A stretch of DNA of 64,000 nt from Fundidesulfovibrio soli (lineage in GTDB: Bacteria > Desulfobacterota > Desulfovibrionia > Desulfovibrionales > Desulfovibrionaceae). The stretch is from positions 62,001-126,000 of the forward strand of contig NZ_JAKZKW010000003.1 of NCBI RefSeq assembly GCF_022808695.1. Direction: 5' to 3'. Position 1 is the stretch's first letter, and each line of letters begins with the position of its first letter. Both the position numbers and the translations under genes were made by a program. Shown one piece after another: positions 1-64,000 of this stretch. Below the pieces are notes generated by a model. That model had not been told where the DNA came from. It saw only the letters and a list, made by a program, of their open reading frames with translations, and did not search any database.

Positions 1-297
1 GTCGATGAGGCGGCCGTCCTTGCGCCTGCGCGTGGTCTCCATGGTGGCAGGGCGGCCCGGCGCGACGGTGCGGTCCAGGGCGGCCAGCTCGCTGCTCCGG
101 TCCTCCGGGATGACCAGCCCGCGCAGCGACCTGCCTTCGATCTCCCCCTTGGAAAAGCCGAAAAGCCGTTCGAAGGCCGCGTTCACGAGGATCGCCGTGT
201 CGCTTGCGTCCATCAGGCAGGCCGCGATGGGAACGTGGGCGAAGAAGGCCTTGAAGTGGGTCAGGCTGGCTGTTGGGTCGCTGTCTGGCTGATGCAT
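1..297 (-). CDS. PAS-domain protein, N-terminal part (runs off the window)
   Basis: The frame is open from an ATG at 297 to the window edge and gives 99 residues. It contains a typical PAS core: a hydrophobic VPIAACLMD strand, then NAAFERLFGFSKGEIEGRS and a following RRKDGRLID segment. Such N-terminal PAS domains usually belong to sensor kinases, diguanylate cyclases or sigma-54 regulators, but the output domain lies outside the window. A weak GGGAA stands before the ATG. The gene is divergent from the usp operon. A frame on the opposite strand over the same bases looks like a shadow. Confidence 0.8.
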   Translation of the reverse strand, partial: MHQPDSDPTASLTHFKAFFAHVPIAACLMDASDTAILVNAAFERLFGFSKGEIEGRSLRGLVIPEDRSSELAALDRTVAPGRPATMETTRRRKDGRLID

Positions 298-391
298 CGT
301 CGTTCCCGGGTGTCTGCGTGACGCGATTGTAACGCGATGCCACCCAAAAGCAAAGATTAACATTTCTGTGAAAGATAGCCGGATGGCCGAG

Positions 392-432
392 GGTGCCAAC
401 GGGCGTTGGCACCTTCAGGCCGCCCGTTGGCA
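392..432. promoter_or_regulatory. Inverted repeat, candidate enhancer (UAS) for a sigma-54 activator
   Basis: A perfect 10-bp inverted repeat, GGTGCCAACG then GG then CGTTGGCACC, lies at 392-413. A partial third arm, CGCCCGTTGGCA, follows at 421-432. It sits about 85 bp upstream of the sigma-54 promoter, a normal distance for an enhancer-binding protein. That the regulator at 5569-7002 binds here is inference. Confidence 0.55.
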
Positions 433-495
433 GCCTCCGTCGACCATATTCAGAAAAATATGAATGATTAAAGTATATTATGTTTTGAACCCTGT

Positions 496-511
496 TGGTA
501 CGGCGGTTGCT
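496..511 (+). promoter_or_regulatory. Sigma-54 (RpoN) promoter of the usp operon
   Basis: TGGTACG-N4-TTGCT has the invariant GG (497-498) and GC (509-510) at the correct spacing of the -24/-12 class. The first gene starts about 80 bp downstream. Confidence 0.8.
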
Positions 512-608
512 ATTACGAATGGCCCGGCTACGGCGCAATGCGCACGGATGGTTGGCCCTGACATCAGGGCCCCCGGGTAAGGCATAAACCGCAAGTGGAG
601 GTTCGTTG

Positions 609-1031
609 ATGAACGTGCTTGTTGCTCACGACGGCTCAGCCCTGGCCGACAAGGCCCTGGAAGCCGGAGCGGACCTGGCGGCCGCCAGCGGCGGTGTGCT
701 CACCATCGTCACCGTGGTGCCCGATCTCTGCCTTTCCACCGAGGAACTCTCCGAGCAGGAGTGCGACGTTGTGGCGGGCAGCCTGGCGGCAGAGGCCAGG
801 GGACGGATGGCGAAGGTTTCCAATGCGTTGGACACCAGCTCCGTCAAGGCCGGGGTCGTCATCAAGTACGGCCGGCCTGCGGAGTGCATCGTGGAGGCAG
901 CGGCTGAGGCCGGAGCCGGGCTGATCGTAGTCGGGAGCCAGGGGAAGCACGGGGCGGCGAAGCTGCTCTTGGGCTCCGTCTCCTCGCGCGTGGCGGAACT
1001 GGCGGCCTGCAATGTGTTGATCGTAAAGTAG
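609..1031 (+). CDS. Universal stress protein (UspA family)
   Basis: A compact single-domain Usp of 140 residues. It starts with a strand MNVLVAHDGS, and the C-terminal ATP-binding pattern GSQGKHGAAKLLLGSVSSRV matches the G-2x-G-9x-G(S/T) motif of the nucleotide-binding Usp type. Two ATGs are adjacent (606 and 609); GTGGAGG at 595-601 suits the second slightly better, and either gives the same protein. It is the first gene behind the sigma-54 promoter, 13 bp before the transporter gene. A second Usp ends the set, so two Usps frame a membrane pair. The role is likely stress or metabolite-linked modulation of the transporter, which is inference. Confidence 0.9.
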   Translation: MNVLVAHDGSALADKALEAGADLAAASGGVLTIVTVVPDLCLSTEELSEQECDVVAGSLAAEARGRMAKVSNALDTSSVKAGVVIKYGRPAECIVEAAAEAGAGLIVVGSQGKHGAAKLLLGSVSSRVAELAACNVLIVK

Positions 1032-1044
1032 GGAGTCGAACGAA

Positions 1045-2154
1045 ATGGAAGAGAGAGGTTTTCTGGGGAAATTGGCGGCCATAGTGCCCGGCCTGGCCAT
1101 GATGGTCCTGACGCTGTATCTGCTCAAGCAGGTTGTGGAACCCTGGCTGGCCGGGGTGGCAGTGTTCGGGCAGAAGGGCTACATAACCAAGTCCATCGGG
1201 CTCAACTACGTGCTCATGTCCATCCTGGTGGGCATGGCCTACCGCAACCTGCTGTTCAGGGGCCGCATCCCCGACTGGGCGGCCGAGGGCTTCCGCACCA
1301 CCCGCCTGTTCATCAAAACGGGCGTCATCATGCTGGGCTCGCTCTACACCATCCAGAGCCTGGCCAAGGTCGGCGGCTTGGCCATCGCGCTCATCGTGGC
1401 CTTCGTGTTCGGCACCATCTTCTTCGTGATGTGGATGGGCAAGAAGCTCGGCATGGACCGCTCCATGGTGGGCGTCATGGGCGCGGCCTGCGGCGTGTGC
1501 GGCGTCTCCGCCGCCATCGCCACCAGCCCCGGCGTCAAGGCCAAGCCCGCCGAGGTGGCCCTGGCCATCGCCACCATCCTGGGCTTCGGCATCATGTCCA
1601 TGTTCATCACGCCGCCCATCGGGCGCGCCCTGGGCCTCTCGGACTACCAGTTCGGCGCCTGGGTCGGCACCGGCATCCTGAACTCCGGCCAGGTGCTGGC
1701 CACCTGCCTGTCCTTCAACCCGGCCATCGCTCCGGGCACCGCCGTGGCCTACGGCGAAATCTGGAACGTGGTGCGCGTCATCTCCATCCCCTTCGTGGTC
1801 TTCTTCATCACGCTCTGGTACTGGCGCGGCGAAGCCAAGGAAGAGCACATGAGCCTGTGGGGCATCCTGAAGTCCAAATTCCCCATCTTCGTGCTGGGCT
1901 TCTTCGGCATGACGGCCCTTTCCTCCTTCGACATGCTCGGCAAGGAAGGCTCCGAGACGCTGCACATGCTGCGCGACTGGATGGCCTGGATCTTCGGCAT
2001 CGGCATGGTGGGCCTGGGCGCCTACATCGACTTCGGCGAGATCAAGAAGGCGGGCGGCGCCCCCCTCAAGATCGGCGTGGCCGCCGGCACCCTCAAGCTG
2101 GTGCTCTCGCTTGTCATCATCTTGCTGTTCATCGGCAAGGAAGCCTCGTTCTAA
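1045..2154 (+). CDS. YeiH/UPF0324-family membrane transporter (putative sulfate exporter type)
   Basis: A polytopic membrane protein of 369 residues resembling the Cons_hypoth698 (YeiH) family, often named putative sulfate exporters although transport is poorly proven. There are about ten hydrophobic segments. The central glycine- and cysteine-rich stretch MGAACGVCGVSAAIA (about residues 149-163) resembles the conserved core of the family, and GTGILNSGQVLATC is a second conserved re-entrant-like segment. The gene lies between usp and a small biotinyl-like membrane protein, all spaced closely. Substrate is unknown; an anion such as sulfate or sulfite would fit a sulfate reducer. Confidence 0.8.
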   Translation: MEERGFLGKLAAIVPGLAMMVLTLYLLKQVVEPWLAGVAVFGQKGYITKSIGLNYVLMSILVGMAYRNLLFRGRIPDWAAEGFRTTRLFIKTGVIMLGSLYTIQSLAKVGGLAIALIVAFVFGTIFFVMWMGKKLGMDRSMVGVMGAACGVCGVSAAIATSPGVKAKPAEVALAIATILGFGIMSMFITPPIGRALGLSDYQFGAWVGTGILNSGQVLATCLSFNPAIAPGTAVAYGEIWNVVRVISIPFVVFFITLWYWRGEAKEEHMSLWGILKSKFPIFVLGFFGMTALSSFDMLGKEGSETLHMLRDWMAWIFGIGMVGLGAYIDFGEIKKAGGAPLKIGVAAGTLKLVLSLVIILLFIGKEASF

Positions 2155-2167
2155 GAAGGAGCAGCAC

Positions 2168-2566
2168 ATGTCCGCCGAAGATAAGAAGAAAGCACTCACC
2201 GTATTCAAGACCGACAGGCACGAGGACGTGGCCGCCTGCTTCTTCGCAGGCCTGGCCGTGGTGATCGTGCTCAGCTATATGGCCTTCTTCCTGCCCTCCG
2301 TGACCATCAAGGCCCCGGTGGACGGCAAGCTGACTGAGATCAAGGTCAAGGTCGGCGACACCATAGCGGAAGGCCAGCCACTCTACGTCTACGAAACCAA
2401 GAAGAAGAAGTTCGTCCAGGGACAGATGCAGGAAACCGCCGTCACGGAGACGTTCAAGTCCAAGACTCCGGGCAAGGTGCTCTCCCTGAAGCTGGCCGCT
2501 GGTGAGGCGTTCAAGAAGGGCAATGGACTGCTGGTTGTCGAACACGTCAAGGGGACGCTGCCCTAA
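2168..2566 (+). CDS. Membrane-anchored biotinyl/lipoyl-like carrier-domain protein
   Basis: A 132-residue protein. The ATG at 2168 follows AAGGAG at 2155-2160. Residues about 21-42 form one transmembrane helix (AACFFAGLAVVIVLSYMAFF). The rest resembles a biotinyl-lipoyl or HlyD-type barrel: VTIKAPVDGKLTEIKVKVGD and later KTPGKVLSLKLAAGEAFKKG. The expected attachment tetrapeptide (MKM) is absent: the loop reads YVYETKKKKF, so covalent modification is doubtful. Its stop overlaps the start of the next gene (TAATG). An accessory role to the YeiH-type transporter is inferred from position only. Confidence 0.75.
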   Translation: MSAEDKKKALTVFKTDRHEDVAACFFAGLAVVIVLSYMAFFLPSVTIKAPVDGKLTEIKVKVGDTIAEGQPLYVYETKKKKFVQGQMQETAVTETFKSKTPGKVLSLKLAAGEAFKKGNGLLVVEHVKGTLP

Positions 2567-3003
2567 TGCGCATCCTCCTGGCGTTGGACGAATCGACCAG
2601 GGCCATTGACGAGGCCGTGAAGCTCGCCGCCGAACGCGGGGCGGGCCTCACGGCCCTGTTCGTGCAGGACGCCACTTGGCACGACTACCTCGGCAGCGAC
2701 TGGCTCTCCGGCTCCAACGCGCGCGGCGGCTACATCGAGTGGGCCGCCGAGCACGACATGCGGGAAGCTGCCGGGCTGCCCGAAATGTTGCGCGAGAGGA
2801 CGAAAGGCATCGACTTCGAGCTGAAGGTGGCCTCAGGGCGCGTGCCCGAGGAGATCCTCAAGGAGCTGGCCTCGGGAGCGTACGACCTGCTGGTCATGGC
2901 CCAGCCTTTCAGGCGCGGTCTGGAGGTGTTGCGCGACACCGCGGCCGGGCTCGTCCCCAGGCTGCCCTGCTCGCTGTACCTCGTGCGGGCGCAGGACGGC
3001 TGA
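2566..3003 (+). CDS. Universal stress protein-like protein
   Basis: 145 residues that begin MRILLALDESTRAIDEAVKLA and end with a strand YDLLVMAQPFRRGLEV and PCSLYLVRA, which fit the Usp fold. The glycine-rich ATP loop of the first Usp is not evident, so this is probably the non-ATP-binding type. The start overlaps the previous stop by one base, so the two are translationally coupled. The sensor kinase gene begins 83 bp downstream. Confidence 0.8.
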   Translation: MRILLALDESTRAIDEAVKLAAERGAGLTALFVQDATWHDYLGSDWLSGSNARGGYIEWAAEHDMREAAGLPEMLRERTKGIDFELKVASGRVPEEILKELASGAYDLLVMAQPFRRGLEVLRDTAAGLVPRLPCSLYLVRAQDG

Positions 3004-3086
3004 ACCTGTTTCCGGCGCTTCGCGGCGGACCGGCCCCCCCGCGTCGCCGCGACGCGCCGCGTTGACAGGGGTGCGCGCCGGGCCCT

Positions 3087-5568
3087 ATGTCTGACGCGTC
3101 GGCGCGTGCCCCCCATCCTTTCACCCCCGTGGCGTCCAGAGTGAAACAGGCCAGACTCCAGACCCGTCTCTCCCTGCGGCTGCTGGCCGTGCTGCTGGGC
3201 ATCGGCCTGGTGTTCGGCCTTTCGCTCAACCACTACCTGCGCGTGCTGCTGGAGACCGAGGTCTCCGACAAAGCCAGCATCGTGCTCTCCAACGTGGTGG
3301 CCATCCAGTCCTACGTGCGCGAGACCCTTCGCCCCACCATGTACGGCGTGCTGCCGCCCGAATCCTTCGTGATCGAGGCCATGTCCACATCCTATGTGAC
3401 CCGCAGGGTCATGTCGGACTACAACGCCGCCAAGGAGTCCTTCATCTACCGCCGGGTGGCCCTGGACCCCCGCAACCCCGAATACGGGGCCGACGAGCGG
3501 GAGAGCGAACTCATCGCCCACTTCCGGGACAACCCGCAGGAGACCCAGATCAGCCGCTATTACCGGAAGAACGGCGAGGAATTCTTCATCATGGCCCGGC
3601 CCGTGACCTTCGACGAATCCTGCCTGTCCTGCCACGGCAAGCCCGAGGACGCCCCGCGCGTTCTTCTGGATCGCTACGGATCGGAGCGGGGTTTCGGCCG
3701 CAAGGACGGCGAGATCGCTGGCCTGGACAGCATCACTATGCCCGTGGAGGCCGAAGCCGGGGCCATCAACCGGGCCATGGTGAACTTCATCCTGTTCTTC
3801 GCGTTCGGCACCATGCTGATCATGGGCCTGAACCACTTCTTTTTCGACAGGATGATGGTGCTCAACATAGGCAGGCTGGCCGCCGCCATGCGCTCCAGGT
3901 TCCCCGCCGAGGCAGGGCGCGCGCTGGACGGCCCTAAGCGCGACGGGAGCGACGAGATCGAGGGCATGGTGGAGGACATGGAGCGCTTCGCCGACCACCT
4001 GCGCGATGCCCGCGAGCAGCTGCGCGACTACGCCGCCAACCTGGAGGCCAAGGTGGACGAACGCACAGCCGAAGCCCGCCAGGAGGCCCAGGCCCGCCAG
4101 GCCGACGTCAAACTGTTCCTGTATGTGCTGGAGCTTTTCGCCAAAGGCGAGGACCGCAACGCCCTGCTGGACAAGGCCCTGGCGGCCGCCGCGCGGCGCT
4201 TCGGCGCGATCGCGGCGGAGTTCGTCTGCTTCTATTCCATGAACGCCCGCGTCTGGCCCGCGGACTGCTCGATGCCCGCCCTGGAGAGCGCCATGCGCAC
4301 GCCCCTGCTGGACGGGGAGGGCGTCTTCCTCGGGCGGGAGGCCATGGTGCCCGTGCAGTCCGCCAGCGCGGTGCGCGGCGCGTTGTGCCTGCGCTTCGGC
4401 TCGGATGCCCAGCTGCCCCCGCAGGAGCGCGAGGTGCTCGGGGCCATGGGCAGGCAGTTGGGCATGGCCCTGGAGAACCTGGAGGCCATGGAGAGCCTGC
4501 TCAGGCGCAAGGCCGTGCTGGAGTCAATCTTCGAGGGCATCGCGGACCCGCTGTTCCTGCTTGGCCCCACCGGCGAAGTGCTCCACGCCAACGAGAGCGC
4601 CCTCAAACTCCTGGAGGAGTGCCGTGCCCTCGAGGCCCCGTCGCCCGGCGGGGAGCCGGGGGAGGGGACCCTGGGCCTGCCCGCCCTGGCCGCCCAGGTT
4701 TCGGGCGCCGTCGACGCCGGCGAGGGCGGGGCGCCCTCCATCGAGAGCGAAGCCTTGCTGCCCGGCGGGCGCTCCCTCCGCCTGCGGGCCTACCCGGTGA
4801 GCGGGCTGGCCGGGAGCGGCCGGGCCATCGTCTACGCCCGGGACAACACCGTGGAAAAGACCATGCTGGCCAAGCTCCAGCAGAGCGAGAAGGCCACGGC
4901 CGTGGGCATGCTGGCAGCCGGCATGGCGCACGAGATCAACAACCCCCTGGGCGTGATCCTGTGCTACGCGCGCATCCTCTGGGACGACGGCCAGAGCCCC
5001 CAGGCCCCCGACCTGGACATCATCATCCGCCACACCCTGCAGGCCCGCAAGGTGCTCGAGGATCTGCTGCGCTTCGCCCGGCCCAAGCCCGAGTCCCTGG
5101 AGGACGTCAACCTGGCCGACGCGGTGGAGTTCCTGGCCCGGGTGTTCAGGGGCAAGGCCAGCCGGGCCAACCTCTCCATCGTCACGGACCTCCCGCCGGA
5201 TCTGCCACCGGTGCGGGCCAACAGCTCCTCCCTGGAGCAGATACTCACCAACCTCATGCTCAACGCCATGGACGCCCTGGAGGAACAGGGCCAGGAGGAG
5301 CCGGGGCTCATCCACGTGAGCGCGCGCACCGGGCCGGACGGCTCCGAGGTGCTGCTCACCGTTCGCGACAACGGGCCGGGCATCCCCCCCGATTACGCGG
5401 GCCGCATATTCGACCCCTTCTTCACCACCAAGAACGTGGGCAAAGGCACGGGCCTGGGCCTTTCCGTGGTCTACGGCCTCGTGCGGGACCTGGGCGGGCA
5501 CATCGATGTGCGCAGCGAGGGCGGGGCGGTGTTCACCGTGGGCCTGCCCGTATCCAAGGACATCGCAG

Positions 5569-5576
<8 letters not shown>
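3087..5576 (+). CDS. Sensor histidine kinase with periplasmic heme-motif (DUF3365/Tll0287-like) domain
   Basis: 829 residues. Order: transmembrane helix at about 30-50; an extracytoplasmic domain with a CxxCH site (C179, C182, H183) in the setting DESCLSCHGKP, typical of DUF3365-type sensors; a second helix at about 231-252; a HAMP-like linker and coiled coil; a GAF-like and a PAS-like region; then HisKA with AAGMAHEINNPLG (phospho-accepting H615) and the ATPase with NLMLNAMDAL, DNGPGIPPDYAGRIFDP and GTGLGLSVV. The CxxCH suggests covalent heme c and redox or gas sensing (inference). Its stop overlaps the start of the response regulator, so the pair forms a two-component system. Confidence 0.92.
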
Positions 5577-7002
<1,426 letters not shown>

Positions 7003-7034
7003 GCCTTAGCTGCCAGCAGCAAATGTCGATTCTT

Positions 7035-7159
7035 GCAGCCTGTTCAAAAAGCTCGCTGGCAAGGCGCACGAAAAAGTCAATGCCGATGCGTATTTGGCAT
7101 GCGCGAGGGTTTGATTTTTTCGGGGCAACGCAGCCAGCGGGAATTTTTCAACAGGCTGC
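7035..7159. repeat. Dispersed hairpin element, copy 1 (convergent gene junction)
   Basis: The outer arms GCAGCCTGTTCAAAAA (7035-7050) and TTTTTCAACAGGCTGC (7144-7159) pair with one mismatch. Pairing continues inward through CGCTGGC / GCCAGCG and through GAAAAAGTCAA / TTGATTTTTTC. A conserved core GCCGATGCGTAT (from 7082) sits at the tip. The element fills the gap between two converging genes and may act as a bidirectional terminator. A related copy is at about 52851-52942. Confidence 0.75.
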
Positions 7160-8820
7160 TACAGCCGCACCAGCAGCGCGCCCAGCAGGGTCAGCAGGAC
7201 GTTGGCCAGCGTGTAGGTGCCCGCGTAGCCCAGCGAGGGCAGGGTGCTGCGCGCCGCCTGCGTGACCACCTTGAGCCCGGGCGTGGAGGTCATGGCCCCG
7301 GCCATTGCCCCGAAGAGCAGGGCGTAGTTCATGCGCAGCACCAGGCGCCCGAAGGCCACCCCGCCGAACAGGCTCACCGCCGCGATGGCCGCGCCGCTGA
7401 TGAGCAGCTCCGGCCCCATGGTCAGCATGGCCTCCAGCACGCCCTGGCCCGCCTTGAGGCCCACGCAGGCCATGAAGAACATCAGCCCCAGCTCCGAGAT
7501 GATCCATCTGGCCGCCGGGGGCACCCGCCCGAACGTGGGAGAGATCGAGCGCGAATAGCCGAAGATCAGGCCCATCACCAGAAGCCCCCCGGCCTGCCCC
7601 AGCCCCACCGTCACGTCGCCAAGCTTGAACTTCACCGCCCCCAGGCCCAGGCCCAGGGCCACGCCGATCACGAAGGCGATGAGGTCCGTCTCGATGACGG
7701 TGCGCTCCACGAAGCCCAGGGCCTTGACCACCGCGTCCAGGCGGTGGCGCAGCCCGGCCACGGTGAGCAGGTCGCCCTTTTCCAGCACGATCTCGGGCCT
7801 GGGCGCGATGGGGATGTGCGAGCGCACCAGGCGCGTGGGCGTGCAGCCCTGGCGGGGGATCACCGTGAGCTCGCCCAGGCTGCGCCCCGCGGCGTCGTCG
7901 TTGGCGATGATGATGTCCACGGTGTCGATGGAGTCCGAGAGCAGGTCCAGGTCGATGACCTCGGGCCCGATGCGATCGGCCATGAGGGGCACGCGGTCCA
8001 CCGGGACGGAGAGGGCCACCACGTCGCCCTCGGCCAGGGCCATGCCCGGCTCGGGCTGGAACACCGCGCCCTCGCGCTTCACTGCCTGGAGCACGCAGTG
8101 CCCGCCCCGGCAAAGGTCGGAGCTCTCGAAGGAGTGGCCCGCCACCTCTGCGCGGCGCACCTCGAAGGCGCGCAACTGCGGCGGGGGGGAGGCCTGCTCC
8201 TGGGTATCGAGGGTGTCCTCGCGGTAGCGCCGCTCCCGGGAGAGGGACATGGCCTCCTGGGCAAGGTCCACCCGCAGGAGCATGGGCGCGTAGCGCATCA
8301 GGGCCAGCACGCTGAACAGGCCCACCATGTAGGCCAGGGGATAGGCCGAGCCCATGCGCACCAGGGCCGGGCCGGAGTTGGGGTCGGCCTGGCGCAGTGC
8401 CTCTTGCGCGGCGGCAAGGGTGGGGGAGCTGGTAAGCGTGCCCGCCATCAGGCCCGCCGCCGTGGGGGAGGAGAAGCCGAACACATGCCCCAGGCCGTAG
8501 GCCGTGCCCGCGGCCAGCAGGCCCACCGTGACAGTGAGGGCCATGTAGCGCGGCCCGTCTGCCAGGAAGATGTTGAAGAAGCGCGGCCCGGCCGTGATGC
8601 CGATGGAGTAGATGAACAGGATGAAGCCGATCTCCTGGAGCATGGGCGGGGCCTGGAAGCCGTAGTGGCCGAAGACCATGCCCGCCACCATGACCCCCAC
8701 CGGGGCGGAGAGCTGGATATGCCACAGCGATACCCGGCTCAGGCCGTAGCCGCAGGCCAGAACGACGAAGAAGAGCAGCATGGGCTGCTCAAGAAGAAGC
8801 GCGGCTAGGTCGATGGTCAT
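7159..8820 (-). CDS. AspT/YidE-type transporter (aspartate:alanine exchanger family)
   Basis: 553 residues with the symmetrical layout of the AAE family: about five membrane helices, a central cytosolic pair of TrkA-C/RCK-C-like domains (about 200-370, for example LRAFEVRRAEVAGHSF and LGELTVIPRQGC), then about five more helices. Each half has a conserved glycine-rich core, such as TAAGLMAGTLTSSPTLAAAQ in the first and GAMAGAMTSTPGLKVV in the second. Family members exchange amino or other organic acids; the substrate here is unknown. It lies 25 bp after the large membrane protein gene and its 3' end touches a hairpin element. Confidence 0.85.
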   Translation of the reverse strand: MTIDLAALLLEQPMLLFFVVLACGYGLSRVSLWHIQLSAPVGVMVAGMVFGHYGFQAPPMLQEIGFILFIYSIGITAGPRFFNIFLADGPRYMALTVTVGLLAAGTAYGLGHVFGFSSPTAAGLMAGTLTSSPTLAAAQEALRQADPNSGPALVRMGSAYPLAYMVGLFSVLALMRYAPMLLRVDLAQEAMSLSRERRYREDTLDTQEQASPPPQLRAFEVRRAEVAGHSFESSDLCRGGHCVLQAVKREGAVFQPEPGMALAEGDVVALSVPVDRVPLMADRIGPEVIDLDLLSDSIDTVDIIIANDDAAGRSLGELTVIPRQGCTPTRLVRSHIPIAPRPEIVLEKGDLLTVAGLRHRLDAVVKALGFVERTVIETDLIAFVIGVALGLGLGAVKFKLGDVTVGLGQAGGLLVMGLIFGYSRSISPTFGRVPPAARWIISELGLMFFMACVGLKAGQGVLEAMLTMGPELLISGAAIAAVSLFGGVAFGRLVLRMNYALLFGAMAGAMTSTPGLKVVTQAARSTLPSLGYAGTYTLANVLLTLLGALLVRL

Positions 8821-8845
8821 GATGCTCTCCAGGCCGGCGGCCGGG

Positions 8846-11800
8846 TCAGGCCTGCCGGGCGGCCTTGTCTTGCGCCTCGAGGCGCTGCCCCTGGGCGCCT
8901 ATCGGGTCCTGGAGCTGGGCCAGGCGCTGCACGGCGTCCAGGTAGCCGTCGGCGTATTCCAGGTAGAAGGCCAACCCCTTGGAGAAGTTCTTGCCCACAA
9001 GCCCGTCCAGGAACAGCTGGCTGATCTCCCGCTTGCACAGCAGCACATAGTGGGAGGAGATGAACACCTGCCTGGTTTGCGGGTCCAGCTCCTTCATGGT
9101 GCGGGCCAGCGCCCCGCGCGCCCTGGGCTGGTACATCCAGAAATACAGGAAGTCCAGTGAGTTGACGATGATGGCGTTGGCAAGCTCGGGCTGCTCGCGG
9201 ATGAGCTCCTCCACGAAACGCTTGGGGTCGGCCAGCATCTGGAGCACGTCCCGCCGGGGGTAGAGCATCTCCAGGCGCTCGTGGACCGCCATGACCTGGC
9301 GCAGCTTGGCGGAGTAGTCTCGCAGGCGCTGGAGCATGTTGTTGCCCCGGTCGGCCAGGCCCTCGATCACCGCGGCCACGCTGTCCGAGGCCAGCTTGGA
9401 GATCACCGCCGCCCACTGCTGCAGGATGGCCGCCGCGCCCGGCTCTCCGGCCAGGGTCAGGAACCATCCCACCGTGGCGCTGAAGAGCATGGCCAGGGGG
9501 ATGGAGAGCACGCTCCTCAAAAGGTTCCAGAACGCGGCCGAGCGGGGCAGGCCCCTGAAGAGGTTGTGGGTGCAGATGTAGCTGCCGTTGACGAAGGCCA
9601 TGATGGCGTAGACCGCCGTGGGGTTGGTGCCCACGGTGATGCCGAAGGTTTCCTCCAGGAGGAGCGTCTTCACGAAGAAGTCCAGCAGCGGCACGGAGAA
9701 GCCGGTGTAGAACAGGGAGTCGGAGAGCCTGCTCCAGCTCACGTAGTCGTTCCACTTGAGCAGGGGCGTGCGCGAAAGCCCGCCTCCACCCAGCACGGAC
9801 TGGATCACGTTGCGCACTCCGGTGATGCCAAACCAGATCAGGGCTCCGAAATACTTGAGCAGCCACCAGTCCTTCGTGAACAGGAAGGCCAGGAACGCGG
9901 GGATGAAGCCGCAGAGCACCTTGAGCAGGTTCTTGAGGCTGTTGTTCAGGTAGGCAGGGCCGGGCAGGCTGCGCCGGGCGGATTCCCGCCGGGGGGCCAG
10001 GCTCAGGTTGTTGCCGCAGTCCTTCTTGGTGCCGCCGAGGATGGAGATGTTGCTTTCGCCCCTGGGCACCGGGTGGAAATCACGGTAGCGGAACTCCCGC
10101 TGGGCCTTGTAGCCCAGGAAGCGCAGGGAGTCGCGGCGCCGGGCCAGGGCGTAGAGCGTGTTCAGCCAGGGGTGCGAACTCTCGCGCGGCTCGAACACCA
10201 GGTGCGGCTCCATGGTCATCCCCACGGTCATGATCCGGCCCGTGGATTCCTTGTTGCGGCGCAGCTCGGCCTGTGCGGAGGGCGGCAGCGTCTGGTCGGC
10301 CACGAGGCCCATGCCGAAGCCCCGGCAGGACTGCCCGGTGGAGTCGGTGCCGATGGAGGTGCGCAGGGGCCTGCTGCGATAGTGGGCGTGGAAGGAGGAG
10401 ACGTTCTCCAGAATGCGCCAGAGGTTGGCCGTCGTGGCGGCGGCCTCGGGCGAGCCGTCGGCTTCCAGGGCCCCGAGCCGGGCCATGATCCAGTGCTTGA
10501 GCGCGATGGCGCTGGGGTTGTTGATGACCTGGAGCAGGTTGGCGATGCCTGGGGCGTCCTCCACGAGTCCGAGGCTCACGTTCTTGAGGTTCACCACTTC
10601 CAGGTGGGTGATGCGCCCGCCGCAATCCGCCAGGATCTCCAGCACGGAATCGGGGCTCAGCCCGCAGAGGTTCAGGATGAAGCGGTTGCCTACGCGCAAC
10701 GCTCCCACGGCGTCCAACAGGCTCACGGGCGTGTGCAGCGGACAGTAGATGGCCGGATGTTCGCATGCGCCGTTTTCGTGGCGCAGGGGGGAGACGAACT
10801 GCTCCAGGTAGTCGTCCGTGACGGCCTCGGCGTCCAGAACGTTCATCTCCTCGATGAGGGACTCGATGTGCCGCTGCTCCTCGGCGTCGGCCGAGGCGTG
10901 CTCGGCCTGAAGCTCCTCCACGCGCTTGCGCAGGTGCGGCAGCAGGGCGGCGTGCACGTATTTGCCCAGGTGGTCCAGCGAAGGCTGGCCCGCGCCCACG
11001 GAGGTGAAGAAGCCCTCCACGTCCAGGGGCTGCATGGCGAGGCCGAAATAGGCGTTGAAATCGGGCAGCACGGATTCGTTGAACTCGCGCAGCACGCCCA
11101 GCAGCTGCTCCTGCTGCAGAAGCGAGAGCTGCCGCCCCTGCTGCATGAAGGCCTCGATCTCCGGCTCGCGCAGGAAATCCACGAACTCGCGCTCACCTGC
11201 GAAGCCGCGCGGCACCCAGATGATCTTGGCCTGCCTGGAGCCGTGCCGGGTGGTGAACTCGATGCCCACGCGCACGGTGATGCCCATGATCTCGGCGGCG
11301 GCCAGCAGCTCCTCGGCCACGTCGGGCTGCACGAAGTTGTAGTAGATCACCGTCAGGTGGCGGATGCCCTTGATCCAGGCGTCCATGATCAGGTGCGTGG
11401 CGGACTTGCGCCCCTTTGTGTTGGCGTCGTGGACGTGGTTGTCGAAGCAGAGCTGGACCCAGTCCTCGGGCATGAGCAGCAGGTGGTAGCGCTTGAGCAG
11501 CCGGGCGATGATGCGGGCCTTGCCCGTGGCGGCCATGCGGAAGTCGTGGGCCAGCTCCAGCTGGCGCTGGGGGTCGCGTTCGCGCACCAGCTCCTTCATC
11601 ACCTGCATGAGCACGCGGGCGGTGTTGCGCCGCAGGTAGGTGACGGAAGCGTTCATCACCTCGTCATGCAGGGCGCGCAGGGCCACGATGCGGTCGTGCG
11701 CCTTGCCGATCTCCAGTGAGCCGAGAAGGTTGGCCGCGGCGTAGGCTATGCGCAGCCCCTGGGAGGCGGCCAGCTCCTTGATGCCCCTGGGGTGCAGGTA

Positions 11801-11929
11801 GTGGGTGAGGAGGTGCTTGAAGCCGGAGTAGGCTTCGCGGCCCAGCACGTCGGCCACGATGCCCAGCAGGGCATAGTCCTTTTGATCGAAGAGAAGCCGG
11901 CCGCCGATGCGGCTCATGCTGGAGTTCAT
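8846..11929 (-). CDS. Large conserved membrane protein with PHP-like N-terminal domain, function unknown
   Basis: 1027 residues; the ATG at 11929 follows AGGAACGC. I do not recognise a named family. Residues about 160-240 resemble a PHP phosphoesterase start: an HxH (CFDNHVHDANTKG), a helix, strand HLTVIYYN, then VAEELLAAAEIMGITVRVG and IEFTTR, which mirrors the PHP pattern ending GIEIST. The usual D-H of PHP enzymes after the first strand is not seen, so catalysis is uncertain. The middle (about 420-620) looks soluble. Residues about 680-860 hold several hydrophobic segments, then an amphipathic helical tail. It is probably co-transcribed with the AspT-type gene. Confidence 0.75.
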   Translation of the reverse strand: MNSSMSRIGGRLLFDQKDYALLGIVADVLGREAYSGFKHLLTHYLHPRGIKELAASQGLRIAYAAANLLGSLEIGKAHDRIVALRALHDEVMNASVTYLRRNTARVLMQVMKELVRERDPQRQLELAHDFRMAATGKARIIARLLKRYHLLLMPEDWVQLCFDNHVHDANTKGRKSATHLIMDAWIKGIRHLTVIYYNFVQPDVAEELLAAAEIMGITVRVGIEFTTRHGSRQAKIIWVPRGFAGEREFVDFLREPEIEAFMQQGRQLSLLQQEQLLGVLREFNESVLPDFNAYFGLAMQPLDVEGFFTSVGAGQPSLDHLGKYVHAALLPHLRKRVEELQAEHASADAEEQRHIESLIEEMNVLDAEAVTDDYLEQFVSPLRHENGACEHPAIYCPLHTPVSLLDAVGALRVGNRFILNLCGLSPDSVLEILADCGGRITHLEVVNLKNVSLGLVEDAPGIANLLQVINNPSAIALKHWIMARLGALEADGSPEAAATTANLWRILENVSSFHAHYRSRPLRTSIGTDSTGQSCRGFGMGLVADQTLPPSAQAELRRNKESTGRIMTVGMTMEPHLVFEPRESSHPWLNTLYALARRRDSLRFLGYKAQREFRYRDFHPVPRGESNISILGGTKKDCGNNLSLAPRRESARRSLPGPAYLNNSLKNLLKVLCGFIPAFLAFLFTKDWWLLKYFGALIWFGITGVRNVIQSVLGGGGLSRTPLLKWNDYVSWSRLSDSLFYTGFSVPLLDFFVKTLLLEETFGITVGTNPTAVYAIMAFVNGSYICTHNLFRGLPRSAAFWNLLRSVLSIPLAMLFSATVGWFLTLAGEPGAAAILQQWAAVISKLASDSVAAVIEGLADRGNNMLQRLRDYSAKLRQVMAVHERLEMLYPRRDVLQMLADPKRFVEELIREQPELANAIIVNSLDFLYFWMYQPRARGALARTMKELDPQTRQVFISSHYVLLCKREISQLFLDGLVGKNFSKGLAFYLEYADGYLDAVQRLAQLQDPIGAQGQRLEAQDKAARQA

Positions 11930-12263
11930 GCGTTCCTGTCCGGGCCGACGGTTTGGGCTAACGTGCCGATATCGCGTTCAATCAACGCAAGCGGCCCGCT
12001 TGTCAAGCGGAGCGGTCCCGGCAGGTGTCGCCTGGGCGGCTCCCATTCGCGTCTTCAAACGTTAATGTGAACGACTTCAGATTGTTACGTGGAATGCGAG
12101 AGCGATGGCCGGTGCGGCGCCAGATGTTTCAGCCCTGCGGATGCAACGCCTGCCTCACGATGGAATTGTTTGCCTGCGGCTGGTGCTTGGGGCATAGGGG
12201 AGGCGGAATCCAAACGGCCCGTCGCGGAACGCGGCGCCGACTACACCGCCTGGAGGAAACGGC
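11930..12263. other. Divergent intergenic region, no gene seen
   Basis: 334 bp between the divergent membrane protein gene and the GAF gene. A single CRP-like half site, TGTGA, occurs near 12066 within an AT-richer patch, but no second half. GGAGGAAACGGC before 12264 is the ribosome binding site of the next gene. I see no convincing -35/-10 pair. Confidence 0.4.
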
Positions 12264-12827
12264 ATGAGCGAAAAGGAATGCACATTCTACCGCACGCTGT
12301 ACGAAGTGGCCAAGGTCATCAACTCCAGCCTGGAGCCGGCCACCGTTCTGGCGGGCATCGTTGAGCAGACCGCCCGGGCCCTGGAGGCCAAGGCCTGCAC
12401 CATCCGCCTGCTGGACCGCAAGGGCTTGACCCTGCTGGCCAGCGCTGCCTGGGGCCTCTCGGCTGGCTACCTGCGCAAGGGGCCCATCGAGGTGGCCAAG
12501 AGCGGGCTGGACCAGGAGGTGCTGGCGGGCAAGCCCGTCCAGGTGAAGGATGTACGCAGCGACACCCGCTTCCAGTACCCCGAGGCGGCCCGCAAGGAGG
12601 ACATCGCCTCCGTGCTGGTGCTGCCCCTCACCGTGGGGGCCAAGCCCATCGGCGTGATGCGCGTCTATTCCAACACCGTGCGGGACTTCACCCCCGTCGA
12701 GGTGGACTTCGCCTCGGCCATCGCCAACCTGAGCGCCATCGCCATCGAGAACGCCAGGCTGCACCAGGCCCTCAAGACCGACTACGAGCTCCTGGCCGAA
12801 ACCACCTACGCCATCCACGACCTGTAA
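12264..12827 (+). CDS. GAF-domain protein
   Basis: 187 residues that are almost entirely one GAF domain: [20 protein letters not shown] helix, [14 protein letters not shown] strand, then [20 protein letters not shown] and the final helix [20 protein letters not shown]. No output domain is present, so it is a small-ligand or redox sensor that must act through a partner. A strong ribosome site (GGAGG) precedes the ATG. The gene ends 11 bp before the glyceraldehyde-3-phosphate dehydrogenase gene, which suggests co-expression and possibly a link to carbon metabolism (inference). Confidence 0.88.
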
Positions 12828-12838
12828 GGGGGCCGACC

Positions 12839-13855
<1,017 letters not shown>

Positions 13856-13893
13856 GCTCCCGCCCGCCTACCGCGCCGACTCCGTGCAATATT

Positions 13894-13931
13894 GGCCGCC
13901 CCTCCGCGATGGAGGGGCGGCCTTCTTTTTT
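13894..13931 (+). terminator. Rho-independent terminator after gap
   Basis: A perfect 12-bp stem GGCCGCCCCTCC / GGAGGGGCGGCC with loop GCGAT, followed by TTCTTTTTT. Confidence 0.93.
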
Positions 13932-14391
13932 GCGGGGTTACCGATGGCCGTCCGCGAGGTGTTTCGTTGTGACCCAATCGCCACGAGGATGTGTCGGATG
14001 GGGACACAAACAGTATGGTCCTACAATGATTGAATTAATTCAAGATTGGCAGCTGGCGGGGCCGGATATAGCGCCTTCCCGTTTGGGGTGTTGGAACACT
14101 GGGGGCCTCAATTGGGAAGCCTAGCGCAGGGTGGTGCTTCCAACGTGGCGTAATCACAGTTGTATTTATTTGGCTCGATAGTTGCTCTTTAATGCATCAC
14201 GAGGGGTGATGAGGCATGGTGTATTGAAGGAGTTGTGGAGCTTGCTGAGAGCGCGCTTTGCGATGAATGGATCTTTTTCACATGGTTCAGGCAGCTGAGC
14301 GATCATTTCGTAAAATGCTGCGCGCTGTGATGATGTACTCACCATGTCTCCGTGATTGTACGTAAGTAAGTCAAACACAAGGAGTGCAGGT
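13932..14391. other. AT-richer intergenic stretch with a 14-bp palindrome
   Basis: About 460 bp of lower GC than its surroundings. It contains a perfect palindrome TTGAATTAATTCAA at 14030-14043. The only reading frame of note is the short minus-strand one at 14166-14345, listed separately. Confidence 0.4.
14166..14345 (-). CDS. Possible small protein, low confidence
   Basis: A frame of about 58-59 residues, mostly helical in character (SSQRAAFYEMIAQLPEPCEK and KRALSKLHNSFN). GGAG precedes two possible starts, ATG at 14345 (2 nt away) and GTG at 14342 (5 nt away). It runs against the promoter region of the next gene and no family is recognised. It could be a gene remnant or chance. Confidence 0.25.
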   Translation of the reverse strand: MVSTSSQRAAFYEMIAQLPEPCEKDPFIAKRALSKLHNSFNTPCLITPRDALKSNYRAK

Positions 14392-14625
14392 ATGGAAGTC
14401 CCGAGCATGTCGCGCCCGCAATGGTCAGATCTCGTCACGGGGAAGAAAACATATCAGCTTAAATTTCTTGCGGCAAAGATCCTGCTTGGCCGCCTCGTGC
14501 ATTCCGTGAAGGAGAACCCGACCCCGGACAACATCAAGTCGTGCGTCGAGCTGGTGTACAACGTCTACGCCAAGAACGCCGGTTCTCCGTCCGTGCAGGA
14601 AGATTTAACCACCATTTTCGGGTAG
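14392..14625 (+). CDS. Small conserved-looking protein upstream of the FIST-like gene
   Basis: 77 residues. The ATG at 14392 is set by AAGGAG at 14379-14384. The sequence is soluble and helical (YQLKFLAAKILLGRLVHSV, then DNIKSCVELVYNVYAKNAG). No family is recognised. It ends 8 bp before the next start, so the two are probably co-translated partners. Confidence 0.75.
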   Translation: MEVPSMSRPQWSDLVTGKKTYQLKFLAAKILLGRLVHSVKENPTPDNIKSCVELVYNVYAKNAGSPSVQEDLTTIFG

Positions 14626-14633
14626 GGGGAGCC

Positions 14634-15635
14634 ATGTTACAGGACATCATGACCGTAGCGGAGACCGCGAAACTCATCGCGGCGGGTAAAGTCCTCCTCC
14701 TGGCGGGCGACGAAGCCGCGTTGCGCCAGCTGCCCAAGGGCAACTGGATCGGCGGCACCATCCCATACTTCATCTCCCACACCGAAGGGGGGCTGGCCAC
14801 GCGCGAGCGCATCTTCGTCACGGACGTCACCGGCGTGGTGCAGAGCGTCGAGATAGTGGAACGGGACGCCAACGGCCTGGCCAAGGTCTACGCCGAGGGC
14901 CCGCAGGAAGGCTTCAGCGTCGTGATCATCCCGGCCCTGAGCAAGGCTCACCTGTCCTTCGCGCTCAACGCGCCCAACTACAGGGATTTCGGCGTGCGCC
15001 CGCTCATCGGCTGGATCTCCGGCGTGCACCTGGACGACCTGGGCAAGGTGACCCCCAAGGTCTTCAACGGCGTGACCGGCAACGTGCTGGAGGAAGGGGC
15101 CGTGGTGCTTCAGGCTACCCTCAGTCCCGGCAAGGTGGCCGAGGTGGGCATCGTGAACCTGTTCGAGCAGGGCGGGGGCGACATTTTGACCTTCCCGGCG
15201 GACGGATTCTCGGCCAAGGAGGTGCTGGTCAACGGCGAGAAGCGCAACTTCGCGGCCTACATCGTGAAGAACAAGCTGGACACGCGCCTGCCGCTGGTCG
15301 CGGACTACTACGGGGCCCTGGTGAACATCAGCTTCCAGGGCATCGACGAGGTGGAGGGCGAGGTGAAATTCTACGCCCCCGTGTTCACCGGCATACGCTA
15401 CAAGCACGCCAAGCCCGTGGCCGACTACGGCGAGGCCTTCAAGGCCTGCCTGGAGAACAAGTGCCAGCTCTCGGAAGACCGGGTGGTGTTCTCCTGCAAC
15501 TGCATCCTGAACTATCTGTACTCGGGGCTGGAGGGTAAAAAGACAGACCCGTTTGCCGGGCCCATCACCTTCGGCGAGATAGCCTACCAGTTGCTCAACC
15601 AGACCCTGGTCTACCTCGAGGTGCACGACGTCTGA
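14634..15635 (+). CDS. FIST-like sensory protein (DUF6976 type)
   Basis: 333 residues, preceded by GGGGGAG. The N-terminal half matches what I recall of DUF6976 proteins. The C-terminal part reads like a FIST C-domain: FSCNCILNYLYSG followed by GPITFGEIAYQLLNQTLVYL, paralleling the FIST pattern of an FSC strand, GE(I/F) and a final N-x-T-L strand. FIST domains bind small ligands, often amino acids, in signalling proteins. No output domain is present. Function is unknown; the family link is my reading of the motif. Confidence 0.7.
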   Translation: MLQDIMTVAETAKLIAAGKVLLLAGDEAALRQLPKGNWIGGTIPYFISHTEGGLATRERIFVTDVTGVVQSVEIVERDANGLAKVYAEGPQEGFSVVIIPALSKAHLSFALNAPNYRDFGVRPLIGWISGVHLDDLGKVTPKVFNGVTGNVLEEGAVVLQATLSPGKVAEVGIVNLFEQGGGDILTFPADGFSAKEVLVNGEKRNFAAYIVKNKLDTRLPLVADYYGALVNISFQGIDEVEGEVKFYAPVFTGIRYKHAKPVADYGEAFKACLENKCQLSEDRVVFSCNCILNYLYSGLEGKKTDPFAGPITFGEIAYQLLNQTLVYLEVHDV

Positions 15636-15790
15636 TCCGTGGACGCACGGAGCAAGCGCACTGTCGGGTCCGGTCCGCCAGGTGGCCGGACCCGCTCGCG
15701 CGGGAATCCGCCGGGAAGGGTGTGTCGTGGTGGCTTCGCCCATGCGTCTGGAGCGATACGACGGGGCGGCATGGCTTCCCCGGAAACGAA

Positions 15791-15821
15791 ACGGGGCGGC
15801 TTCGTGCCGCCCCGTCATTTT
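15791..15821. terminator. Terminator between converging genes
   Basis: A perfect stem ACGGGGCGGC / GCCGCCCCGT with loop TTCGT, then CATTTTG on the plus strand. It can serve the plus-strand FIST-like gene and possibly the converging gene. Confidence 0.75.
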
Positions 15822-15853
15822 GCTGGGTGATTGTTCCTGGCCCGCGCGCGGGT

Positions 15854-16948
15854 CTAGGAGGAGGGTTGCTCGTCCGCCGGGGGGGCGGTCTCGCCGGTGG
15901 TCAGCTCGTGCATGAGCTCGGCCACGGAGACGATCTTGTCAACGCGCCAGGCGTTGGCTCCGCAGAAGGCGAAGCCGGCCCTGAAGTTGCCGCGCTGGGC
16001 GCTGATCAGCGCCAGGCTGATGCAGTAGGGCGCCTGCTCGACCCCGCATGAGGCCATGCACTTGCAATAGCAGGAGATGGGCGACGTGTGCCCTTCGCTG
16101 ACGTTCTTCAGGAAGGGGCTCACGATGGCCCGGCCGGGCAGCCCGAGGGGGCTGTCGATGATCTGGATGTCGGCCTGGGTGGAGTCCACGTAGGCCTGCT
16201 TGAAGCGCAGGTCCGCGTCGCACTCGTGGGTGGCCACGAAGCGGGTGCCGAGCTGCACGCCCGAGGCCCCGATGGCCAGCATGTCCAGGATGTCCTGGTG
16301 GGTGTAGATGCCGCCCGCGGCGATCACGGGCACTTCGCGCCCGTGGGTCTCCTTGAGCTTTTTGGCCACCTCCACCACGTCCTTGACCAGCACCTCCAGG
16401 CGCGATTCTGGGGCGTCCAGGGCGCTGCGCTTGAAACCCAGGTGGCCGCCCGCCAGGGGCCCCTCCACCACGAAGGCGTCGGGCACGCGGTCGTACCGCG
16501 TGATCCACATGCGGGCCAGGAGCTCGGCCGCCCGCCCTGAGGAAACCACCGGGATCAGCTTGGTCTTCTGGCCGGGTTTCACCAGTCCTGGCAGGGTGCG
16601 GGGCAAGCCGCCGCCGGAGATGATGAGGTCCACGCCTTCGTCCATGGCGCAGGAGGCCATGGCTTCGAAGTCCGTGAGGGAGGCCAGGATGTTCACGCCG
16701 ATGACGCCGGTCGTCAGCTCGCGGGCGCGGCGTATCTCCCGGCGCAAAGCCCGGAGGTTCGCCTCTGTGTGCTTGGTGCGGACGTCAGGCTCCTTGAAGC
16801 CGACCATAGCCGCGGAAATGATCCCCACGCCGCCCTGGGCCGCAACGGCCGCGGCGAGGCCCGACAAGGAAATGCCGACCCCCATGCCTCCCTGGATGAT
16901 GGGCACGGGGATGTGGAGATCGTCGATGTAAAAACCGGGAAGGCTCAT
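15854..16948 (-). CDS. Nitronate monooxygenase / 2-nitropropane dioxygenase family flavoprotein
   Basis: 364 residues from the ATG at 16948, which has AGGACC seven bases upstream; an in-frame ATG at 16969 lacks a site. The FMN barrel starts PVPIIQGGMGVGISLSGLA, followed by GGGLPRTLP, the catalytic-type histidine in PLAGGHLGF, and the phosphate loop VPVIAAGGIYTHQDIL and ASGVQLGTRFVA. A cysteine-rich insert SCYCKCMASCGVEQAPYC near 290-307 is unusual for plain nitronate monooxygenases. The family also includes FabK-like enoyl reductases, so the substrate is open. Confidence 0.85.
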   Translation of the reverse strand: MSLPGFYIDDLHIPVPIIQGGMGVGISLSGLAAAVAAQGGVGIISAAMVGFKEPDVRTKHTEANLRALRREIRRARELTTGVIGVNILASLTDFEAMASCAMDEGVDLIISGGGLPRTLPGLVKPGQKTKLIPVVSSGRAAELLARMWITRYDRVPDAFVVEGPLAGGHLGFKRSALDAPESRLEVLVKDVVEVAKKLKETHGREVPVIAAGGIYTHQDILDMLAIGASGVQLGTRFVATHECDADLRFKQAYVDSTQADIQIIDSPLGLPGRAIVSPFLKNVSEGHTSPISCYCKCMASCGVEQAPYCISLALISAQRGNFRAGFAFCGANAWRVDKIVSVAELMHELTTGETAPPADEQPSS

Positions 16949-17189
16949 ATGCGGTCCTGTCAGAGACACTGCCGGAGGCAGGATCGAGCGAGCGCCTGGC
17001 GCCGATGGTTGGAGTTTATTTTAATGTGAACCCGAGTCGGGATATGTCAAGAAACGGTTTTTGTCATGCGCTATTAGGGGCTCTTGGCCGCCAGTATGTC
17101 GGATTTAGCTGAAATATTTCCCGAAGCGAGCTGTATCTGGTCGAGCGGGGGCGGTGTGCCGCCCCGCTGACGGAATCGGCGCCGACATG

Positions 17190-17205
17190 TGTCGTGGTGC
17201 CGACA
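17190..17205. promoter_or_regulatory. CooA-type operator 1
   Basis: TGTCG-TGGTGC-CGACA is a perfect inverted repeat with a 6-bp spacer, very close to the known CooA target TGTCA-N6-CGACA of Rhodospirillum rubrum. Confidence 0.7.
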
Positions 17206-17221
17206 TGTCGTGATGGCGACA
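17206..17221. promoter_or_regulatory. CooA-type operator 2
   Basis: TGTCG-TGATGG-CGACA directly abuts operator 1 with no gap, giving two tandem 16-bp palindromes in phase at 16 bp. Confidence 0.7.
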
Positions 17222-17767
17222 TTTTGTTGCGCGTGATTCCAGGCGCTTGAGGCGCAGATTGCATACTTGCGTGGTATGAATTGATGGCGAGGGACACGAT
17301 GAAGCTGGACGAAACCGACGCGTTTGATTAAGGCTTTTCGAAAGACGCACGCCGTCCGCTCATTCCGGCCGGACCCATGTCGCCTGCGGCAGCTCTCACA
17401 ATTCCGACAGCCGCGCGACATACCCAACCCCGGCGGTGCAGGCGCACGCAAGGAGCTCACCTTGCCGCCGCACAGCCGACCGGCCGATCCCGAATGCGCG
17501 ACAGGCGTCCGTCATACTCGACCGGAAACCAACCCAAGTGGCTCCGGACGTCATAATAAACGCGCTCTGAACGCTGCCGCACGCAGCAGGACGAACTCGC
17601 GGGCATTGCAATGATTACTGGCTGTGTACGCCCATCGCGGCGTTTATACATAGCGGAGGGACCGCTCTCCCGCTCCGCCCACCCGATTCAAGAACCGAAG
17701 CATCCGCCTTCGGTCTCGGGTGTGGCCTTTTTTTTGCCCGCCGTTCGCCCAGTGCGAAGGGACATGT

Positions 17768-18439
17768 ATGGGAAGCCGCCTCAGATCTTCCGGCAGAAAC
17801 CTGCTGGAAATCATATACAAGGAAGAAAACAAGGTCATCCTGGACGCCCTGCACGAACGCAGCTACCGCAAAAGGCACCTGCTGTTCATGCCTTACCACA
17901 AGGAAGACCTCGTATGCATAGTTAAAACCGGAAAACTGAGAATGTACATGGGCCTGGAGGGCAAGGAGCTCTCCCTGTCCATGCTCGGCCCCGGCGATAT
18001 ATTCAGCACCCACTCCCGCGCATATGTAGAGGCGCTGGAGGATACCACCATTCTGGCGTGTCCGGTCTTCAAATTCTTCAAGGCCGCCATGGAACGCCAG
18101 GAATTCATGCTCCCTCTGCTCATGTCCCTGGGTGACATCCTCACCGGGGCTTTGAGCATCATCGAACGTCTCTACTTCCACGACATCGACAAGCGCGTTG
18201 CAGCCTTCTTCTATGAGGAGGCGCTGTTGCGCGGCGAAAACAGCACGGACGGCATGCGCCTGCACGTCGGCCTCACTGTGGACAACATCGCCAAGATCGT
18301 CGGCTCATCCCGCCAGACGGTCTCCTCCCTCATATCCGCCATGGAGAAGAACGGCATCATGAAGAAGCTGTCCCGTGGCGAATACCTCATCACGGACATG
18401 GAAGAACTGCGTCTCACCGCGCTGCCCTGCGCGGAGTGA
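17768..18439 (+). CDS. cooA: CooA-like CO-sensing transcription factor (CRP/FNR family)
   Basis: 223 residues from the ATG at 17768, behind AAGGGA. A cyclic-nucleotide-like sensor domain is followed by helix-turn-helix NIAKIVGSSRQTVSSLISAM. It matches CooA in diagnostic spots: GDIFSTHSRAYVEA (CooA has GDMFCMHSGCLVEA) and FHDIDKRVAAFF (CooA FHDIKQRIAGFF). The heme-ligand histidine is kept (H82), but the cysteine that binds ferric heme in CooA is serine here (S80). It lies 77 bp before the CO-induced hydrogenase operon, which it most likely activates when CO is bound. Confidence 0.85.
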   Translation: MGSRLRSSGRNLLEIIYKEENKVILDALHERSYRKRHLLFMPYHKEDLVCIVKTGKLRMYMGLEGKELSLSMLGPGDIFSTHSRAYVEALEDTTILACPVFKFFKAAMERQEFMLPLLMSLGDILTGALSIIERLYFHDIDKRVAAFFYEEALLRGENSTDGMRLHVGLTVDNIAKIVGSSRQTVSSLISAMEKNGIMKKLSRGEYLITDMEELRLTALPCAE

Positions 18440-18454
18440 GAAAAGATTCACAAT

Positions 18455-18470
18455 CGTCGGCTGGACGACA
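18455..18470 (+). promoter_or_regulatory. Imperfect CooA-type box before cooM
   Basis: CGTCG-GCTGGA-CGACA differs at one base from TGTCG-N6-CGACA. Its centre is about 41 bp before the expected start site if GGATAG at 18489-18494 is the -10, the class II position for CRP-type activators. Confidence 0.6.
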
Positions 18471-18516
18471 GAAATAGACCCCCCTCTCGGATAGGGACGA
18501 GCAAAAGGAGGATGAC

Positions 18517-21500
18517 ATGCAACTTGCCACTTCCCTCGGACTTTTCGTCGGGGCCGCGCTGCTGGTCGGCAGCGAGGTCCGGGCGTTGCGGTCCTTGGGC
18601 GAACCAAAACGCCTCATGGCCTTCTCGGCGCTGGCCCAGATCGGCTATGTGCTCATAGGCTTCAGTCTTGGCTCGTTCAACGGACTTACAGGTGCGTTTC
18701 TTCATATAGGCTACCAGACCATCATCCGCGCCCTCTGGTACATGTCGCTCAGGCGGCTGGCCGCAGGCGCGGGCGGTTGGACCCTGGAGAACCTTCGCGG
18801 CGCCGGACAGGGTCGCGAGGCCCTTTCGGTGATGATGGGCTTCGCCATGTTCTGCGCCCTGGGCATCTCGCCCGTAACCGCCCCCGCGGGCAAACCCCTG
18901 GTGCTCTTCGCAGCCGTGGACGGCGGGCACATGCTGACCGCCCTGGCCATGGCCCTCTCCAGCGGCATCGCCGCCGTGTACACCGTGCGCCTCTTCCAGG
19001 CCGTCTGCCTGGAGAAGGCCGGCCCCAGGGCCGAGAGCGCGGCCAAGGCCGATCCCGTAAGCTGGGCGCTCATGGCCGCCTCGGTGCTGGCCTGCCTGTT
19101 CCCCCACGGGCTGATCCACCTGGCGGCCTCCAGCGCCGCGGGCATCCTGGGCCTGGCCGACATCCCGGCCGTGGCCGACCTGGAAGGCTCCTGGCCCCTG
19201 CAGGTGCTGGTGCCCTACCTGGGCGGCTTCGCGGTCTACGCAGTGGGCCGCCTGATGCCCGCCTGGCGCTCCGCCCTGGTGCTGGCCGTGGCGGCCGCCA
19301 CCGTGGCGGCGGCCTGGTTCACCCCTGGCCTGGCCCCGCTGCAGAACATGTTCACCATGCTCTACGCGCTGGTGGGCGGCGTCATCGTGGTCTACTCCCT
19401 GGGCTACGTGGGCGAGAAACCCGGCTCCGACCGCTACTTCCTGTTCCTGTTCATGATGGTGGGCACGCTGATCGGCCTGGCCTCGGCCAAGGACGCCGGC
19501 GGGTTCTACGCCTTCTGGGAGCTGATGACCTTCAGCTCCTACATGCTGGTGGTGCACAAGCGCTCCGACGAGGCCCTCAAGGCGGGCGCGCGCTACTTCA
19601 TCATGTGCGTCGGCGGCGCCTACGCCATGCAGGTGGGCCTGATGGCCCTGGTCTCCGCCGCGCCCCACGGCGCGCTCATGGACGCCGCGCAGACCGCGCA
19701 GGCCATGGGCCCCGCCGCCGTGGCCGGGATCGCGCTGCTGCTCCTGGGCGGCTTCGCGGTCAAGGCGGGCCTCTTCCCCCTGCACTCCTGGCTGCCGGTT
19801 GCCCACCCCGTCGCTCCCTCCTCCATCTCCGCGCCCCTCTCCGGCCTTCTGACCAAGGCGGGCGTTTTCGGCATGGCCCTGGTGCTGCCGATGCTCTTCC
19901 AGGGCTCCCTGGCGGGCACCTCGGCCTACGGCCTGCCCTTCCTGCTGACGCTTCTGGCCGCCTGCACCTTCGTGCTGGGCGAGGTCATGGCCCTGGTCCA
20001 GACCGACATCAAGCGCATGCTGGCCTACTCGACCCTGGCCCAGATCGGCGAGATCGCCCTGGTGCTCTCGCTGGGCACCTGGGCCGCCACCGCGGGCGCC
20101 CTCGGCCACGTGGTGAACCACGCCGTGATGAAGGACCTGCTCTTCCTCACCGCCGGCGGCCTCATCATGCGCGCCGGCACCCAGCGCATCGACGCCCTGG
20201 CGGGCATCGGCCGGGCCATGCCCTTCACCGGCGCCTGCATGGCCCTGGGCCTGGTGGCCATCATGGGCCTGCCCCCGTTCAACGGCTTCTACAGCAAGTT
20301 CCTGATGCTGCACGCGGCCCTGGAGGCCGGCAGCGCCTGGATCGCCGTGCTGGTACTGGCTGGCAGCCTGGTGGGCTGCGTGTACTACGGCCGTCTGATC
20401 AAGGTGCTGTTCTTCACCCCCTACGAAGGCGCCTGGGTGCCCGAGACCCCCATGACCATGCGCCTGGGCGTGGGCGCGCTGGCCGCCGTCACCGTGCTGG
20501 GCGGCCTCTTCCCCCAGACCTGGCTCTCCCTGGTGACCCCGGCGGCCGACGCCCTGTTCCCCGGCGCTCACGCCGCGCTGCCCGACCTGACCGTCTCCTG
20601 GGCGCTGCCCGTCATCCTGCCGCTCCTGGGCGCGGTGGCCGCCATCGTGCTGCGCGCCGACATGAAGCGCGCGGGCCTGGCCGCCACGGCGAGCCTGGTC
20701 CTTGCCGTGATCGTGCTGCTGGCCCAGTCCGGCAGCTGGGGCAGCCTGCAGTTCGCCTTCGCGCTGCTGGTGCTGCTCACCGGCGCGTGCAACATGTACT
20801 ACTCCACCGGCTACATGAGCCACAGCCACACGCAGTGGCGCTTCTACGCCGTGTTCCTGACCATGATCGCCGGCCTGGTGGGCATGGGCACCGCCACCGG
20901 CTTCCTGGCCTTCTTCTGCTTCTGGGAGATCATGAGCTCCTGGCCGCTGTTCCTGGCCATCATCCACGAGGAGAGCCCCGCCGCGCTCAAGGAAGGCACC
21001 AAGTACTTCCTGTTCAACGTGGCCGGAGCCTCCTTCCTGTTCCTGGGCGTGCTGCTGGTCGGCCGGGCCGCCGGGGGCTACGGCTTCGAGCAGGTGGTCC
21101 AGGCCCTGAACACCCTGCCGCCCTCCGCCTGGATGACCGGCGTGTGCCTGATCGGCCTGGGCATGCTGATGAAGGCGGCCATGCTACCCATCCGCATCGA
21201 CTGGCAGATGCACCCGCCCACCGCGCCCACCCCTGTTTCCGGCTACATCTCCTCCATGCTGCTGAAGAGCGCGCCCTTCGGCCTGCTCTTCCTGCGCTGG
21301 GGCCTGGCCGGCGGGGTGAACGTGGACGGCGCCGCCGCCCTGGACACCGCCATGTACGTGGGCGCGTGGATCGGCGGCATCACCATCATCTACGCGGCCA
21401 TCCAGGCCCTGCTGCAGACCGGCATCAAGGAGATGCTCATCTACTCCACGGTCAGCCAGCTGGGCTACATCGTGCTGGCCATCTGCCTCGGGACGCCGCT

Positions 21501-22272
21501 CGGCGTCACGGGCGGCATGCTGCACTTCTTCAACCACATGCTGTTCAAGAACCTGGCGTTCCTCTGCGCCGGCGCGCTGATGTTCGCCACGCACGCCCAC
21601 AACCTGGAGGAACTCGGCGGCATCGGCCGCAAAATGCCCATGACGCTCCTGTGCTTCGCGGTGGCGCTGTTCTCGGTGGCTGGCATGCCCCCGTTCAACG
21701 GCTTCAGCTCCAAGCTGACCATCTACTACGCGCTTATCGATCAGGGCGAGATGACTCTGGCCATCATCGCCATTCTCTCGAGTGTCATCACCTTGGCCTA
21801 CTTCCTCAAGTTCATGCATTCGGCCTTCTTCGGACAGCTCTCGCCCAAGGCCGCGCATGCACATGAAGTGGGGCTGGCGATGCGTGCTCCCATAATGGCG
21901 CTTGCCGGGCTGTGCATCCTTACGGGTGTGTTCCCCGGCATCGCCCTGATCCCAATCGCTTCCATTCAGCAGAGCCTCGGCATCGTGCCCCTGGACGTGG
22001 GCCTCTCCGGCATCCTCTCCGGCACCGGCGCTTCCGACATGACCCTGCTGAGCTTCATGATCGCCCTGTCCGGCGGATCGGTGTGGCTGATCGCCCGGTA
22101 CGCCACGCGCACCGTGCGCCGCACCGCCATCCACCTCTGCGGCGAGACCAGCGTGACGGCCCAGCAGACCAACGTTGCGGCGTCCAACCTGTACGCCGCG
22201 CCCCTTGAGCTCTTGGCGCGCATGAGTCGGGGTTATTTCACTCCCAAGCGCGTTGGAGGAGGCCATGACTAG
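18517..22272 (+). CDS. cooM: CO-induced hydrogenase membrane subunit CooM
   Basis: 1251 residues, a size typical of CooM, with AAGGAGG before the ATG. It is a string of Mrp/NuoL-M-N-like modules: a shortened NuoN-like part (about 1-200), then two full antiporter modules (about 270-660 and 740-1140). Each full module has a conserved lysine helix such as LLLLGGFAVKAGLFPLHSWL and a GLPPFNGFYSKFL or GMPPFNGFSSKLT segment. It forms the proton- or sodium-translocating arm of the energy-converting hydrogenase. It overlaps cooK by 8 bp. Confidence 0.93.
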   Translation: MQLATSLGLFVGAALLVGSEVRALRSLGEPKRLMAFSALAQIGYVLIGFSLGSFNGLTGAFLHIGYQTIIRALWYMSLRRLAAGAGGWTLENLRGAGQGREALSVMMGFAMFCALGISPVTAPAGKPLVLFAAVDGGHMLTALAMALSSGIAAVYTVRLFQAVCLEKAGPRAESAAKADPVSWALMAASVLACLFPHGLIHLAASSAAGILGLADIPAVADLEGSWPLQVLVPYLGGFAVYAVGRLMPAWRSALVLAVAAATVAAAWFTPGLAPLQNMFTMLYALVGGVIVVYSLGYVGEKPGSDRYFLFLFMMVGTLIGLASAKDAGGFYAFWELMTFSSYMLVVHKRSDEALKAGARYFIMCVGGAYAMQVGLMALVSAAPHGALMDAAQTAQAMGPAAVAGIALLLLGGFAVKAGLFPLHSWLPVAHPVAPSSISAPLSGLLTKAGVFGMALVLPMLFQGSLAGTSAYGLPFLLTLLAACTFVLGEVMALVQTDIKRMLAYSTLAQIGEIALVLSLGTWAATAGALGHVVNHAVMKDLLFLTAGGLIMRAGTQRIDALAGIGRAMPFTGACMALGLVAIMGLPPFNGFYSKFLMLHAALEAGSAWIAVLVLAGSLVGCVYYGRLIKVLFFTPYEGAWVPETPMTMRLGVGALAAVTVLGGLFPQTWLSLVTPAADALFPGAHAALPDLTVSWALPVILPLLGAVAAIVLRADMKRAGLAATASLVLAVIVLLAQSGSWGSLQFAFALLVLLTGACNMYYSTGYMSHSHTQWRFYAVFLTMIAGLVGMGTATGFLAFFCFWEIMSSWPLFLAIIHEESPAALKEGTKYFLFNVAGASFLFLGVLLVGRAAGGYGFEQVVQALNTLPPSAWMTGVCLIGLGMLMKAAMLPIRIDWQMHPPTAPTPVSGYISSMLLKSAPFGLLFLRWGLAGGVNVDGAAALDTAMYVGAWIGGITIIYAAIQALLQTGIKEMLIYSTVSQLGYIVLAICLGTPLGVTGGMLHFFNHMLFKNLAFLCAGALMFATHAHNLEELGGIGRKMPMTLLCFAVALFSVAGMPPFNGFSSKLTIYYALIDQGEMTLAIIAILSSVITLAYFLKFMHSAFFGQLSPKAAHAHEVGLAMRAPIMALAGLCILTGVFPGIALIPIASIQQSLGIVPLDVGLSGILSGTGASDMTLLSFMIALSGGSVWLIARYATRTVRRTAIHLCGETSVTAQQTNVAASNLYAAPLELLARMSRGYFTPKRVGGGHD

Positions 22273-23224
22273 TTTCTTCGAAGCAACATTCGCCATGTTC
22301 ATCTTCCCGGGCGGCCTGTTCGCGCTGGCCGCCGGGCTGATGCTCAAGGGCGTTGACCGCAAAGCCGTGGCGCGCCTGCAGCGCCGGGTCGGCCCGCCGC
22401 TGTACCAGCCCGCGCTGGACGTGCTCAAGCTGACCATCAAGGAAACCCTCATCCCCCACACCGCCAACGAGGTGGCCTTCAAGCTGGCCCCGGTGCTGGG
22501 TCTCTCGGGCGTGCTGCTCACCGCGGCGGTCATGCCCATCGGCGGCGTCTGGAACGGCGTCACCGGCATGAAGGACCTGCTGGTGCTCCTGTACCTGCTG
22601 CCAGTTCCGGCCATGGCCCTGATGATCGCGGGGTCGGCCTCCAGCTCGCCCTACGGCGCGCTGGGCTTCTCCCGCGAGATGGTGGTGATGTTCGCCTACG
22701 AGATGCCGCTGATCGCCTCCTTCCTGGCGGTGGCGGTGCGCGTGGGCGGCACGGGCAGCGGCATGTTCGCCCTGGACAACATCATCAACTACCAGATGCA
22801 GCACGGACCCATGATCTTCGACCCGATCATGCTCCCGGCCTTCGTGGCCATGCTGCTCTTCATCCCCGGCACCATGGGCTCGGGCCTGTTCGACATCCCC
22901 GAGGCGGAGCCCGAGGTCATCGAAGGGCCGCTGCTCGAGTACTCGGGTCCGCTGCTGGCCATGTTCCAGCTGATGAGCGCCGTGAAGCTGGTCGTGGTGG
23001 TGGAGCTGGTCGTCGCGCTGTTCATGCCCAACGGGCTGGGCGGCAACGTGCTGGTGAACCTGGTGTGGCACCTGTTCAAGTGCCTGGCGCTGATGCTGGT
23101 GGCCGTGACTGTGTTCCGGGCCTCCACCGGCCGCCTGCGCCTGGAGCAGGGCTTCGCCTTCTTCGTGAAATACACCTCGCCCCTGGCGCTCGTGAGCCTG
23201 GGTCTGGCCTACATGCTGCGCTAG
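22265..23224 (+). CDS. cooK: CO-induced hydrogenase membrane subunit CooK (NuoH-like)
   Basis: 319 residues; the ATG at 22265 lies in the last codons of cooM behind GGAGGAGG. There are about eight membrane helices. The NuoH/HyfC signature is seen in DRKAVARLQRRVGPPLYQPALD, EMVVMFAYEMPLIASFLA and FDIPEAEPEVIEGPLLEYSG. It anchors the hydrogenase module in the membrane and couples it to ion movement. The next gene starts 16 bp downstream. Confidence 0.93.
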   Translation: MTSFFEATFAMFIFPGGLFALAAGLMLKGVDRKAVARLQRRVGPPLYQPALDVLKLTIKETLIPHTANEVAFKLAPVLGLSGVLLTAAVMPIGGVWNGVTGMKDLLVLLYLLPVPAMALMIAGSASSSPYGALGFSREMVVMFAYEMPLIASFLAVAVRVGGTGSGMFALDNIINYQMQHGPMIFDPIMLPAFVAMLLFIPGTMGSGLFDIPEAEPEVIEGPLLEYSGPLLAMFQLMSAVKLVVVVELVVALFMPNGLGGNVLVNLVWHLFKCLALMLVAVTVFRASTGRLRLEQGFAFFVKYTSPLALVSLGLAYMLR

Positions 23225-23239
23225 ACGAGAGAGGATAGC

Positions 23240-23698
23240 ATGCTGAACAAGTTCATAAACAAGATCGCTCCCCGCTCGCCCTGGCTCTACCGGCTCAACG
23301 CCGGCTCGTGCAACGGCTGCGACGTGGAGCTGGCCACCGTCGCCCTGATCCCGCGCTACGACGTGGAGCGCCTGGGCTGCAAATACTGCGGCAGCCCCCG
23401 CCACGCGGACATCGTGCTCATCTCCGGGCCGCTGACCTCCCGCGTGCGCGACAAGGTGCTGCGCGTGTACGACGAGATCCCGCACCCCAAGGTCACCCTG
23501 GCCTGCGGGGCCTGCCCCATCTCGGGCGGCGTGTACCGCGACAGCTACACCGTCAACTCCCCCATCGACCAGTACATCCCCATCGACGTGGTGGTTCCCG
23601 GCTGCCCGCCCCGCCCCCACGCCATTATCGAGGGCGTGGCCCTGGCCCTCGAAATCTGGCGCAAGCGCCTGGAGGAGGGCACATGCTCCCGTTCCTGA
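23240..23698 (+). CDS. cooL: CO-induced hydrogenase small subunit CooL (NuoB-like)
   Basis: 152 residues, a short NuoB-like small subunit. Ligands for the proximal 4Fe-4S cluster are seen in NAGSCNGCDVE (C24, C27), LACGACPISGG and VVPGCPPRP. It passes electrons between the ferredoxin-like CooX and the NiFe site in CooH. Its end overlaps cooX by 16 bp. Confidence 0.94.
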   Translation: MLNKFINKIAPRSPWLYRLNAGSCNGCDVELATVALIPRYDVERLGCKYCGSPRHADIVLISGPLTSRVRDKVLRVYDEIPHPKVTLACGACPISGGVYRDSYTVNSPIDQYIPIDVVVPGCPPRPHAIIEGVALALEIWRKRLEEGTCSRS

Positions 23699-24210
23699 AA
23701 GTACTCGTCCGCAACCTGCGGCAAGGCCCCAGCACGGACCCGTTCCCCTTCGCGCCCACCTACACCCCGGCCCGTTTCCGGGGCCGCGCGGAGCTGGACG
23801 AGAACCAGTGCATCCTCTGCGGCATCTGCCGCCACGTCTGCGCGGCCGGAGCCATCCAGTTCCGCGCCGCCGAGGACGGCTCGGGCATGGAGTTCCGCGT
23901 GTGGCACAACAGCTGCACCTACTGCGGCCTCTGCGCCCACTACTGCCCCACCAAGGCCATCCGCATGACCAACGACTGGCACCTCTCCCACAAGGGCGAG
24001 GACATGTACTCCTTCGCGGAGACCAAGTTCGTGAAGCTGGGCTCCTGCGCCGAATGCGGCGCCACGATCCAGCCCCGACCCGCGGCCATCGTGGAGAAGC
24101 TCGGCGCGCGCTACCCCGAGCGCTTCATGCTGTGCCCCAAATGCAAGCGCGAAACCCTGGCCAACCACGCCGCCTCGCGGAAGGTCATCCGGGTGGAGGA
24201 AGCGAGATGA
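23683..24210 (+). CDS. cooX: CO-induced hydrogenase ferredoxin subunit CooX
   Basis: 175 residues with two 4Fe-4S motifs, CILCGICRHVC and CTYCGLCAHYC followed by P. A C-terminal pair CAECGA and CPKCKRET may form a zinc or extra metal site. It is the NuoI-like electron entry of the complex, receiving electrons from CooF or another ferredoxin. The ATG lies inside cooL and the stop overlaps the cooU start. Confidence 0.92.
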   Translation: MLPFLKVLVRNLRQGPSTDPFPFAPTYTPARFRGRAELDENQCILCGICRHVCAAGAIQFRAAEDGSGMEFRVWHNSCTYCGLCAHYCPTKAIRMTNDWHLSHKGEDMYSFAETKFVKLGSCAECGATIQPRPAAIVEKLGARYPERFMLCPKCKRETLANHAASRKVIRVEEAR

Positions 24211-24755
24211 ACGAAATCGCCAAGCAGGCCCTGGAGAGCGCCCTGAACAAGGCTCTCGGGCCCGACAGCGTCTATTGGAACAAGGACCTGAACGGAAACT
24301 CCTTCGGCTGGGTGCGCCTGGCCGACAACGACGGCCTGTCCCGCGCCGCCGCCGCCCTGGCGGGCGTCAGCGCGCGGCTGATGGTCATCACCGCCTACAG
24401 GGTGGACAAGTACGCCACCTACCCCGGCCGGGAGATCGCCTACCACTTCGATCTGGACGGCACCGTGGTCACCGTGACGGCGTCCCTGCCCACCGACGAG
24501 GACACCATCCCCTCCATCACCCGCTGGTTCCAGAACGCCGACTGGCACGAGCGCGAGTTCATGGAGCTCTACGACATCAAGGTCACCGGCCATCCCAACC
24601 CGGTGCGCCTCTTCCTGGACACCAACGTGGAGCAGGGCGCCCTGGACCGTCTGGTCCCGCTCTCCACCATGATGAACGGCGCCTGCACCAAGACCCTCTG
24701 GGAGAAGGTCTACGCCGGCACCGAGATGCCCGACTGGGCCAAAGGAGCTCAATAA
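24207..24755 (+). CDS. cooU: CO-induced hydrogenase subunit CooU (NuoC-like)
   Basis: 182 residues. The NuoC/HycE-N signature appears in DEDTIPSITRWFQNADWHEREFMELYDI followed by GHPN. It supports the large subunit in the hydrophilic arm. It overlaps cooX by 4 bp and cooH by one base (TAATG). Confidence 0.92.
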   Translation: MNEIAKQALESALNKALGPDSVYWNKDLNGNSFGWVRLADNDGLSRAAAALAGVSARLMVITAYRVDKYATYPGREIAYHFDLDGTVVTVTASLPTDEDTIPSITRWFQNADWHEREFMELYDIKVTGHPNPVRLFLDTNVEQGALDRLVPLSTMMNGACTKTLWEKVYAGTEMPDWAKGAQ

Positions 24756-25840
24756 TGTCCGGCACGTATACATTACCCATCGGGCCGCTGCATGTGGCTC
24801 TTGAAGAGCCCATGTACTTCGACATCAAGGTCAGGGGCGAAACCGTGGAGTCGCTCGGCCTCTCGGCCGGGCATGTGCACCGCGGCATGGAGTCCCTGGC
24901 CATGCAGCGCAACTACCTGCAGAACGTGGTGCTCACCGAGCGCGTCTGCTCGCTGTGCTCCAACAGCCACCCCTCCACCTACTGCATGGCCGTTGAGAAC
25001 CTGGCCGGCATCCTGGTGCCCGAGCGCGCCCAGTACCTGCGCGTCATCGCCGACGAGGTGAAGCGCATCGCGTCCCACCTGTTCAACGTGGGCATCATGG
25101 CCCACCTCATCGGTTTCGACTCGCTGTTCATGCACGCCATGGAAGTGCGCGAGATCATGCAGGACGTGAAGGAAGGCGTGTACGGCAACCGCATGAACCT
25201 GGGCGCCTGCACCATCGGCGGCGTGCGTTACGACATCGACGCCGAGATGAACGCCTTCATCCGGGGCAAGCTGGATGAGTTGAAGCCCCATCTCGAGGAG
25301 ATCTACGGGATCTACACCACCGACCCGCTGATCCTGAAGCGCACCACCGGCGTGGGCGTGCTGCCCGAGGCCGACGCCCGCCGCTACGGCGTTGTCGGCC
25401 CGGTCGCCCGCGCATCCGGCATCGCCTACGACGTGCGCAAGAAGACCCCCTACTGCACCTACAAGGAACTCGACTTCGACGTGCAGTGGGACACCAAGGG
25501 CGACGTGCACTCCCGCGCGCTGGTGCGCCTGCGCGAGGCCGTGGACTCCGTGAGCCTCATCGAGCAGTGCCTGGAGCAGATGCCCGAAGGCCCCACCGAG
25601 CTGGAGCAGTTCGTGGCCATCCCCGAGGGCGAGGCCGTGGCCCGCTCCGAGGCCCCGCGCGGCGAGCTGTTCTACTACCTGCGCTCCGACGGCAGCGACA
25701 CTCCCCACCGCCTGAAATGGCGCGTGCCCACCTACATGAACTGGGAAGCGCTCCAGACCATGATGACGGGCTGTCAGGTGGCGGACATCCCGCTCATCGT
25801 CAACAGCATCGACCCCTGCATCAGCTGCACAGAGCGCTGA
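24755..25840 (+). CDS. cooH: CO-induced hydrogenase NiFe large subunit CooH
   Basis: 361 residues. Both NiFe ligand pairs are present: RVCSLCSNSH (C65, C68) and DPCISCTER (C355, C358). The protein ends directly after CTER, so there is no C-terminal tail to be removed by a maturation protease; this is also known for R. rubrum CooH. It reduces protons to hydrogen at the NiFe centre. A terminator follows 26 bp later and closes the cooMKLXUH operon. Confidence 0.95.
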   Translation: MSGTYTLPIGPLHVALEEPMYFDIKVRGETVESLGLSAGHVHRGMESLAMQRNYLQNVVLTERVCSLCSNSHPSTYCMAVENLAGILVPERAQYLRVIADEVKRIASHLFNVGIMAHLIGFDSLFMHAMEVREIMQDVKEGVYGNRMNLGACTIGGVRYDIDAEMNAFIRGKLDELKPHLEEIYGIYTTDPLILKRTTGVGVLPEADARRYGVVGPVARASGIAYDVRKKTPYCTYKELDFDVQWDTKGDVHSRALVRLREAVDSVSLIEQCLEQMPEGPTELEQFVAIPEGEAVARSEAPRGELFYYLRSDGSDTPHRLKWRVPTYMNWEALQTMMTGCQVADIPLIVNSIDPCISCTER

Positions 25841-25869
25841 TCGCGGGAAGCCCGCGCCAGACCACGAAA

Positions 25870-25893
25870 GCCGCCCTCCGGGGCGGCTTTTTC
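25870..25893 (+). terminator. Terminator after cooH
   Basis: Stem GCCGCCC-TCCG-GGGCGGC followed by TTTTTCG. Confidence 0.9.
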
Positions 25894-26173
25894 GTTGGGG
25901 AAAGGCCGGGTTAATTTTTCTTCGCTCAGGGCCTCCGGGCCGGGGTTCAGCCGCGTAGCTGAGCGAAGGTGCAACTTGCTGTATTTTTTTGTGTTTTATG
26001 TGCAGTGCGGGCGACGGCGTCTGCAATGGGGCGCGCCAAGGGAAGATTACGTGCGCTGACATTGTGAAAATAATGGGTTTTGTCGCGCGGCTGACAGTCT
26101 TGCCCGTCGGGCTCCTGTAAACGCTTTCTCAAGAGCAGCCACGCCGAGCGTGGGATACCTGGAGACCGAAGCA
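25894..26173. other. Intergenic region before hypA
   Basis: 280 bp. It contains an inverted repeat TTCGCTCAG (25921-25929) / CTGAGCGAA (25959-25967) and an AT-rich patch near 25976-26005 that could hold a promoter for hypA-cooF (TTGCTG and TATGTG, spacing short at 15). No CooA box is seen. Confidence 0.4.
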
Positions 26174-26533
26174 ATGCATGAATCTTCCCTGGCCTCGAGC
26201 ATCATCGCCATAGCCGAAGATACGGCCAGGAAAGGGCAGGGCGGAAGGATCGTCCAGGTGGACATGTGCATCGGCGAGCTGGCCTGCGTCGAGGAGGAAA
26301 CCCTTCGCTCGTGTTTCGAGATGCTCTCCGAAGGGACCCTGGCGCACGGCGCGCGGATGGTGGTCGAAAGGAAGCCCGCCACCGGCAGGTGCACCTCCTG
26401 CGGGGGGACGGCACGCAAGGCCGGAAGGCTCCTGAGATGCCCCGATTGTACGAACTCCTTCGTCACGCTCGAAACAGGGCGTGAACTCTTTGTCAAAAGC
26501 ATTGAGGTCGAACGTCCAAACCAGGAAGCATAG
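26174..26533 (+). CDS. hypA: Hydrogenase nickel incorporation protein HypA
   Basis: 119 residues, start MHESSLA with the nickel-binding MHE typical of HypA. Zinc ligands are CTSC and CPDC, about 13 residues apart. It delivers nickel to the hydrogenase large subunit. TGGAG stands upstream. The gene lies in the same order as in other Desulfovibrio coo loci (cooH, hypA, cooF) but behind the terminator after cooH, so it may have its own promoter. It ends 2 bp before cooF. Confidence 0.94.
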   Translation: MHESSLASSIIAIAEDTARKGQGGRIVQVDMCIGELACVEEETLRSCFEMLSEGTLAHGARMVVERKPATGRCTSCGGTARKAGRLLRCPDCTNSFVTLETGRELFVKSIEVERPNQEA

Positions 26534-26535
26534 CC

Positions 26536-27099
26536 ATGGCAAAGCAATCCGAGAATTCCGTCGTTTTCGCCAACCCCGACAAATGTATCGGGTGCAAGAA
26601 ATGTGAAAGCGCCTGCGTCAGCGCGCACATCAATATGCCCGCCAAGGAAGCCCGCAAGAAGGGTATCCCCGTCATCTCCCGCATCAAGGTGGTGAAGGTG
26701 GACAAGTACAAGTACCCCCTTCAGTGCCGCCAGTGCGAGGACGCCCCCTGCGCCCACGCCTGCCCCTTCGGCGCCATCCGCCAGGAAGACGGCATGGTCC
26801 GCATCAGCGAGTCCCTTTGCGTGGGCTGCAAGATGTGCGTGATGGCCTGCCCCTTCGGCGCAATCGAAGTGGGCGTCGAGGGCGAGATGCCCGGCTCCAC
26901 CAAGACCAACCGCGGCTCCGCCAAGAAGTGCGACCTGTGCGAAGCCTGGCGCGCCGGCAACGGCAAGGAAGTCTGCGCCTGTGTCGAGGCTTGCCCCAAC
27001 CAGGCCCTGCAGCTCATCGACGTGAGCACCTACCGCGCCGTGGTGGCCAAGGGCCGCGCCCAGGAATTGGCCCGCATGCACGCCGCCGGCAACGAATAG
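26536..27099 (+). CDS. cooF: CooF-like iron-sulfur electron transfer protein
   Basis: 187 residues with four cysteine clusters in the ferredoxin-like HycB/CooF pattern: CIGCKKCESAC, CRQCEDAPCAHAC, CVGCKMCVMAC and a final CDLC with CVEACP. In R. rubrum, CooF carries electrons from CO dehydrogenase to the hydrogenase. No CO dehydrogenase gene (cooS) lies in this window, so its electron donor must be encoded elsewhere. Confidence 0.9.
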   Translation: MAKQSENSVVFANPDKCIGCKKCESACVSAHINMPAKEARKKGIPVISRIKVVKVDKYKYPLQCRQCEDAPCAHACPFGAIRQEDGMVRISESLCVGCKMCVMACPFGAIEVGVEGEMPGSTKTNRGSAKKCDLCEAWRAGNGKEVCACVEACPNQALQLIDVSTYRAVVAKGRAQELARMHAAGNE

Positions 27100-27157
27100 C
27101 GCCGGAGCGACCCGCGGGGACGCCCGCAGGGTATGACGCGCTCCGAGATGAATGAAA

Positions 27158-27190
27158 CGGCCCCGGACCCCATGGTCCGGGGCCGCTTTG
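27158..27190 (+). terminator. Terminator after cooF
   Basis: A perfect 12-bp stem CGGCCCCGGACC-CCAT-GGTCCGGGGCCG, then CTTTG. Confidence 0.85.
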
Positions 27191-27205
27191 TTTGGCGCGC
27201 GCTCC

Positions 27206-27283
27206 GGCCCGGACAAACGGCCCGGACAAACGGCCCGGACAAACGGCCCTTACATACGGCCCGTACAAACGGCCCGAACATGC
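27206..27283. repeat. Six tandem 13-bp repeats
   Basis: The unit is GGCCCGGACAAAC. The first three copies are identical and the last three have one to three changes each. It lies between the cooF terminator and the FkbM gene. Confidence 0.9.
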
Positions 27284-27377
27284 GGCTGGACGCGGGCGGG
27301 GGCCATGACGTACCTGGAGGCATGGCGGCCCCCATCCGGGCGCCCGCCGCAACCGCATACGCACAGCGGAGCTCTTG

Positions 27378-28202
27378 ATGATCTCCACACCCCGCGCCGA
27401 ACTGGAGCGCCTTTACGAGGCCTACAAGGATCACCCCCGCGGCAAGCCCGCGCGCATCCGCTACATGGGCTGGACCCTGGAGACCCCCGACGCCCTGAGC
27501 TGCCTCTACCAGCTCAAGGAGATCGTGGTGCAGGGCATCTACGACTTCCCGTGCTCCCGGCGCGATCCGGTCATCATCGACTGCGGGGCCAACATCGGCG
27601 TGAGCGCACTGCACCTGGCCGCCCGCCATCCCGAAGCCAAACTGCTGCTCTTCGAGGCGGACCCGCGCATCGCGGGCTACCTGGAGCGCAACCTGGCCGC
27701 CAACGGCCTTGCCCACGTGCCCGTTGTCCGCAGGGCCGTGTGGGTTCACGATGACGGCGTGGACTTCGTGCCCGAGGGTGCGGAGGGCGGCTCCGTGCTC
27801 GGCGTGGGCCAGGGGCGGCGGGTGGAGTCGGTGCGCCTGCGCGCCGTGCTGGAGCGGCTTGCGCGGGTGGATTTCCTGAAGATGGACATCGAGGGCGCGG
27901 AAGCCGAGGTGTTGGCGGATTGCGCCGGGCAGTTGGGCAAGGTGGGCTTCGCCTTTGTGGAGTGCCACTGCTGGCGGCACCTGCCCCAGAACCTGCACTC
28001 CGTGTTGGCCCTGCTGGCCGGGGGAGGCTTCCGCTACTACCTGGAGAACATCTGGCCCGGAAACGAGCCCTACCTGAGCGGGGGGGGAGGGCCGGCCATG
28101 GACGTGCAGGTCAACGTCTGGGCCAGGCGTCCGGTTCCGGCCCAGGCCCGGCCTGAAGACCGGCCAGGGAACCCGGACGGAGGCGGCGATGCAGGAGCAT
28201 GA
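27378..28202 (+). CDS. FkbM-family methyltransferase
   Basis: 274 residues from the ATG at 27378, with GGAG six bases before it; a TTG directly in front is also in frame. The SAM-binding start IDCGANIGVSALHLAARHP, then LLLFEADPRIAGYLERNLA and VDFLKMDIEGAEAEVL are typical of FkbM (PF05050). Family members methylate sugar or polyketide hydroxyls; the target here is unknown. It overlaps the next gene by 14 bp. Confidence 0.88.
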   Translation: MISTPRAELERLYEAYKDHPRGKPARIRYMGWTLETPDALSCLYQLKEIVVQGIYDFPCSRRDPVIIDCGANIGVSALHLAARHPEAKLLLFEADPRIAGYLERNLAANGLAHVPVVRRAVWVHDDGVDFVPEGAEGGSVLGVGQGRRVESVRLRAVLERLARVDFLKMDIEGAEAEVLADCAGQLGKVGFAFVECHCWRHLPQNLHSVLALLAGGGFRYYLENIWPGNEPYLSGGGGPAMDVQVNVWARRPVPAQARPEDRPGNPDGGGDAGA

Positions 28203-29028
28203 CCTGTTGACGGCCCTGGGTTTCATCGCCCTGGGCCTGGGCACCGGCGCCTTCGGGACCCTCATCGGCGCGGGCGGGGGCTTCATCCTCATGCCCGTGC
28301 TGCTGATGCTCTTTCCCCACGACGATCCGGCCCTGCTGACAGCAATTTCCTTGGCCGTGGTCTTCGCCAACGCGGCCTCCGGCACCGAGGCCTACGCCGT
28401 GATGAAGCGCGTGGACTACGCCTCGGGCTGGCGCTTCGCCCTGGCGGCCACGCCCGGGGCCGTGCTCGGGGCGCTCTCCACGCACGCCTTCCCGCGCAGG
28501 GCCTTCGACGTGCTGTTCGGGGCGCTGCTGGTGGCAGGGGCGCTCTACCTGCTGCTGCGCCGCCAACTGGAAAGCAAGGGCAAGGAGGCCTGCCCGCCGA
28601 ACGCGGCGCACAGGCACCTGGTGGACAGCTCCGGCGAGACCTACGACTACTGCTTCAACATGAAGACGGGCCTGCGCATCAGCGTCGGGGTCGGTTTTCT
28701 CTCCAGCCTGTTGGGCATCGGCGGCGGGATCATCCATGTCCCGGCCATGGTCTGCGTGCTGGGCTTCCCGGTGCACGTGGCCACGGCCACCTCGCACTTC
28801 GTGCTGGCCTGCATGGCCCTTGCTGGCACCCTGACACACGTGTTCACCGGATCGTTCCACGAGGGAGTCCAACGCACCATCTACCTGGCCATAGGCGTGC
28901 TGGCCGGGGCGCAGGTGGGCGCGCACCTCTCGCGGCGCATCAACGCCGCCTGGATCATGAAGAGCCTGGCCGTGGCCCTGGCCCTGGCCGGGCTGCGCAT
29001 CCTGATGCAGGGGGCGGGCGCGGGCTGA
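28189..29028 (+). CDS. TauE/SafE-family membrane exporter
   Basis: 279 residues with about eight helices in two halves. The family repeat is seen as GLGTGAFGTLIGAGGGFILMPVLL and again as SLLGIGGGIIHVPAMVCVLG. The family is linked to export of sulfite, sulfoacetate and other anions. A soluble loop of about 40 residues separates the halves. Start overlaps the FkbM gene. Substrate is unknown. Confidence 0.88.
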   Translation: MQEHDLLTALGFIALGLGTGAFGTLIGAGGGFILMPVLLMLFPHDDPALLTAISLAVVFANAASGTEAYAVMKRVDYASGWRFALAATPGAVLGALSTHAFPRRAFDVLFGALLVAGALYLLLRRQLESKGKEACPPNAAHRHLVDSSGETYDYCFNMKTGLRISVGVGFLSSLLGIGGGIIHVPAMVCVLGFPVHVATATSHFVLACMALAGTLTHVFTGSFHEGVQRTIYLAIGVLAGAQVGAHLSRRINAAWIMKSLAVALALAGLRILMQGAGAG

Positions 29029-29110
29029 AATGGAGTCAGCCGGAGCCGTACTTGCCCGCAAATGAAAGGGCGTGCTACATTGGCGGCAATTCTGCTCCAG
29101 GAGGTGCGGC

Positions 29111-29374
29111 ATGCACGTGACTGCGGACATCCTTGCCGAAAGGATCAAGGCATTCTACCCGGAATTCGAACGCTACAACCTGTCCCTCGCCGTGAGGGAT
29201 GACGCCGCCAAGAATGCCTGGGTGGTGGCGATCTCCCGAGGAGGCCACAGGCTCGACACCTACATCGAGCACAAAGACGCCAGGAACTGCCTGGAGGGCA
29301 GGGAGTGCGTACATCTCTCCACGCAGATCGGCCAATTCGTCAAGAATTACTGCGGCGATTCCTGCGCCACCTGA
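29111..29374 (+). CDS. Small conserved-looking protein of unknown function
   Basis: 87 residues; the ATG at 29111 is fixed by AGGAGGT at 29099-29105. It is soluble, with a cysteine pair near the middle (CLEGREC) and another at the end (CGDSC), which might bind metal. No family is recognised. Confidence 0.75.
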   Translation: MHVTADILAERIKAFYPEFERYNLSLAVRDDAAKNAWVVAISRGGHRLDTYIEHKDARNCLEGRECVHLSTQIGQFVKNYCGDSCAT

Positions 29375-29428
29375 ACCGGGCCGGAAGTTGGAAATAATTT
29401 TCCATTGCATCCGGGCCGTGATTCCCCC

Positions 29429-29457
29429 TGGACAACTTTTGAGGTCAGGCATATATG
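29429..29457 (+). promoter_or_regulatory. Sigma-70 promoter of a gene-less transcription unit
   Basis: TGGACA-N17-TATATG: five of six bases match at -35 and five of six at -10, with ideal spacing. No protein gene of normal size follows. Confidence 0.6.
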
Positions 29458-29463
29458 TAAGCC

Positions 29464-29704
29464 GTGTCCAGGCGAATGTTGGTGCAACCTCAACGGAGGC
29501 GATACCATTGGGCCAGACAGAAGATGAACAGCATTTCATGAAGTAGAGCACAACAGGCCATAGGCTCATATGCAGCCACGGCATAACGCAACATGGGTTA
29601 ACCATACGCTCTACTGTTTTGGCCACGACATCCCTCAAATAACCACATAAAGCTCAATTGGATCAACCCGCTGGCCCCGTCCTTCACTGGACGGGGCCTT
29701 TTTC
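29464..29704 (+). ncRNA. Candidate small RNA of about 240 nt
   Basis: Bounded by the promoter at 29429-29457 and a strong terminator at 29673-29704. Internal pairing is visible: GTAGAGC (29543-29549) with GCTCTAC (29608-29614), and GGTTAACC within it. It also holds a 12-codon ORF (29508-29546, TTG start, GGAGG eight bases before, peptide MGQTEDEQHFMK), so a tiny mRNA is the alternative. It does not look like 6S, tmRNA or SRP RNA to me. Confidence 0.45.
29673..29704 (+). terminator. Terminator of the candidate small RNA
   Basis: Stem GGCCCCGTCC-TTCACT-GGACGGGGCC followed by TTTTTC. Confidence 0.92.
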
Positions 29705-30233
29705 ATTTCGCCTCCGGGCCTTTGGGCGGATTTGCCGCAGACGATGACCCAGGCCTGTTCAGCCAAAGATGGTGCCCCGGGGGGAGTGGAGTCCGGAGGC
29801 CCAGCGTGGGGCTTCCAGCCGTTCTACCCCGCCGCTAGCCGTTCTGTTCCTCCGTGAATCAGGAGCGACGAAGCCGCCTCCCGTCAGCAGATCCGGGGCG
29901 CTGGCCCCGATGCATTGTAAAATGATCAATGACTGTATGCGGTTGGGCGGACAGAGAAAAAATTGTTGCTGATTGCCGTCAGGGGGCAAATGCAGGCGAA
30001 TCATAACGATTTACAAAGTATAAGAAAATTTTATGCAGCGAAAATGGAGAGCATGATGCTTCGTCTTGAGCGGTGTAATAATTAGTAATATGCCAAAAAA
30101 TTATTTCATTGACAGATCTAAATGTTACATGAATAGGGTAAGATACCAAAAACCCCTATGGGCATGCCTGTTCCACGACCTCTGCGTACATGTCTCACCC
30201 GGGGCATCGTTCAGGCACATGAAGGAGGAGGCT
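29705..30233. other. Intergenic region before the multicopper oxidase
   Basis: About 530 bp, AT-rich from about 29920. A TTGACA at 30108-30113 is a candidate -35 for the oxidase, with only a weak -10 (GAATAG). The frame of the oxidase is open upstream into this region, but no earlier start has a ribosome site. Confidence 0.45.
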
Positions 30234-32519
30234 ATGCGACGTGCATTGAAAGACAGTCGGTTGAGGCTGGCCGTGACCACCCTGGCTTGGGTCCTGACGG
30301 CATTGATTCCCTGGCAGTTCACCTTAAGCGGCGGCCTCGAATCCGCCCGTGCATACGGTTTCGCTCAAAGCCCGATACTCACGAAGTTCATTGACCCGTT
30401 GCCCGACATACCCCTCGCCACGCCAGATCCGACGCAGCCCTACGGCCCGAACTGCGACTACTATACGATAGGCATCCAGCAGTTCACGCAGGTCATGCAC
30501 AGCGAGATGCCGCTGGGCACCAAGCTCCGCGGATATGTGGACCTGACCACCAACCCGGCAAACGCCCCGAAATTCGGCGGGCCGCTCATCGTGGCCCAGA
30601 AAGGCAAGGCGGTGCGCATCAAGTACGTCAACACCCTGCCTGCGGGTAATTTCTTCCTGCCTCTGGACAGCACCCTCATGGGCGGGATGCTGCCGCAGAA
30701 CGCCGTGGTGGTGCACCTTCACGGCGGCTTCAGCCCCTGGATCAGCGACGGCACGCCCCACCAGTGGTTCACGCCCGACGGGCAACGCGGGCCGAGCTTT
30801 GCCAGAGTCCCGGACATGCCCCCGCCAGGCCCGGGGGAGGCGACCTATTATTACACCAACGATCAGAGCGCCAGGTTGCTCTGGTATCACGACCACTTCG
30901 TGGCCATGACCCGCGTGAACCCCTACGTCGGCTTGGCCGCGCCGTACCTGATCACGGACAATGAAGAACAGGCCATGATCACGAACGGCATCCTGCCTGG
31001 CTACGGAATCCCGCTGATCGTTCAGGACAAGACCTTCGTGGCCGCGGACATCGCCACGCAGGACCCGTCCTGGACCCTCAACCCCGACTGGGGCCAGACC
31101 GTGGGCTCGCTGTGGTACCCCCATGTCTATGAAACCAACCAGGACCCCGCCACCGGCGCCCCGGTGCCGAGCGGCCGCGTGGATTACGGCAAGTGGGTCT
31201 ATCCCCCTGTGGCGAACGTGATCGAACCCCTGCCGACCCCCTCGTGCGTGCCCGAGTTCTTCGCCGACACCCCGGTGATCAACGGCGCGGCATACCCCTA
31301 CCGCGAGGTGAAGCCCCAGGTGTACCGCTTCAGGATCCTCAACGGTTCCAACGCCAGGAACTACAACCTGCAGCTCTACTACGAGGACCCCAGCAACAAC
31401 GGCGAGCCGGTGCTGCCCGGCACCCCCGTCACGCCGTTGGCCGTGGCCCCGCCGACTTTCCTCCAGATCGCCAACGAATCCGGCTTCCTGCCGGCATACA
31501 CTGAGCTGAACACCAACCCGCCCAAGCAGTGGGACGGCGTGCAGTGGAACCTCTGGCTGGCCCCTGCGGAGCGCGCCGACATTCTCATCGACTTCTCGGG
31601 CATCCCGGACGGAACCCGGCTGATTCTCTATAGCGACATGGCCGCACCCGCCCCCATGGGTGATCCCCGCAACGATTACTTCACGGGCGACCCCGACTTC
31701 TCCCCAACGGGCCTGAACATGGGCGGCGCGCCCACGACCCTGGTCGGCAAGGGCCCCAACACCAGGACGCTCATGGAATTCCGGGTGAACAGCGCGGCAG
31801 CGGATCCTGCCTTCACCACGACCATGGCGGCCATCAAGGCTTACCTGGCCGACCCTGTCACCGGGCTGCCCGGGGTGTACGCCAGGTCCCAGCCGGGCCC
31901 GGTCGTCCCGGTGGGGACTCCGGTGAACAACAGGTCCGTCACGGTGGGCGGCTTCGCCAACATGATCAAGACGCTGAACGAGGAGTTTGACGACTACGGC
32001 CGCCTGCTCCAGAGGCTCGGCACCAACCAGCTCCACTACAACAACCAGGGCGTCTTCATGACTGGTTTCGGCTACGACCAGCAGATCACCGAAAAGGCCT
32101 TCGCCGGCTCCAGCCAGGTCTGGACGGTGGTCAACAACACCGGCGACGTCCACCCAATCCACTTCCACCTGTTCAGCGTGCAGGTGGTGGCCAGGACGGA
32201 CTGGGCCGGAAACAGCATCCCCATAGACCCCAACGAGATGGGCTGGAAGGAGACGGTCAAGATGTTCCCCGGCCAGAACACCACCGTGGCCATGCGGTTC
32301 AACCTTCCCAAGGTCCCCTTCCATCTCAAGCCCAGCATCCGCCCGAGGAACGGTTCCTTGCCCTTCGACAGGTTCAAGAACCCGCTTGTCGACTTCGGGC
32401 ACGAATACGTGTGGCACTGCCACATCCTCGAACATGAAGAGCACGACATGATGCGGCCGATGTCGGTGTACCGCCCCGTGTACTTCTGGTGGCTGCCGCT
32501 GTTGATGGGCGACAAGTAG
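30234..32519 (+). CDS. Secreted multicopper oxidase (CotA/laccase-like)
   Basis: 761 residues; the ATG at 30234 has a strong AAGGAGGAGG. A signal peptide covers about residues 1-40 (LAVTTLAWVLTALIPWQF). All four copper-ligand motifs are present: HLHGGF, LLWYHDHF, HPIHFHLFSV and VWHCHILEHEEHDMMRPM, the last with the type 1 His-Cys-His and methionine. It couples substrate oxidation to oxygen reduction in the periplasm or outside. The length is larger than most laccases (about 500-600). In an anaerobe it may help with copper or oxygen defence (inference). Confidence 0.92.
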   Translation: MRRALKDSRLRLAVTTLAWVLTALIPWQFTLSGGLESARAYGFAQSPILTKFIDPLPDIPLATPDPTQPYGPNCDYYTIGIQQFTQVMHSEMPLGTKLRGYVDLTTNPANAPKFGGPLIVAQKGKAVRIKYVNTLPAGNFFLPLDSTLMGGMLPQNAVVVHLHGGFSPWISDGTPHQWFTPDGQRGPSFARVPDMPPPGPGEATYYYTNDQSARLLWYHDHFVAMTRVNPYVGLAAPYLITDNEEQAMITNGILPGYGIPLIVQDKTFVAADIATQDPSWTLNPDWGQTVGSLWYPHVYETNQDPATGAPVPSGRVDYGKWVYPPVANVIEPLPTPSCVPEFFADTPVINGAAYPYREVKPQVYRFRILNGSNARNYNLQLYYEDPSNNGEPVLPGTPVTPLAVAPPTFLQIANESGFLPAYTELNTNPPKQWDGVQWNLWLAPAERADILIDFSGIPDGTRLILYSDMAAPAPMGDPRNDYFTGDPDFSPTGLNMGGAPTTLVGKGPNTRTLMEFRVNSAAADPAFTTTMAAIKAYLADPVTGLPGVYARSQPGPVVPVGTPVNNRSVTVGGFANMIKTLNEEFDDYGRLLQRLGTNQLHYNNQGVFMTGFGYDQQITEKAFAGSSQVWTVVNNTGDVHPIHFHLFSVQVVARTDWAGNSIPIDPNEMGWKETVKMFPGQNTTVAMRFNLPKVPFHLKPSIRPRNGSLPFDRFKNPLVDFGHEYVWHCHILEHEEHDMMRPMSVYRPVYFWWLPLLMGDK

Positions 32520-32610
32520 CCCGGATTGCGGCCGTGCGGCCGCCTATCCGGTGGCCGCACGGCGCAAGGTGCGGACGAAGATGCAACACTTCGAGCAAAG
32601 GAGACTGATT

Positions 32611-32919
32611 ATGTCGCGGACCATGAAAATATTCTGTGCGGGCGTGGCGCTGGCCGCCGCGCTGCTCTGCGCCCCTTCGGCCGGCCTGGCCCAGGCGGCC
32701 CAGGCGGCCCAGGCAGCCCAGGAGGCCCAGGAGGCCCGGGACTCGGTGCTGGACTCAAGCCAGTGCAGGCGGACCTACATGACCTGCTTGAGCCAGGCCG
32801 GGGAAGAACTGGGCCCCAAGGCTCAGTGCGCCCAGGTATACCAGGCCTGCCAGCGCAGCGCTCAGGCCAAGGCCAAGTCCTATAAACCGGCAACGAGCAA
32901 GCCTAAGGGCGCGCAGTAA
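32611..32919 (+). CDS. Small secreted protein with Ala-Gln repeats
   Basis: 102 residues; ATG at 32611 behind AAAGGAG. A signal peptide ends near AGLA-QA. A 9-base repeat then encodes AQAAQAAQAAQEAQEA. The rest has four cysteines (QCRRTYMTC and QCAQVYQAC, two C-x6-C pairs) that could form disulfides. It follows the oxidase by 91 bp and may be its partner. No family is recognised. Confidence 0.7.
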   Translation: MSRTMKIFCAGVALAAALLCAPSAGLAQAAQAAQAAQEAQEARDSVLDSSQCRRTYMTCLSQAGEELGPKAQCAQVYQACQRSAQAKAKSYKPATSKPKGAQ

Positions 32920-33011
32920 AGCCGGCCGGGAATTCGGGGGCGGGGCAGATCGCGCCCTGTCCCCCCGGTCCCGGCGGAATTCAGTGGCAGGCGGCTACGC
33001 GGAGGGGGGAA

Positions 33012-33302
33012 ATGCGCAATATAAAAGGCAATGCCGGTCGTTATACGATACGGTCGGGGAGGGTGGACTCCAGCGATTCGTCGCGGAGGGTGCGTAAGAA
33101 TTGCCCCAACTGCCAGGCGGAACTTGAGTACAAGGAGGGCCCGCACGAGAACGGCAGGTTCCAGAGCTTGTACGAGTGCCCGTATTGCCTGCGGGAATAC
33201 CTTGGCATGCAAAGTGAGTTTCTGGTCGACGTGACCCTGGTGTGGAGCGAATACGACGAGGCATTCAACACCAGCGACGTGTGTCCCGGAACCATACCCT
33301 GA
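33012..33302 (+). CDS. Small zinc-ribbon-like protein
   Basis: 96 residues, preceded by GGAGGGGGG. Two CxxC pairs, CPNC and CPYC, spaced 26 residues apart suggest a zinc ribbon. The remainder is polar. No family is recognised; it may be a regulatory or RNA/DNA-binding small protein. Confidence 0.65.
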   Translation: MRNIKGNAGRYTIRSGRVDSSDSSRRVRKNCPNCQAELEYKEGPHENGRFQSLYECPYCLREYLGMQSEFLVDVTLVWSEYDEAFNTSDVCPGTIP

Positions 33303-33430
33303 AACGCGGCGCTTTCGGACGGCCGTGGGGAGCGTTGTGGACGCATGCGTGAGGCAACGGCGGGGGCGCGGTTTTGCGCCCCTCAATGCATGCAACCCGG
33401 GCCTGAGGCATGACATGTGCGCAAACGAGA

Positions 33431-33459
33431 AAGGGTTCCAGACTTGCGTCTGGAACCCT
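33431..33459 (-). terminator. Terminator after tRNA-Asn
   Basis: A perfect 12-bp stem AGGGTTCCAGAC / GTCTGGAACCCT with a 4-base loop. On the minus strand it ends in TTTCTCGTT. It could also stop the plus-strand small gene. Confidence 0.8.
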
Positions 33460-33468
33460 CGTTCTTCG

Positions 33469-33544
33469 TGGCTCCCCGGGGGTGACTCGAACACCCAACC
33501 TAGTGATTAACAGTCACCCGCTCTGCCGATTGAGCTACCGGGGA
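33469..33544 (-). tRNA. tRNA-Asn (GTT)
   Basis: 76 nt including an encoded CCA. The acceptor arm is TCCCCGG / CCGGGGA with G discriminator. The D arm is GCTCAATCGGCAGAGC, the anticodon loop CTGTTAA gives anticodon GTT, and the T arm contains GTTCGAGTC. Confidence 0.96.
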
Positions 33545-33703
33545 ACAGAGCCGCGTCGCGGCGGAAAGAACGTCTAAGTGAAAGGGGGCCCGGCGTCAAC
33601 CACTTTTTTTGGAACTTTCCGGCTTCCTTGACGCTCCTGTGGAATTGTCATAGTTCAGCCGGATTCGATCCGACCTTCTCTTTACGACCACGGAGTGATC
33701 CCT

Positions 33704-35314
33704 TTGGCATCCCAAGACAAGCCCCGCCGCCGCGATTTCAAATTGCCCGTGAAATCGGACAAGGTCGAGCGGTTCCACCCCTTGCTCGAAGCCCTGGCCA
33801 ACCGCGACGAACTCAACGAAGTTCTCAAAAACCGCGTGGCCAAGGCCTGCCAGCTCCTTGACGGAGACATCCCGCTCTACCCCAACGATTTCGTCAAGAC
33901 CGACGACATCGGCGTCACCGCGACGAAATACAAGGACGCCGACGAGGCCGCCCTGGCCGCCCTGGCCGAGGCCGACCCGCCGAGGACCTTCGCCCTGGCC
34001 GGGCGCATCGTGGCCCACCGCTCCTTCGGCAAGGTGACGTTCTTCCACCTGCAGGATGCCTCCGGTAAGCTGCAGTGCTTCGCCACCCGCGACGAGTTGG
34101 GCGTGGACGCCTACTCCGTGTTCAAGAAGTTCGACACCGGCGACGTGGTCGGCTGCGTGGGCAAGCTCTTCCGCACCCAGACCGGCGAGCTGACCCTGGG
34201 CTGCACCGAGGTGCGCCTGCTCTCGAAGTCCATGCGCCCGTTGCCCGAGAAATACCACGGCCTCAAGGACGTGGAGATCCGCTACCGCCAGCGCTACGTT
34301 GACCTAATCGTCACCCCGCGCACGGCCGAGATCTTCAAGGTCCGCACCCGCATCGTCACCGAGCTGCGCAGCTTCCTCAATGAGAGGGGCTTCGTCGAGG
34401 TCGAGACGCCCATGATGCAGGCCATCCCCGGCGGCGCCACGGCCAAGCCGTTCCTGACGCACCACAACGCGCTGGATCTGCAGCTCTACATGCGCATCGC
34501 CCCCGAGCTGTACCTCAAGCGCCTCCTGGTGGGCGGGTTCGAGAAGGTCTACGAGGTGGGACGCAACTTCCGCAACGAGGGCATCTCCACCCAGCACAAC
34601 CCCGAATTCACCATGTGCGAGTTCTACTGGGCCTACGCCCGGTTCGACGACCTCATGGACCTCACCGAGGAGCTTTTCGCCCGCCTGGCGCAGGCGGTGT
34701 GCGGCTCCACCAAGGTGACCTACCAGGGCCAGGAGATCGACCTCACCGTGGGCACGTGGCAGCGCATGAACTTCCACGAATCCCTGGAGAAGGTCGGCGG
34801 CGTGCCCCCCGAGATCTACACCGACTACGAGGCCTGCAAGGCCCACGTGCTCAAGCACGGCGAGAAGGTGCTCAAGGGCGAGAAGCTGGGCAAGCTCCAG
34901 GCCAAGCTCTTCGACCTCTTCGTGGAGCCCAAGCTCATCCAGCCGCACTTCATCTACGGCTACCCCACGGACATCTCGCCGCTGTCGCGCCGCAACGAGG
35001 CCAACCCCGAGATCACGGACCGCTTCGAGCTGTTCATGACCGGGCGCGAGATGGCCAACGCCTTCTCCGAGCTGAACGACCCCGTGGACCAGCGCCTGCG
35101 CTTCGAGGAGCAGGTGGCCGAGAAGGCCGCCGGCGACGACGAGGCCCACTACATGGACGAGGACTACGTGCGCGCCCTGGAGTACGGCATGCCCCCGGCG
35201 GCGGGGCAGGGCATCGGCATCGACCGGCTGGTGATGCTGCTCACCGACTCGGCCTCCATCCGCGAGGTGATCCTGTTCCCGCTGCTCAAGCCCGAGGGCG
35301 CAGCCACAGAATGA
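33704..35314 (+). CDS. lysS: Lysyl-tRNA synthetase, class II
   Basis: 536 residues from a TTG at 33704, which has GGAG eight bases before it; a GTG three codons earlier overlaps that site and is less likely. An N-terminal OB-fold binds the anticodon (AGRIVAHRSFGKVTFFHLQD). The class II core shows LYMRIAPELYLKRLLVGGFE, YEVGRNFRNEGIS, HNPEFTMCEFY and the final motif 3 GQGIGIDRLVMLL. It charges tRNA-Lys. It overlaps the next gene by 4 bp and so begins an outer-membrane biogenesis operon. Confidence 0.96.
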   Translation: MASQDKPRRRDFKLPVKSDKVERFHPLLEALANRDELNEVLKNRVAKACQLLDGDIPLYPNDFVKTDDIGVTATKYKDADEAALAALAEADPPRTFALAGRIVAHRSFGKVTFFHLQDASGKLQCFATRDELGVDAYSVFKKFDTGDVVGCVGKLFRTQTGELTLGCTEVRLLSKSMRPLPEKYHGLKDVEIRYRQRYVDLIVTPRTAEIFKVRTRIVTELRSFLNERGFVEVETPMMQAIPGGATAKPFLTHHNALDLQLYMRIAPELYLKRLLVGGFEKVYEVGRNFRNEGISTQHNPEFTMCEFYWAYARFDDLMDLTEELFARLAQAVCGSTKVTYQGQEIDLTVGTWQRMNFHESLEKVGGVPPEIYTDYEACKAHVLKHGEKVLKGEKLGKLQAKLFDLFVEPKLIQPHFIYGYPTDISPLSRRNEANPEITDRFELFMTGREMANAFSELNDPVDQRLRFEEQVAEKAAGDDEAHYMDEDYVRALEYGMPPAAGQGIGIDRLVMLLTDSASIREVILFPLLKPEGAATE

Positions 35315-36540
35315 AATTCGAGCTGTTCATAGCCCTGCGCTATCTGCTCACCAAGCGCGAGCACTCCTTCATCTCCGTCATCTCCCTCATGTCCGTGCTG
35401 GGCGTGGGGCTGGGGGTGGCGGCGCTCATCGTGGTCATGGCCGTGATGAGCGGGTTCTCCACCGAATTCCGGGACAAGCTCCTGGGCCTGTCCTCCCATG
35501 TGATCGCCGGCGTCACCGGCGGGGCCATGCGCAACTACGACGCCCAGATGGCCAAGGTGGCCAAGGTGCCCGGAGTCTCCGGCGTGACGCCCATCATCTA
35601 CGCCGAGGTCATGCTCTCTCGCGCTGGCGCCCCTAAAGGGGTGATCCTGCGCGGCATCGACCCCGCCTCGGCCCGGGCCGTGCTGGCCATCCACAAGGAT
35701 ATGGTCTTCGGCGCCGTGGACGACCTGGAGAAGCCCTCCGACGTGCCCGGCATCCTGCTGGGCTCGGAGCTGGCCGCGCGCATGGGCGTGGGCCTGGGCT
35801 CCACCGTGAACGTGCTCACCCCCTCGCTGCGCGGCTCGGCCGTGGGCTTCACCCCCAAGGTGAAGATTTTCCAGGTTGTGGGCGTGTTCAAGACCCACAT
35901 GTACGAGTACGACTCCTCCTCGGCCTTCGTCTCCCTTGGGGCGGCCCAGGATATGCTCGGCTTCAAGCCCGACTCGGCCCTCTACCTCGACGTGCGCCTG
36001 CACGACCCCGACGACGCCCCACGCATCGCCGAGGACATCAGCCAGGCCCTGGGCGGCATGCCGTACTACACCCGCACCTGGGTGGACATGAACGGCAACA
36101 TCTTCGCGGCCCTCAAGCTGGAGAAGGCCGGGCTGTTCGTGGTGCTCCTGATGATCGTGCTGGTGGGCTCCTTCTCCATCATCACCTCCCTGGTGCTGCT
36201 GGTCATGGAGAAGACGCGCGACATCGCCATACTCATGTCCATGGGCGCCCAGGCGGACTCCATCCGCAGGATATTCCTGCTCCAGGGGTGCATCATCGGG
36301 GCCGTGGGCACGGTGATGGGCTACGCGCTGGGCATCGGCCTGGCCCTGACCATCAAGCATTTCCAGTTCATCAAGCTCCCGGCGGACGTCTACCCCATGG
36401 ATACGATCCCCGTGCTGCTCAACTGGGTGGATCTGGTGGGCATCGGTGTAACGGCTTTCGGTCTTTGCTTCCTCTCTACATTGTACCCGGCCAGCAAGGC
36501 GGCCTCGCTCAAGCCCGTGGAGGCCCTGCGCCATGACTGA
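35311..36540 (+). CDS. lolC: Lipoprotein-releasing ABC transporter permease LolC/E
   Basis: 409 residues: a first helix near 20-45 (SFISVISLMSVLGVGLGVAA), a large periplasmic MacB-like domain, then three helices at the C-terminus with LVLLVMEKTRDIAILMSMGA, the conserved cytoplasmic coupling loop. Only one permease gene is present here, so a homodimer (LolF-type arrangement) is likely. It frees lipoproteins from the inner membrane. It overlaps lolD by 8 bp. Confidence 0.9.
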   Translation: MKFELFIALRYLLTKREHSFISVISLMSVLGVGLGVAALIVVMAVMSGFSTEFRDKLLGLSSHVIAGVTGGAMRNYDAQMAKVAKVPGVSGVTPIIYAEVMLSRAGAPKGVILRGIDPASARAVLAIHKDMVFGAVDDLEKPSDVPGILLGSELAARMGVGLGSTVNVLTPSLRGSAVGFTPKVKIFQVVGVFKTHMYEYDSSSAFVSLGAAQDMLGFKPDSALYLDVRLHDPDDAPRIAEDISQALGGMPYYTRTWVDMNGNIFAALKLEKAGLFVVLLMIVLVGSFSIITSLVLLVMEKTRDIAILMSMGAQADSIRRIFLLQGCIIGAVGTVMGYALGIGLALTIKHFQFIKLPADVYPMDTIPVLLNWVDLVGIGVTAFGLCFLSTLYPASKAASLKPVEALRHD

Positions 36541-37216
36541 GCCGATCTACCGCCTCATAGGCCTGGGCAAGGACTACCAGGGCCCCGCCGAGGCCGTGCG
36601 GGTGCTGGGCTCCATCGACCTGGAGATCATGCCCGGGGAATCGCTGGCGATCCTCGGGTCGTCGGGCTCGGGCAAGTCCACGCTGCTGCAGCTGCTGGGC
36701 GCGCTGGACACGCCCACGCGCGGCATGGTGGAGTTCGACGGGCAGGACATCACCCGGCTCAAGCCCGCCGCCGCCGCCAAGCTGCGCAACAAGGACATCG
36801 GGTTCGTCTTCCAGTTCCATCACCTGCTGCCCGAATTCACGGCCCTGGAGAACGCGGCCATGCCCGCGCTGATAGCGGGAGAGCCCAAAGAAAAGGCTTT
36901 TGATATGGCCTCTGCGGCCTTGGGGCTTTTAGGGCTTGAACAAAGGCTGCATCACAGGGTAACAACCCTGTCCGGCGGAGAGAGGCAACGGGCCGCCATC
37001 GCTCGGGCGATCCTGATGCGGCCCAAGGTTCTCCTGGCTGACGAACCGACGGGAAACCTTGATGAATCGACCGGCCAGCGCGCCGGAGAACTCCTGGCGA
37101 AACTGAACAGTGAACTCAATATGACCCTCATAGTGGTCACACACAACCACAACCTGGCCCGGCTCATGGGTCGGCGGATGGAACTGCATGGCGGAGAACT
37201 CTATGCGCAGCCCTAA
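36533..37216 (+). CDS. lolD: Lipoprotein-releasing ABC transporter ATPase LolD
   Basis: 227 residues. Walker A GSSGSGKS, signature LSGGERQRAAIA, Walker B VLLADEPTGNLD. The FQFHHLLPEFTALENAAMP stretch is typical of LolD. It overlaps the permease before it and the bamA start after it. Confidence 0.94.
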   Translation: MTEPIYRLIGLGKDYQGPAEAVRVLGSIDLEIMPGESLAILGSSGSGKSTLLQLLGALDTPTRGMVEFDGQDITRLKPAAAAKLRNKDIGFVFQFHHLLPEFTALENAAMPALIAGEPKEKAFDMASAALGLLGLEQRLHHRVTTLSGGERQRAAIARAILMRPKVLLADEPTGNLDESTGQRAGELLAKLNSELNMTLIVVTHNHNLARLMGRRMELHGGELYAQP

Positions 37217-39884
37217 CCGTACCGGTCTGATCCTCACTTTCCTTGCAACGATTTTCCTGTGCTTCTCCGGTGCGGCCATGGCCCAGTCCGGGGCCGGCAA
37301 GGTCCTGGTGCTGCCTTTCGCAGTGAATGCCCCCAGCGGCAAGGACTCGCTTTCCAAGAGCATCACTCAGCTGTTGACCGAGCGCCTGCGCGAGCAGGGC
37401 GTGAGCGTCGTGGGCGCTTCCGCCAAGGCCAAGCCCGTCGACTCCGCCTCCGCCGCGCGCTCCGCGGCCAAGGCTGCCGGGGCCGCCATGGCGGTGTACG
37501 GCACGCTCAACCAGATGGGCGACACCATCTCCATCGACGCCAAGACCGTGGCCGCCACGGGCGGCGAGCCGCAACAGATCATCGTCACCCGCCCGGACAT
37601 GCTGTCCCTGCCTTCCGCCGTTGACGAACTGGCGGGCAAGGTCCGCCCGGCCGGGGCAACAGCCTCCGCGTCTTCTTCCGTTGCGGGTGCCTCCGGCGCC
37701 AAGGTGGTCGAGCTTGACGTCGAGGGCAACAACGCCCTGGAGAAGGACGTCATCCTGCTCAAGGTCAAGACGCAGGTGGGCGAGCCCTTCGAGACCAAGA
37801 CCGTCAACGACGACCTCAAACGCCTTTTCGAACTGGGCTACTTCGAGGACGTGCAGATCCGCACGGAGGACGTCCGCGGCGGCAAGCGCGTGGTCTTCGT
37901 GGTCAAGGAGAAGCCGCGCATCCAGGCCGTGAGCGTGCTCGGCAACGACGAGATCAAGAAGGACGACATCCTCGAGGCCATGGGCACCAAGGCCGGCTCG
38001 GTTCTGAACATGCAGGTGCTGGCCGACGACCTGGAGAAGATCCGCGAGCTCTACAAGAAGAAAGGCCTGTACCAGACCACCGTCGAGTACAAGCTGGAGC
38101 AGACCGATCCCCGCCTGGCCCGCCTGAACATCGTCATCCACGAGACCCAGAAGCTCTACATCAAGAAGATCACCATCGAGGGCGCCAAGCAGATCTCCGC
38201 CTCCGACCTCAAGGACGAGATGGCCCTGAAGGAGAAGAACTTCCTCTCCTGGATCATGCAGACCGGCGTACTTAAAGAGGAGTTGCTCGACCGCGACTCC
38301 GCCGCCATCGAAAACTACTACACCAACCGCGGCTTCATCGACGCCCGTGTGGGCCAGCCCACGGTGGACGTCAAAAGCGACGGCATCTACTTGACCTTCC
38401 AGGTCTCCGAGGGCGAGCGCTACAAGATCGGCAACGTCAACTACAAGGGCGACCTGCTCCTTGAAGAGAAGAAGCTGCGCGAGCTCACCAAGCTCAACAC
38501 CCTGGCGACCAAGAAGGACTACTTCGACCGCTCCGTGGTCCGCGAAGACATCACCAAGCTCAACGAGACGTACTCCGACATGGGCTACGCCTTCGCGGAG
38601 ACCGACCTCGACATGCAGAAGCGCGGCGACGAGAAGATCGTCGACGTGACCTACATCCTGAGCAAGGGGCAGAAGGTTTACGTGCGCCGCGTGGTGGTCG
38701 AGGGCAACGACCGCACCCGCGAGAACGTCATCCGCCGCGAGGTGCGCCTCTCCGACGGCGACCTCTTCTCCGGCACCAAGCTCAAGCGCTCCAACGAACG
38801 CCTGAACAAGCTGGACTACTTCGAAAAGGTCGACCTGGAGACCGTGCCCACCGACAACCCCGGCGAAGTGGACATCCGCGTCAAGGTCAAGGACAAGAAC
38901 ACCGGCTCCATCTCCGCGGGCGTGGGCTACTCCACCTACGACTCCGTGTTCTTCGGCGGCTCCGTGCAGGAGCGCAACCTCTTCGGCAAGGGCTACGACG
39001 TGCAGTTCCAGGGCATGATCTCAGGCATCACCAACCGCTTCGTCCTGAGCTTCACCAACCCCCACGTCTACGACTCCAACCTCGCCGCCGGCGCGGACGT
39101 GTTCAGCACCTTCCGCCGCTACTCCGACTTCTACAAGCAGTCGCAGGGCACCCGCATCCGCTTCGGCTACCCCGTGGGCGAGTTCACCACCCTGAACTGG
39201 GACTACCGCCTGACCCGCGACGACGTGTACCACACCAACCCCTATGCGGCCACGATCATCCAGGAGTCCAAGGGCATCCACTGGACCAGCGCCGTGGTGG
39301 TCGGCGCCTCGCGCGACACTTCCGACAGCCGCACCAAGCCCACCAAGGGCACCATCAACGAGCTCAACGTCGAATACGCCGGCCTGGGCGGCGACCGCGG
39401 CTTCGTCAGGACCAGCTACAGCTTCAACTTCTACCAGCCTCTGCCTCTGGAGACGGTGTTCCACTTCAGGACGCAGATCGGCGTGCTCTACCAGAACGGT
39501 TTCGGCGACATCCCGGTTTTCGAGCGCTTCTTCCTGGGCGGCATCAACAACATCCGCGGATACGAGACCGACAAGATCACCCCGCACGACCACCGCACCA
39601 ACGAGGCTATCGGTGGCGACACCTCGTACTTCGCCAACCTGGAGTACATCTTCCCCATCGCCAAGCAGTACGGCCTCTACGGTGTCGGCTTCTTCGACGC
39701 GGGCAACTCCATCTACCGGATGCGCGACGGCCTGAACCTCTGGTTCGTCAAGTCGTTGGGCGGCGGCGTGCGCTGGCACTCCCCCCTGGGCCTGATCCGC
39801 GTGGAAGCCGGTTACGCGCTCGACAACATCCAGCATAACCAGAACCCGTTCCAGATCGGCTTCACCATGGGGCAGACCTTCTAA
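37203..39884 (+). CDS. bamA: Outer membrane assembly factor BamA with extra N-terminal domain
   Basis: 893 residues; the ATG at 37203 is favoured by GGAG nine bases upstream, while an in-frame ATG at 37188 lies inside lolD without a site. A signal peptide ends at AAMAQS. Residues about 30-150 form an extra domain (VLVLPFAVNAP, then SITQLLTERLREQGVSVV) resembling a TolB-N/FlgO-like fold. Five POTRA repeats follow, then the barrel with FFLGGINNIRGYETD, the conserved RGY loop, and a C-terminal phenylalanine. It inserts beta-barrel proteins into the outer membrane. Confidence 0.94.
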   Translation: MRSPNRTGLILTFLATIFLCFSGAAMAQSGAGKVLVLPFAVNAPSGKDSLSKSITQLLTERLREQGVSVVGASAKAKPVDSASAARSAAKAAGAAMAVYGTLNQMGDTISIDAKTVAATGGEPQQIIVTRPDMLSLPSAVDELAGKVRPAGATASASSSVAGASGAKVVELDVEGNNALEKDVILLKVKTQVGEPFETKTVNDDLKRLFELGYFEDVQIRTEDVRGGKRVVFVVKEKPRIQAVSVLGNDEIKKDDILEAMGTKAGSVLNMQVLADDLEKIRELYKKKGLYQTTVEYKLEQTDPRLARLNIVIHETQKLYIKKITIEGAKQISASDLKDEMALKEKNFLSWIMQTGVLKEELLDRDSAAIENYYTNRGFIDARVGQPTVDVKSDGIYLTFQVSEGERYKIGNVNYKGDLLLEEKKLRELTKLNTLATKKDYFDRSVVREDITKLNETYSDMGYAFAETDLDMQKRGDEKIVDVTYILSKGQKVYVRRVVVEGNDRTRENVIRREVRLSDGDLFSGTKLKRSNERLNKLDYFEKVDLETVPTDNPGEVDIRVKVKDKNTGSISAGVGYSTYDSVFFGGSVQERNLFGKGYDVQFQGMISGITNRFVLSFTNPHVYDSNLAAGADVFSTFRRYSDFYKQSQGTRIRFGYPVGEFTTLNWDYRLTRDDVYHTNPYAATIIQESKGIHWTSAVVVGASRDTSDSRTKPTKGTINELNVEYAGLGGDRGFVRTSYSFNFYQPLPLETVFHFRTQIGVLYQNGFGDIPVFERFFLGGINNIRGYETDKITPHDHRTNEAIGGDTSYFANLEYIFPIAKQYGLYGVGFFDAGNSIYRMRDGLNLWFVKSLGGGVRWHSPLGLIRVEAGYALDNIQHNQNPFQIGFTMGQTF

Positions 39885-39992
39885 GAATGGCTTGACTTTC
39901 TCGGCAAAAGGGTATGTGAGCATCGCCGTGCCCCAATGCGACGAAGAATTGTCCCGTGTGAAAAGATTTGCAGACAAAGGAGAAAACGAGAA

Positions 39993-40514
39993 ATGCCTAA
40001 CCTGCTGAAATATGTGCTGCTTGCATGCCTTGTTGTGGCCATGCCGGCAATGGCTCGGGCCGCGGACAAGATCGGTGTCGTCAGCTCCGATGAGGTGGTG
40101 CAGAACTCCGACGCCGGCAAGCGCGCCATGCAGGAACTGCAGAACAAGGCCGAGTCCAAGCAGAAGGAACTCACCCGCCAGAGCGAAGACCTCAAGAAGA
40201 TGGACGAGGACTTCCGCAAGAAGAGCGTGACCCTCTCCGCCGAAGCCAAGCAGAAGGCCCAGGCCGAAATCGAGGCCAAGTTCAAGAAGATGATGGATGA
40301 CCAGAACAACTTCAACCAGCAGATGAACCAGGAGCAGTCCAGGGTTCTCGAACCCCTGTTCAAGGTCTTCCAGCAGGTCGTCGGCGATTACGCCAAGAAG
40401 AACGGCTATTCCATGATCATCGAAAAGCGTGCCGTGCACTTCTCCGCCGCCGGCACCGACCTGACCGCCGACATCACCAAGGACTTCGACGCCGCGGCGA
40501 AGCGCGGCAAGTAG
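39993..40514 (+). CDS. skp: Periplasmic chaperone Skp/OmpH
   Basis: 173 residues; the ATG at 39993 follows AAAGGAG. A signal peptide ends MARA-ADK. The body is a long coiled coil rich in Lys, Glu and Gln (residues about 50-130), as in Skp, framed by a small beta core (KIGVVSSDEVVQNS and YSMIIEKRAVHFS). It carries unfolded outer-membrane proteins to BamA, encoded just before it. Confidence 0.92.
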   Translation: MPNLLKYVLLACLVVAMPAMARAADKIGVVSSDEVVQNSDAGKRAMQELQNKAESKQKELTRQSEDLKKMDEDFRKKSVTLSAEAKQKAQAEIEAKFKKMMDDQNNFNQQMNQEQSRVLEPLFKVFQQVVGDYAKKNGYSMIIEKRAVHFSAAGTDLTADITKDFDAAAKRGK

Positions 40515-40532
40515 CCTTCAATCTTCATGATC

Positions 40533-40565
40533 AGGCGGCTTCCTCCCGGAGGCCGCCTTTTTTTT
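40533..40565 (+). terminator. Terminator between skp and fabZ
   Basis: AGGCGGC / GCCGCCT stem extended by TCC / GGA, followed by eight T. It lies 17 bp before fabZ, so read-through or a separate promoter must feed fabZ. Confidence 0.85.
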
Positions 40566-40581
40566 ACCCATAGGAGGCGAC

Positions 40582-41034
40582 ATGGCCGACATGCCCATCC
40601 CCGTCACAGAGATTCTCAAGCTGCTGCCGCACCGCTACCCCTTCCTGCTGGTGGACCGCGTGCTTGCCTTTGAGAAGGACATCTCGCTCACCGCCATCAA
40701 GAACGTCACCTTCAACGAGCCGTTCTTCCAGGGCCACTTCCCCGACAAACCGGTAATGCCCGGCGTGCTCCAGCTGGAGGCCATGGCCCAGGCGGGCGGG
40801 CTGCTGCTGGCGCTCTCCCGCGAGGGGCTCGGAGACAAGCTGTTCATGTTCACGGGCATCAACAACGCCAAGTTCCGCCGCCCGGTCGTGCCGGGCGACC
40901 AGCTGACGCTCACCTGTTCGGACGTGAAGCAGAAGCTGAGCCTCTGGAAGATGAAGGGCACCGCCACCGTCAACGGCGAGCTCTGCTGCGAGGCCGAATT
41001 GACCGCCGCCGTGGTGGACCGCAGCAAGTTCTAG
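40582..41034 (+). CDS. fabZ: 3-hydroxyacyl-ACP dehydratase FabZ
   Basis: 150 residues behind TAGGAGG. The hot-dog fold signature is HRYPFLLVDRVL with catalytic histidine, and GHFPDKPVMPGVLQLEAMAQ with the catalytic glutamate. It dehydrates hydroxyacyl-ACP in fatty-acid elongation. It stands in the usual place after bamA-skp. Confidence 0.96.
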   Translation: MADMPIPVTEILKLLPHRYPFLLVDRVLAFEKDISLTAIKNVTFNEPFFQGHFPDKPVMPGVLQLEAMAQAGGLLLALSREGLGDKLFMFTGINNAKFRRPVVPGDQLTLTCSDVKQKLSLWKMKGTATVNGELCCEAELTAAVVDRSKF

Positions 41035-41081
41035 CCTTCCCGTTCAGCATCAATCGCGCCTGAGTGCGGCGCGAAGCGGAA

Positions 41082-41197
41082 AAGGGATTCCAAAGGGCGC
41101 AGCCCTTTGGCCGCCGGAGGCACTTTTCACACCAGGCTGACTGGCAGGTGAAGAAGCCTCCGGCGGCCAAAGGGATTTCATCCCTTTGGAATCCCTT
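41082..41197. repeat. Long inverted repeat element (family 2, paired copies)
   Basis: Two arms of about 41 bp, starting AAGGGATTCCAAAGGG and running through CCCTTTGGCCGCCGGAGGC, face each other across a short centre. Each arm can also form its own small hairpin (AAAGGG / CCCTTT). It lies between the converging fabZ and threonine aldolase genes and may terminate both. A solo arm occurs at 47144-47185. Confidence 0.85.
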
Positions 41198-41224
41198 ATC
41201 GCTTTGCGTTCGCGGCGGATGGGA

Positions 41225-42274
41225 TCAGCAGGGGGCTAGCGCCTCCCGCAGGGCGTCCACGAAGCCGCGCACATCGGCCTCGGTGGTGTCGAAGGAGCAC
41301 ATCCAACGCACCTCGGGCCGTTCCGCAGGTTCCGGGTTCCAGACATAGAAGAAATACCGCTTCTGCACTGCATCGATGGCCGCCGACGGCATGCGGGCGA
41401 ACACGGCGTTGGCCTGCACCGGCCGCGTGATCTCCACCCCGGGCATCGCGGCGGCCTCGCGGGCCAGCAGGGCTGCCATGGCGTTGGCGTTGCGGGCGTT
41501 GGTCAGCCAGAGCCCGGTCTCGAACAAGGTGGTGAACTGCGCGGCGACGTAGCGCATCTTGGAGGCCAGCTGCATGGACTGCTTGCGGAGGAAGCGCATG
41601 GCCTCGCCCGCTCCAGCCGCCAGGGCGCGCGGAAAGAGCACCACGGCCTCGCCGTACATGAGCCCGTTCTTGGTGCCTCCGAAGCTCAGGGCGTCCACGC
41701 CGCAATCCACGGTCATCTCCTTGAAGCCAACGCCCAGTGCGGCGGCGGCGTTGCACAGTCGGGCGCCGTCCATGTGCAGGAACATGCCGTTGGCGTGGGC
41801 CAGATCCGCCAAGGCCTTGATCTCATCCAGGGAGTAGAGGGTGCCCAACTCGGTGCACTGCGTGATGGAGATCACCTTGGGCTGGTTGTGGTGCTGGTTG
41901 CCCAGGTGATGCAGCACGGGCTGAATGCGCTCCGGGGTGATGCGCCCGTGGTCGTGGGGCAGGGCGAAGAGCTTGCAGCCCAAGTTTCGCTCGGGCGCGC
42001 CGCATTCGTCCACGTTGATGTGCGCGGTCTCGGCGCAAACCACGCCGTGATAGGGCCGGGTCAGCGATGCCAGCGAAAGCACGTTGGCCCCGGTGCCAAG
42101 AAAAGTGAAGAACACCTGGCAATCCTCCCCGAATACGCGGCGGAAGGAGGCCTCGGCGGCCTGCGTCCAGGGGTCGTCCCCGTAGGCGAGGGCGTGGCCG
42201 GTATTGGCGGCGGCCAGGGCCCCCAGAATGTCAGGATGGACGCCGGAATTGTTGTCGCTGGCGAAGCTGTGCAT
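41225..42274 (-). CDS. ltaE: Low-specificity L-threonine aldolase
   Basis: 349 residues. A PLP-dependent beta-eliminating-lyase fold: the start SFASDNNSGVHPDILGAL, the segment HMDGARLCNAAAALG with the PLP-contacting Asp, and the Schiff-base lysine in LSFGGTKNGLM. It cleaves threonine or allo-threonine to glycine and acetaldehyde. It lies 72 bp after the HD-GYP gene on the same strand. Confidence 0.92.
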   Translation of the reverse strand: MHSFASDNNSGVHPDILGALAAANTGHALAYGDDPWTQAAEASFRRVFGEDCQVFFTFLGTGANVLSLASLTRPYHGVVCAETAHINVDECGAPERNLGCKLFALPHDHGRITPERIQPVLHHLGNQHHNQPKVISITQCTELGTLYSLDEIKALADLAHANGMFLHMDGARLCNAAAALGVGFKEMTVDCGVDALSFGGTKNGLMYGEAVVLFPRALAAGAGEAMRFLRKQSMQLASKMRYVAAQFTTLFETGLWLTNARNANAMAALLAREAAAMPGVEITRPVQANAVFARMPSAAIDAVQKRYFFYVWNPEPAERPEVRWMCSFDTTEADVRGFVDALREALAPC

Positions 42275-42346
42275 GGTCTTTCCTGTAGTGCTTCTGGCCT
42301 TGGTGGCCTGTGTGGAATGGGCTGATGGAAATCTGAGGCTGGGAGA

Positions 42347-44089
42347 TCACTTCGTGGTGGTGACCGACAGGGAATCGAAATCCTGCTCTTGGGCCATCCG
42401 CTGCGATTCACGCTCGATGGCCTCTATGTGGCGGGCGAAGACGGCCACGAGCTGCTGGTCCAGCTTGCCCTGGGCCGCGTCGCGGTGGAGGATCTGCAGG
42501 GCCTCCTCGCGGGGCAGGGCGGGCTTGTAGTGCCGCTCCATGGTCACCGCGTCGTAGATGTCCACGATCATCAGGATGCGCGCCATGAGCGAAATCTCGT
42601 CGCCCTTGAGTCCGGCCGGATAGCCGGAGCCGTCCAGGCGCTCATGGTGCTGGAGGATAATCTCGGGCAGGTCGCGCATGCGCTTGGGAAAGGGGATGTG
42701 CTGCAGGATCCGGTAGCTTTCGGCCGGGTGGCGTTCGATCTCCTTGCGCTCCTCGGGCAGCAGGTTGCCCCGCGGCAGGAGCAGGGCAAGGGTCTCGACT
42801 TCCGAGAGGATGGGCATCGCGAGGCCGTAGGCGTTCAGCTCCTGCTTGGCGACTTCGACCACCAGTGAGGCCTGTTCCCGGGTGAGGCCGTCGGAGGAGT
42901 TGATACGCTTGAGCATCTCGAAATCCGCGTTCCAGGGCGCGCCGGATATTTCAGAGAGCAGGGCCATGCGCATCCCGATCAGGTCCATCTGGTCATTGGG
43001 GAGCCGGGTGGACTTGGTGAGCACCTGCTCCCGGACGCCGATCTTGCCTACGTCGTGCAGCAGCCCGGCATAGTAGATCTCGGTGAGCGCGGAGTCGTCG
43101 AAGGAGACGCGGGGAAAGTGGAAGTGGTCCTCGTGCACGGCCTTGGCCAGGGCCACGGCAAGCCGGGCCACGCGGTGGGAGTGCCCGGCGGTGAAGAGGT
43201 CCCGCGCGTCGATGGCGGTGGCCAGGGCCTGGAGCAGGGCCTTGAGCAGCGTCTGGATGCTTTCGAAATGGACGGCGTTGCCCATGGCCGTGCCCGCAAC
43301 CGAAGCCAAGGTGTTCACGTACTGGAGGTGGTTGGCCTCCAGCGCCACGTCGCGGGCGCTGGCCAGCACCAGCAGGCCCACGCGGTTTTCAGCGGCCACG
43401 ATGGGCACGGCAAGGATGGAGGTGATGCCGGGCACCTCGTCGTGCCAGCGTGGGTCGGCCACGAGGTCGCTTATGATCTCGCCCTTGCCGGTGCGCATGA
43501 GGTCCTGGAAAAGGGTGCTGGAAAGGAAACGCTCTAGGTGCCGCTCCTCGGCGGGGCCGAAGGAAGCGATGGGCACGGGCGAGTTGCTGTCGTTGTCGCG
43601 CAGGAAGATCATGCCCATTTCCGTGGGCAGTGCGCCGGAGGAGCACTCCCCGATGAGCGCACGGCCAACGTCGCGCAGGCGCAGCGAGGCGTTGAGGCCC
43701 ACGGTCGCCCGGTGCAGCAGGGAAAGCTCGCGGTATTTCTGCAGGGTGTCGGAAGCAAGGGCCCGGCGCGCGTCGTCCTGATGGAGGAGCATCTCCAGGC
43801 TGGCGGCAACGAACTCGGCCACCTGCTGGGCGTTGCTCGAAGCGCGGTGGGAGCGGGGCCCGTCCTTCTCGGCGACGATCACATGCCCGAGCACACACCC
43901 GTTGGAGACAAAGGGCGCGCTGAAGCGCGCGGCATCCGCATGCTGGAGGTGCTCCTCGTCGAGGCCGAGTGAGGCGTGCATGCGCCCCGCCTGGACCACG
44001 GCAATGCCCCAGCCAGGCTCCAGGAGCGACCTGGCCTTGGTGAGCAGCGGAGTTATGTCGAAGCTGCGGAGGAAACGACGCAGAACCAT
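42347..44089 (-). CDS. GAF/HD-GYP cyclic-di-GMP phosphodiesterase
   Basis: 580 residues. A GAF domain covers about 115-275. The HD-GYP domain follows: AGHSHRVARLA, the HD pair in LLHDVGKIGV (H345, D346), and HHERLDGSGYPAGLKG (481-496), the full GYP signature, then DIYDAVTMERHYKPA. Family members hydrolyse cyclic di-GMP, so activity is expected. The receiver gene directly upstream (24 bp) probably supplies its control by phosphorylation. Confidence 0.93.
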   Translation of the reverse strand: MVLRRFLRSFDITPLLTKARSLLEPGWGIAVVQAGRMHASLGLDEEHLQHADAARFSAPFVSNGCVLGHVIVAEKDGPRSHRASSNAQQVAEFVAASLEMLLHQDDARRALASDTLQKYRELSLLHRATVGLNASLRLRDVGRALIGECSSGALPTEMGMIFLRDNDSNSPVPIASFGPAEERHLERFLSSTLFQDLMRTGKGEIISDLVADPRWHDEVPGITSILAVPIVAAENRVGLLVLASARDVALEANHLQYVNTLASVAGTAMGNAVHFESIQTLLKALLQALATAIDARDLFTAGHSHRVARLAVALAKAVHEDHFHFPRVSFDDSALTEIYYAGLLHDVGKIGVREQVLTKSTRLPNDQMDLIGMRMALLSEISGAPWNADFEMLKRINSSDGLTREQASLVVEVAKQELNAYGLAMPILSEVETLALLLPRGNLLPEERKEIERHPAESYRILQHIPFPKRMRDLPEIILQHHERLDGSGYPAGLKGDEISLMARILMIVDIYDAVTMERHYKPALPREEALQILHRDAAQGKLDQQLVAVFARHIEAIERESQRMAQEQDFDSLSVTTTK

Positions 44090-44113
44090 GAGGAACGGAT
44101 ACTCCGGCTTGTA

Positions 44114-44503
44114 CTACCTGTGGATGCCGAGCAGCGCGCGGGCTGTGCTCAGAACCTCGTCCGGGTCAAAGGGTTTGGTCATGTAGTGCTTCGCGCCAAG
44201 TTCCAGGCCCTGCTTGCGGTCGACCTCCTGCCCCTTGGCGGTGAGCAGGACGATGCTGGCGCCGCTGTTCAGCGCGGCGTCGCCCTTGATTCTGCGGCAG
44301 ACCTCGTAGCCGTTGAGTTTGGGCATCATGATGTCGAGGAAGATGATGGAGGGATGCTCGCGCTTGATGATCGCCAGCGCTTCTTCGCCGTTGGAAGCGG
44401 TAAGCAGCTGAATCCCGTGTTCTTCTTCAAGATCTTCGAGGGTCTGTTCCAAGAGCATACGGATATGCACTTCATCGTCGACAATAAGGATTTTGCCGGA
44501 CAT
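44114..44503 (-). CDS. Single-domain response regulator
   Basis: 129 residues with only a receiver domain: VDDEVHIR, phospho-acceptor Asp in IIFLDIMMPKLNGYEV, switch threonine in IVLLTAKGQ and lysine in HYMTKPFDPDEVL. It is encoded directly before the HD-GYP protein and likely partners it or a distant kinase. Confidence 0.92.
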   Translation of the reverse strand: MSGKILIVDDEVHIRMLLEQTLEDLEEEHGIQLLTASNGEEALAIIKREHPSIIFLDIMMPKLNGYEVCRRIKGDAALNSGASIVLLTAKGQEVDRKQGLELGAKHYMTKPFDPDEVLSTARALLGIHR

Positions 44504-44740
44504 GTCAGCTCCTGGATGCAGAGACGTCTTTCACTCCGCTCATACGCCAATTGTTTACGAAGGTGAAGCACCTTACCATGTGCCGGGGCGGCAAAGAAAA
44601 GCGGGGGGGCCCTGTGGGCGCCGCGTCAAAAAGCCTAGAGGCGCTATTCGCTGGCAACATCCACCACGGGCTGTCCGTTGCCGCAGCGTGTCCGGGCTGT
44701 AGAGAACAGATCCTGGACGGGTGCCGTCTATACGGTACTG
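44504..44740. other. Intergenic region after the selenoprotein gene
   Basis: 237 bp with no convincing gene or strong terminator seen. Confidence 0.35.
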
Positions 44741-45061
44741 TTATTGTCCGCCGCAGGAACCGCTGGAGCAGGAGCTGCCGCACCCGCCGCCGCCGAGTTC
44801 GAGGCTGGAATTGATCTGGAAGCCCATGTAGGTCAGGTCGATGGTGATGGGCTGGGCCTTGCTCATGAGCTCTTTTTCAATGATGAAGCTGTAGCCCTGA
44901 ACATCGAAAACGTCGTCGTTGTCTTTTGGCTCATCCAGAGCCAATGCCAGCCGGGGGCCAGCTCAGCCACCGGAGGAGAGATACACGCGGATGGGGGATT
45001 TCTCCTTGTCCGCAAAGTAGGAGTCAAGCTGCGTTTTGGCAGCCTCAGTAAGCGTGAACAT
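44741..45061 (-). CDS. HesB/IscA-like selenoprotein with in-frame UGA (Sec33)
   Basis: 106 residues if the UGA at 44963-44965 is read as selenocysteine. It starts MFTLTEAAKTQLDSYFADKE with AGGAGG six bases before the ATG at 45061. The UGA falls in SSGG-U-AGPRLALALDE. The neighbour gene has SSSC-AGPRLTLALDD with cysteine at the same residue 33. The rest continues in frame to a cysteine-rich tail (GGGGCGSSCSSGSC). HesB-like proteins are a known prokaryotic selenoprotein family with an A-type Fe-S scaffold fold. The bases after the UGA can fold (GAGC / GCTC with GCC / GGC inside), as a bacterial SECIS should. Standard gene callers would cut this gene at the UGA. Confidence 0.88.
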
Positions 45062-45086
45062 GGGAGCCTCCTGGGATGATAGGGTC

Positions 45087-45105
45087 CCGGAATAGATAGT
45101 TCCGG
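45087..45105. promoter_or_regulatory. Candidate operator over the selenoprotein promoter
   Basis: Inverted repeat CCGGAA-N7-TTCCGG whose spacer contains the -10 element, a layout typical for a repressor site. Confidence 0.45.
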
Positions 45106-45121
45106 GGTCCCGGTTTGTCAA
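45093..45121 (-). promoter_or_regulatory. Sigma-70 promoter of the HesB-like selenoprotein gene
   Basis: TTGACA-N17-TATCTA on the minus strand: a perfect -35 and ideal spacing, about 30 bp before the ATG. Confidence 0.65.
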
Positions 45122-45380
45122 ATATTGTAAATTCCTATGTCCATTATTGGATGTGGCAATGCTCGGTATTCTGAGTTCTCTTGCCCCGTAGCACCTGTGA
45201 GCATCTTGAGAAATAAAATAATCAACGTGCGCGAAACTTGTTCGGCACCGGTCAGGCGGGGTGCGGGCCGGGTTCGCCGCCCGGCATCATGGCGAAACAG
45301 CGGCGCGCCACTGGACGGTATGGCTCAGAGATTCGGCAATGGACGCCGCAGCCGTGGCAATGGTCAGGAGAAAAAGAAAA
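45122..45380. other. Intergenic region between the two HesB-like genes
   Basis: About 260 bp. The part near 45121-45240 is AT-rich and upstream of the selenoprotein promoter. I see no gene. Confidence 0.35.
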
Positions 45381-45410
45381 CGGCGGGCATCGCTGGATGG
45401 ATGCCCGCCG
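45371..45410 (-). terminator. Terminator after the Cys-type HesB-like gene
   Basis: A perfect 10-bp stem CGGCGGGCAT / ATGCCCGCCG; on the minus strand TTTTCTTTTT follows. Confidence 0.85.
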
Positions 45411-45458
45411 TCGGATACGCGCCGGGTGTAGGCTTGGCGGGAAGCGCGGAGAATGCTG

Positions 45459-45776
45459 CTAGGAGCAGCTACCGCCTGAGCAGGAGCAGCCGCCGCAGCT
45501 GCCGCCGGAGAGCTTCAGGCTCGATTCCACCTGGAACCCGGAGCAGGAGAAATCCACGGTCAGGGGCTTGGCTTCAGTGAAAAGCTCACTCTCCACGATG
45601 AAGTCGTAGCCGTCCACGGTATGCACGGAGTCTCCGTCCTTGGCGTCGTCCAGGGCCAGGGTCAGGCGCGGGCCCGCACAAGAGCTGCTGGTGAGGAAGA
45701 TGCGGATGGCGGATTTGGCGTTCTGCTCGAAGTAGCTGTCCAGTTGCGCTTTTGCTGGCGCTGTGAGAGTGACCAT
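45459..45776 (-). CDS. HesB/IscA-like protein, cysteine paralog
   Basis: 105 residues, clearly homologous over its full length to the adjacent selenoprotein, with Cys33 in place of selenocysteine. It starts MVTLTAPAKAQLDSYFEQNA and ends with a cysteine-rich tail (GGSCGGCSCSGGSCS). The A-type scaffold fold is inferred from family likeness. AAAGGAG precedes the ATG. It has its own terminator, so the two paralogs are probably separate units. Confidence 0.88.
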   Translation of the reverse strand: MVTLTAPAKAQLDSYFEQNAKSAIRIFLTSSSCAGPRLTLALDDAKDGDSVHTVDGYDFIVESELFTEAKPLTVDFSCSGFQVESSLKLSGGSCGGCSCSGGSCS

Positions 45777-45914
45777 GAGACGTCTCCTTTAGGCTAAAGC
45801 TCTGCAGCATGGAGTATGATTGCCCCCTGTTGCAGTCAAATACGAATGTGTGATGCCTGCATTTGCCAGTTCGGGTGAATTCGGATAATTAGAGCAAAAC
45901 GCAATGCGGACGGG

Positions 45915-46469
45915 ATGGTCATGAAGCGCCAGAAAATCGTTATGAACGGCAAGGAAGTCGCCCGGACGCTGGAACGTCTGGCTTTCGAAATACTCGAGCG
46001 CCACGGCGAGTGCACGGAGCTGGCCCTGATAGGCATCCAGCGGCGCGGGGTGGAGCTGGCCCAGCGCCTGCGCAAGCTGCTGGAGGCCCGCCTGAACTGC
46101 GAATTGCCCCTGGGCAAGCTCGACATCAACCTCTACCGCGACGACTGGACAAACCTGGCGCACCAACCCCAGATCAACCAGACGGACATCCCTTTCGGCA
46201 TCGACGGGCGCAAGATCATCCTGGTGGACGACGTGCTCTATTCGGGCCGCACCATCCGGGCCGCGCTGGAGGCCATCCTGGATTTCGGGCGCCCCCGCAA
46301 GGTGGAGCTCCTGGTGCTGGTGGACCGGGGGCACCGCGAGCTGCCCATCCAGGCCGACTACATGGGCAAGATGCTGCCCACCTCCCGCGAGGAGCGGGTG
46401 GACGTATACGTCAAGGAGATGGACGGCGAGGACCGCGTGCGCCTGGCCAGCGGGGAGGACGCGCAGTGA
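45915..46469 (+). CDS. pyrR: PyrR: pyrimidine operon regulator / uracil phosphoribosyltransferase
   Basis: 184 residues (two codons fewer from the ATG at 45921; neither start has a strong ribosome site). The PRPP-binding motif is IILVDDVLYSGRTIRAALEA, and LALIGIQRRGVELAQRL plus LDINLYRDDW are typical of PyrR. It converts uracil to UMP and may regulate pyrimidine genes by RNA binding. It overlaps the following lipoprotein gene by 4 bp. Confidence 0.9.
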   Translation: MVMKRQKIVMNGKEVARTLERLAFEILERHGECTELALIGIQRRGVELAQRLRKLLEARLNCELPLGKLDINLYRDDWTNLAHQPQINQTDIPFGIDGRKIILVDDVLYSGRTIRAALEAILDFGRPRKVELLVLVDRGHRELPIQADYMGKMLPTSREERVDVYVKEMDGEDRVRLASGEDAQ

Positions 46470-46819
46470 GCCTGCGACCGGCGGCCGCCGCGCTGCTGGC
46501 CCTTGCCGCGCTCGGCGCGGGCTGCGGCAAGGACGAATACCCGCCCAAGGTGCGCGAGAACTTCACGGTGGCCTGCTTGGATTCGAGCAAGGACACCCTC
46601 TCCAAGATGCCCGGCATGGGCGAGGCCGCGGTGGACAAGCAGGCCAAGACCTACTGCAACTGCGTGCTGGAGAAGATGGTTGCCAAGATGCCCTACAAGG
46701 ACTTCGTGGAGATGAACGCCGCGCTGGAGAAAGGCGAATCGCCCACGGGGGCCAGGGCTGCCCTGCTGGAAGGGATCATCGCGGAGTGCGGCGGGGCCGC
46801 GCTGGAGCCGAAGAACTAG
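46466..46819 (+). CDS. Small putative lipoprotein
   Basis: 117 residues from a GTG at 46466 inside the pyrR end, with GGGGAGG upstream. The signal peptide ends in the lipobox LGAGC (Cys at about 18). The mature part has cysteines in VACLD and YCNCVLEKM and is helical. No family is recognised. A strong terminator follows. Confidence 0.75.
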   Translation: MSLRPAAAALLALAALGAGCGKDEYPPKVRENFTVACLDSSKDTLSKMPGMGEAAVDKQAKTYCNCVLEKMVAKMPYKDFVEMNAALEKGESPTGARAALLEGIIAECGGAALEPKN

Positions 46820-46841
46820 CCTTCCTGACTTTCTGTATGAA

Positions 46842-46880
46842 AAAGCGGCCCCTGTTCGTCGGAACAGGGGCCGCTTTGCG
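46842..46880 (+). terminator. Terminator after the pyrR-lipoprotein operon
   Basis: A 15-bp perfect stem AAAGCGGCCCCTGTT / AACAGGGGCCGCTTT with loop CGTCGG. Confidence 0.9.
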
Positions 46881-46923
46881 TTCAAGCTGAGTCGAATGCG
46901 GAGTGGGGCTATTTCGTGCTGTA

Positions 46924-47014
46924 GTCTTCGTCCGGTGCCGTCGCGGGGCGGGACCGACGGATATATTTGAAGAATATCCGCCGTCCCCGCTCCGCGACGG
47001 CACAGGACGAAGAC
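46924..47014. repeat. 91-bp near-perfect palindrome
   Basis: Outer arms GTCTTCGTCC and GGACGAAGAC pair; pairing runs on through TGCCGTCGCGG / CCGCGACGGCA to a tip of CGGATAT / ATATCCG. It lies between converging genes. Confidence 0.85.
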
Positions 47015-47143
47015 GGCACGTCTCAGGGCGACAGCAGGACGGGGACGGAGTCAATCCTTCCCCGGCTCGGTTTGTCCTTTATGACTGTGACAAAGCCGGC
47101 GCACGATAAATCTAAACGGTTAGCGCGCACGACGCGAAGCCGT

Positions 47144-47185
47144 AAGGGATTCCAAAGGGACGAAGTCCCTTTGGCCGCCGGAGGC
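47144..47185. repeat. Solo arm of hairpin element family 2
   Basis: It repeats AAGGGATTCCAAAGGG and CCCTTTGGCCGCCGGAGGC of the element at 41082-41197, with a small internal hairpin (AAAGGGAC / GTCCCTTT). It lies 20 bp after the argB stop, on its downstream side. Confidence 0.8.
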
Positions 47186-47205
47186 ATCCTCCTGCGTTCC
47201 TCCCC

Positions 47206-48093
47206 CTATTTCTTCATCGTGACTTCGGTACCCACGCCGGATTTCGTGAACAGCTCCAGGATGAGCGAGTTCTCAACGCGCCCGTCGATGATGTGCGCCT
47301 TCTCCACGCCGGACTGCACGGCCTCCATGCAGCATTGCAGCTTGGGGATCATGCCGCCCTTGGCCACGCCGTCCTGGATGGCCCAGCTGGCCTCGCGCAG
47401 GTCCATGGATTCGATGAGCTCACCGTCGGCGTCCAGCACCCCGGCCACGTCGGTGAGCAGCATCAGGCGCTTGGCGCCCAGGGCCTGGGCCACGGCCGCG
47501 GCCGCGGTGTCGGCGTTGATGTTGTAGGTCTCGCCCGCGTCGTCCACGCCCACCGGGGCGATGACCGGGATCACGCCGCTGTCGGTGAGGGTTCGGATGA
47601 GCGAGGCGTTGACCTTCACGGGTTCGCCCACCTTGCCCAGGTCGATGATCTCGGGCGGGGCGTCCTCGCGCGTGAGCACCATCTCCAGCTTGCGGACCTT
47701 GATGAGCCAGCCGTCCTTGCCGGAGAGGCCCACGGAGGTGCCGCCGTGCAGGTTGATGAGGTTGACGATCTCCTTGTTCACGCGGCCCACCAGGACCATC
47801 TCCACCACGTCCATGGTGGCGTCGTCGGTGACGCGCAGGCCCTCGCGGAAGTGGGACTCGATGCCCAGCTGGGTGAGCATCTGGCCGATCTGCGGCCCGC
47901 CGCCGTGCACGATCACAGGGTTGACCCCGATGTACTTGAGCAGCACCACGTTGAGCGCGAAGCTCTTCTTGAGGTGCTCGTCCTTCATGGCGTGTCCGCC
48001 GTACTTGATGACGACGGTCTGCCCGCTGAACTTGCGGATGTAAGGCAGGGACTCCAGCAGCATCCTGGCCTGGCTGGCGGCGGTATTTTCCAT
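47206..48093 (-). CDS. argB: Acetylglutamate kinase
   Basis: 295 residues. The kinase glycine-rich loop is VIKYGGHAM, followed by [16 protein letters not shown], the substrate region REGLRVTD and the C-terminal [14 protein letters not shown]. It phosphorylates N-acetylglutamate in arginine biosynthesis. It is the last gene of the hslVU operon, 11 bp after hslU. Confidence 0.96.
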
Positions 48094-48104
48094 GTCTGTG
48101 TCCT

Positions 48105-49463
48105 CTAGAGGATGTAACGGCTGAGGTCGCGATCCTCGGCCACGTCCTTCAATTTATCGCGCACGTATTCCCGGTCGATGGCGACGCTCTCGCCGCTGCG
48201 GTCCGGGGCCTCGAAGGAGAGGTCCTGCACGATGGTCTCCATGATGGTGTAGAGCCTGCGCGCGCCGATGTTCTCGGTCTCCTCGTTGACCTTCTGGGCG
48301 AAGACGGCCATCTCCTCCAGCCCGTCGGGCGTGAAGGTGACGGTGACGTTCTCGGTGGCCAGCAGGGCGGCGTACTGGGTGGTCAGGGAGTTCTGCGGTT
48401 CGGTGAGGATGCGCAGGAAGTCCTCCTTGCCCAGGGCGGAGAGCTCCACGCGCAGCGGGAAGCGGCCCTGCAGCTCGGGCACCAGGTCCGAGGGCTTGGA
48501 GAAGTGGAAGGCGCCGGCGGCGATGAACAGGATGTGGTCCGTTTTGACCATGCCGTACTTGGTGTTCACCACGCAGCCTTCCACCACGGGCAGCAGGTCG
48601 CGCTGCACGCCCTCGCGGGAGACGTCCGGACCGGAGCCGCCCTTGCCGTCGCGGCCGCAGATCTTGTCGATCTCGTCGATGAACAGGATGCCGGTCTGCT
48701 CCACGCGCTCCCTGGCGGACTCGGAGACCTTGTCCATGTCCACCAGCTTCTCGGACTCCTCGGTGATGAGCAGCTCGTAGGCGTCGCGCACGGAGAGCTT
48801 GCGGGTCTTCTTCTTCTGCGGGAACACCTTGGAGAACATGTCCTTGAACTGGCCGCCGATCTCCTCCATGCCGGGCATGGCCATGATCTCCACGCTGGGG
48901 GAGGGCATGGCCACCTCCATCTCCACCTGCTTGTCGTCCAGCGCGCCCTTGCGCCAGAGCTGGCGCAGCTTGTCGCGGGTGGACCCGGCCTCCTCCGCGC
49001 CCGCCTGGGGCAGGGCGTCGGCGTAGTAGCCGCTCTGCGGGCGCATGGAGGGGGGGAGCAGCAGGTCCAGCAGGCGTTCTTCGGCGGCCTTCTCGGCCTT
49101 CACGCGCACCTTGCCGGACTCCTCCTGGCGGATCAGCTGCACGCCGATCTCCATGAGGTCGCGGACCATGGACTCCACGTCGCGGCCCATGTAGCCCACC
49201 TCGGTGTACTTGGTGGCCTCCACCTTGTGGAAGGGGCACCCGGCCAGCTTGGCCAGGCGGCGGGCTATCTCGGTCTTGCCCACCCCGGTGGGCCCGATCA
49301 TCAGGATATTCTTGGGAGCGATCTCGTCGCGCAGGGCGGGGTCGATCTGCTGGCGGCGCCAGCGGTTGCGCATGGCGATGGCCACCATGCGCTTGGCCGC
49401 GTTCTGGCCCACGATGTAGCGGTCCAGCTCCGAGACGATCTCCCTGGGGGTCAGGGTGCTCAT
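48105..49463 (-). CDS. hslU: ATP-dependent protease ATPase subunit HslU
   Basis: 452 residues. Start [20 protein letters not shown], Walker [18 protein letters not shown], pore motif near [10 protein letters not shown], Walker [11 protein letters not shown] and the C-terminal SRYIL that docks into HslV. It unfolds substrates for HslV. It overlaps hslV by 4 bp. Confidence 0.97.
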
Positions 49464-49999
49464 GCGTTCACGGTCTCCAGGACGATATTGTTGTTGGTGA
49501 ACACGCACAGCTCGGCGGCGATGTCCATGGCCTTGCGGGCCACTTCGGCGGCGGGGAGCTCGGTGTTGCGGGTCAGGGCCCGGGCGGCGGCCAGGGCGTA
49601 GGAGCCCCCGGAGCCGATGGCGGCCACGCCGTCGTCGGGTTCGATCACGTCGCCCGCGCCGGTGAGGATGAGCACGGCCGAGGCGTCGGCCACCAGGAGC
49701 ATGGCCTCCAGGCGGCGCAGGAACTTGTCCTTGCGCCAGTCCTTGGCGAGCTCCACGGCGGCGCGGGTCAGGTTGCCGGAGAACTCCTCCAGCTTGGCCT
49801 CGAAGCGCTCGAACAGGGTGAAGGCGTCGGCGGTGGACCCGGCGAACCCGGCCAGCACGCGGTCCTTGTAGAGGCGGCGCACCTTGCGGGCGGTGTGCTT
49901 CATGGCCACGGCCTGCCCGAAGGTGACCTGGCCGTCCCCGGCCATGGCCACGCCGGAGGCGTCGCGCACGGCCAATATGGTGGTTCCGTGAATGTCCAT
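49460..49999 (-). CDS. hslV: ATP-dependent protease peptidase subunit HslV
   Basis: 179 residues. A short propeptide (MDIHG) precedes the catalytic threonine in TTILAVRD; further proteasome-fold marks are GDGQVTFG and [14 protein letters not shown]. It lies 11 bp after the macrodomain gene. Confidence 0.97.
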
Positions 50000-50010
50000 G
50001 GGATAGGTTC

Positions 50011-50568
50011 CTAGAGTGTGCGGCGGGCGAAAGCCAGCCAGGTTTCATAGGCTTGGGCGGAGTAGAGCACCATGGCCGCCTCCTGGGTGTCGCCGCGTTT
50101 GAGACCCTCGGCAACCTCCTTCAGGGCGATGGGCATGGCCTGCTCCACGGGGTAGCCGTAGGCCCCGCAACTGATGGCCGGGAAGGCCACGGAGACGATG
50201 CCGTGCTCGCGGCAGAGCGCCAGGCAGGAGCGGTAGGCCCTGGCCAGGGCCTCGGGCTCGCCCTGGCTCCCGCCGCGCCAGATGGGGCCGACGGCGTGCA
50301 GGATGTACTGCGCGGCCATCTCGAACCCCGGGGTCAGCTCGGCTTCCCCGGCCTTCAGGGGGCCGCGCCGGGCGATGATCTCCCGGCAGGCGGCGGGCAG
50401 CATGGGCCCCGCAGCGCTGTGGATGGCCCCGTCCACGCCGGAGCCCCCGGCCAGGTGGGCGTTGGCGGCGTTGACCACGGCCTGCGCGGGCCAGGAGGCG
50501 ATGTCCCCCCGGGCGATGCGCAGGGTCCCCTCCCCGACGGTGAAGACGGCGGATTCCGCGGCGTTCAT
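50011..50568 (-). CDS. Macrodomain protein (ADP-ribose / O-acetyl-ADP-ribose hydrolase type)
   Basis: 185 residues, a single macrodomain: [32 protein letters not shown] and [18 protein letters not shown]. It binds or removes ADP-ribose from metabolites or proteins. It overlaps the M16 peptidase gene by 4 bp. Confidence 0.93.
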
Positions 50569-51833
50569 GGGTTGAATGCCTCGGCCCAGGCGGGGTCGAT
50601 CCCCGGGGCCAGGATGCCCAGGCCCGCCCGGGATGGGTTGAGGATGGCGGCGGCCAGCTCGCGCACGTCCTCCAGGGTCACGGCCTCGAAGCGGGAGGCC
50701 GTCTCCTCGGGGGAGACGAAGCGGCCCAGGAGCAGGTGGTTGCGGGCCAGGCGGGACATGCGGTCCTCGCTGGACTCCAGCGAAAGATACAGCACGGAGA
50801 GCAGGTGGTCGCGGGCGTGCTCCAGTTCGGCGGGTGTCACGTCGCCACCGGCCAGTCGCTCCAGTTCGCCGCGCAGGGCCTCCAGCAGTTCGCCGGTGCG
50901 CTCCGGCTCCACGGCGGCGTAGAGCTGGAGCATGCCCTGGGTGCGCATGGTGTTGGCGAAGGAGTAGACCGTGTAGGCCAGGCCCCGGCGCTCGCGGATC
51001 TCCTGGAAGAGGCGCGAGGACATGTTGCCCCCCAGGATGGCGTTGAGCACGCCCAGGGTGAAGCGGCGCTCGTCGGACGCGCCCATGGCCTCGAAGCTGA
51101 GGGTCACGTGGCTCTGTTCGCAGTCGCGCTCCTTGAGGGAGCGCACCGGGGCGAACGTCCCGGCCGGGGGGGCCTTGGGCGCGGCGCCGCGTTCGAGGGA
51201 GCCGAACAGCCGGGCCGCGAGCTCATGGAATCCGTCGTGGTCGATGCCTCCGGCGGCGGCCACCAGCATGCTCTGGGGGCGGTAGTGGTCCGCGCGCCAG
51301 GCGTCGAGCGCCTCCAGGGTGAAGCCGCGCACCGTCTCGGGGCGGCCCAGGATGGAGTGGGCCTCGCTGCCGCCGGGCCAGCTGGCCTGCCAGAAGGACT
51401 CCATCAGGCTGTCCTCCGGATCGTCCTCCACCATGGCGATCTCCTGGAGCACCACGTCCTTCTCCTTGGCCAGGTCATCCTCGGAGGGCGTGGGCGCCAG
51501 CGCAAGTTCCGCCAGGATCTCCAGGGCGTCGCTGAGGTGGGTGTCCACCACGCGGGTGTGGAAGCAGGTGTGTTCCCGGCTGGTGAAGGCGTTGGACTGG
51601 CCGCCGAAGAGGTCCAGGGCCTTGGCGATGTCCAGGGCGCTGCGGCGCTCGGTGCCCTTGAAGGCCAGGTGCTCCCAGAGGTGGGCCATGCCCTCCTGGG
51701 CAGGGGTCTCGTTGCGGGAGCCGGATTCGATCCAGATGCCGAAGCTCACGCTCTTGGAGTCCGGCAGACGCTCGGTGGCCAGGCGCAGGCCGTTGTCCAG
51801 CACGCGCAGGCGGTGGTCGTAGGGGGGTGTCAT
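50565..51833 (-). CDS. M16-family zinc peptidase (processing peptidase-like)
   Basis: 422 residues. The inverted zinc motif HLWEH lies in EGMAHLWEHLAFKGT, with the downstream glutamate region near EKDVVLQEIAMVEDDPED. A second M16 half lacks a zinc site, as usual for single-chain members of about 420 residues. The ATG at 51833 overlaps the permease stop (TGATG). Confidence 0.92.
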   Translation of the reverse strand: MTPPYDHRLRVLDNGLRLATERLPDSKSVSFGIWIESGSRNETPAQEGMAHLWEHLAFKGTERRSALDIAKALDLFGGQSNAFTSREHTCFHTRVVDTHLSDALEILAELALAPTPSEDDLAKEKDVVLQEIAMVEDDPEDSLMESFWQASWPGGSEAHSILGRPETVRGFTLEALDAWRADHYRPQSMLVAAAGGIDHDGFHELAARLFGSLERGAAPKAPPAGTFAPVRSLKERDCEQSHVTLSFEAMGASDERRFTLGVLNAILGGNMSSRLFQEIRERRGLAYTVYSFANTMRTQGMLQLYAAVEPERTGELLEALRGELERLAGGDVTPAELEHARDHLLSVLYLSLESSEDRMSRLARNHLLLGRFVSPEETASRFEAVTLEDVRELAAAILNPSRAGLGILAPGIDPAWAEAFNP

Positions 51834-52750
51834 CAGTGCTCGCGGAAGAAGGGTTTGCCGAGCCCGGCGGGCGCGCGCCCACGCCTGCCCAGGGCGGCGG
51901 CGAAGCTCAGGGTGAGGATGGTCAGCACGTAAGGCAGGATGCGCAGTATGTACAGCGGCACCACGTTGTAGCCCGTGGCCTGCGAGAAGAACTGCAGCGC
52001 CGAGAGGAACCCGAAGAACAGCGCCCCGGCCAGCGCGCCCAGGGGACGCCAGCCCGAGAAGATGACGATGGCCACGGCGATCCAGCCCTGCCCGGCGGAG
52101 ATGCCCTCCTTCCAGCCGGGGGTGAAAACCAGCGATAGGTAGCCTCCGGCCATGCCGGAGAGAAAACCGCCCAGAGCCACGGCCGTGAAGCGTGTGCGCA
52201 CCACGGGCGCGCCCATGGCGTCGGCGGCGGTGGGGTTCTCGCCGCAGGCGCGCACGGTGAGGCCCCAGCGCGTGCGCGAAAGCGCGAACCACATGACCAC
52301 GGTGACGGCCACGGCCACGTAGACCAGCGCGTTCTGGCCGAACACGGCCTTGCCCACCAGGGGCAGGTCGGAGAGCACGGGGATGGGCCACTCGCCCACG
52401 CGAAGCCCGGGCTTGCCGATGAAGCCGCGGCCCATGAAGTTGGCCAGCCCAGCGCCCAGGATGGAAAGCGCGATGCCCGAGAGCAGCTGGTTGGCGCCCA
52501 GGCGGATGGCGAAGAAGCCGTGCAGGCAGGCCAGCAGGGAGCCCACGAGCCCGGCGGCGGCGAAGGCCAGGGCCGCGTTGCCCGTGAGGTAGCCCACCAG
52601 GTAGCCGATGAAGGCCCCCATGAGCATCATGCCCTCCTGCCCCAGGTTGATGACCCCGGCGCGCTCAGAGAGCACCTCGCCCTGGGCTGCCAGCAGCACG
52701 GCCATGGAGGATTTGAGGGTCAGCGAGAGCAGGAATGCGAAGTCGTTCAT
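51833..52750 (-). CDS. BMP-type (nucleoside) ABC transporter permease, second subunit
   Basis: 305 residues from the ATG at 52750. About eight to nine helices; the family segment LSERAGVINLGQEGMMLMGA is diagnostic for the RnsD/YufQ-type permease, with GENPTAADAMG later as the coupling loop. It imports nucleosides or similar solutes together with the genes upstream. It is separated from the first permease gene by 202 bp that hold a dispersed hairpin element. Confidence 0.88.
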   Translation of the reverse strand: MNDFAFLLSLTLKSSMAVLLAAQGEVLSERAGVINLGQEGMMLMGAFIGYLVGYLTGNAALAFAAAGLVGSLLACLHGFFAIRLGANQLLSGIALSILGAGLANFMGRGFIGKPGLRVGEWPIPVLSDLPLVGKAVFGQNALVYVAVAVTVVMWFALSRTRWGLTVRACGENPTAADAMGAPVVRTRFTAVALGGFLSGMAGGYLSLVFTPGWKEGISAGQGWIAVAIVIFSGWRPLGALAGALFFGFLSALQFFSQATGYNVVPLYILRILPYVLTILTLSFAAALGRRGRAPAGLGKPFFREH

Positions 52751-52794
52751 TGTGCGGTGCCTGTTATCACGCCGTGGCGTCGTTTCCAAGTTCC

Positions 52795-52821
52795 GGCGGC
52801 AGAGCCTGACTGGCTGCCGCC
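52795..52821. repeat. Small hairpin upstream of the permease gene
   Basis: GGCGGCA (52795-52801) pairs with TGCCGCC (52815-52821). It lies between the hairpin element and the permease start. Confidence 0.5.
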
Positions 52822-52850
52822 AGGTATCAGCCGTCCATGCCGGGGACACG

Positions 52851-52942
52851 CCGGCAAGGTGCGGGAGAAAGCCAAGGCCGATGCGTATCCGGCATACGCG
52901 AGGGTTTGGCTTTGCTTCGCAACGAAGCCAGCGGGGACTTCG
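52851..52942. repeat. Dispersed hairpin element, copy 2 (inside the ABC operon)
   Basis: It shares GCCGATGCGTAT, GGCAT-CGCGAGGGTTT and AGCCAGCGGG with the copy at 7035-7159. The inner stem here is GAAAGCCAA / TTGGCTTT where copy 1 has AAAAGTCAA / TTGATTTT, so paired positions changed together. Unlike copy 1 it lies between two genes of one operon. Confidence 0.7.
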
Positions 52943-52952
52943 TCGCGGGCGG

Positions 52953-53978
52953 TCAGCGCTTCTTCCTGACCTGGAGCCAGAGCAGGCTCAGGAGCAGGGC
53001 CGCCTCGATGACCAGGCTGGCCGCCGAGGGCAGGCGCATCTTCGTCTGCAGGTATTCGCCGCCCACCAGCACCGCCGCCAGCACCACGGCCGCCGGTGTG
53101 GCCAGGGCCGGGTGCAGCCGGGCCAGGCAGGCCACGATCACGCCGTCGTAGCCGTAGCCCACGGCCACGCCTTGTTGCAGGCGGTAGTGGATGCCCGTGA
53201 CCTCGGCCATGCCCGCAAGCCCGGCGATGGCCCCGGAGAACAGGAGCACCCAGAAGCCCCGGCGCGCGGCGTTCATGCCAGCGTAGGAGGCCGCCTTGGG
53301 GCCAAGGCCCATGACGGTCAGCTCGTAGCCCCAGCGGGTCTTGGCCAGGGCCCAGGCCAGCAGGACCGCGCCAGCGATGCCGGCCAGCAGGCCCGGATGC
53401 ACGCGGGTGCCCGTCAGGCGCGGCAGCCGGGCGGCCTCGGCGAACATGGCCGTGCCGGGGAAGCCGAAGCCAGCCGGGTCGCGCCAGACGCCGAAATAGA
53501 GGTGCTCCATGAGCGCAATGGCCACGTAGTTGAGCAGGAGCGTGGTGATGATCTCGCTCACGCCCAGGCGGGAGCGCAGCCAGGCCGGGCCCGAGGCCCA
53601 CACCGCCCCCCCGGCCATGCCGCACAGTGCCGCGCAGGGCAGCATCAGGGCGGGGGGCAGGGTGTCGCCCAGGTTCAGGGCGGCGGCCGTGGCGAACACC
53701 GCGCCCATGACCAGCTGGCCCTCGCAGCCGATGTTCCAGAGGTTCATGCGCGCCGCCAGGATCACGGCCAGGCCCGTGAGCGAGAGCGCCGAAGCCTTGA
53801 CCAGCACCTCCGAGAAGCGCCCCCAGGAGCCGAAGGCCCCCTGGAACATCACGGAGTAGGCGGCCAGCGGGTCCGCGCCCATGACGGCGAAGACGGCGGC
53901 CCCGGCCAGCAGGGGCACGGCCAGGGCGAAGGCCCACAGGGCGATGGCCCGAGAATTCATGGCCCGCTGCCAGCTCAT
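52953..53978 (-). CDS. BMP-type (nucleoside) ABC transporter permease, first subunit
   Basis: 341 residues with about nine helices. The family pattern is GLAVILAARMNLWNIGCEGQLVMGAVFA, then LGVSEIITTLLLNYVAI and GLGPKAASYAGMN. It corresponds to the RnsC/YufP-type subunit. Its start overlaps the ATPase gene by 4 bp. Confidence 0.88.
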   Translation of the reverse strand: MSWQRAMNSRAIALWAFALAVPLLAGAAVFAVMGADPLAAYSVMFQGAFGSWGRFSEVLVKASALSLTGLAVILAARMNLWNIGCEGQLVMGAVFATAAALNLGDTLPPALMLPCAALCGMAGGAVWASGPAWLRSRLGVSEIITTLLLNYVAIALMEHLYFGVWRDPAGFGFPGTAMFAEAARLPRLTGTRVHPGLLAGIAGAVLLAWALAKTRWGYELTVMGLGPKAASYAGMNAARRGFWVLLFSGAIAGLAGMAEVTGIHYRLQQGVAVGYGYDGVIVACLARLHPALATPAAVVLAAVLVGGEYLQTKMRLPSAASLVIEAALLLSLLWLQVRKKR

Positions 53979-55477
53979 TGGCGCACCCCCGCCATCATGG
54001 GGCTGATGCGGGCCACCTGGTCCGGGTCGGAGACGTCGGCCACGCCGAGTATCCGCCCTGCGAAGATCACGGCCACCCGGTCCGCCAGGGTCAGGGCCTC
54101 GGTGAGGTCGCCTGTGACGAGCAGCACCCCGGCGTGCTCGCGGGCCTCCAACAGGCTCTTCCAGACGTCCTCGGACGCGCCGATGTCCAGGCCCTGGGTG
54201 GGCTGCTGCACCACGAGCACGCTCGGCAGGCGGCTCAGTTCGCGCGCCAGCAGGAGCTTCTGCAGATTGCCGCCGGAGAGTTCGCCGGAGGGCTGTTGCG
54301 GCCCCTCGGCCTTGATGGCGAAGCGCTCGATGGCCTTCCGCGTGGCCTCGGCCCCCCCGGTCCAGTCCAGGAGCAGGCCGCGCGTGAACGCCGAGAGCCG
54401 GGTCAGCAGGAAATTGTGGGTCATGGAGAGCTCGGGCACGCTGCCCTCGTGGTGGCGGTCCTCGGGCACGTAGGCCAGGGAGTCTTTCGGGGCGTCGGTC
54501 CAGGCTTTGGCCTCGTGGCGCGCGCCATCGAAGGCGACGCTCCCGGCCGTGAGCGGAGCCAGCCCGGCCAGGGCTTCCGCCAGCTCGGTCTGGCCGTTGC
54601 CCGCCACGCCCACCACGGCCAGCACCTCGCCGCGCCTTAGCGTCAGGTCAACGCCCGAGAAGGCCGGGCGGGCGGGATCGCTGCCGCCGCCGGTGAGGCC
54701 ATCCAGGCGCAGCACCTCGGGGCCGGGCTCCACAGGGGGCTTGTCGATGGCGAAGATCACCTCGCGGCCCACCATCATGCGCGCCAGATTGCGCTTGCCT
54801 CCCGCTTCGGCGGGAGTCGTATGGGCCACCAGCCTGCCCCTGCGCAGGATGGAGATGCGGTCGGAAAGCTCCAGGGCCTCCTCCAGCTTGTGGGTGATGA
54901 AGACGATGGCCCGGCCCTCCTGGCGCAGGGTCTTGAGCACCTGGCAGAAACGCTCGATCTCGGTTGGGGTCAGCACGGAGGTGGGCTCGTCGAAGATGAG
55001 CACGCGCGCGCCCTGGCGCAGGAGCTTCAGGATCTCCACGCGCTGGCGCTCGCCCATGGAGAGGGTGTGCACCGGGCGGTCCGGGTCGGCGTCCAGGCCG
55101 AAGCGGTCGGAGAGCTCGCGGATGCGCGCGGCCTCGGCCTTGAGGTCCAGCATGGCGGAGCCCCCGGCGGCCAGGCAGACGTTCTCGGCCACGGTGAAGG
55201 CGTCCACCAGCATGAAGCGCTGGTGCACCATGCCCACGCCCCTGGCCAGGGCGTGCGCGGGGGAGGTGAAGCGCACCGGCTCCCCGGAGAGGCGTATCTC
55301 GCCCTCGTCGGGCTGGTAGCGCCCCGAGAGGATGGACATCAGCGTGGACTTGCCCGCCCCGTTCTCGCCCAGCAGGGCGTGGATCTCCCCGCCGTGGGCG
55401 GTGAGGCTCACGTGGTCGTTGGCCAGGGTGGGCCCGAAGCGCTTGGTGATGTTCACCAGTTCCAGGTTCAGGCTCAT
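53975..55477 (-). CDS. BMP-type (nucleoside) ABC transporter ATPase
   Basis: 500 residues with two ATPase halves, as in RbsA/YufO. The first half has GENGAGKSTLMSIL, LSMGERQRVEILK and LIFDEPTSVLTP; the second has a degenerate Walker A VGVAGNGQTEL and signature LSGGNLQKLLLARELSR. It overlaps the phosphoribosyltransferase gene by 4 bp. Confidence 0.93.
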   Translation of the reverse strand: MSLNLELVNITKRFGPTLANDHVSLTAHGGEIHALLGENGAGKSTLMSILSGRYQPDEGEIRLSGEPVRFTSPAHALARGVGMVHQRFMLVDAFTVAENVCLAAGGSAMLDLKAEAARIRELSDRFGLDADPDRPVHTLSMGERQRVEILKLLRQGARVLIFDEPTSVLTPTEIERFCQVLKTLRQEGRAIVFITHKLEEALELSDRISILRRGRLVAHTTPAEAGGKRNLARMMVGREVIFAIDKPPVEPGPEVLRLDGLTGGGSDPARPAFSGVDLTLRRGEVLAVVGVAGNGQTELAEALAGLAPLTAGSVAFDGARHEAKAWTDAPKDSLAYVPEDRHHEGSVPELSMTHNFLLTRLSAFTRGLLLDWTGGAEATRKAIERFAIKAEGPQQPSGELSGGNLQKLLLARELSRLPSVLVVQQPTQGLDIGASEDVWKSLLEAREHAGVLLVTGDLTEALTLADRVAVIFAGRILGVADVSDPDQVARISPMMAGVRQ

Positions 55478-56124
55478 GAGGCCTCGCGCTTCACGGGGGT
55501 GGGCAGGCTGGTCAGGTAGACCAGGGGACGCAGGGCGGGCGTGCCTTCAACGGCAGCGCAGGCCATGGCCAGGATGGGCGGGGCCTGCTCCAGGCGGGCG
55601 AAGCGGGCGGCCTGCTCCACCAGGGCCTGCATGGCCAGCATGGTGGAGCCGGTGGATATCACGTCATCGAAGAGGATGATGCCGTCCACGGCCTCGGTGA
55701 CGATGGAGAGCGAGCGCTCGTAGAGGGCCAGGAACTTGTCCCCGCTGGTGATGGAGTCCGCGCCCACCTGGATCACGGGGCGCTTGCCAGGCTCCATGTG
55801 CGGCTTCACGCGGTTGTGGGCCACGGCGATCTCGTCCAGGCCCAGCTCCTGTGCGGTGACCTGGGCCAGCTGCAGTGCCTTCTCCACGGCGGCGAGGATG
55901 GCCACTTTCTTGCCGCCTGCCAGCAGGGGGCGCAGCTTGGCGGCCAGCAGGCGGCCCATGTCCTGGTTGAGGCGGGTCTGGCCCACCAGGTCCAGCGAGG
56001 CGATGCGCACCTCGCCGCCGTCGGCGGGCAGCCAGACGTAGGGCAGCAGAATGTCGTAATCCAGGCCTTCCACGCGCAGCGTGTACTTCTCGCCGGATTC
56101 GCGCACGGGGCGTTCGTAGTGCAT
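55474..56124 (-). CDS. Phosphoribosyltransferase-family protein
   Basis: 216 residues. The PRPP motif is IILFDDVISTGSTMLAMQAL, in a type I PRTase fold of adenine/xanthine PRTase kind. Position at the head of a nucleoside-type ABC transporter operon suggests purine or pyrimidine base salvage (inference). Confidence 0.85.
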   Translation of the reverse strand: MHYERPVRESGEKYTLRVEGLDYDILLPYVWLPADGGEVRIASLDLVGQTRLNQDMGRLLAAKLRPLLAGGKKVAILAAVEKALQLAQVTAQELGLDEIAVAHNRVKPHMEPGKRPVIQVGADSITSGDKFLALYERSLSIVTEAVDGIILFDDVISTGSTMLAMQALVEQAARFARLEQAPPILAMACAAVEGTPALRPLVYLTSLPTPVKREAS

Positions 56125-56336
56125 ACGGGCCTCTCTCGATGATCGCGTGCTTGAGGGCCGGGCGCGCGGGGGCGCGCAAGGTCCTGCCGGGTCCTATGAA
56201 ACGGCGGGGAGGATGTAAAGGGGATAGGGGACGCTGGGGGCGGGCTGGCGAGAAAATTTTGGGCGGCGGGGGGGAGTCGGCGCGAGAGGGCGCGCTCGGG
56301 ATGGCTGCCCTGGCTGAGAGTGTTGTGGCTGTTGCT
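56125..56336. other. Intergenic region between the transporter operon and the cassette array
   Basis: About 210 bp that is GC-rich up to 56310 and then AT-rich where the array begins. No gene is seen. Confidence 0.4.
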
Positions 56337-56453
56337 ATAAATTATGCAAAACGGTATAGGCGAAATCGAACTGCGCGTTGCCGCGCAGCCAGCTCCGGCC
56401 TCCCGTCCGGGGCTTGGAAGGCAAGGCTTATTCTGTGAGTCGTGAGGTGAGCA

Positions 56454-56564
56454 ATGAACCGTCGCGCTTTGTGCCACGCGTTGGCTATTGAAGGGGTGAA
56501 GCTGCTGATCGCCAATGCGCCGATCGCAGTCGTGTATGCATTAATCAAATGGAGGTTTGGTTGA
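56454..56564 (+). CDS. Cassette 1 small protein A
   Basis: 36 residues, MNRRALCHALAIEGVKLLIA then NAPIAVVYALIKWRFG. GAGGTGAG precedes the ATG. The first 22 residues are identical in all three units; only the tail varies. It has one weakly hydrophobic helix. Function is unknown. Confidence 0.6.
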   Translation: MNRRALCHALAIEGVKLLIANAPIAVVYALIKWRFG

Positions 56565-56565
56565 A

Positions 56566-56691
56566 ATGCATAAGTGGTTGATGTACACGGATGACGAAGT
56601 GGATGTATACTGTCAGAAAATATCACGTATTGTCAAAAATACAATGTGGGTTGTGTTGCTTTGTATCTGGTATATTTATCCAAAATGTTAA
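56566..56691 (+). CDS. Cassette 1 small membrane protein B
   Basis: 41 residues starting MHKWLMYTDDEV with a C-terminal transmembrane helix (MWVVLLCIWYIYPKC). It starts 1 base after the stop of A; the GGAGG within A is its ribosome site. The MxKWL start is shared with the B proteins of the other units, while the rest diverges strongly. Confidence 0.6.
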   Translation: MHKWLMYTDDEVDVYCQKISRIVKNTMWVVLLCIWYIYPKC

Positions 56692-56721
56692 TGTTGCATT
56701 GATAGTGAATGGAGGTGAAGC

Positions 56722-56841
56722 GTGAGCCGGAAAGAAATGTCCCCGGTAGGCAGGTTTTGGTACGACACGTCTGTTTATTTTTTGGTTTCTGTAGTGCTTT
56801 GGCTTGCTATACCGATATTGATCAGTGGTAAGTGCAAGTGA
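56722..56841 (+). CDS. Cassette 1 small membrane protein C
   Basis: 39 residues from a GTG with GGAGGTGA upstream. MSRKEMSPVGRFWYDTSVYF, then a transmembrane helix and the end GKCK. The RFWYD motif and GKCK tail return in unit 2; unit 3 has KFWRD and GRCW. Confidence 0.6.
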   Translation: MSRKEMSPVGRFWYDTSVYFLVSVVLWLAIPILISGKCK

Positions 56842-56843
56842 AG

Positions 56844-56867
56844 GGGGGCATGTTCTGCCATGCCCCC
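56844..56867. terminator. Hairpin between C1 and the orphan domain (convergent)
   Basis: GGGGGCATG-TTCTGC-CATGCCCCC. Related hairpins stand at the same place in units 2 and 3 (57737 and 58635), the third with a changed but still paired stem. Confidence 0.6.
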
Positions 56868-56882
56868 ATGCTTCTGGCTGCA

Positions 56883-57208
56883 TTAGTCCCAGTAGGGTTT
56901 GTTGTTCTCCTCCCGGATTGAATCCACCCGGGAGTTGTTCGCAATTCTCTCTTGCTCGGAGCGTTGCAAGTCCGATCTGCGGATATAGAAATCCTTCGGT
57001 GTATCCATGTATTTCAGCAGCAACGGCGCGGCAACATCCTCGACTACAAACTGGGCTACTCCGCCGTTACTGATGCTTCCCCTCCCGACTGACGTCAGGG
57101 CATTCGCCCACAACCCCGCGTGAGCGGCCCCTCGGGCGATCTCCTGAGGAGTGTTGGGGCGCCATTCGACTTCAGCAGTGCCTCCGACAATTTTGATGAC
57201 TTCTGGCT
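56883..57208 (-). pseudogene. Orphan C-terminal domain, cassette 1
   Basis: A frame homologous to the C-terminal part of the 248-residue protein at 58677-59423: IKIVGGTAEVEWRPNTPQEI, then FYIRRSDLQRSEQ and the identical end NNKPYWD. There is no start codon with a ribosome site. An in-frame TAG at 57209-57211 cuts the homologous upstream part. It is most likely a silent copy. Confidence 0.8.
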
Positions 57209-57345
57209 AGGGGCTGCCAGTTGTTGCAATGAATTATGTACAATGGTATAAGTGTAATCGAACTGCGCGTTCCCGCGCAGCCAGTTCCGGCCACCGTCCG
57301 GGGCTTGGTAGGGCAAGGCTTATCCTGTGAGTCGTGAGGTGAGCA

Positions 57346-57447
57346 ATGAACCGTCGCGCTTTGTGCCACGCGTTGGCTATTGAAGGGGTGAAGCTGCTGA
57401 TCGCCAATGCGGTGATTGCGGCAGTCTACATAACATTAAAAGTGTAG
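57346..57447 (+). CDS. Cassette 2 small protein A
   Basis: 33 residues, with the same first 22 residues as A of unit 1 and then VIAAVYITLKV. GAGGTGAG precedes the ATG. Confidence 0.6.
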   Translation: MNRRALCHALAIEGVKLLIANAVIAAVYITLKV

Positions 57448-57457
57448 GTGGGTTGTC

Positions 57458-57592
57458 ATGTTTAAGTGGTTGATTTCTCCCGAGGAAGACGTGGAGAAAC
57501 AGTGTCGTATAATAAGGGAAACCATAGGGTGTATCATGGGGTTAACTTTTCTTTTTGTGGGGCTTGTGTATCCTGGCTGTTTTATTCCGTAA
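57458..57592 (+). CDS. Cassette 2 small membrane protein B
   Basis: 44 residues starting MFKWLISPEEDVEKQC, then a helix GCIMGLTFLFVGLVYPG. It begins 10 bp after A2. It shares only the MxKWL start and general plan with the other B proteins. Confidence 0.6.
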   Translation: MFKWLISPEEDVEKQCRIIRETIGCIMGLTFLFVGLVYPGCFIP

Positions 57593-57613
57593 TATGTTTA
57601 TTTGAGGTATCCT

Positions 57614-57733
57614 GTGAACAGAAAAGAACTGACTCCTGGCAAGAGATTCTGGTATGATGTATTTACGTATTTATGGATGTCCACGGTATTCTGGGGCAGC
57701 GTCAACATGCTGATTAATGGTAAGTGCAAGTAA
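57614..57733 (+). CDS. Cassette 2 small membrane protein C
   Basis: 39 residues from a GTG with GAGG upstream: MNRKELTPGKRFWYDVFTYL, then a helix and INGKCK. Clear relative of C1. Confidence 0.6.
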   Translation: MNRKELTPGKRFWYDVFTYLWMSTVFWGSVNMLINGKCK

Positions 57734-57775
57734 AATGAGGGCATGTTCTGCCATGCCCCCATGCTTTTGGCTGCA

Positions 57776-58126
57776 CTAGTCCCAGTAGGGCTTGTTGTTC
57801 TCCTCCCGGATTGAATCCACCCGGGAATTGTTCGCAATTCTGTCCTGCTCGGATCGTTGCAAGTCCGATCTGCGGATATAGAAATCCTTCGGTGTCTCTG
57901 TGTGTTTCAACACCCACGGTGCGGTAAGGTCTTCGACTACAAACTGGGCTACTCCGCCGTTACTGATGCTGCCGGTCCCGGCAGTTGTCAGGGCATTTGT
58001 CCACAACCCCGCGTGAGCGGCCCCTCGGGCGATCTCCTGGGGCGTGTTGGGGCGCCATTCGACTTCAGCATTGCTTCCGACAATTTTGATGTCTCCTAGC
58101 AGAGGGCTGTCAGTTGTTGCAATGAA
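57776..58126 (-). pseudogene. Orphan C-terminal domain, cassette 2
   Basis: Open over 117 codons without a proper start. It begins ATTDSPLLGDIKIVGSNAEV and runs EWRPNTPQEIARGAAHAG through FVVEDLTAPWVLKH to DFYIRRSDLQRSEQ and NNKPYWD. The homology to the full protein starts at ATT, where both share GCAACAAC at DNA level. It has no internal stop, so it could be expressed after recombination or from a weak TTG. Confidence 0.8.
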
Positions 58127-58239
58127 TTATGTGTAATGGTATAAGCATCATCGAACTGCGCGTTGCCGCGCAGCCACTTTCGGCCTTCCGGCCGGGGCTT
58201 GGTAGGGCAAGGCTTATCCTGTGAGTCGTGAGGTGAGCA

Positions 58240-58359
58240 ATGAACCGTCGTGCTTTGTGCCACGCGTTGGCTATTGAAGGGGTGAAGCTGCTGATCGCCA
58301 ATGCGCCGATCGCAGTCGTGTATGCATTATTTAAGTGGGGGTTTGGGTGGCATGTATAA
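58240..58359 (+). CDS. Cassette 3 small protein A
   Basis: 39 residues, the same N-terminus as A1 and A2, tail APIAVVYALFKWGFGWHV. It overlaps B3 by 8 bp. Confidence 0.6.
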   Translation: MNRRALCHALAIEGVKLLIANAPIAVVYALFKWGFGWHV

Positions 58360-58477
58360 GTGGTTGATGTACCCGGATGATGAAGTAAAGCGGTATGCCC
58401 ACTGGATCCATCAAGCGATTGAGGGAGTCCTGGCCGCGATCATACTCTATATGTTCTTTTTCCTGCCCAGATGTTAA
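58352..58477 (+). CDS. Cassette 3 small membrane protein B
   Basis: 41 residues: MYKWLMYPDDEVKRYAHWIH, then helix GVLAAIILYMFFFLPRC. It is closest to B1 in its first 12 residues. Confidence 0.6.
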   Translation: MYKWLMYPDDEVKRYAHWIHQAIEGVLAAIILYMFFFLPRC

Positions 58478-58513
58478 CTCCCACTGTTCTGCAGATGCTT
58501 TTTTGGAGTTGTT

Positions 58514-58633
58514 ATGCCCGAGAAAATTAAGAGCGGACCAGATAAATTTTGGCGCGATGTGAGGTGGTATTTTTTGCTGAGTGCTGCTGCATGGGGTGCG
58601 ATTCCTCGAATACTTGAAGGGCGTTGTTGGTGA
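58514..58633 (+). CDS. Cassette 3 small membrane protein C
   Basis: 39 residues: MPEKIKSGPDKFWRDVRWYF, one helix, end EGRCW. TTGGAG stands nine bases before the ATG. Confidence 0.6.
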   Translation: MPEKIKSGPDKFWRDVRWYFLLSAAAWGAIPRILEGRCW

Positions 58634-58634
58634 A

Positions 58635-58664
58635 AGAGGGCGTTGCTTCATTGCAATGCCCTCT
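58635..58664. terminator. Hairpin between C3 and the intact gene (convergent)
   Basis: AGAGGGCGTTGC pairs with GCAATGCCCTCT around a TTCATT loop. It replaces the GGGCATG stem of units 1 and 2 while keeping the pairing. Confidence 0.6.
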
Positions 58665-58676
58665 CTGAGATTACAG

Positions 58677-59423
58677 CTAGTCCCAATAGGGCTTGTTATT
58701 CTCATCCCTAAAAGATTCAGCGGCCTTCCCGTAATCAGCCAAGCCCTGCTCAAACTTTTGTATGTCCCCCCTGCGGATGTAGAGGTTTTTGGGAGTCTCG
58801 GTTCTCTCCAGCAAAGGTCTGGCGAGGACCTCGCCAGCAACCCATCCTGCAGTGCTGCCTGAGCCTATATTTTGAGTTTGAATTGCAGTCGGAATTGCGG
58901 TTGCCAAAGCAACAGATCCAACTCCTTGTTCAACTTCCTGGGGGGATCGGGACCGCCACTCAACCTCATCCTTTGTATCAATGATTTTGACACCGAGCGG
59001 GGAGGCATCCGTCGGCTGTGTTGTTGCCGCTTTGTACCATTTGCCATAGGTGTCTGCGGCCTTGGCGACCCCCCCTAGTTGAAAGGCCGTCTGTACTTTA
59101 TTCTCCTTCATCTTCTCCCACGCCTCCCCCACCTTGTCCTTGATCGCCCCCATGTCCAATCCGTTCTGCTGTCCTGCCTGTCCACCAAGCAGCGCCATCC
59201 CGAACATGGCCTGGTCCGGCGTGAAGCCTTTGCCTGCGCCTTCGCCATTCTGTTGTCCGGGAGGGGCATTCTGCTCCGGCTGCTGATTCGGCGCGACCGG
59301 CTGCGGCGTCTTCCCGTCCTGTGGGTCGGGGGTGGCGCTCTGCGTTCCCTCCAGCGTGAAAGGGTTCTTGAATTCAATGGCGTCCGCCATTTTGTTCAGT
59401 TCAGGGTTCCAATCGTCTGACAT
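58677..59423 (-). CDS. Intact protein of the cassette array, function unknown
   Basis: 248 residues; the ATG at 59423 has a strong GGAGGT. Residues about 1-75 are polar and rich in Pro and Gln (QQPEQNAPPGQQNGEG). About 75-120 has a Gly/Ala stretch and a helix (IKDKVGEAWEKMKENKVQ). From about 132 it matches the orphan domains: DEVEWRSRSPQEVEQG, a hydrophobic Gly/Ala segment, NLYIRRGDIQKFEQG and the end DENNKPYWD. No signal peptide and no family are recognised. The layout (variable C-terminal domain with tandem spare copies and tiny membrane genes) recalls polymorphic toxins or antigenic variation, but no toxin motif is visible. Confidence 0.8.
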   Translation of the reverse strand: MSDDWNPELNKMADAIEFKNPFTLEGTQSATPDPQDGKTPQPVAPNQQPEQNAPPGQQNGEGAGKGFTPDQAMFGMALLGGQAGQQNGLDMGAIKDKVGEAWEKMKENKVQTAFQLGGVAKAADTYGKWYKAATTQPTDASPLGVKIIDTKDEVEWRSRSPQEVEQGVGSVALATAIPTAIQTQNIGSGSTAGWVAGEVLARPLLERTETPKNLYIRRGDIQKFEQGLADYGKAAESFRDENNKPYWD

Positions 59424-59462
59424 GGTTACCTCCCATGTATATTGCGGTGAGTGTTGCGTGTG

Positions 59463-59490
59463 CCGCCCGGCGGGTTTTCCCGCCGGGCGG
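59463..59490. repeat. Strong GC hairpin between the two array genes
   Basis: A perfect 12-bp stem CCGCCCGGCGGG / CCCGCCGGGCGG with a 4-base loop. No T run follows on the minus strand, so it may slow or stabilise the transcript rather than end it. Confidence 0.7.
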
Positions 59491-59527
59491 AATCCAAACC
59501 AAGGACGCAGGCGCTTACACCTGACGG

Positions 59528-60193
59528 CTATGTGCCCATCATCAGCTCGATGTAGCGCAGCAGGTCGCCGTCGCGGGCCTTGCCCGACCTGGCGCGCGCC
59601 TTGAGCTCGGCCAGTTCGCCTCCGCGCGTGGCGGCAGGCTGGCGGTCGTCGATGCTGCCCGCGCTTTCCAGGTGCGGCGGACTGGGGCGTGAGGCGCTGT
59701 CGGGCCGGAACATGCGGCCGGAACCCGCCCCCGTGGGCGAGGCCACCCTGTGGGCGCAAGCCAGCCCGGCGGTTTCGGCGAAGTCGCGGATGTGCTCGTA
59801 GAGCTCCAGGAACATGCCCGGGTGCGTGTCCGCGGCGGCGAGCATGTGTTGAGCGAGCATGCCGGGAAGGTGGCGGATGTACTCCTTGACGAGCGGGTAC
59901 ACGCGTTCGAACAGCGGGTCGGTGGCGGCCAGAGTGCTCAGGAGCGTGGCATTCTTCCTGCGAACACGATGCGCACGCGCGGCGGGATGCTGCCCACGAC
60001 CGTTCAACGGCGGCTGGCTGAACCCGATGAAGGGGGCTCCTGGCTGGGGAACGAAGAGATCCGGCTGGCCATCGTCGTCCAGGTCGATGCCGCAAAGGTG
60101 CTCAGCCATACCGGGCATGGTCATGATTCCTTGCTTGATGGCCTTGAAGCTCTGCCGGGGTCTTCCGGCGTCGGGTGATACGGAATGAAGCAT
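59528..60193 (-). CDS. Upstream partner gene of the cassette array, function unknown
   Basis: 221 residues; the ATG at 60193 has AGGAGG ten bases before it. A region HLCGIDLDDDGQPDLFVPQP resembles a calcium-binding DxDxDGxxD repeat (FG-GAP or dockerin-like). The middle is helical (LFERVYPLVKEYIRHLPGML) and the C-terminal third is low-complexity and basic. No signal peptide. It is the first gene of the minus-strand unit that leads into the array; 104 bp separate it from the next gene. Confidence 0.75.
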   Translation of the reverse strand: MLHSVSPDAGRPRQSFKAIKQGIMTMPGMAEHLCGIDLDDDGQPDLFVPQPGAPFIGFSQPPLNGRGQHPAARAHRVRRKNATLLSTLAATDPLFERVYPLVKEYIRHLPGMLAQHMLAAADTHPGMFLELYEHIRDFAETAGLACAHRVASPTGAGSGRMFRPDSASRPSPPHLESAGSIDDRQPAATRGGELAELKARARSGKARDGDLLRYIELMMGT

Positions 60194-60252
60194 TCGAGGG
60201 TCCTCCTGTGAGGGTGGTTTATTTCCTGGCGTCCCGCGCCAAGATTCCCCGA

Positions 60253-60280
60253 ATTGTATGCAGGTAGTTTTAAATTTCAC
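60253..60280 (-). promoter_or_regulatory. Candidate promoter of the array operon
   Basis: GTGAAA-N16-TACAAT on the minus strand, about 60 bp before the first start codon. Confidence 0.5.
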
Positions 60281-60300
60281 CCCACATAGGGCTATGTGGG
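60281..60300. promoter_or_regulatory. Inverted repeat next to the array promoter
   Basis: CCCACATAG-GG-CTATGTGGG, perfect 9-bp arms, directly upstream of the -35 element on the minus strand. It may bind an activator or repressor. Confidence 0.5.
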
Positions 60301-60308
60301 AAGAAAGT

Positions 60309-60339
60309 TAAAAAAAAGGGAGCCCCCGGCGGGGCTCCC
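60309..60339 (-). terminator. Terminator after the first BMP-protein gene
   Basis: Stem GGGAGCCCC / GGGGCTCCC; on the minus strand a run of T follows. Confidence 0.9.
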
Positions 60340-60363
60340 CTGTGAACAGTCCTCTCTCGGGCT

Positions 60364-61455
60364 CTAGTCAGGCAGCTTGCCGTTCACGCCCTTGGTCAGC
60401 CAGCGCATGGTCAGCAGTTCCTTGTCCGTGGCCCTCTGGCCTTCGGGAATCATCACCTTGCCTTGCTGGTCCGTGACCGGTCCCAGGAAGGAGTCGTCCA
60501 CGCCCTTCTTCATCTTCTCCAACTCGGCCAGCACCTTCTCCCGCACGGAGGCGGGCACCTTGGCGTTGAACTCGGAGAGGCGCAGGGCGTCCTGCTCGAA
60601 CCCGCCGTACCACTCCTGGGGCTTCCAGGTGCCGTCCAGCTTGGCCTGTATCGACTTCTCGTAGAATCCGCTCCAGTTCCACAGGGTGGAGACCAGCACG
60701 CAGGAGGCCCCGAAACGGGCGGCGTCCGCGCCGTAGCCGATGGCGGGCACGCCCTTGGCGCAGGCGGCCAGGGAGCTGTCGGGCGTGTCGGCCATCTGGC
60801 GGATCAGGGTGGAGCCGCGCTGGGCCAGGGTTTCGGCCAGGGTGGTCTCGCCCACGGGGTCGCGCCAGCTCTTGAGCCAGGCCACGGTGTTCACCTTGGA
60901 GGGGTCGAACGCGGTGCCTGATTCCTTGAGGCCCTTGAGCAGGCCCAGGGTGAAGGCGTTGATGCCGCGGATGGGCTCCGGGATGGGGTTGGTGGCCACG
61001 GTGCCCACCTTGGCGTAGCCCATGAGCCCGGCCATGTAGCCAGCCAGGTAGTCGGCCTGCTCCATGCGCCCCATGTAGTTGCCCATGTTGGGGGCGGTCT
61101 TGTAGCCGGAGCAGTGCTCGAAGGAGACGTCGGGGAAGTCCTTGGCGACCTGGAGCATGGGGTCCATGTGCTCGAAGGTGGTGCCGTAGATGAGCTTGTA
61201 GCCGTCCTGGGCGTACTGGCGGAGCACGCGCTCGGCGTCGCCAGCGCCCACGTTCTCGGTGTAGCTGACCTCAATCTTGTTGCCGAATTGCTTTTTGATC
61301 TTCTCGATGGCTTCGTAGTGGGCGTAGTTCCAGCCCTGGTCGTTGACGGTGCCGAGCAGGGCGAAGGCGACCTTCAGCCCTGCGGCCCTGGCCGGGGACG
61401 CAAGCAAGGCGAGCAGCGCCAAGCAGGCGAGGATGCGCGGGAAGGGTGTGCTCAT
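60364..61455 (-). CDS. BMP-family ABC transporter substrate-binding protein 1
   Basis: 363 residues from the ATG at 61455 behind AGGAGG. A signal peptide ends near ARAAG with no lipobox cysteine, so it is free in the periplasm. The Med/BmpA pattern is seen in VAFALLGTVNDQGWNYAHYE, EVSYTENVGAGDAERVL and FPDVSFEHCSGYKTAPN. Family members bind nucleosides or related solutes. It probably serves the ABC transporter at 51.8-55.5 kb. Its near twin lies directly upstream. Confidence 0.92.
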   Translation of the reverse strand: MSTPFPRILACLALLALLASPARAAGLKVAFALLGTVNDQGWNYAHYEAIEKIKKQFGNKIEVSYTENVGAGDAERVLRQYAQDGYKLIYGTTFEHMDPMLQVAKDFPDVSFEHCSGYKTAPNMGNYMGRMEQADYLAGYMAGLMGYAKVGTVATNPIPEPIRGINAFTLGLLKGLKESGTAFDPSKVNTVAWLKSWRDPVGETTLAETLAQRGSTLIRQMADTPDSSLAACAKGVPAIGYGADAARFGASCVLVSTLWNWSGFYEKSIQAKLDGTWKPQEWYGGFEQDALRLSEFNAKVPASVREKVLAELEKMKKGVDDSFLGPVTDQQGKVMIPEGQRATDKELLTMRWLTKGVNGKLPD

Positions 61456-61553
61456 GGAGCCTCCTGAGGGGGGGACGCCTGGGTGTATGGTCCCTTCTGG
61501 TTGCAGCATTTGGCGTCGCTTGTAAACGGCGGCCCGATACGGGCGGGCCTGGC

Positions 61554-61586
61554 CGAAAAAAAGGGAGGCCCCGGAGGGCCTCCCTT
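61554..61586 (-). terminator. Terminator after the second BMP-protein gene
   Basis: Stem AAGGGAGGCCC-CGGA-GGGCCTCCCTT with a T run on the minus strand. Each BMP gene therefore has its own terminator. Confidence 0.9.
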
Positions 61587-61615
61587 GGAAGTCGCGAGCA
61601 TAAAGCAGGCGGCCG

Positions 61616-62707
61616 TTATTCCGGCAGCTTGCCGTTCACGCCCTTGGAGAGCCAGCGCATGGTGTAGAGTTCCTTGTCCGTGGCGCGCTGCCCGGCGGGG
61701 ATCATCACCTTGCCCTCCTGGTCGGTCATGGGGCCCAGGAAGGAATCGTCCACGCCCTTTTTCATCTTCTCCATCTCGGCCAGCACCTTCTCGCGCACGG
61801 GGGCGGGCACCTTCTCGTTGAAGGCGGAGAGGCGCAGGGCGTCCTGGTCGAAGCCGGCGTACCACTCCTGGGGCTTCCAGGTGCCGTCCAGCTTGGCCTT
61901 CACGGCCTTCTCGTAATAGACGCCCCAGTTCCAGATGGTGGAGACCAGCACGCACTTGGCCCCGAACTCCACGGCGTCCGCGCCGTAGCCGATGGCGGGC
62001 ACGCCCTTGGCGCAGGCGGCCAGGGAGGCGTCAGGGGTGTCGGCCATCTGGCGGATCAGGGTGGAGCCGCGCTGCACCAGGGCCTCGCTCATGGCGGTCT
62101 CGCCGATGGGGTCGCGCCAGCTCTTGAGCCAGACAACGGTGTTCAGGGTGGCCGGGTCGTACTTGGTGCCGGATTCGTCCAGCCCGCGCATCAGGCCGTG
62201 GGTGAAGGCGTTGATGCCGCGGATGGGCTCGGGGATGGGGTTGGTGGCCACGGTGCCCACCTTGGTATAGCCCATCAGGCCCGCCATGTAGCCCACCAGG
62301 TACTCGCCCTGCTCGATGCGGGCCATGTAGTTGCCCAGGTTGGGGGCGGTCTTGTAGCCGGAGCAGTGCTCGAAGGAGACGTCGGGGAAGTCCTTGGCGA
62401 CCTGGAGCATGGGGTCCATGTGCTCGAAGGTGGTGCCGAAGATCAGTTTGTAGCCGTCCTGGGCGTACTGGCGGAACACGCGCTCGCCGTCGGCAGCGCC
62501 CACGTTCTCGGTGTAGCTGACCTCGATCTGGTCGCCGAACTGCTTCTTGAGCTTCTCGATGCCCACGTAATGGGCATAGTTCCAGCCCTGGTCGTTGACG
62601 GTGCCGACCAGCGCGAACGCCACCTTCAGCTTGGCGGCCATGGCCGTGCCGGGCAGCACGGCGAGAACCGCCAGACAGCAAAGAACACTCAGAAAACGCC
62701 TGCTCAT
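61616..62707 (-). CDS. BMP-family ABC transporter substrate-binding protein 2
   Basis: 363 residues, the same length as its neighbour and very similar over the whole mature part (for example FPDVSFEHCSGYKTAPNLGN). A signal peptide ends TAMA-AKLKV; no lipobox. The ATG at 62707 has GGAGG. The pair is a recent tandem duplication, possibly with split substrate range. Confidence 0.92.
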   Translation of the reverse strand: MSRRFLSVLCCLAVLAVLPGTAMAAKLKVAFALVGTVNDQGWNYAHYVGIEKLKKQFGDQIEVSYTENVGAADGERVFRQYAQDGYKLIFGTTFEHMDPMLQVAKDFPDVSFEHCSGYKTAPNLGNYMARIEQGEYLVGYMAGLMGYTKVGTVATNPIPEPIRGINAFTHGLMRGLDESGTKYDPATLNTVVWLKSWRDPIGETAMSEALVQRGSTLIRQMADTPDASLAACAKGVPAIGYGADAVEFGAKCVLVSTIWNWGVYYEKAVKAKLDGTWKPQEWYAGFDQDALRLSAFNEKVPAPVREKVLAEMEKMKKGVDDSFLGPMTDQEGKVMIPAGQRATDKELYTMRWLSKGVNGKLPE

Positions 62708-62798
62708 GGAGCCTCCTCGAACGTGAATGTCGGATTGTTGCAAACCAGCACTGGATGCCGGATTTCCACGGGGTTGTAAATCCCGCACGGGGGAATCA

Positions 62799-63050
62799 CT
62801 ACCTCTCCAGCACCTCGTCGAACGCCTCCTGCAACTTGAACTCGTTGTAGTAGGCGCACTCCACGTCGGAGAGGATCTCCATCACCTTGGCGGCCTGGGC
62901 TTCGCAGCCGGGGGCCGGGTTCTCTTTGAAGTGCGCGCCGAGCGCGGCGCGCAGGGCATCGAAGATGTGGGCAGTGGAGGTCTTCACCACTTCCTTGGCC
63001 ACGAACTGGGCGTACTGCCTGGAGTAGGACTCGCAACTGTTCTCTGTCAT
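62799..63050 (-). CDS. Small helical protein downstream of the kinase
   Basis: 83 residues, soluble and helical (MTENSCESYSRQYAQFVAKE through EILSDVECAYYNEFKLQEAF). It starts 4 bp after the stop of the histidine kinase gene and is probably co-transcribed with it. No family is recognised. Confidence 0.7.
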   Translation of the reverse strand: MTENSCESYSRQYAQFVAKEVVKTSTAHIFDALRAALGAHFKENPAPGCEAQAAKVMEILSDVECAYYNEFKLQEAFDEVLER

Positions 63051-63054
63051 GTGT

Positions 63055-64000
63055 CTAGGCGTCCAGCCGGAGGGGGTTCCCGGCGTAGAAGGTTTGGGGT
63101 TCCAGGGGAAGCTTCACGGTGCAGGCCACGTCCTGCCCTGTCTGGGCCAGGCTCACCTGCCCCCGGCATTTGCGGGCCGCCAGCAGGGCGATGGGCAGGC
63201 CGAAGCCGGTGCCCTGGGGCTTGGAGGAGTTGAAGGGCAGGAAGAGCGCATCCACCTCCTGGTCCCGCGGGAGCGCGCCCGGGCCGCTGACCACGATGCT
63301 CAGGTGCGAGGGCGTGGCGGCGTCCACGCGGGTGGCCACGCGCAGGGCCGGAGCCTCGGGCGGCATGGCCTCCAGCGCGTTGACCAGCACCTGCTTGAGG
63401 ATCTCCCGCAGCAGGGACGGATCGGCCTGGAGCGTGGGGTGGGCCGGGTCCAGGCTGGTCTCGGGCGTGAGCCCTTGCGGCCACAGGGGACCGGTGCGCA
63501 GGCCCTCCAGGGCCTCGCCGATCATGGCCGAAGCGTCCAGCGTGGCGATGGAAGGCTCGGACAGGCCGATGGAGTTCAGCGTCGAGATGTCGCGCGTCAT
63601 GCGCTCCAGGCGCAGGGCCTCGTCCAGGATGGCGTGCGCGCTCTCGCGTACCGCCGGGTCAGCGTTGCGGGCCAGGCGCGTGGCCATGCCGCCGATCACG
63701 GTGAGAGGGTTGCGGGTCTGGTGGAAGATGCCCTGCATCAGGGACTGGTCCACGTGGGAGCGGTGGTACACGTGGCCCTTGGAGCGCACGATCAGGCACA
63801 GGTCCAGCAGGTCGTTCACGGCCAGGACGACGGGGGCGCGCATCTCCATGGGAACCTCGTCGCGGATGGCCCGCAGGAAGAGCTGGCGGCTCTTGACCTC
63901 GCCCAGCATCACGTACTGCAGGTCGATGCCCATGCGCGCGGAGGTGACGCCCTGGCGCCAGAGCTCAGCCAGGAAGTCCTCGTCCCAGGGCCTGTCCCAC
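63055..64000 (-). CDS. Histidine kinase, C-terminal part (runs off the window)
   Basis: The frame is open from the window edge and gives about 314 residues. A GAF-like or linker region precedes the dimerisation helix with GIFHQTRNPLTVIGGMATRL (phospho-accepting His) and an ATPase domain with LKQVLVNALEAMPPEAP (N box) and GTGFGLPIALLAARK (G2 box). The D/G1 box is poorly kept (VVSGPGALPRDQEV), so ATP binding may be altered. The sensor part lies outside. Confidence 0.85.
   Translation of the reverse strand, partial: WDRPWDEDFLAELWRQGVTSARMGIDLQYVMLGEVKSRQLFLRAIRDEVPMEMRAPVVLAVNDLLDLCLIVRSKGHVYHRSHVDQSLMQGIFHQTRNPLTVIGGMATRLARNADPAVRESAHAILDEALRLERMTRDISTLNSIGLSEPSIATLDASAMIGEALEGLRTGPLWPQGLTPETSLDPAHPTLQADPSLLREILKQVLVNALEAMPPEAPALRVATRVDAATPSHLSIVVSGPGALPRDQEVDALFLPFNSSKPQGTGFGLPIALLAARKCRGQVSLAQTGQDVACTVKLPLEPQTFYAGNPLRLDA

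Follow-up and report, generated by a model that had tools for sequence, protein, structure and literature searches.

The gene and its reading frame

On the minus strand of the window (by which we mean the whole stretch of 64,000 nucleotides of Fundidesulfovibrio soli DNA analysed here) lies a gene for a HesB/IscA-like selenoprotein (44738..45061), which opens with an ATG at 45061 and closes, after 106 residues, with a TAA at 44740-44738. A Shine-Dalgarno sequence, AGGAGG, is found 5 nt upstream of the ATG (45067..45072, minus strand). The sole in-frame stop between ATG and TAA is a UGA at codon 33 (44963..44965, minus strand), which we read as selenocysteine (Sec, U) and which recurs in 63 distinct relatives. 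The read-through product is MFTLTEAAKTQLDSYFADKEKSPIRVYLSSGGUAGPRLALALDEPKDNDDVFDVQGYSFIIEKELMSKAQPITIDLTYMGFQINSSLELGGGGCGSSCSSGSCGGQ, with a cysteine-rich C-terminus. In the table-11 listing of open reading frames, only a 67-aa remnant of this gene appears, starting at TTG; a plus-strand frame at 44678-45079 and the other mechanical frames that overlap the gene were dismissed as its antisense shadows. The original prediction had placed the gene at 44741-45061, and these limits are right, 44741 being the last sense base before the TAA; the strand had been left unstated.

Upstream lies a tandem paralogue on the same strand (45459..45776; NF038090, 103.8 bits), whose alignment with the Sec gene places a cysteine codon (TGT) at exactly the Sec-site residue. 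As had been pointed out from the sequence, AGPRL follows the site in both genes, the Sec copy reading SGGUAGPRL and the Cys copy SSSCAGPRL. Between them is a hairpin resembling an intrinsic terminator (45379..45412, minus strand), with a 13-pair stem and a T-rich tail, recognised only by its match to the consensus. Immediately 3' of the Sec gene, at 42347-44503 on the minus strand, are genes for a single-domain response regulator and an HD-GYP-type protein, for which no known link to selenium was found. An Rfam search of the 64-kb window returned one tRNA and no other match.

Membership of a known selenoprotein family

The read-through product matches NF038090 (IscA_HesB_Se), an NCBI model that takes its name from the selenium-containing form, at 130.2 bits against a cut-off of 85, its residues 1-96 aligning to positions 1-101 of the profile. 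Because this single full-length match spans both halves of the protein around the UGA, the continuation of the frame is not a matter of chance, and the proposal of a well-placed ATG, one UGA and a homologous continuation holds. The [UC]xGP site of NF038090 is present as UAGPR by way of the UGA, and U or C is invariant at this position among 51 aligned members. PF01521 is passed just above its cut-off (27.6 against 26.3 bits), whereas the scores for TIGR01911 (HesB_rel_seleno; 34.7 against 66.35 bits) and the IscA equivalog TIGR02011 (32.8 against 150.6 bits) fall short. By these sequence comparisons the window gene belongs to the NF038090 family of IscA/HesB selenoproteins, already known from relatives, with which it has in common the UGA site and the [AS]GPR motif that follows; it shows no essential difference from that family, to which it adds a tandem Cys paralogue.

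HesB-like selenoproteins had been described as known from other bacteria when the gene was first proposed, and they have indeed been reported for Desulfovibrio vulgaris, as DVU_1382 (PMC1914089), and for both D. vulgaris and D. desulfuricans (Table 3 of PMC1794560). These share with the window gene the family name, a UGA-coded Sec and the bacterial family, and DVU_1382 is probably its orthologue, judging by the UGA genes of relatives (for example locus L166 in G089, Desulfovibrio sp. A2). A literature search on DVU1382 found nothing beyond the 2007 prediction paper. The family was thus published for Desulfovibrio in 2006-2007, and the window gene is one more member. The archaeal HesB-like selenoprotein of Methanococcus maripaludis, of the TIGR01911 type, carries its Sec in the corresponding position of a UxGP motif (PMC13188914) and was identified through mutagenesis and 75Se labelling (according to PMC11097638). 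It differs in that the archaeal SECIS is unlike that described here, and the window protein, scoring below the TIGR01911 cut-off, belongs to a distinct subfamily. The function of HesB-like selenoproteins has been called unclear (PMC11097638, PMC13188914).

Selenocysteine machinery and conservation of the UGA

The full Sec machinery, on whose presence the prediction depended, is encoded in the genome of the window (4.0 Mb in 41 contigs): one selA (604 bits), one selB above cut-off (373 bits), one selD (336 bits) and a tRNA-Sec (79 bits) for which ARAGORN gives the anticodon TCA (UCA). The selD gene (L011, from 1459 onward on the plus strand) carries an in-frame UGA of its own within RAAGUAAKLPPG, where GUAAK corresponds to the published SelD motif UxxK (PMC13188914); it is, on this sequence, itself a selenoprotein gene that table-11 annotation would truncate, and is therefore an independent witness to the decoding of UGA as Sec in the same genome. 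A second covariance match to tRNA-Sec (L016, 52.9 bits) was rejected, being read by ARAGORN as tRNA-Ser with anticodon TGA.

Each of the six family-positive genomes of the genus holds a copy interrupted just once, in every case by TGA, alongside one or two Cys copies. Across the 247 genomes of the order, the listed family matches are either uninterrupted or contain a single TGA, and neither TAA nor TAG occurs in them. In a set of 130 distinct sequences drawn from retrieved loci, 63 have TGA at the Sec site, 58 have TGC or TGT, and nine, all of them divergent copies, have some other codon; since the frames of this set were split at TAA and TAG, the absence of those two stops rests on the genus and 247-genome listings, which were read through all stops. 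Relatives with other stops at this site, which would have spoken against the prediction, were not found among the listed matches. The C-terminal TGA codons of some relatives (such as ...CGSHHU) were considered as a second Sec and rejected, as they lie at the ends and have no consistent motif.

The UGA gene also tracks the means of decoding it. An exact search of the 247 genomes with a pattern for the UGA gene and its downstream hairpin core (TGA..GG.CC..GGCTCTGGAYGAG) found it in 155, against none for the reversed control, and SelA was found in 217. Within the family to which the window belongs (187 genomes), 153 have both the UGA gene and SelA, 14 have SelA without the UGA gene, 19 have neither and one has the UGA gene without SelA (Fisher p 3e-16, only indicative because the genomes are related). 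The exception is G223, an assembly of 820 contigs that is 93% complete. In genomes without SelA, such as G209, G210, G230 and G233, the family persists but no stop interrupts it.

A hairpin frozen downstream of the UGA

Downstream of the UGA is a SECIS-type hairpin, UUGGCUC-UGGAU-GAGCCAA (44926..44944, minus strand), whose 7-bp stem is present in the minimum-energy fold of the stretch after the UGA (z -2.2) and whose apical loop starts 25 nt after it. The published rules for a bacterial SECIS call for a loop of 3-9 nt, a stem of 4-16 bp, a G in the first two loop bases, a distance of 16-37 nt from the UGA and a minimum free energy of at most -7.5 kcal/mol (PMC13188914). With a loop of five bases (UGGAU), a G at the second of them and an energy of -10.1 kcal/mol, the hairpin lies within all of these limits, and on this count the check proposed for the bases after 44965 favours Sec.

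The codons in this stretch make a stronger case than the fold. At codons +8, +9 and +11 (Ala GCT, Leu CTG and Glu GAG) synonymous identity is 1.0 in the 63 UGA genes, against 0.40, 0.41 and 0.50 in the 58 Cys paralogues, and at the remaining codons of the UGA genes it is mostly 0.3 to 0.7. The core GGCTCTGGAYGAG stands at the same distance in 63 of 63 UGA genes and in two of 58 Cys genes, and the best in-range hairpin averages -8.8 kcal/mol in the former as against -4.2 in the latter. The innermost three pairs are invariant and the two beyond them stay paired by G-C or G-U only, while the outer pairs vary, are often unpaired and are not retained in all lineages, which limits the constraint to the inner five pairs. 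Covariation was sought in the UGA genes and compensatory changes were almost absent; with inner pairs that are invariant or alternate only between G-C and G-U, the support lies in frozen sequence, not in compensatory change.

Predicted fold and metal site

An AlphaFold2 model of the Sec protein, built from the 51-row family alignment (pLDDT 82), has its best Foldseek matches in IscA and SufA (1x0g, 1r94, 1s98 and 2d2a; E 4e-6 to 4e-5), and an IscA fold is accordingly what the model predicts. The Foldseek matches also include DsrR, which is an IscA-like protein from a sulfur bacterium. In phmmer alignments with IscA-family structures, residue 33 is matched to the cysteine of GGCSG, the first of the ligands, and Cys94 to the final Cys of the CGC motif at the C-terminal end; where that motif begins with Cys, the Sec protein has Gly. 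Residue 33 and Cys94 are the only invariant Cys/Sec positions across the 51 members and, given this alignment with ligand cysteines, we take Sec33 and Cys94 to be the probable pair of ligands, or redox pair, in a carrier of the IscA type, in which Sec33 would bind iron or an Fe-S cluster or act in redox release. The protein thus resembles the A-type Fe-S carriers in predicted fold and in the placing of two ligands, but differs from them in the Gly within CxC, in an extra Cys-rich tail and in scores far under the cut-offs of the IscA/SufA equivalogs. The tail is modelled with low confidence (pLDDT <50), so any cluster geometry read from the model would be tentative.

Readings of the in-frame UGA

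We are very nearly certain that the gene encodes an NF038090 IscA/HesB-family selenoprotein. In the mechanism that we propose, SelB and tRNA-Sec would decode UGA-33 as selenocysteine under the direction of the hairpin 25 nt downstream, and the product would resemble an A-type carrier with the IscA fold, its first metal- or Fe-S-binding Cys being replaced by Sec, which would form an invariant ligand pair with Cys94. Read-through as Sec, the core of the original prediction, is supported by the machinery, the bSECIS-type hairpin and the retention of the UGA in relatives; together with the frame, the family, the constraint on the hairpin and the predicted fold, all of them computed from sequence, they lead us to infer that Sec would really be inserted at residue 33 in this organism.

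That the UGA is instead a real stop, in a pseudogene or through a sequencing error in a Cys codon, has some initial appeal, as a single base separates TGA from TGT or TGC and a working Cys paralogue adjoins; but the same UGA occurs in 63 distinct family sequences and in independent assemblies of other species, the residues after it are conserved and synonymous codons there are frozen. An error in a single genome cannot recur in more than 150 assemblies, which refutes this reading and leaves it exceedingly improbable. Ordinary suppression or read-through, for example with insertion of Trp, would likewise hold the frame open, and we regard it as only slightly less improbable: where the motif is intact the UGA swaps only with Cys codons, UGA copies track SelA, the bSECIS-type hairpin is fixed, and several genes in these genomes end normally at a TGA. 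Sec-UGA codons terminate under selenium shortage, and the gene might on that account be mainly a selenium-dependent switch, in which the UGA ends a 32-residue peptide when selenium is short and the mRNA or peptide is regulatory. The entire downstream protein is conserved, however, including a Cys94 that is invariant in 51 of 51 aligned members, and a chiefly regulatory role is very unlikely, if a shade less so than the other two.

Cysteine paralogues and their evolution

Returning to the selenoprotein reading, the terminator-like hairpin between the Cys and Sec genes suggests that they are separate transcription units, which could then be expressed independently. The separately terminated Cys copy would be a selenium-independent counterpart of the Sec copy, and the cell may switch between the two isoforms according to selenium supply, as has been described for other Methanococcus proteins (PMC11097638). 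A third member of the family in the same genome (L031, G000:C22:24488-24775) is a Cys form that lies away from the tandem pair, and copies related to it are present in G001 and G003.

On a protein tree computed with the Sec site left out, a tree that is weakened by a short alignment, long branches and gene conversion, the UGA sequences do not form one clade (p-AU 0.00017), the starred branches force at least five label changes, and Sec and Cys copies are intermixed. Independent origins are made unlikely by the common synonymous hairpin core of all UGA genes; the pattern is better explained if copies went from Sec to Cys once duplicated, or if tandem copies underwent conversion. One Cys paralogue (TGT; L062, G235:C14:113100-114450, minus strand) holds a complete SECIS core, GGCTCTGGACGAGCC, which suggests either a fossil of a Sec-to-Cys change or gene conversion from the adjoining UGA copy. 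A comparable fossil SECIS has been described in Desulfitobacterium hafniense, likewise for a HesB-like protein (PMC1794560).

We would put at even chances a broader picture for the Desulfovibrionaceae, in which Sec and Cys copies swap identity repeatedly: the UGA gene with its one fixed SECIS would be old, and Cys copies would have been re-made by duplication and Sec-to-Cys change, or homogenised by gene conversion, in separate genera, leaving a paired Sec/Cys toolkit under independent transcription. Other copies have a different residue at the ligand position. In genus g7 (Solidesulfovibrio-like), seven loci (L049, L051, L052, L053, L055, L058 and L061) have a further adjoining paralogue with Glu, Ala or Asp for the Sec/Cys ligand (for example FLSESGPRL), possibly a ligand-less, regulator-like copy; in genus g10, a divergent neighbour copy (L102, L103) carries Ser there (PRGSRGPHL) and lacks cysteines at its C-terminus.

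Significance

The immediate outcome is that the annotation of one gene is corrected. The hairpin after the UGA can be recognised by the absence of synonymous change in its codons, for which the Cys paralogue provides an internal control. A genome that encodes the same metal-site protein in both a Sec and a Cys version would offer a natural test of what selenium contributes to an Fe-S-type carrier.
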